The translations under genes were made by a program, and so were the position numbers. A model generated the notes under the pieces. The model was not told the origin of the DNA. It made no database searches and saw nothing but the letters and a program-made list of their open reading frames with translations. From Bacillus sp. JCM 19058 (GTDB lineage Bacteria; Bacillota; Bacilli; Bacillales_H; Bacillaceae_D), in NCBI GenBank assembly GCA_001310555.1, contig BAXO01000088.1, positions 1 through 21,781 of the forward strand: a DNA stretch of 21,781 bases. The letters run 5' to 3'. This document shows positions 1-21,781 of the stretch, piece by piece (within the stretch, counting starts at the first letter, position 1; every line of letters begins with the position of its first letter).

Positions 1-342
1 ACACTCAATCATTGAATTATGAAATTTATTCGATTTAATACAATATAAAAATTCAAAACGATCATTAGCGGATGATGAGACCCAGGGATTGTACCAAATC
101 CGGCAAACAATTGATTCATGTTCTAGAGTTTTAAACACTATTTTACTAGCCGATTTCTTTTTATAAAATCAGATTTCCTTTCAATTAGGATAAATCTTAC
201 ATTAACCAAAGGCCAAATACCATTCTCTTTACTAACTTTCATGATTATTTGTTATACTAAAGACAAAGAAAAAGAGCCAAGCAGCGATTTGGCATCCGTA
301 CCGTTCAAAATTATCTCTTTGTATAAAGAGTGGAGGATGAAA
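1..342. other. AT-rich region upstream of phoP, no gene seen
   Basis: No convincing reading frame lies before phoP. An open frame in phase with phoP runs back to 241, but it lacks a ribosome binding site and family-like sequence, so it is 5' leader. The only element I can support is the promoter candidate at 229-258. The upstream gene is outside the window. Confidence 0.6.
229..258 (+). promoter_or_regulatory. Candidate phoPR promoter
   Basis: A good -10 (TATACT, 253-258) has a weak -35-like TTACTA 18 bp upstream (229-234). It lies about 90 bp before the phoP start. I looked for 11-bp-spaced PhoP hexamers here, because phoPR is autoregulated in B. subtilis, and found none that are convincing. 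Confidence 0.45.
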
Positions 343-1059
343 ATGGCAAAGCGAATCTTAGTCGTTGATGATGAAGAATCAATTGTAACCTTGCTGCAGT
401 TTAACCTTGAAAAGGCAGGGTATGAAGTTGAAACTGCAATGGATGGAGCTAAGGCATTAGAGCTTGCAACAGCACATTCATTCGATCTGATCGTCCTTGA
501 TTTAATGCTGCCGGAAATGGATGGGCTCGATGTCTGCAAGCAGCTTAGACAAAACAAAGTAATGACACCGATTTTGATGCTGACAGCGAAGGACGATGAA
601 TTTGATAAAGTCTTGGGCCTTGAGCTTGGGGCAGATGACTACATGACCAAGCCGTTTAGCCCACGGGAGGTTGTCGCTAGAGTTCGTGCGATATTGAGGC
701 GGATTTCTCCGATAGTAGACGTATCAGATAAACAAAAGGAGACCGTCGTTTTAACGATTGGTGAGGTCGATATATACCCAGAAAACTATGAGCTCAGATA
801 CAAGGACAAACCTTTGGAATTAACGCCAAAGGAATTTGAGCTGTTTTTATATTTGGCGAAAAACAAAGGTCGGGTTTTAACAAGGGATCAACTACTCAAT
901 GCGGTATGGAATTACGAATTCGTCGGTGATACTAGAATTGTCGACGTGCACATTAGCCATTTAAGAGAAAAGATTGAACCGAATACGAAAAAGCCGGTCT
1001 ACATCAAAACGATAAGAGGACTCGGCTATAAATTAGAGGAGCCGAAATTGAATGGGTAA
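343..1059 (+). CDS. phoP: Response regulator PhoP (phosphate-starvation response)
   Basis: OmpR/PhoB-type response regulator of 238 aa (240 in B. subtilis). It has an N-terminal receiver domain with acidic pair D9/D10, phosphoacceptor D53 (VLDLMLPEMDG) and the conserved K in MTKPFSPRE. A C-terminal winged-helix DNA-binding domain follows (ELTPKEFELF, VDVHISHLREKI, TIRGLGYKLE). By family knowledge, phosphorylated PhoP binds tandem TTAACA-like repeats and controls the Pho regulon; a strong candidate site lies at 3194-3232 in this window. I chose ATG 343 because GGAGG (332-336) sits 6 nt upstream; ATG 337 is too close to it. The stop overlaps the phoR start by 8 bp, indicating translational coupling. 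The reading frame is intact. Confidence 0.96.
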   Translation: MAKRILVVDDEESIVTLLQFNLEKAGYEVETAMDGAKALELATAHSFDLIVLDLMLPEMDGLDVCKQLRQNKVMTPILMLTAKDDEFDKVLGLELGADDYMTKPFSPREVVARVRAILRRISPIVDVSDKQKETVVLTIGEVDIYPENYELRYKDKPLELTPKEFELFLYLAKNKGRVLTRDQLLNAVWNYEFVGDTRIVDVHISHLREKIEPNTKKPVYIKTIRGLGYKLEEPKLNG

Positions 1060-2850
1060 ATTTGGGCTCCATTTGATGAGTGCGGTTTTAGCGGTCATTT
1101 TTTTCGTACTCGTAAGCTTAGGGTTTGCGATAGGCTGGCTCTTTGAAAGCTTCCATTTAAATTATTTATCGGAGCGAATTGAAAAGGAGGCGAAGCTTGC
1201 CGCCTATACCATTAGCTCTGAAATATCTGAGGAGGCAGATGCCCAAAGGCTGGCTCTTGATATAAGCGAACAACTGAACGCACGCGTCACGATTATTTCA
1301 GCGGACGGCACCGTCATCGGAGAATCGGCGATGGAGCCAGCGCAAATGGAGAACCATTCGGATCGACCTGAACTAATTGAAGCAGGGCAAGGCGGCCCGG
1401 AAATCGCTATAGCGAAACACTTGGTGAAGAGCTGCTTTTTTATAGTGCTGGTGTTTCATTAACTGAAGGTGAAATCGGGCACGTCAGACTTGGAATTTCA
1501 GCTACAGCTCTGTCAGAAATGAACCGGACGGTCTGGACAATTTTATTCGTTACGTTTTTGCTTGCCTTTATCGTGATCGCCTTCGTAACGTTCCGCATTA
1601 CGAATCAAATGATTCGTCCAGTTACAGAGGCAACAACGGTAGCCAATGAGCTGGCGAAGGGCAATTTCAAGGCGCGTACGGTCGAAGGGAAGCTAGATGA
1701 GGTCGGTGAACTCGCGCGTTCGATTAACGTTTTGGCCTATAACCTTGACCAGATTACAAAAAGGCACCAGGTTCAACAGGAACGACTAGAAACGTTAATA
1801 CAGCATATCGGTAGCGGACTAATTTTCATAAACATACGCGGTGATATTTCGCTCATTAATCAGACCTGTAAGGAAATTTTTCAAGAGGATACGGAACGTT
1901 GGTTGAACCAAGTATATTATCAAGTCATCCCATTTCAGGAAGTCAATCAAGTCATTCAAACGGTCTTTATGACTGAAAAGAAACAACGCCAGCAAGTTCG
2001 GATTCCGATACATCTCTCTGTTCAACAGTTCGAAATCTATGGAGCGCCAGTCTTGAGTGAGCACGGGCGGATGAGAGGGATTGTTCTAGTTCTCCATAAC
2101 ATTACGGAAATTAAAAAGCTCGAGCAAATCCGGAAAGACTTCGTTGCCAATGTATCGCACGAGTTAAAGACCCCGGTGACCTCGATTAAAGGCTTTGCGG
2201 AAACGCTAATTGACGGTGCAATGAACGAGCCTTCATTACGGGAAAAGTTTTTAACGATAATTTTGAAGGAAAGCGAGCGGCTACAAAGCTTGATTCAAGA
2301 CTTGCTGGAGCTGTCAAAAATAGAGCAACAGTATTTTCAGCTGAACTGGACAAAGGCCAATATCACGGAAGCCGTAGAAGAGGCAGTGACGCTTCTGAAG
2401 GAAAAGGCACAAAAAAAAGAAGTGAGCCTGCATTTCTTTTCAGATGGTGTCTTGACAATTGATGGGGATGCCGAAAGATTGAAGCAAATAGCGATTAATT
2501 TAATGACAAACGCGATCGTATATACGCCTGCTGGCGGTCATATTGCTGTTTCGCTTGCTGAGGATGGGGACTGGGTTACATTGCAAGTCAGCGATTCAGG
2601 GATAGGCATCACCGAGGAGGAAATTCCACGCATATTTGAACGGTTTTATCGCGTTGATCGGGCAAGAAGCAGGAACTCAGGTGGAACTGGTCTCGGTTTA
2701 GCAATCGTTAAGCACTTGGTCGAAGCGCATCATGGGAGAATAGAAGTTGATAGCGAACCTGGGAAAGGAACGACATTCACCATTCTTTTCAAAAAAAGAG
2801 CAGGACTGAATGATAACGAAAAGGGTCGAGTCGCTCATCACGGCCTTTGA
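1052..2850 (+). CDS. phoR: Sensor histidine kinase PhoR (one frameshift)
   Basis: Membrane sensor kinase that phosphorylates PhoP under phosphate limitation. The reconstructed protein is about 599 aa (579 in B. subtilis). Order: TM1 (about residues 7-29), extracytoplasmic domain, TM2 (about 160-180, WTILFVTFLLAFIVIAF), HAMP, PAS-like domain (about 240-345), HisKA with the H-box FVANVSHELKTP (His about 370), then HATPase with N-box NLMTNAIVYTP, G1 DSGIGI, F-box FERFYRVD and G2 GGTGLGLAIV. One base is missing near 1423-1424 (TTGG should be TTGGG). Adding it joins AKHLGEELLFYSAGVSLTEG across the break; as written the first frame stops at 1462. The gap lies in the extracytoplasmic domain. A sequence error is the likeliest cause. 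Confidence 0.94.
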
Positions 2851-3193
2851 GAGATTCCGCTACGTCTGTTGACGAAGGGAGTCATGCAGGCGGAGGCTTC
2901 TTTTTATCGTCATAAGCGGTATGAGCATTCCGCGTTAAGCGGTGGAGCTACAGTTATGAAAAGGCATGATGATGACTCAGGGATAGAGCTAAATTTTTTT
3001 GGGGAATTGTTGAGTTAATGTTTTAGCGAGTGTTGTTGGCGCTTGGCATGACAGTCAGTGTCCGTTCACCTTATTCAAGGAAAGATATCCAATGCTATTT
3101 TTCTTTCCTTTTCCTGGGAGTAATAAATTTTGCTTAGTGGAAGTACCGAAGCGGTTTCAACGGTGCGATGAACAGCTTTCCAGCATCTAAACA

Positions 3194-3247
3194 TTAACAC
3201 AATTTTTACAATTGCTTTATTTGTTCTTAACGAAGCTTGCTTATACT
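3194..3247 (+). promoter_or_regulatory. Four-repeat PhoP box with downstream -10 element
   Basis: Hexamers TTAACA (3194-3199), TTTACA (3205-3210), TTTATT (3216-3221) and TTAACG (3227-3232) are separated by exactly 5 bp each, giving an 11-bp period. A -10 TATACT follows at 3242-3247, with no good -35 hexamer. If transcription starts near 3254, the repeats span about -60 to -22, the position known for PhoP-activated B. subtilis promoters (TT(A/C/T)A(C/T)A repeats). The box and spacing are read directly; PhoP binding is inferred. Confidence 0.75.
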
Positions 3248-3253
3248 TAAATA

Positions 3254-3365
3254 GAACGGTTTTATGGATGCCACGGCTAGGCTATAAACACCCTTTAGCC
3301 TACTTGTGGTAGCTAATAATCCCCTTGATAGGATGAAAGCATCCCCTTGCTTTCATCCTCTTTTT
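3254..3365 (+). ncRNA. Candidate PhoP-dependent small RNA, about 110 nt
   Basis: The predicted transcript starts after the Pho-box promoter and ends at an intrinsic terminator. The 5' part folds into one long hairpin (3269-3311): TGCCAC pairs with GTGGTA, then two G-U pairs and one C-C mismatch, then TAGGCTA pairs with TAGCCTA, leaving loop TAAACACCCTT. An AT-rich linker containing ATCCCCTTG (3319-3327) follows, then the terminator, whose loop holds the same ATCCCCTTG (3341-3349). These exposed C-rich patches resemble the SD-pairing motifs of Gram-positive sRNAs such as FsrA and RoxS. No plausible protein is encoded; the only ATG frame (3264) has 7 codons and no SD. The alternative is an attenuated leader for hflKC. 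Confidence 0.6.
3330..3365 (+). terminator. Intrinsic terminator of the small RNA candidate
   Basis: Perfect 12-bp stem: AGGATGAAAGCA (3330-3341) pairs with TGCTTTCATCCT (3348-3359), loop TCCCCT, followed by C and five T (3361-3365). Confidence 0.88.
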
Positions 3366-3481
3366 GATCTGGGAGGAGCTCTAAAAAGTTTATAGTTTTT
3401 TTTAACAATGCCACTTTCTAGCGGGAATATGTACTATAATGAAAAAGGTGTGCGTAAATATGAGAAATTGCGCGATGAATT

Positions 3482-3508
3482 TGAAACCTGAACACGAGGT
3501 TATGCGTA
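3482..3508 (+). promoter_or_regulatory. Sigma-W-like ECF promoter candidate before hflK
   Basis: TGAAAC (3482-3487), 17 bp, then CGTA (3505-3508). The B. subtilis sigma-W consensus is TGAAAC-N16-CGTA, so both cores match exactly and the spacer is one base long. Transcription would start about 25 nt before the hflK start codon, just upstream of its SD. In B. subtilis the SPFH flotillins floA and floT are sigma-W targets, which makes the placement meaningful. A competing sigma-A -10 (TATAAT, 3435-3440) lacks a good -35. Confidence 0.5.
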
Positions 3509-3541
3509 AGAAACGTATCAACTAGAAAGAGGGGATTGCAT

Positions 3542-4537
3542 TTGGTATCGATTAAACAGCTGATCATTGGCTTTGTTTCATTGATCGGCGCTGCCATACT
3601 TGGCTTGTTTCTAATTACAGGCTGGTATATCGTGGACGAAACGGAGCAAGCAGCATTAATAACTTTCGGGAAGGTTGATGAAACGATAACAGAGCCAGGG
3701 CTGAAATTTAAAATGCCGTGGCCGATTCAACGAGTCGAGCATCTATCCCGGGGAACGTACAACCTTCAGGTCGGCTATCAAGAGGTAGACGGTGAGGTTG
3801 TTGAGTTTACGAACGAAGCGAAAATGATTACCGGTGATGAAAATATTCTATTTGCTGATTTAGCCGTTCAGTGGCGCATCACAGACCCGGAATTATTTTT
3901 GTATAGTAGCGAAGACCCGGAGACAGTCCTTTACAATGCGACTTCGGCGTCACTACGGGGAGTTATCGGAAGCTCAGGTATCGATGAAGCATTAACCGAT
4001 CAAAGGCCGGAAATCGAAGCAGCCGTTTTTGAAACGCTCGTCGACTTGCTCGAAATGTATCAAATCGGCGTCAGTATTCAGGACGTGAAGCTGCAGGATG
4101 TTGAACTGCCAACAGATGAAGTTCGCCGCGCTTTTACGGAGGTAACCGATGCTAGGGAAGAACGTCTGACGAAAATTAATGAAGCAAACAAATACCGTAA
4201 TCAGCAAATTAATGAGGCTGAAGGGGAAAAGGATGCGATCATGTCGCGTGCGACAGGTTCAAAGGCTGAACGGATCGAAAGAGCTCGCGGGGATGTTGCA
4301 ATTTTTAATGCTTTGTACGAGGAATATCAAGTAAATCAAGAGGTTACGCGGGAACGGCTTATTTTAGAGACGTTGGAAAAGGTTCTTCCTGATACCGAAA
4401 TTTATATTATGGACAGCAATAACGACACGATTAGCTATTTACCAATCCGCCCGCTCGAGCGCCAAGCCCAACAGGCTCCGGCACAAGAAGCTGAAACAGA
4501 GCAAGCGGCTGAGGAAGGAGAGGCGTCCGATGAGTGA
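3542..4537 (+). CDS. hflK: SPFH-domain membrane protein HflK
   Basis: HflK-type member of the SPFH (stomatin/prohibitin/flotillin/HflKC) superfamily, 331 aa. In E. coli HflK pairs with HflC and modulates the membrane protease FtsH. An N-terminal membrane anchor (about residues 6-27) is followed by the SPFH core (VDETEQAALITFGKVDE, EPGLKFKMPWPIQ), a charged helical stretch (ITKINEANKYRNQQINEAEGE-like region, about 215-265) and an acidic, Ala/Gln/Glu-rich tail. I prefer TTG 3542, 7 nt after AAAGAGGGG (3526-3534), over in-frame TTG 3536, which is only 1 nt from it. It overlaps hflC by 8 bp, so the two are coupled. The frame is intact. It sits inside the phoR-polA interval, where B. subtilis has no gene. 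Confidence 0.9.
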   Translation: MVSIKQLIIGFVSLIGAAILGLFLITGWYIVDETEQAALITFGKVDETITEPGLKFKMPWPIQRVEHLSRGTYNLQVGYQEVDGEVVEFTNEAKMITGDENILFADLAVQWRITDPELFLYSSEDPETVLYNATSASLRGVIGSSGIDEALTDQRPEIEAAVFETLVDLLEMYQIGVSIQDVKLQDVELPTDEVRRAFTEVTDAREERLTKINEANKYRNQQINEAEGEKDAIMSRATGSKAERIERARGDVAIFNALYEEYQVNQEVTRERLILETLEKVLPDTEIYIMDSNNDTISYLPIRPLERQAQQAPAQEAETEQAAEEGEASDE

Positions 4538-5461
4538 TGAAAATATTGTCGATATTAATAAACGGCGGGGAACCGAAGAATGGCGGAAATATATAAAGCT
4601 GATTGCTGTTGGCGTCATCCTGATCGTTATCGTCGCGAGATTATTAGTAATTTGTTTATCGTTGAGCAGAATGAGTATCGCGTGGTTCGCCAGTTCGGTG
4701 AGGTTGTTCGGATTGAGCAAGAACCCGGATTAAGCTATAAAATTCCTTTTATTCAATCAGTGACAACGCTGCCAAAGCATCAGATGGTGTATGATATACC
4801 GACCGCAGAAATTAATACGCGAGACAAAAAACGGATGCTTTCCGATCATTACGCCGTTTGGAGAATTAATAACCCTCAACAAATGATTGCCAATGCTCGT
4901 ACGGCAGAAAACGCCGAGGCGATTATGGGAGAGTTGATTTTTTCAGCTATTCGCGCCGAACTGGGTCAGCTTGATTTTGAAAAGATCATTAACGAAGACG
5001 AATCGTCACGAGGCAGCTTTAATGAACTGGTGCGCGATCGCGTTAATGAAGCGTTGGAACGTAATGAATACGGGATTACGCTAACGGATGTGCGAATGAT
5101 GCGTACCGATTTACCTGAGGAAAACGAGCAGGCCGTCTATCGAAGAATGATCTCGGAACGCCAATCTACAGCGCAGGAGTATTTGTCCGAAGGGGTGGCC
5201 GAAGCGAATCGGATTCAGGCCAATACGGACATGGAAGTACAGGAAATTCTTTCAGCTGCAAGAGCTGACGCCGATGAAGTGATCGGGGAAGGTGATGCCG
5301 AAGCGGCGAAAATCTATAACGAATCGTTTGGGCAGGATCCAGAGTTTTATCAGCTTTTCCGCACGCTACAATCCTATGAAAAAACTATCGGCGAGGAAAC
5401 AGTGATCGTCTTACCAGCTGATTCGCCGTATACTCGATTGTTAATGGGAAATATTGAATAA
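4530..5461 (+). CDS. hflC: SPFH-domain membrane protein HflC (one frameshift)
   Basis: Partner of HflK, about 310 aa reconstructed. A short basic cytoplasmic N-terminus (VDINKRRGTEEW) precedes the TM anchor (about residues 24-44), then the SPFH core (VEQNEYRVVRQFGEVVRIEQ, EPGLSYKIPFIQSV), the conserved HflC stretch TDVRMMRTDLPEENEQAVYR with RMISERQSTAQEY, and the helical AEANRIQANTD region. One base is missing near 4647-4648: GTAATTTG should be GTTAATTTG, which restores LLVNLFIVEQNEYR within the membrane segment. ATG 4530 overlaps the end of hflK; GGAGAGG upstream serves as SD. A strong terminator at 5502-5536 ends the two-gene operon. Confidence 0.9.
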
Positions 5462-5501
5462 GAAAACACTTCGTAGTTTAGAAGAACTTCAGAATGCAGA
5501 C

Positions 5502-5536
5502 AAAGGCCAGTTGAGCGACGCTCGACTGGCCTTTTT
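5502..5536 (+). terminator. Terminator of hflKC
   Basis: Fifteen-bp stem with one T-G wobble: AAAGGCCAGTTGAGC (5502-5516) pairs with GCTCGACTGGCCTTT (5520-5534), loop GAC, with a T-tract to 5536. Confidence 0.92.
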
Positions 5537-5824
5537 GCGAAAATAGGTCGTTTCGTAAGAGCTTATCTTCCTAAGGAGTAATGCTCGATCGTAGAAGCCT
5601 TATTTTTAGACGGAGCTTCAATTTGGCTAAGCGAACAAGTCGAGCGAAATCCTAATTTTAGTCGGTGGTCAGATTTACCAATAAATTAAAATTCCCTGAC
5701 GTTTCAGCAGGCTGAAATGAGTTCACTGCAACAATCTTTGATTAATTTTCTGTGCTTTTCTCATTCCTGTGCTCTTATGATAAAATAAAGCTAATGAATT
5801 CGATTCGAGAGAGGGGCTTTTTCC
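5537..5824. other. hflC-polA intergenic region
   Basis: Nearly 290 bp without a supported gene. It holds a 7-2-7 perfect palindrome, TTTCAGC-AG-GCTGAAA (5702-5717), of unknown meaning, and the polA promoter candidate. A 24-codon basic ORF at 5581 has an SD only 2 nt before its ATG and I do not support it. Confidence 0.5.
5753..5786 (+). promoter_or_regulatory. Candidate polA operon promoter
   Basis: TGCTTT (5753-5758), 17 bp, TATGAT (5776-5781); an overlapping TAAAAT (5781-5786) is an alternative -10. It lies about 40 bp before the polA start codon. Confidence 0.4.
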
Positions 5825-8452
5825 TTGAAAAAAACTCATATTGGTAGATGGTAATAGTATCGCGTACCGTGCGTTCTTTGCTTTGCCGTTATTGAATAAT
5901 GATAAAGGCGTTTATACGAATGCTGTTTACGGTTTTACGACCATGCTTTTAAAAATTTTGGAGGAGGACAAGCCGACTCATATGCTCGTTGCCTTTGATG
6001 CAGGCAAGACAACCTTCCGTCATAAAACCTATGAAAAATACAAAGGAACACGGCAGAAAACTCCGCCTGAGCTCGCTGAACAATTTCAGCTCGTCCGAGA
6101 AGTGCTCGACGCCTTTGGCGTATCGCGCTACGAGATTGAAAATTATGAGGCGGACGATATTATTGGCACCTTAGCCAAAAAAAGCCGAGCAGGAAGGCTG
6201 GGATGTAAAAATTTATTCTGGGGATAAAGATTTGTTGCAGCTCGTAACTGAACACACGTCTGTCGCTTTAACGAGAACAGGAATTACGAATGTGGACACG
6301 TACGATCCGAAAGCCATCGACGAGAAATACGGCTTGGTGGCAAAGCAAATTATCGATTTGAAGGGCTTGATGGGGGATAGCTCTGACAATATTCCTGGAG
6401 TACCTGGGGTCGGCGAGAAGACCGCACTCAAGTTATTGAAGCAATTCGGAACGATTGAGAACGTGCTCGACTCTGTGGCAGAGGTGTCGGGTAAGAAACT
6501 AAAAGAAAGGCTCGAGGAGCACAAGGATCAGGCGCTAATGAGTAAGGAACTAGCGACCATCTACGTAGACATCCCTTACGAGTTGAAGACAGACGAGCTC
6601 GCCTTTGGAGAGTTCGATAAGACAAAGGTCGTATCCTTGTTCAAGGAGCTAGGCTTCTCGTCATTAATCGACAGGTTTGACGATGAGGCAGTTGAAAAAC
6701 AAGAGCTTGAAGCACTGAAATTTGAACACGTAACTCATATTACAGAAGAGCTGTTTGCTTCGCCATCGGCATTAATGGTTGAAGTGCTAGAGGAGAATTA
6801 TCACACAGCGAACATCCTCGGCTTCGCGCTAGCCAATGAACACGGTCATTATTATTTACCAACAGAGCTGGCATTACAGTCAACCGTATTTCAAGCATGG
6901 GCTAAGGACGATACTCAAAAAAAAGTGGGTTTTTGATGCGAAGCGAGCAGTCGTAGCTTTGAATCGGTATGAGGTTGAGCTTCTAGGTGTCGATTTTGAT
7001 TTGCAGCTGGCCTCTTACCTCCTTGATCCGTCACATTCTTCTCATGAGGTGAATGAAATCACTGCACGAAAGGGCAAAGGAGAAGTGCAGTCGGACGATG
7101 CCGTTTATGGGAAAGGGGCGAAGCGAAGCATTCCTGAAGAAGCGATCGTGTCTGAACATATTGTTAGGAAAGCAGATGCCATTTATCATTTGAAAGAATC
7201 GATTGAAGATGAATTAAAAGAAAACGAGCTTTACGGTCTTTTTCATGAGTTGGAAATGCCGCTGTCTATCGTGTTAGGGAGGATGGAACGACCGGGGTTA
7301 AGGTTGATCGCCAACAGCTGGAGCGAATGGGAGAAGATTTAGAAGCTCGCCTGGACAAGCTCGAGTCGCAAATTCATGACCTTGCCGGGACAAGCTTTAA
7401 TATCAATTCGCCAAAGCAATTAGGTGTTATTTTATTTGAACAGCTCAATTTACCCGTAATTAAAAAAAACAAAAACAGGTTATTCAACCTCAGCGGATGT
7501 TCTCGAAAGGCTGGCCGGAGAGCATGAAATCATCGATTGTATCCTGCATTATCGTCAGCTGGGCAAGCTGAATTCTACCTATATACAAGGCTTGCAGAAG
7601 GTGATTGATCGCCAAACGAGTAAGATTCATACCCGCTTTAATCAGGCGCATACGCAAACAGGACGATTGAGTTCAATTGATCCGAACTTGCAAAACATTC
7701 CTATTCGTTTAGAGGAAGGAAGAAAGATTCGCAAGGCATTCGTCCCTTCTGAAGCAGGGTGGAACATGCTTGCGGCTGACTATTCGCAAATTGAGCTCCG
7801 TGTGCTTGCACATATTTCCGGCGACGGAAAGCTAATTGAGGCCTTTCAGCACGATATGGATATTCACACAAAAACGGCGATGGATGTTTTTCATGTAACG
7901 GAAGAGGACGTAACCTCTTCGATGCGAAGGAGTGCGAAGGCCGTTAATTTCGGGATTGTTTATGGTATTAGCGATTATGGACTTTCGCAAAGCCTCGGCA
8001 TTACTAGGAAGGAAGCGGCTGAATTCATAGAGCGATATTTCAAAAGCTATCCAAAGGTTAAGCAATATATGGACGATATCGTCAGTGAAGCGAGGGAGAA
8101 AGGCTACGTATCAACATTGCTGCATCGGCGCCGTTATTTGCCGGAAATTACGAGCCGTAACTTTAATTTACGAAGCTTTGCCGAACGAACGGCAATGAAT
8201 ACGCCGATTCAAGGTACTGCAGCCGATATTATTAAAAAAGCGATGGTCGAAATGGCGACTGAGCTGGAGCAGCAAAATTTATCGAGCCGCATGCTGCTGC
8301 AGGTACACGATGAGCTGATCTTTGAAGTGCCGGAAGCAGAATTAAAAACGATGCTGGAGCTCGTTCCAAAAGTAATGGAGCAGGCAGTAAGCTTGAACGT
8401 TCCGCTGAAGGCAGATGTCTCCACAGGTGAGACATGGTACGATGCGAAATAA
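5825..8452 (+). CDS. polA: DNA polymerase I (five frameshifts)
   Basis: DNA polymerase I for repair synthesis and Okazaki fragment processing; about 874 aa reconstructed (880 in B. subtilis). An N-terminal 5'-3' exonuclease (LVDGNSIAYRAFFALP, ENYEADDIIGTLA, GLMGDSSDNIPGVPGVGEKTA) is followed by a 3'-5' exonuclease-like domain that appears degenerate, as in other bacilli, and the polymerase domain with motif A DYSQIELRVLAHIS, motif B RRSAKAVNFGIVYG and motif C QVHDELIFE. Start TTG 5825 is 8 nt after AGAGGGG (5810-5816). Indels: extra A in 5828-5834, 6177-6183, 6917-6924 and 7462-7469, and one missing G in 7294-7297. Each correction rejoins recognisable sequence such as LAKKAEQEGWDVKIYSGDKD and VIKKTKTGYSTSADVLERL. 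The gene is essential or near-essential, so sequence error is likely. Confidence 0.95.
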
Positions 8453-8466
8453 GGAGAGATAAAAAA

Positions 8467-9290
8467 ATGCCGGAGTTGCCAGAGGTAGAAACGGTCAGAC
8501 GCACACTAAATGAGCTTGTCTTAGGAAAGACGATTGCAGCCATTGATGTGCATTGGGGACGAATTATTAAACAGCCAGACGATGTTGAGCAATTTAAACA
8601 GGCCTTGATTGGACAGACGTTTCAGACGATTGAGCGCCGGGGGAAGTTTTTACTGTTTCAGCTCGATGACCTTGTTCTCGTCTCCCATCTGCGGATGGAA
8701 GGACGCTATGGCTTATATGAGCAAGGAGAGGATCTGACGAAGCATACGCATATCGTATTCCGTTTTGCGGATGGGAGCGAGCTTCGTTATCAGGATGTGC
8801 GAAAATTTGGCACGATGCACGTTTTGAAAAAGGTAAAGAGAGCTCAGTGCCACCTCTAATGCAACTAGGAGTTGAACCCTTTTCAAAAGAGTTTACTGCC
8901 GATTTATTAGCTGACGCCTTTCAGCGGACCAATCGAAAAATCAAGGTAGCTTTGCTTGACCAGAAAACAGTAGTCGGCCTCGGCAATATTTATGTTGATG
9001 AAGCTCTTTTTCGGGCAAAGCTTCATCCGGAACGGTTGGCAGCCTCACTTTCGACGGAGGAGTGCGTCCTGTTGCACCAAAGCATCGTGGCTACCTTAAA
9101 GGAAGCAATTGAAGCCGGGGGAAGCTCGATAAAGTCTTATGTCAATGGCCAAGGGGAAATGGGCATGTTTCAACAGAGGCTCGATGTTTACGGGCGCAAG
9201 GATAAGCCTTGCCAAACATGCGGGGCGATCATTCATAAAGCAGTGGTTGGCGGGAGAGGGACGCATTATTGTCCATCCTGTCAACGATAA
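8467..9290 (+). CDS. mutM: Formamidopyrimidine-DNA glycosylase (one frameshift)
   Basis: Removes 8-oxoguanine and formamidopyrimidines from DNA in base-excision repair; about 274 aa reconstructed. N-terminal PELPEVETVRR carries the catalytic proline and glutamate (P2, E3). The H2TH region contains VGLGNIYVDEALF, and the C-terminal zinc finger is CQTCGAI...HYCPSCQR. It starts at ATG 8467 after AAGGAGAG (8451-8458), which overlaps the polA stop, so the genes are cotranscribed. One T is missing in 8822-8825; restoring it gives MHVFEKGKESSVPPLMQLG. The gene is downstream of polA in B. subtilis too, pairing repair glycosylase and repair polymerase. Confidence 0.95.
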
Positions 9291-9353
9291 CGTACGTTGG
9301 AAAAGCTTATTCCATATACTATCCTATCGTCTATGGGAAGGAGCTTATTCAAT

Positions 9354-9989
9354 ATGGTCCAAATTCTTTCAATGCTCGCTTTGGCGTTTGCGGTTAGTCT
9401 TGACAGCTTCGGTGTCGGTTTAACGTATGGGCTGCGAAAAATAAAAATTCCGTGGAAATCGCTGCTCTTTATCGCCTGCTGTTCGGCCACGTCAATCGTC
9501 ATCGCAATGGGCTTTGGTACTTACATTCAGCGTTATCTTTCTCCTGAAGTGGCAGCTTCAATCGGAGGAGCCATTCTTATTTTAATTGGAGCCTGGGCGT
9601 TGTACCAGGTCATTCGGCCAGCAAAGTCGCACAAACCTAAGGAACAAAAGCTGAGGTCTTTCTCGTTTGAAATTAAAATGTTTGGCATTGTTATTCGTAT
9701 TCTCCGTCAGCCGATGGCTGCGGATATTGATAATTCTGGAACTATTACTGGAAAAGAAGCTTTTCTTCTAGGGATCGCCTTGTCTCTGGACGCCTTCGGA
9801 GCAGGAATTGGTGCAGCTTTAATTGGTTTTTCTCCGCTATGGCTTGCAGGCTGTGTGGCAATTATGAGCGCGCTGTTTGTCACTTTAGGAATGAAAAGCG
9901 GGTTCCGATTTGCTGATTCGGCATGGATGTCGAAGTTCTCATTCGTCCCTGGCTTAATGCTTATATTACTAGGTGTTGCTAATTTGTAA
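9354..9989 (+). CDS. ytaF: Sporulation membrane protein YtaF (MntP-like fold)
   Basis: Intact 211-aa multi-pass membrane protein matching YtaF (about 210 aa in B. subtilis), related to the MntP/cation-efflux fold. About six hydrophobic segments form two halves, each starting with the repeat FAVSLDSFGVGL (residues 12-23) and ALSLDAFGAGIG (142-153). Between them, residues 124-135 (DIDNSGTITGKE) fit a canonical EF-hand calcium loop with D1, D3, S5, G6, I8 and E12. I chose ATG 9354 over upstream in-frame starts because AAGGAG (9338-9343) precedes it and hydrophobic sequence begins there. The role is unproven; the name comes from forespore expression in B. subtilis (recalled). Operon position between mutM and coaE is conserved. 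Confidence 0.9.
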   Translation: MVQILSMLALAFAVSLDSFGVGLTYGLRKIKIPWKSLLFIACCSATSIVIAMGFGTYIQRYLSPEVAASIGGAILILIGAWALYQVIRPAKSHKPKEQKLRSFSFEIKMFGIVIRILRQPMAADIDNSGTITGKEAFLLGIALSLDAFGAGIGAALIGFSPLWLAGCVAIMSALFVTLGMKSGFRFADSAWMSKFSFVPGLMLILLGVANL

Positions 9990-10027
9990 GCCGATGAAAA
10001 ATGAAAACAAAGGGGTACTCATAACTG

Positions 10028-10625
10028 ATGCGCATTGGATTAACAGGAGGTATTGCAAGCGGGAAGTCAACGGTTGCGAATATGCTAACGGAGCTTGGTG
10101 TACCAGTAATCGATGCTGATCGAATTGCAAAGGAAGTAGTTGAACGAGGCGAACCAGCCTATCACGAAATTGTTGCTCACTTCGGCCAGGAAATTCTTGA
10201 ACCGAACGGAGCCATTAATCGAAAAAAAGCTCGGAACTCTTGTGTTTGGTGATGAAGCGCTCCGATTACAGCTCAATGAGATCGTCCATCCTGCTGTTCG
10301 GAAGAAGATGAAGCAGGAAGGCGAGGAGCTACAAAGGAAAGGGCATAAGACGATCGTTCTCGATATTCCCCTTCTTTATGAAAGCCAATTGTTTTATCTC
10401 ATTGATAAGGTTCTGCTCGTTTACGTCGATGAAGCCGTGCAGCTAAGGCGCCTGCAAGAACGCGATCAAGCGGGCGAAGAGGATGCCAGAAAACGAATTC
10501 GCTCCCAACTACCATTGTCTGAAAAGAAAGCGAGAGCTGATGCAGTCATTAACAATAATGGCAGCCTTGAGCAGACAAAAAGTGAATTGCTGACCATTTT
10601 AGAACAATGGAACATACCTTATTGA
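10028..10625 (+). CDS. coaE: Dephospho-CoA kinase (one frameshift)
   Basis: Catalyses the last step of coenzyme A synthesis, ATP-dependent 3'-phosphorylation of dephospho-CoA. About 198 aa reconstructed, normal length. The N-terminus has the P-loop [12 protein letters not shown] (residues 4-15), then [12 protein letters not shown], and the middle holds LDIPLLYES and RRLQERDQ. The run at 10222-10228 has seven A; six restore [28 protein letters not shown]. The start ATG 10028 follows AAAGGGG (10010-10016). In B. subtilis gapB comes next; here 557 bp without a gene follows instead. Confidence 0.94.
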
Positions 10626-10906
10626 ATGTGTATGGTTTGCATAGGCGGATCGCTCGGGAAGTTATCGGTAACAGATCATTGGAAGAGGCTCCTATCTGTA
10701 ATTGAACATCTTCTTTTTGATGACAGCTAGTTCGGCTTAAACGGACCTTTCCGTCCCTATTTAATAAAATGGTAGAAGTTCCTAATTTAATTGGAAAATG
10801 GACGTTCCATTAACCCTCATTTATCGCGAGCTTGATTTGCTCACGTAACGTTTGTTACCGCTTCAACCTAGGTCAAACGTAAATAGTCTTTTCCTTCAAG
10901 AAAATG

Positions 10907-10937
10907 TTGCAAATGAAATTATGGCATCCAGTATAAT
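10907..10937 (+). promoter_or_regulatory. Upstream promoter candidate
   Basis: TTGCAA (10907-10912), 19 bp, TATAAT (10932-10937). A dyad GTTCA-ACG-TGAAC (10941-10953) overlaps the expected start site. The long spacer lowers confidence. Confidence 0.4.
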
Positions 10938-10950
10938 TCAGTTCAACGTG

Positions 10951-10994
10951 AACCCCTTACTTTACAGCTGATTAGCTTGTAAAGTAAGGGGTTC
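10951..10994. terminator. Perfect 16-bp hairpin, likely coaE-side terminator
   Basis: AACCCCTTACTTTACA pairs perfectly with TGTAAAGTAAGGGGTT around an 11-nt loop. The tail (CTTTAG) is a poor T-tract. It may terminate the polA-coaE operon, or act on RNA from the promoter 14 bp upstream. Confidence 0.55.
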
Positions 10995-11007
10995 TTTAGA
11001 AAAGTGG

Positions 11008-11036
11008 TTGCATTCACGGATTAAAACAAGTATACT
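11008..11036 (+). promoter_or_regulatory. Main speD promoter
   Basis: TTGCAT (11008-11013), exactly 17 bp, TATACT (11031-11036). The predicted start near 11043 leaves a leader of about 140 nt before speD. TTCACG (11013-11018) and CGTGAA (11043-11048) form an inverted repeat around the -10. Confidence 0.7.
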
Positions 11037-11042
11037 GTTTTT

Positions 11043-11182
11043 CGTGAACTTCAATTAAAGCAATTCAGGATCGTTTATTGCAGAAAGGGTTAGGACCTCT
11101 TTGGACTAACTTTCCCCCGTGTAAGAGAACGGCCCTGCATGCTTGGAGGCATGAAAATTAGTTGCGAAGGGGGATTCAACTT
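11043..11182 (+). promoter_or_regulatory. Structured speD 5' leader, possible RNA switch
   Basis: Hairpin 11083-11114 pairs GAAAG..TTAG with CTAA..CTTTC around a GG bulge. A second hairpin has CATGC (11138-11142) pairing GCATG (11149-11153). TCCCCC (11113-11118) is complementary to GGGGGA (11169-11174) in the speD SD; that pairing competes with the first hairpin, so SD masking is possible. No known riboswitch class was recognised. Confidence 0.4.
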
Positions 11183-11565
11183 ATGGATACGATGGGTCGT
11201 CATGTCATAGCTGAGCTTTGGGGTTGTGACGTAGAAAAGTTGAATAATATGAGCTTTATTGAGCAGGTTTTTGTCAATGCTGCATTAAAAGCAGGGGCAG
11301 AAGTAAGGGAAGTCGCCTTCCATAAGTTTGCACCGCATGGGGTAAGTGGAGTCGTCATTATTTCGGAATCGCATTTAACGATTCACAGCTTTCCAGAACA
11401 CGGTTATGCGAGTATCGACGTGTATACTTGCGGAGATCGAATTGACCTAATGTGGCAGCAAAAGACATTGCACAGGCTCTTCAGGCTTCTTCAAGTGAAG
11501 TGCTGGAAGTTCCAAGAGGAATGGGACCTGTGACGATTGAAAACAGGACAGTTCAAGCGTTATAA
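11183..11565 (+). CDS. speD: S-adenosylmethionine decarboxylase proenzyme (one frameshift)
   Basis: Pyruvoyl enzyme that decarboxylates S-adenosylmethionine to supply aminopropyl groups for spermidine. About 127 aa reconstructed (126 in B. subtilis), class 1B type. The self-cleavage serine is S63 in the motif [19 protein letters not shown]; conserved CGD follows. Start ATG 11183 is 9 nt after AAGGGGG (11167-11173). One C is missing at 11446-11447: GACCTAATG should be GACCCTAATG, giving [14 protein letters not shown] and the family ending VPRGMGPV. Unlike in B. subtilis it is not preceded by gapB and appears to have its own promoter and leader. A terminator at 11574-11597 makes it monocistronic. 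Confidence 0.95.
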
Positions 11566-11573
11566 ATAATATT

Positions 11574-11597
11574 GAGAGCCTAGGAGGCTCTCTTTTT
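11574..11597 (+). terminator. speD terminator
   Basis: GAGAGCC (11574-11580) pairs with GGCTCTC (11586-11592), loop TAGGA, then TTTTT (11593-11597). Confidence 0.9.
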
Positions 11598-11647
11598 GCG
11601 CCTCAAGTTTTTTTTAGCAACTTGTCTATCCTAAGCTGTCTGAATTA

Positions 11648-11656
11648 TGGTATGAT
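11648..11656 (+). promoter_or_regulatory. Extended -10 promoter candidate
   Basis: TGGTATGAT (11648-11656) fits an extended -10 (TGn plus TATGAT), about 30 bp before the ATG at 11687. No good -35 at standard spacing. Confidence 0.45.
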
Positions 11657-11686
11657 AAGGCTAATATCGATAATGGGAGAGATCTA

Positions 11687-12159
11687 ATGAGTATTCGAGA
11701 GAAGTTAGATTTTTTTATTAGTAATCATACGGAGACAGCTGAAAAGCATTTTAGAGAAGAAATGAGAACGAGGTACTACAAAGCATCGAAGGATAAGGTC
11801 ATTCAAGCGGTTGAGTCCGTTATTAACAAAGATGGGCTCGTCGTTAAGAGAGTCGAATCCGAGCGTGGGGAAGTCATTGCCCATCAGCGAAAAGGAAAAA
11901 AGATCTTGTTAGTGGCTACAATCGTTACGGTCAGGCCATTTAAAACCGCTGTCGACTGGTCATGCTCGACAGATACGATTTTGCCATCAGATTTCGGCTA
12001 TAGTCGGAAGGTAATTGGTGGTTTGTATGAGAAGCTAGATAAAGAACTGACTTATATTGGCTCAGGACTAGGAGAAGAGCTGCTTTGATTTCCCCAGATT
12101 TGCGAGAAGAATGGAGCAGAACACGAAAGCGTTTCATTGTAACTGTGATGCGCGTATAA
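11687..12159 (+). CDS. Conserved Bacillaceae cytosolic protein of unknown function (one frameshift)
   Basis: A soluble protein of about 157 aa with no signal or membrane segment. I recall similar bacillus proteins annotated only as hypothetical or cytosolic protein, without a known function. Distinct stretches are FREEMRTRYYKASKDKV (charged helix), KKILLVATIVTVRPFKTAVD (beta-rich core) and LPSDFGYSRKVIGGLYEKLDKEL. As written it stops at 12088; one missing T in 12084-12086 would extend it through LISPDLREEWSRTRKRF to TAA 12157-12159, and the extension reads like real protein. SD GGGAGAG (11675-11681) precedes ATG 11687. It ends 15 bp before nrdR, so they probably form an operon. Confidence 0.75.
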
Positions 12160-12174
12160 ACTGGAGTTGATCGT

Positions 12175-12633
12175 ATGCGATGTCCGGCATGTCACCATAA
12201 TGGAACGAGAGTGCTTGATTCACGGCCAAGTCATGAAGGACGTTCCATTCGCAGAAGAAGAGAGTGTGAAGCTTGTCATCACCGTTTTACAACCTTCGAA
12301 ATGATTGAAGAAGTCCCACTAATTGTCGTCAAGAAGGACGGCACACGTGAAGAGTTTGATCGTGATAAAATTATCCGAGGATTAATTAGGGCATGTGAGA
12401 AAAGGCCTGTTCCCCTTGAAGTATTAGAAAATATCGTTAATGAAGTAGAGCGCGAACTAAGAGGCGAAGGGAAAAATGAAGTAAACAGCCATGATGTCGG
12501 TGAGCTTGTCATGGATCGACTTGCGGTTGTTGACGATGTCGCTTACGTACGTTTTGCATCCGTTTATCGGCAATTTAAGGATATTAATGTGTTTATAAGA
12601 GAGCTGAGAGAGCTTATGAACAAAAACGAATAG
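12175..12633 (+). CDS. nrdR: Transcriptional repressor NrdR
   Basis: Nucleotide-sensing repressor of ribonucleotide reductase genes; intact, 152 aa. N-terminal zinc ribbon with C3/C6 (CPAC) and C31/C34 (CEAC) around [18 protein letters not shown], then an ATP-cone domain ([20 protein letters not shown]) and the family C-terminus [18 protein letters not shown]. Start ATG 12175 has GGAG at 12162-12165. It is followed by a terminator and then by dnaB, linking dNTP supply with replication initiation as in other bacilli. Confidence 0.97.
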
Positions 12634-12636
12634 CAG

Positions 12637-12673
12637 AAAGAGCTTAAAGCCTTGCGCTGCAAGCTCTTTTTTT
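12637..12673 (+). terminator. nrdR terminator
   Basis: AAAGAGCTT (12637-12645) pairs with AAGCTCTTT (12661-12669), 15-nt loop, T-tract to 12673. Confidence 0.85.
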
Positions 12674-12766
12674 AAACAGATCGATTCAGGCAAAGAATGT
12701 TGCGCTTTTCTCCTCTTTTTATAAGACGTAAGAAAAGCAAGAGTACTAGAGAGGAGGCGGTTGCAA

Positions 12767-14212
12767 GTGAATTGGCATTGGAAAGAGCTATTGCCCGTAG
12801 ATCGATTCAGTGTAAGGGTGACCGGTAAGATGGTCGCATTAGATGAACAGGTACTTACCTTGCTTTATCAGCCGCTCATTGGTTTTGGCGCACACAGCCT
12901 TTACTTAACATTAGCTGCTCAGCTTGAACGTGATCAGTACTGGAGCAGTGAACAGAGCCATCACCAGCTCATGCTACAGCTAGGCAGCTCGCTTGCTAAC
13001 ATTTATGAGCAACGAAAAAAGCTGGAAGGAATTGGCTTGCTCAAAACGTTTAAACGCAAGGAAGACAGTCATTCTGCTTATTTGTACGAGCTGCAAGCTC
13101 CCATGAGTCCGCAGGAATTTTTCGAAAATGATGTGTTAAGTGTGTACCTTTTAAATCAATTAGGGAAAAACCATTACCGAAGGCTGCGTGAACGCTTCAC
13201 GATCGACCGGGTCGATACCGAGGACTATGCAGAGCTCACGTACGCTTTTGATGAAGTGTTCACCTCCTTGCACCATTCCGAAATTGTCTCGAATTTACAT
13301 TCGGAAACGGCACAAGGCTTAAAGCTTGGCGAAGGGACTGAGCTTATACAAAGACAAGAGTCTGAGCTTGTTTTTGCCGAGGAGTCATTTGACTTTGATT
13401 TAATGAAAAACGATGTATCCAGCTTCGTCGTTCCTGAAAAAGTGCTAACTCCGGCAATTAAGGAAAGAATTGTCCAGCTGGCGTTTGTTTACCGGATCGA
13501 GCCTTTGGAAATGAGTCGCATTATTGAACAGACTGTCATCCATGAAGACGAGATTGACGAACGAGAGTTGCGGAGGAAAGTACAGGAATGGTACAAGCTT
13601 GAGGTTGACTCGACACCGCCTGCCTCGGGCAGCGCTCTCAACCGAAGGAGCATCGGACAATGGATGGACGGGAAGCAGTAACCGAAGAAGAAAAAATGAT
13701 TAAGCTTTATGAGAGGACGCCTCCGCTCACCTTGCTGGAAAAGCGGTCAGATGGCGCAAAAGTAGCTGCTGCTGATGCCAGGATCGTCGAAAGCCTAATC
13801 ATCGATTATCAGCTATATCCAGGTGTGGTCAATGTGCTGCTCGATTATGTTTTGTGGCAAAACGATATGAAGCTAACGAAGGCGTTTATCGATAAAATCG
13901 CCGCGCATTGGGCGCGAAAAAAAGGTGAAAACGGTCGAAGCGGCAATGACTCTGGCGCACGAGGAGAAAGCGAAAAAGAAGCAGGCTACCCAATCAGGGA
14001 CAGCTCGTAGCAGGAAGACAACGAAAAATCCTCGCCGTGACAAGCTACCAAAATGGTTGATCGAGGAAAAACGGCAGCAGTCTGTTTCAGCGTCAGAGCG
14101 AGAAGAGAATAAGCAAACGAAGCAAACGCTCGCGAATTCGGATGCGAAAGAGCGGTTCGAGCAAATGATGGAAGAGCTCAAAAGGCAAAAAGCTGAGAAA
14201 GGAGGTTCCTAA
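12767..14212 (+). CDS. dnaB: Replication initiation/membrane attachment protein DnaB (two frameshifts)
   Basis: Firmicute DnaB, which with DnaD and DnaI loads the replicative helicase DnaC at the origin; not the E. coli DnaB helicase. About 481 codons (472 aa in B. subtilis). The N-terminal winged-helix part holds WKELLPVDRF, LLYQPLIGFGAHSLYLTL and KLEGIGLLKTFKR; the C-terminal DnaB/DnaD domain includes YPGVVNVLLDYVLWQNDMKL and IDKIAAHWARKKVKTVEAAM; the tail is basic and Gln/Lys-rich. Start GTG 12767 lies 9 nt after AGGAGG (12752-12757); TTG 12761 is too close. One G is missing at 13670-13672 and one A is extra in 13917-13923; correction gives WMDGEAVTEEEK and ARKKVKTV. It heads an operon with dnaI. 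Confidence 0.93.
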
Positions 14213-14216
14213 TTAA

Positions 14217-15136
14217 ATGGAGCCGATTCAATCTACTTTACAGCGCTGGGTAAATGATCGCCGAGTTCAGGAACGTCTAAACACGACGAGAAAGGAGCTT
14301 CTTGCCGATCCGTTTATCCAAACAGCATTCTCCAGTATGGAGGAAGTCACTGATGAGATGATCGAACAAGGAATGGTCAAGCTTTACGAATACAAAAAAA
14401 GAGCGGCAGCATTGCGCCGAATGTCCAGGCTTGCCGCCTGCCCTAATATGCTTCAAGCTATCAGCCAGAGCTACTCGCAACAAGAGAGCATTTTGATTTG
14501 CACTATCAGCCTGCCCGTTAAAAGTAGAGGACGACAATAGAAAGCGGCAAAATCAATTGATGAAATCGTTGTATATTCCAAAGGATATTTTGTCTGCACG
14601 CTTTGAGGCGATCGATTTGGATGAGCGTGAGGAGCTGGGGCCGCTGCACTCGAATTCGCCGTTTCGTCCACACCAGGTGAGGATGGAAATGGTTTATATT
14701 TTTACGGGAAATTTGGAGTCGGCAAAACTTACATGATGGGGGCTGTAGCTAATCAGCTAAGAGAGAGGAATATCGAATCTTATATGATCTATACCCCGGA
14801 CTTTTTTCGGGAGATGAAGCAATCGATCGGGGACGGGACATTTCAGGAGAAACTCGATACGATCAAGCGAGCACAGGTGTTAATTCTTGATGATATCGGA
14901 GCAGAGTCAATCTCTGCCTGGATCCGTGACGATGTATTAGGGGCTATTTTACAACACCGCATGCTCGAAAAGCTGCCAACGCTATTTACTTCCAATTATG
15001 ACTATGATGAGCTAGAAAACCATTTAGCCTATTCCGATAAAGGCGGGACGGAAGAGTTGAAGGCAAAGCGGATTATGGAGCGCATTAGGCATTTTACGAC
15101 ATTTGTTACGGTGGAAGCAGAAATCGCCGCGTGTAG
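14217..15136 (+). CDS. dnaI: Primosomal protein / helicase loader DnaI (about six frameshifts)
   Basis: AAA+ helicase loader that delivers the replicative helicase during initiation; about 307 aa reconstructed (311 in B. subtilis). The N-terminal zinc-binding region reads HCAECPGLAACPNMLQGY and HYQPCPLK. The ATPase has Walker A GKFGVGKT, Walker B VLILDDIGAES, and sensor-like LPTLFTSNYDYDEL; the C-terminus is VEGRNRRV. Inferred indels: extra A in 14394-14400; missing C near 14431, G near 14457, C near 14512, A near 14632; missing G near 15116. The five before Walker A fall within about 240 bp, the densest damage in the window. Start ATG 14217 follows GAAAGGAGG with an 11-12 nt spacing. Only 4 nt separate it from dnaB. 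Confidence 0.9.
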
Positions 15137-15150
15137 GAGGAGAAATAAAG

Positions 15151-15807
15151 ATGCGCAGGTTTATCGTCATGGTTTTGATTGCTCTATTCATTTTTAGTCT
15201 CTCGCCGATACTTAGCATACCGATTTATTTCGCGATCCCTCTCACTTTTATTATACTGATGCTCAATTTTTACTACCCTTATGCTACAACCCTTCTGTTT
15301 TCGAGAAATACAAAACGGATCGAGCAATTTCTTATAAAACACAAAAAGGAACCGATCTATCAGTTATATTACGGATTAGGAATTGACGATCATGATGAAA
15401 TCGAGGAATCATTGGCACGCTGATCGCCAAGGATAAAAACGGGAAAAGGCGGGCGTTGTTCCAAGTGATTGCCTCCTTGCACAAAGATGACGATGCTACA
15501 GCGGAAGCGTCCCTTGAAGCCGTTGCCCCTTCAGCTTATAAACAATATTATGAGCTGATGATTGAGCTCAAACGAAACAATCTGGACGAAGTAAAAGACA
15601 AGGTCGAATCGCTCGAAAAAAAATTGGATGAAGACCATTATAAAAGCCGAGCTTGCTAGAAAAAGGGGAAATCAGGAGAAAGCGGAGGAATTGGAGGAAA
15701 AAGCGATAAAACAAGTAAGAGGACTGCAATACTATTTACTCATCAAGCATTATGAAAGGGAGGAGAAGGCCCGAGGCAATGATACCCATCCCTCTTCTCC
15801 TGCATAG
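15151..15807 (+). CDS. Two-TM membrane protein of unknown function (two frameshifts)
   Basis: About 219 aa reconstructed. Two hydrophobic segments at the N-terminus (about residues 4-22 and 25-50) are followed by a highly charged, helical cytoplasmic domain with alternating YQLYYGLG, YKQYYELMIELKRNNLDEVKDKVE and QEKAEELEEKAIKQV stretches, suggestive of TPR-like or coiled-coil helices. I do not recognise the family. B. subtilis has ytxB at this place, but this sequence does not look like YtxB. Start ATG 15151 is 10 nt after AGGAGG (15135-15140), which overlaps the dnaI stop, so it is the third gene of the dnaB operon. A missing C near 15418-15420 and an extra A in 15642-15645 break the frame; without correction it would be read as two short ORFs. 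Confidence 0.7.
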
Positions 15808-15914
15808 ATGAAATACTCCAAAATGCGCATTAATCCAATAAAAAAATAAAAGAATTGCGTAAGGAAGGTCGCACACAGCCTCAAACTTTCTCGACTCACC
15901 TCCAAAAATAGCTG

Positions 15915-15936
15915 ACAGTACTTATAATACTACTGT
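15915..15936 (-). promoter_or_regulatory. Perfect dyad, operator-like
   Basis: ACAGTA-N10-TACTGT, perfectly symmetric in its arms, with an AT-rich centre (TTATAAT on +, TATTATAA on -). On the - strand it lies 12 bp before GGAGGTGAG. The size suits a GntR- or MarR-type regulator; the binder is unknown. Confidence 0.4.
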
Positions 15937-15980
15937 TCTCGCATTTTTGAAGTTCCATATATCCGAATTGTTATCTAAAG

Positions 15981-16211
15981 CTACCTATCCGATAGTGGCA
16001 GACTAGTACTTGCTGGCGCTTGCACAGTGTCAGCATTAGTTTTGTCTTTCATAGACGAGTAGGCAGGCGAGCATCTAAAGTGACATTGACCGAGCGCATA
16101 TGAACGACATGCAATTATAGCTAGACCGAAAAGGAAAATGAGCCAGAAAACGAATACGATCCCTAGCTCACTTTTCGGCAGAAAATTAATGGAGCACTGC
16201 TCAACGTGTTC
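15981..16211 (-). CDS. Possible small membrane protein, start uncertain
   Basis: Open frame of up to 76 residues just downstream of the ABC permease and in the same direction. It reads SELGIVFVFWLIFLFGLA (one clear membrane segment), then a Cys-containing part (CRSYALGQCHFRC) and a polar tail. No ATG, GTG or TTG with an SD precedes it in frame; CTG 16181 is the nearest option, and an unseen indel could hide the true start. A nested inverted repeat (CCGAAAAG 16126-16133 / CTTTTCGG 16171-16178) overlaps it. It could be noncoding. Confidence 0.25.
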   Translation of the reverse strand, partial: EHVEQCSINFLPKSELGIVFVFWLIFLFGLAIIACRSYALGQCHFRCSPAYSSMKDKTNADTVQAPASTSLPLSDR

Positions 16212-16259
16212 TCATATCTAGCTTTAGCGAATGCGTTTAGTAGACGTTATACCTAAACG

Positions 16260-16976
16260 TCACGCAATCGGATAGGCGTTCTTATTCGAGCGAGGGAGGA
16301 CAGGGATATTCCTCATAAGTAAGGCAGCTACACCGAATAGGAGTACCGCCGCCAAGGCTAACCCACTGTAAGAAAGCAAGCCACTGCTCCCGCTAAACGA
16401 AGGCAAGAGAGTGCCGACAAACCAATCTTGAACCGGGGGGAGAAGCATAACAATGAATGCCGCTCCAGCCATAAGGAGCAATGAATGTCCACCGTACCTG
16501 TAATGGATGAGACTAATGACGAGAGACCCACAAAACAAGAACAACGTCACAATAAAATCGACGAGCCAAAGCGATAATAATGATGGGTTGGTTAAGGTAT
16601 TGGCTAAAGAAAAATAGTGAATCGGAAGCTCGAAATAATTCGCGATCGCTTCTAATGAATAAAAAACACCAAAGTTGATGCTGGCATTTAGAAAAACAAG
16701 GAACAACCCGATTAATCCTAACGAGACGATAAATTGTTTACGCGTACTCCCAAAGCTCAACGTATAGGGAAAGCTCGAACGAAACAAAATAGCGCCAATG
16801 ATCGAGAGATAGATACACGTCGGTAGATTGGTGAACATGTACATTTGTGGAATTTTAAATGAGGCCGTAATGATTAGACTAGCCAAGGATGTACTAATTA
16901 AAATGGTCCAAAAGATGAGCATATTGAGCCTCATATCCTTCAAAATAATTTTGCTAGTTCCGAGCAAATACTTCAT
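16260..16976 (-). CDS. ABC transporter permease, YtrC/YtrD-like
   Basis: Intact 238-aa integral membrane protein with about six hydrophobic segments (for example MLIFWTILISTSLASLIIT near residue 19, FIVSLGLIGLFLVFLNASI, and ALAAVLLFGVAALLM near the C-terminus). It is preceded by GAAGGGGG 8 nt before its ATG and overlaps the ATPase gene by 23 bp, so it is the membrane partner of that ATPase. The pattern GntR regulator, ATPase, permease resembles the ytrABC operon of B. subtilis and other small exporters that respond to cell-wall stress. The substrate cannot be told from sequence. Confidence 0.8.
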   Translation of the reverse strand: MKYLLGTSKIILKDMRLNMLIFWTILISTSLASLIITASFKIPQMYMFTNLPTCIYLSIIGAILFRSSFPYTLSFGSTRKQFIVSLGLIGLFLVFLNASINFGVFYSLEAIANYFELPIHYFSLANTLTNPSLLSLWLVDFIVTLFLFCGSLVISLIHYRYGGHSLLLMAGAAFIVMLLPPVQDWFVGTLLPSFSGSSGLLSYSGLALAAVLLFGVAALLMRNIPVLPRSNKNAYPIA

Positions 16977-17846
16977 GCGATCGGCCCCCTTCTCGCTTTG
17001 TCAGCAATAGTAAATAATCTTGCAAAGGAAGGCTTTCCGCTGCAACCGAGCCGAAATCGATTCCTTGTTTTTCCGTCTTTACTTTGGCGTTGCTATAGCT
17101 GCCCTTATCCTCCTGTTCGAGGACAGTCAGTGCATGCTCACGAATGCACGCTTCAAGCTGCTCCTTCGTTCCGCGTAGAGTAAAAAGCGTCCCGCGCAAG
17201 TCTTCCAATTTTGTAGAGAATACGATTTTTCCTTCGTGCAATACTGTAATCTCTTCCAGCAACGTATCGATTTCTTCGATCCAATGAGTGGAAATGAGAA
17301 ATATACGTGGACTCGCTTCAAATTCTTCCAGCAGCAGATCATAGAAGACATTTCTCATCTCTGCATCCAATCCATTGGTCGGTTCATCAAAAATGGAGAC
17401 AGGAGAACGGCTTGCCAGACCAATCGCAATTTGAATGCCTGTTTTCATTCCTTTTGACAATGAGCTGATTTTCATCGTATTTTTTAACCGAAAGGAGCTT
17501 AGCGCTTTTTCGGCAACGGCTTGATCCCAGTTTGGATAGAAATCAGCAGCAATCGAAAGAGCATCATTTACCTTCCAGTTTGGCTTTAACGGATGATTTT
17601 CTTGAATAAAACAAACCTTCCCTTGTGTTTCCTTGTTATCATACGGGTCAAGGCCTCCGATTTGTACTGCTCCGGATGTAGGACTGCTCATTCCAGAGAG
17701 CAGCTTCATTAGCGTCGTTTTTCCAGCGCCGTTTTTCCCCCATAACCCGAACAATCCAGCTCGCCCCAGCCTAAATTAATCTGAGCTAAGACTTCCTCTT
17801 TTTGATAGGAAAACGATAAATTGTCAACAACGACATTTGTCATCAT
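16954..17846 (-). CDS. ABC transporter ATP-binding protein, YtrB-like (one frameshift)
   Basis: About 297 aa reconstructed. Walker A is GKNGAGKTT, Q-loop FIQENH, Walker B SIFDEPTNGLD, H-loop STHWIEEID. The signature is LSKGM rather than LSGGQ, a substitution common in YtrB/YxlF-like ATPases. A C-terminal extension after the nucleotide-binding domain (about 90 aa) is typical of this group. Start ATG 17846 is 6 nt after AGAGGTGA (17853-17860 on the complement). One base is missing in the C-run 17764-17767 (+ strand); adding it gives INLGWGRAGLFGLWGKNGAGK. As written the start region is out of frame. It is the middle gene of the GntR-ABC operon. Confidence 0.88.
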
Positions 17847-17898
17847 ACCTGGTCACCTCTTTTTCTTAAATTTTCTAATAACAGAGACTTCGGAATCC

Positions 17899-18213
17899 CT
17901 ACCTTTTGGCTTCTGCAAACATCGGGTCAACATAATCGAAAAAAAACTTTTGTTGACGCCTTTCCAATAAGAGTTCCTTCGCTTCAGCAGTCACAAACAT
18001 TCCTATTCCCCTTTTTTTATAAATGATGCCGCCGTCTACTAAAGCCTGAAGTCCTTTGCGGACAGTTGCGGGATTAATCCGATACGTTTTTGACAGCTCA
18101 GTGGTGGATGGTACTTGGGCCTCTGCAAGCAAGCGATTGTCCATAATATCATCTTCGATCATTTCTTGAATTTGCTGAAAAATCGGCCGGTTCTCATCAA
18201 AATAAGATTTCAA
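17899..18213 (-). CDS. GntR-family transcriptional regulator, YtrA subfamily
   Basis: Short GntR regulator of about 104 aa, consisting of a winged helix-turn-helix (PSTTELSKTYRINPATVRKGLQALVD region, then GIIYKKRGIGMFV) plus a short C-terminal helical tail, as in YtrA; there is no large ligand domain. I chose TTG 18213, about 10 nt after AAAGGGTGG, because the family starts just before the FDENRPIFQQI stretch; an in-frame ATG at 18261 is upstream but falls within the promoter/operator region. Such regulators normally repress their own operon, and the ATPase starts 52 bp downstream. A tandem repeat at 18245-18260 is a possible operator. Confidence 0.85.
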   Translation of the reverse strand: MKSYFDENRPIFQQIQEMIEDDIMDNRLLAEAQVPSTTELSKTYRINPATVRKGLQALVDGGIIYKKRGIGMFVTAEAKELLLERRQQKFFFDYVDPMFAEAKR

Positions 18214-18244
18214 TGCAATCAAACCACCCTTTCGCACAAAAGAA

Positions 18245-18302
18245 GTTAGTCGGTTAGTCACTCTTGTAACTAAGCATATAACATAAAGGCCTCTGCATGC
18301 AA
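18245..18302 (-). promoter_or_regulatory. Promoter and operator candidate of the GntR-ABC operon
   Basis: On the - strand TTGCAT (18302-18297), 16 bp, TATATG (18280-18275). Just downstream, two tandem 8-bp units GTTAGTC(G/G)TTAGTC lie at 18245-18260 (+ strand: GTTAGTCG, GTTAGTCA), overlapping the expected early transcribed region. Autorepression by the GntR protein is inferred. Confidence 0.5.
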
Positions 18303-18570
18303 GCTTTTTATTTACGTCTCATGCAAAAGGGGTAAATGGCCTATTTCTTGGAAAAGCGAAGGCCTCCTTTTCAAACGATGTTCCGACCGGTGTCAACGTC
18401 CTTCTAACGAGTTCAATGGAGCAGGAATGATCGCTAACCCTTCCCACGGGCGATCCTTACACTAGTAGGAGTCTGTTTCTCTTTCGAAATGAATTTCGCT
18501 TTCCGAAAAAAATAGAAATGTGATAACATGAACATATCCTAGTTTGATAGATGATGGGGGTTCTTTAATA
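18303..18570. other. Divergent intergenic region before mqnC
   Basis: No gene seen. It contains a 6-2-6 palindrome CGAAAT-GA-ATTTCG (18485-18498), about 70 bp before mqnC, which could be an operator, and a -10-like TGTGATAAC further down. No clear -35. Confidence 0.4.
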
Positions 18571-19685
18571 ATGAGCATCGATATGATTTTGGAACGTGCA
18601 GTCAACGGTGAACGAATTACCATGGACGATGCGATTAAATTATATGAAAGTGATGAAATTGAAAAAAATCGGCGCAGCTGCCAATCAAATTATGAAAAAG
18701 TGGCATCCGGATCCGGTGACGACCTTTGTGATTGGACGCAACGTAAACTATACTAATTTTTGCGATACGTATTGCAGCTTTTGTGCCTTTTATCGTCCTC
18801 CTAATTCGAAAGAGGGCTACGTATTAGATAATGAAGTGATCTATCAAAAGATCCAGGAAACGCTCGATGTTGACGGAACGGAAATTTTAATGCAAGGCGG
18901 AACGAATCCGAATTTACCGCTCAGTTATTATACCGATTTGTTAAAAGGAATAAAAAAAACGGTTTCCTCAAATTTGGATGCACTCTTTCTCACCTGCAGA
19001 AATTTGGAAGATCGCTGAAGTTTCGGGATTGTCGGTCGAAGAAGTGCTTCGAGAATTACATAAGGCTGGGCTCGATAGTATGCCTGGCGGTGGAGCCGAA
19101 ATTCTAACCGAGGAAACGAGACTTCGAGTTTCACGGCTTAAGGTGACGTGGGAGCAATGGATAGACGCCATGAAAGCGACCAAAAAGGTGGGAATGTTTG
19201 GCACGGCTACTATGGTGATCGGCTTTGGCGAGTCCTTTGAGGAACGCGCCCTGCATATGCAGCGTGTTCGCGATGCTCAAGATGAGACGGAATGCTTTAC
19301 CGCCTACATTTCTTGGTTGCTCCAGCCGGAAAACACCGGTCTGCGTCGTCTAAAAAAGCTAACACCGCAAGATTATTTACAAAACGTGGCCATTTCGAGA
19401 ATTTTTCTCGATAATATAGCTAATTTCCAATCGTCGTGGGTGACGATGGGTCCCGAAGTCGGTAAACAGTCACTTTCCTATGGCTGCAATGATTTTGGTA
19501 GCACGATGATGGAGGAGAACGTCGTTTCAGCTGCTAATACGACGCACAAAGTAAATACGAACCAAATTTTGAAGTTGATTCGTGAAGCGGGTAAAATTCC
19601 GGCGCAGCGAACCACTTCCTATGAAATAATTCGACGCTTTGACGAAAATGAAACAGCCGAAAAGGACTTCGTCATGCAAAACTAA
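18571..19685 (+). CDS. mqnC: Cyclic dehypoxanthine futalosine synthase MqnC (two frameshifts)
   Basis: Radical SAM enzyme of the futalosine route to menaquinone, cyclising dehypoxanthine futalosine; about 370 aa reconstructed. The cluster motif is CX3CX2C (CDTYCSFCAFYR). Further family stretches are GGTNPNLPLSYYTDL, HSFSPAEIWKIAEVSGLS, GLDSMPGGGAEILTE, FTAYISWLLQPENT and VTMGPEVGKQSLSYGCNDFGSTMMEENVVSAA. Extra A residues in 18662-18668 and 18952-18959 break the frame; correction gives DEIEKIGAAANQ and GIKKRFPQIWMHSFSP. Start ATG 18571 has GGGGG 10 nt upstream. B. subtilis makes menaquinone by the MenFDHCEBA route and lacks this gene. The other mqn genes are not in the window. Confidence 0.93.
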
Positions 19686-19692
19686 AAAAACG

Positions 19693-19733
19693 AAAGCGAG
19701 TATGAGATGTTTTTTCTCTTCTCGCTTTTTTTT
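19693..19733 (+). terminator. mqnC terminator
   Basis: AAAGCGAG (19693-19700) pairs with CTCGCTTT (19721-19728), T-tract to 19733. A-rich sequence on the left side means it could also act on leftward transcripts. Confidence 0.85.
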
Positions 19734-20087
19734 AGCTATAAAAAGCTTAAAGTGTGACGTGAACGATTTCTTAATCAAGCAAAGCCCCCGCCGACTCCAA
19801 GCTCCAAGCGGTGAGCAAACTTTCCAAAGTCATTGCAGGATCAGTCAGCATCAGTTTCTGACGTCATTGTGTTTTCCATTATTTTGCCGAAACAGTCCAC
19901 TTTGTCCGTTGTTAAGGCGGGCGCTTTCCGCTTTTGTTCAACAATCATTATCTTTTTCAGTAAACCCCAACCCTTAACAATTTCTACTCATGTTTTGTTG
20001 TCTCGGGCATAGGATGGAATAGAACAAGCTTATTAAAACTTCAGAGGAGACGACATAGATGATTTTGCAAGGGTAGGGGGAATAAGA
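19734..20087. other. mqnC-ytxC intergenic region with a repeat-like element
   Basis: No gene-like frame. AAAGCCCCCGCC (19781-19792) and GGCGGGCGCTTT (19916-19927) are inverted copies with one mismatch, enclosing a 147-bp GC-richer block. A five-codon ORF (ATG 20059 to TAG) with AGAGGAGA upstream precedes ytxC. No strong promoter was seen. Confidence 0.5.
19781..19927. repeat. Possible short interspersed repeat with terminal inverted repeats
   Basis: Twelve-bp ends in inverted orientation with one mismatch bound a 147-bp block that encodes nothing. The right end GGCGGGCGCTTTCCGC resembles a motif I recall as common in intergenic regions of some bacilli. Only one copy is visible here, so repetition is unproven. 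Confidence 0.35.
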
Positions 20088-20942
20088 ATGATAGCAATTC
20101 ATTTTGAAGTCGAGCAGGATTGCAGCAGCCTGTTGGAAAAGCTGAGCGCATATGTAAAAAAAGTATGCAGCTTTTGATCTAGGGGCGAAGGTTGAAGCGA
20201 GCGGAAAAGAAACACTTGTTGTCAAATATGAAAATGAACGAGTTGATTTTTACGACTCGTTCCATTCTCTACTCGCTTCGGTTTTGACAGAACACGTCAT
20301 TCAAACGAAGGAAGAGGAGTGGCTTCTCGACATTATTGAAACGATGTTTTATTTTCATATTGAAGAGGAGCAGCAGCAAATTCTTACAATTGCCCGCTCT
20401 ATTTTAGAAGGGGATCGGAAGGATTTGCCTTCGTTACGCAACTTCTTCGATCGTTATGCTCACATTTACGATGCGTTTGCCAAAAATATTGACCCGGATA
20501 CGACATTTTATTATGAGCGTTTTTAACCTTTCGCTTAAAGGGTTACGGGGAAATGCTAATTGATTGTGTTGAGATTGCGATTGATGAATATTTGCTGGAG
20601 CAAGAGTATCAAAACATGATTGAAGATTTTCGCCGTTTTGTCCAGGTTACCAAACCGAAGCATGAAATCATCTATGTCGTTCACAATCATAGCTTTACTT
20701 TTTATGACTCCAGCTTTTGTAGGTTAACGAAGGAGGAGCTTCTCTTCTATTTGAAAGAAGAGCTGGTTTTTGAACAGGGAATTGAAATTGACGAGATGGT
20801 TCTAAGTCCGCTTGTAAGTCTTGCTCCGAAAAAGCTTCATGTTTTTAGCGACATTCACGAGCATGGCGTTATTTTATCGCTTCAAGCTATTTTCCAGGAA
20901 AGAATGTCATTATTTCCATTAAAATCATTTGCCAAGCATTAA
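20088..20942 (+). CDS. ytxC: Sporulation protein YtxC (two frameshifts)
   Basis: About 284 aa reconstructed (281 in B. subtilis), the gene directly upstream of thrS in both. The sequence is soluble, acidic and helical, with typical stretches IIETMFYFHIEEEQQQILTI, NFFDRYAHIYDAFAKNI and ECVEIAIDEYLLEQEYQ-like regions; the biochemical role is unknown and the sporulation label comes from family annotation. Start ATG 20088 has TAGGGGG about 7 nt upstream. An extra A in 20156-20162 and a missing T in 20520-20524 break the frame; correction restores YVKKYAAFDLGAKV and YYERFLTFRLKGYGEMLID. Confidence 0.87.
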
Positions 20943-20949
20943 TTATTCC

Positions 20950-20979
20950 TTGCTTTTTTTTAAGTGAACTCCCTATAAT
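20950..20979 (+). promoter_or_regulatory. thrS promoter
   Basis: TTGCTT (20950-20955), 18 bp, TATAAT (20974-20979). Predicted start near 20986, at the 5' end of the T-box leader. Confidence 0.65.
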
Positions 20980-20985
20980 ACTACA

Positions 20986-21281
20986 TATCAACTTATAGTG
21001 AGTAGTTAAAAGAGCAAAAGCAACGATTTTATTGCATGAATTAAACAGTGACGATGAGGACATGAGTCGGAAATAAACGGTTGACAGAGAGGGAAGCGAG
21101 CCGCTGAAAGCTTTCTAACACGAATGACGGCTTACCACCTCTGAACTGTGCCAGGGTGAACAACTGGCATCGGCTCGCAGCCGTTATCGCGTACGATAAG
21201 TCATTGATACATGATCAGTGTAAACAAGGTGGAACCACGACGACACACTCGTCCCTTCAAGCGGAGGGATGGGTGTTTTTT
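20986..21281 (+). promoter_or_regulatory. Threonine T-box riboswitch leader
   Basis: T-box leader that reads uncharged tRNA-Thr. The conserved T-box AAGGTGGAACCACG is at 21226-21239. Stem I is closed by ACAGT..GAGG on the 5' side (about 21047-21060) and CCTC..ACTGT on the 3' side (about 21137-21150); the likely specifier is ACC (Thr), followed by A, just before CCTC. The AG-bulge-like GAGAGGGAAGCGAG lies in the upper stem. The leader ends in an intrinsic terminator. This class of leader upstream of thrS is well established in bacilli. Confidence 0.93.
21245..21281 (+). terminator. T-box regulatory terminator
   Basis: ACACTCGTCCCT (21245-21256) pairs with AGGGATGGGTGT (21265-21276) with two wobble pairs; T-tract to 21281. 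It competes with the antiterminator formed by the T-box. Confidence 0.92.
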
Positions 21282-21442
21282 GCGTTTTCGAAGGGAAGGA
21301 TTGCTTTCTTATTGATGTCTGAACGTTGCTGGAAGGCCGATTTCGCTGATTTGGAGAGGACGGCAAGCGATAAAATCTATGACAAAGGCGTCGATCCGTG
21401 TACGCTAGTATATTTGATCGAGCTAAAAAGGAGTGCAGGAAA

Positions 21443-21781
21443 ATGACGAAGCAAATAGTAATGACATTTCCAGACGGAGCCAAGAAGGAGTATCCGAGCG
21501 GAAGTACGACGGAAGACATTGCCGGCTCTATTAGCCGGGCTTGAGAAAGAAGGCGTTAGCTGGGAAGGTGAACGGCGAGCTGATCGATGTAAGAACACCG
21601 ATTGAGGAAGATGGTGAGATCGCTATTCTGACTCCGGACTCGGCGGAGGCGCTCGATATTTTACGTCATAGTACGGCCCATGTCATGGCGCAGGCGATTA
21701 AACGGCTGTATCCGGATGTGAAGCTTGGCATCGGTCCGGTGATTGAGGACGGCTTCTACTATGATCTCGACCTTGAGGAGG
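21443..21781 (+). CDS. thrS: Threonyl-tRNA synthetase, N-terminal part (one frameshift; runs off window)
   Basis: Charges tRNA-Thr with threonine. Only about 113 residues are present. The TGS domain ([43 protein letters not shown]) is followed by the start of the second N-terminal domain ([39 protein letters not shown]), where HSTAH is the editing-domain motif. A missing C at 21535-21536 breaks the frame; CCC restores [16 protein letters not shown] 21443 follows AAAAAGGAG (21426-21434). The gene is controlled by the T-box leader upstream and continues past 21781. Confidence 0.95.

What the first reader, a model, noticed from the sequence alone, without database searches (positions are those of the whole stretch)
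3254..3365. Undescribed candidate phosphate-starvation small RNA with C-rich, anti-SD patches
A stand-alone unit of about 110 nt: Pho-box promoter, a 15-bp stem-loop with C-rich loop, a linker with ATCCCCTTG, and a perfect 12-bp terminator whose loop repeats ATCCCCTTG. Three exposed C-rich motifs complementary to AGGGG-type SD sequences are a hallmark of Gram-positive base-pairing sRNAs (FsrA, RoxS). A Pho analogue of FsrA, sparing phosphate by repressing translation, would be new. Several genes here have GGGG-type SDs (hflK, polA, speD, ytxC).
Basis: partly seen in the sequence, partly recalled or inferred. Interest (0 to 1): 0.8.

Follow-up and report, generated by a model that had tools for sequence, protein, structure and literature searches.

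The report
Phosphate-starvation small RNA beside phoR
Just behind the phosphate-sensor gene phoR, this bacterium and many of its relatives carry a short non-coding RNA gene with a phosphate-starvation-type promoter; its C-rich patches match the ribosome-binding site of a sodium/phosphate transporter gene, so it probably tunes phosphate uptake.

Summary
The element is real and belongs to a widespread, apparently undescribed sRNA family. In the window it has a four-repeat Pho box (3194-3232), a -10 (3242-3247) and an RNA (3254-3365) ending in a 12-bp terminator. All 83 strong matches whose context I checked lie directly behind phoR; 82 of 83 have a Pho box of at least 14/20. The next gene is hflK or polA, so it is not an hflKC leader. 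Stems covary. A shorter class II form (GAAAACCCCUUCAUCCAAGG) sits at the same spot in other Bacillaceae, including B. subtilis-group relatives. No Rfam family matches at threshold. Best target: nptA (Na+/Pi symporter with PhoU domain). Its RBS reads GGG(G)ATGA in 25 of 35 class I copies and 0 of 19 class II; AGGGGTT in 14 of 19 class II and 0 of 35 class I. Within class I, own sRNA-nptA pairs beat permuted pairs (p = 5e-5); phoP, phoR, hflK and polA do not. The targets proposed in the window gain no support. In B. subtilis PhoP~P reportedly binds boxes between phoR and its terminator, with unknown mechanism; this sRNA is a candidate. Expression, PhoP dependence and repression are untested.

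The parts
3194..3232 (+). Pho box: four TTNACA-type repeats 11 bp apart (TTAACA, TTTACA, TTTATT, TTAACG)
   Evidence: 17/20, unique in the window, 0 of 300 shuffles; the repeats line up in 18 aligned relatives
3242..3247 (+). -10 element TATACT
   Evidence: sequence; aligned T-A---T columns invariant in 18 sequences
3254..3365 (+). the sRNA, about 112 nt; the 5' end at G3254 is inferred from the -10 and from the conserved GAACGG start
   Evidence: model R1 match 3254-3365, 80.4 bits (the window is in the model's training set)
3265..3315 (+). hairpin 1, 18 pairs, loop with ACACCC (in many class I relatives the loop reads CUCAUCCCU)
   Evidence: covariation in nine relatives
3319..3327 (+). linker C-rich patch ATCCCCTTG (ACATCCCCTT in most class I relatives)
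3330..3365 (+). intrinsic terminator: 12-bp stem, loop TCCCCT inside GCATCCCCTTGC, then T run
   Evidence: 8 of 11 pairs with compensatory changes in 18 sequences

Best explanation
A trans-acting base-pairing sRNA gene switched on by PhoP~P in phosphate starvation. Its unpaired C-rich patches (hairpin-1 loop, linker, terminator loop) pair with the ribosome-binding site of nptA mRNA, coding for a Na+/phosphate symporter with a PhoU domain, and block its translation. In class I genomes nptA has its own predicted Pho box, so the circuit would be an incoherent feed-forward loop: PhoP raises nptA transcription and also an RNA that limits nptA translation. Shown by sequence: the gene unit, its conservation, covariation, Pho box, fixed place behind phoR, and the match between seed and nptA RBS by class and by genome. 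Inferred: that the RNA is made, that PhoP drives it, that pairing represses, and that the window's species (whose nptA was not available) follows the same rule.
For: Pho box 17/20 in the window and 14/20 or more in 82 of 83 contexts, all 83 behind phoR. Covarying stems. No conserved reading frame. nptA RBS: GGG(G)ATGA in 25 of 35 class I copies, 0 of 19 class II, 11 of 575 background windows; AGGGGTT in 14 of 19 class II, 0 of 35 class I, 4 of 575. Own versus permuted partners within class I, p = 5e-5 for 30 genomes and for 21 dereplicated ones, masked or not; phoP, phoR, hflK, polA controls p 0.48, 0.84, 0.09, 0.60. Pho-type repeats at class I nptA promoters, 17/20 or more in 23 of 35 against 5.5% of 325 AT-rich background regions. 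NptA is Na_Pi_cotrans plus PhoU.
Against: No transcript data. Classes I and II are clades, so the class contrast reflects few evolutionary events. With GGG-type SDs as background only 10 of 30 class I genomes are in the best 5%, median 13%. Some class I genomes show no notable helix, for example G053, G114, G077, G215, G240. A gapped duplex-energy test was not significant overall (7 of 54 copies at 1% or better, 14 of 54 at 5%, median 34%), and the contiguous-helix score was chosen after seeing that. Some hairpin-1 loops lack the C-rich motif, for example L003, L008, L017. A PhoP-induced RNA that limits a PhoP-induced phosphate importer is not the simplest logic.
Confidence: 0.68

Rival explanations
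1. The Pho boxes act as DNA at the 3' end of phoPR: PhoP~P bound there raises phoPR autoregulation, and the hairpins are only the operon's 3' UTR and terminator; no separate RNA works in trans.
For: In B. [quoted passage not shown] The boxes start a median 18 nt after the end of the PhoR match.
Against: A -10 follows the boxes in 82 of 83 contexts, by a loose pattern. The RNA's 5' end and C-rich patches, not only the boxes, are conserved, and they match nptA. The two views are compatible: the boxes could do both.
Confidence: 0.15
2. It is a Pho-controlled sRNA, but the main target is not nptA; the GGGG-type match is one of many, as for other C-rich sRNAs.
For: C-rich patches can pair with many G-rich RBSs. 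Ranks among GGG-type SDs are only moderate. TGAAGGGATGA occurs at other RBS-like places too, for example before an L446/L452/L456 gene in three genomes.
Against: Own-partner advantage for nptA but not for four control genes. In 82 distinct sites of that pattern examined in part of the class I genomes, 45 lie inside an open frame and apart from nptA no gene recurred in more than three genomes.
Confidence: 0.12
3. Leader or attenuator of hflKC.
For: Same strand, about 180 nt upstream of the hflK start in the window.
Against: Own strong terminator; in 30 of 83 contexts the next gene is polA.
Confidence: 0.03
4. A small-protein gene.
For: The window's RNA has a 14-codon ATG frame without an SD.
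Against: Closed frames of 10 codons or more occur in 14 of 31 class I (window included) and 1 of 18 class II RNAs, with an SD-like sequence in 0 and 1; the frames shown are not alike except in close relatives.
Confidence: 0.02

Closest known systems
FsrA, Fur-controlled iron-sparing sRNA of B. subtilis (recalled)
   Same: Nutrient-starvation control, C-rich unpaired patches facing G-rich RBSs.
   Different: Pho box instead of Fur control (recalled feature of FsrA), tied to phoR, no Rfam match in the window; comparative target here is a phosphate transporter.
RoxS/RsaE, C-rich sRNA of Gram-positives (recalled; PMC10433868 and PMC5419742 seen only as search listings)
   Same: C-rich motifs against Shine-Dalgarno sequences.
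   Different: Other control and locus (recalled); no Rfam match.
ncr1241 (Rfam RF02451)
   Same: Best sub-threshold Rfam hit: Bacillus sRNA, 23.2 bits on 3310-3364.
   Different: Gathering score is 60. In L093 ncr1241 lies between an aminotransferase-like and an S1-domain-like gene (my reading of the frames), not at phoR; over its cut-off in 39 of 397 genomes of the order.
PhoP boxes behind phoR in B. subtilis (Salzberg et al. 2015, as cited in PMC6232261)
   Same: Same place and regulator.
   Different: The passage describes boxes before the operon terminator and an unknown mechanism; 'small rna' occurs 0 times in that article's text. The original paper is not held, so whether it mentions a transcript is unknown to me.

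Membership tests
FsrA | matches the Rfam family at its gathering score | tested here: not met
   0 matches of any of 4227 families in the window; that FsrA is among them is recalled
FsrA | control by Fur (recalled) | not tested
   a Pho box was found instead; no Fur-box search was run
ncr1241 (RF02451) | gathering score of 60 bits | tested here: not met
   23.2 bits
ncr1241 (RF02451) | same genomic neighbourhood | tested here: not met
   L093 is not at phoR
Pho regulon member | direct TTNACA-type repeats, 11-bp period, upstream of a -10 | tested here: met
Pho regulon member | PhoP~P binding and phosphate-dependent expression | not testable with these tools
   binding in the same interval in B. 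subtilis is reported in a passage, not for this genome
trans-acting base-pairing sRNA | own promoter and terminator, no conserved reading frame | tested here: met
trans-acting base-pairing sRNA | conserved complementarity to a target elsewhere in the genome | tested here: met
   nptA in relatives; not tested in the window's own species
trans-acting base-pairing sRNA | transcript exists and regulates the target | not testable with these tools
   no expression data
hflKC leader | stays with hflK | tested here: not met
   polA next in 30 of 83

The most novel reading that the evidence does not exclude
This is the missing RNA arm of the Gram-positive Pho response: a PhoP-induced sRNA tied to phoPR across Bacillaceae, the B. 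subtilis group included, in two seed architectures that co-evolve with the nptA RBS. It forms an incoherent feed-forward loop on Na+-driven phosphate import and accounts for the unexplained effect of the PhoP boxes behind phoR on phoPR autoregulation, for example through internal phosphate or the NptA PhoU domain and hence PhoR activity.
Probability: 0.35. Interest if true: 0.88.

Novelty: new member of a known kind. Interest (0 to 1): 0.78.

Why it matters
A conserved sRNA wired to PhoP would add a post-transcriptional layer to the Gram-positive phosphate response. It also offers a concrete candidate for a mechanism described as unknown: how PhoP~P bound behind phoR augments phoPR autoregulation (PMC6232261, passage). 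The linked target, a Na+/Pi symporter with a PhoU domain, belongs to a family whose S. aureus member depends on PhoPR and feeds back on it (PMC13170248, passages). The matching seed and RBS give ready-made compensatory pairs for a test in laboratory strains.

Tried and rejected
Leader of hflKC: rejected, the next gene varies. Known Rfam family: none at threshold in the window or in 11 related loci. ncr1241: rejected. Small protein. Window targets hflK, polA, speD, ytxC: no support. hflC was to be a control but only 3 starts were found, so it was not tested. Two-mismatch target scans were too noisy to use. A scan for GATGAAGGGGT before a start in 30 class II genomes matched 21 of 30, some of them the sRNA's own antisense strand; its loci were not annotated, so it neither gives nor excludes targets. 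Gapped duplex energies were not significant overall; contiguous-helix scores were used after that. Rows left out: of 52 genomes searched for nptA 50 had a match; 54 copies from 48 genomes were used. G130 (partial copy) and G257 (34% identity) were dropped, G075 and G323 had none; further copies at 50% identity or less were not used. Weak R1 matches L088-L092 were not next to phoR by the homology search and are not among the 83 contexts; the 8 weakest places and most places were not looked at. In L001-L028, L010, L020 and L025 have no strong match; in L029-L080, 12 of 52 lack the class II core within 1 kb upstream of hflK.

Full report
What is there. The window carries phoP, phoR, the element, hflK, hflC and polA on the + strand (names by my reading of the frames; HflK is a Band_7 protein by Pfam). 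The element is a complete small-RNA gene: Pho box 3194-3232, -10 at 3242-3247, RNA 3254 to about 3365 with hairpin 1 (3265-3315), linker motif ATCCCCTTG and a 12-bp terminator. It folds much better than shuffles (z -5.15, 0 of 200). The Pho box is the only site of its quality in the window and was not reached in 300 shuffles of the intergenic stretch.

Relatives, class I. The closest HflK relatives are alkaliphilic Bacillaceae, best Alkalihalophilus pseudofirmus at 85%. Eighteen copies behind phoR, found by the string GAACGGTTT, were aligned, so the invariance of those nine bases is partly by selection; the covariance model built from them (R1) later found copies with GAACTG, GTACTG and others. 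In 81 sources R1 gives 26 strong full-length matches (47-109 bits, the window and 25 loci, training sequences among them), then drops to 29 bits. The Pho repeats and -10 line up in the 18 promoters.

Class II. In 40 of the other 52 loci (L029-L080) the same interval upstream of hflK has a shorter form with core ACCCCTTCAT, typically Pho box, -10, GAAAACCCCUUCAUCCAAGGAGCC and terminator. Model R2 (24 sequences) matched 270 of 397 genomes of the order at E 0.01 or less, R1 37 of 299; weak matches among these were not checked. The class I loop of some species (CUCAUCCCUUCAUCC) resembles the class II 5' end; common descent is inference.

Context. Of 83 loci with strong matches (33 class I, 30 best class II, 20 class II picked from the list), 83 have phoR upstream, 82 a Pho box of 14/20 or more and 82 a -10 by a loose pattern; the next gene is hflK in 51, polA in 30, not seen in 2. 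The one low box (L150) comes from a PhoR match that ends early; one search saw a 17/20 box just before that RNA. Five weak R1 matches (L088-L092) had no phoR beside them. The PhoR of L500 is very similar to PDB 3cwf, PhoR sensor domain (185.7 bits over 119 residues; that 3cwf is from B. subtilis is recalled), so B. subtilis-group species carry class II; strain 168 itself was not examined.

Structure. In nine class I relatives chosen for a similar hairpin loop, 12 of 25 predicted pairs have compensatory changes, 6 of 12 in hairpin 1 and 6 of 10 in the terminator, while the loop UCAUCCCU is fixed. In 24 class II sequences 10 of 10 terminator pairs covary while ACCCCUUCAU is invariant. In 18 class I sequences 8 of 11 terminator pairs covary; hairpin 1 did not align there.

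Target. A scan for AAGGGGATGT before a start codon in 22 class I genomes led to 54 frames. One of the seven families seen twice codes for Na_Pi_cotrans plus PhoU (Na/Pi symporter models of NCBIfam); I call it nptA. Upstream regions of 54 copies from 48 genomes were read. The RBS holds GGG(G)ATGA in 25 of 35 class I copies, 0 of 19 class II and 11 of 575 background RBS windows; AGGGGTT in 14 of 19 class II, 0 of 35 class I, 4 of 575. These are complements of the class I loop or linker and of the class II 5' end. By contiguous helix in unpaired RNA, 17 of 35 class I and 11 of 19 class II copies are in the best 5% of background; the longest are 14 nt in two related genomes (G004, G142). Within class I own pairs beat permuted pairs (mean -16.2 against -14.7 kcal/mol; p = 5e-5, the floor for 20,000 permutations; same for 21 dereplicated genomes and without the mask). 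On a partly overlapping set of class I relatives the same test gives p 0.48 for phoP (24), 0.84 for phoR (21), 0.09 for hflK (24), 0.60 for polA (20).

Results against. With GGG-type SDs as background only 10 of 30 genomes are in the best 5%. Several genomes show no notable helix. The gapped energy test was not significant overall. The class contrast may rest on few evolutionary events. A look at TGAAGGGATGA in 29 class I genomes, in part of the sites, found 82 distinct ones, 45 of them inside an open frame; besides nptA, whose known sites were mostly left out of that sample, no gene recurred in more than three genomes.

Circuit. Class I nptA promoters carry sense-strand Pho-type repeats (17/20 or more in 23 of 35, background 5.5% of 325 AT-rich regions; a looser repeat score than); in class II the reverse strand is richer (9 of 19, background 1.5%). 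Hence the proposed incoherent feed-forward loop for class I; for class II PhoP's sign at nptA is open. In S. aureus nptA needs PhoPR and its PhoU domain influences PhoPR; the same paper says the B. subtilis NptA lacks that domain (PMC13170248, passages).

Known work. PMC6232261 (passages) says that in B. [quoted passage not shown] 2015, which is not held. Passages of PMC5540618, PMC3574147, PMC12471899, PMC13403408 and PMC7317962 gave nothing on an RNA at this place. Ten paper searches (open-licence papers only, seen as listings) showed no title or abstract describing a PhoP-controlled Bacillus sRNA. An unnamed segment in B. subtilis expression tables may already cover it; I could not check.

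Verdict. Observation confirmed; interpretation partly supported; a new RNA family of a known functional kind, with an unusually well supported target hypothesis for sequence evidence alone.

Noticed in passing
window 1052-2850, 5841-8452, 8434-9290, 18596-19685: phoR, polA, a formamidopyrimidine-glycosylase-like gene and a radical-SAM-like gene are each split over two or more frames in the ORF list, which looks like assembly or sequencing indels rather than biology.
   Followed up: no
nptA leaders, e.g. L351, L356, L369: A stretch like TTGTAGAnnTTTGTCGAA lies upstream of the RBS of many nptA copies in both classes, independent of the seed class; it has no obvious complement in the sRNA.
   Followed up: no
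L347 and L349 (nptA copies of G007 and G032): Their start region TTGATGAAATGG could pair with the conserved sRNA 5' end UUUCAUCAA (9 nt in G032), a possible second seed.
   Followed up: partly
L342, L372, L374 (G001, A. pseudofirmus): Three close nptA copies in one genome, one in a different contig (C3), each with a GGG(G)ATG-type RBS.
   Followed up: partly
L446, L452, L456: A gene with RBS TTGAAGGGATGAGG before a MDVYRHDL-like protein in three class I genomes, about 14-17 kb from nptA: a possible further target.
   Followed up: no
L508-L511, L517, L518: A class II variant with AACCCUUUCAUCCAAGGUGUUUUC in six of the 20 picked genomes; its nptA RBS was not examined.
   Followed up: no
window 2638 and 3254: GAACGGTTTTAT, the start of the sRNA, also occurs in phoR where it encodes ERFY; probably coincidence.
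   Followed up: no
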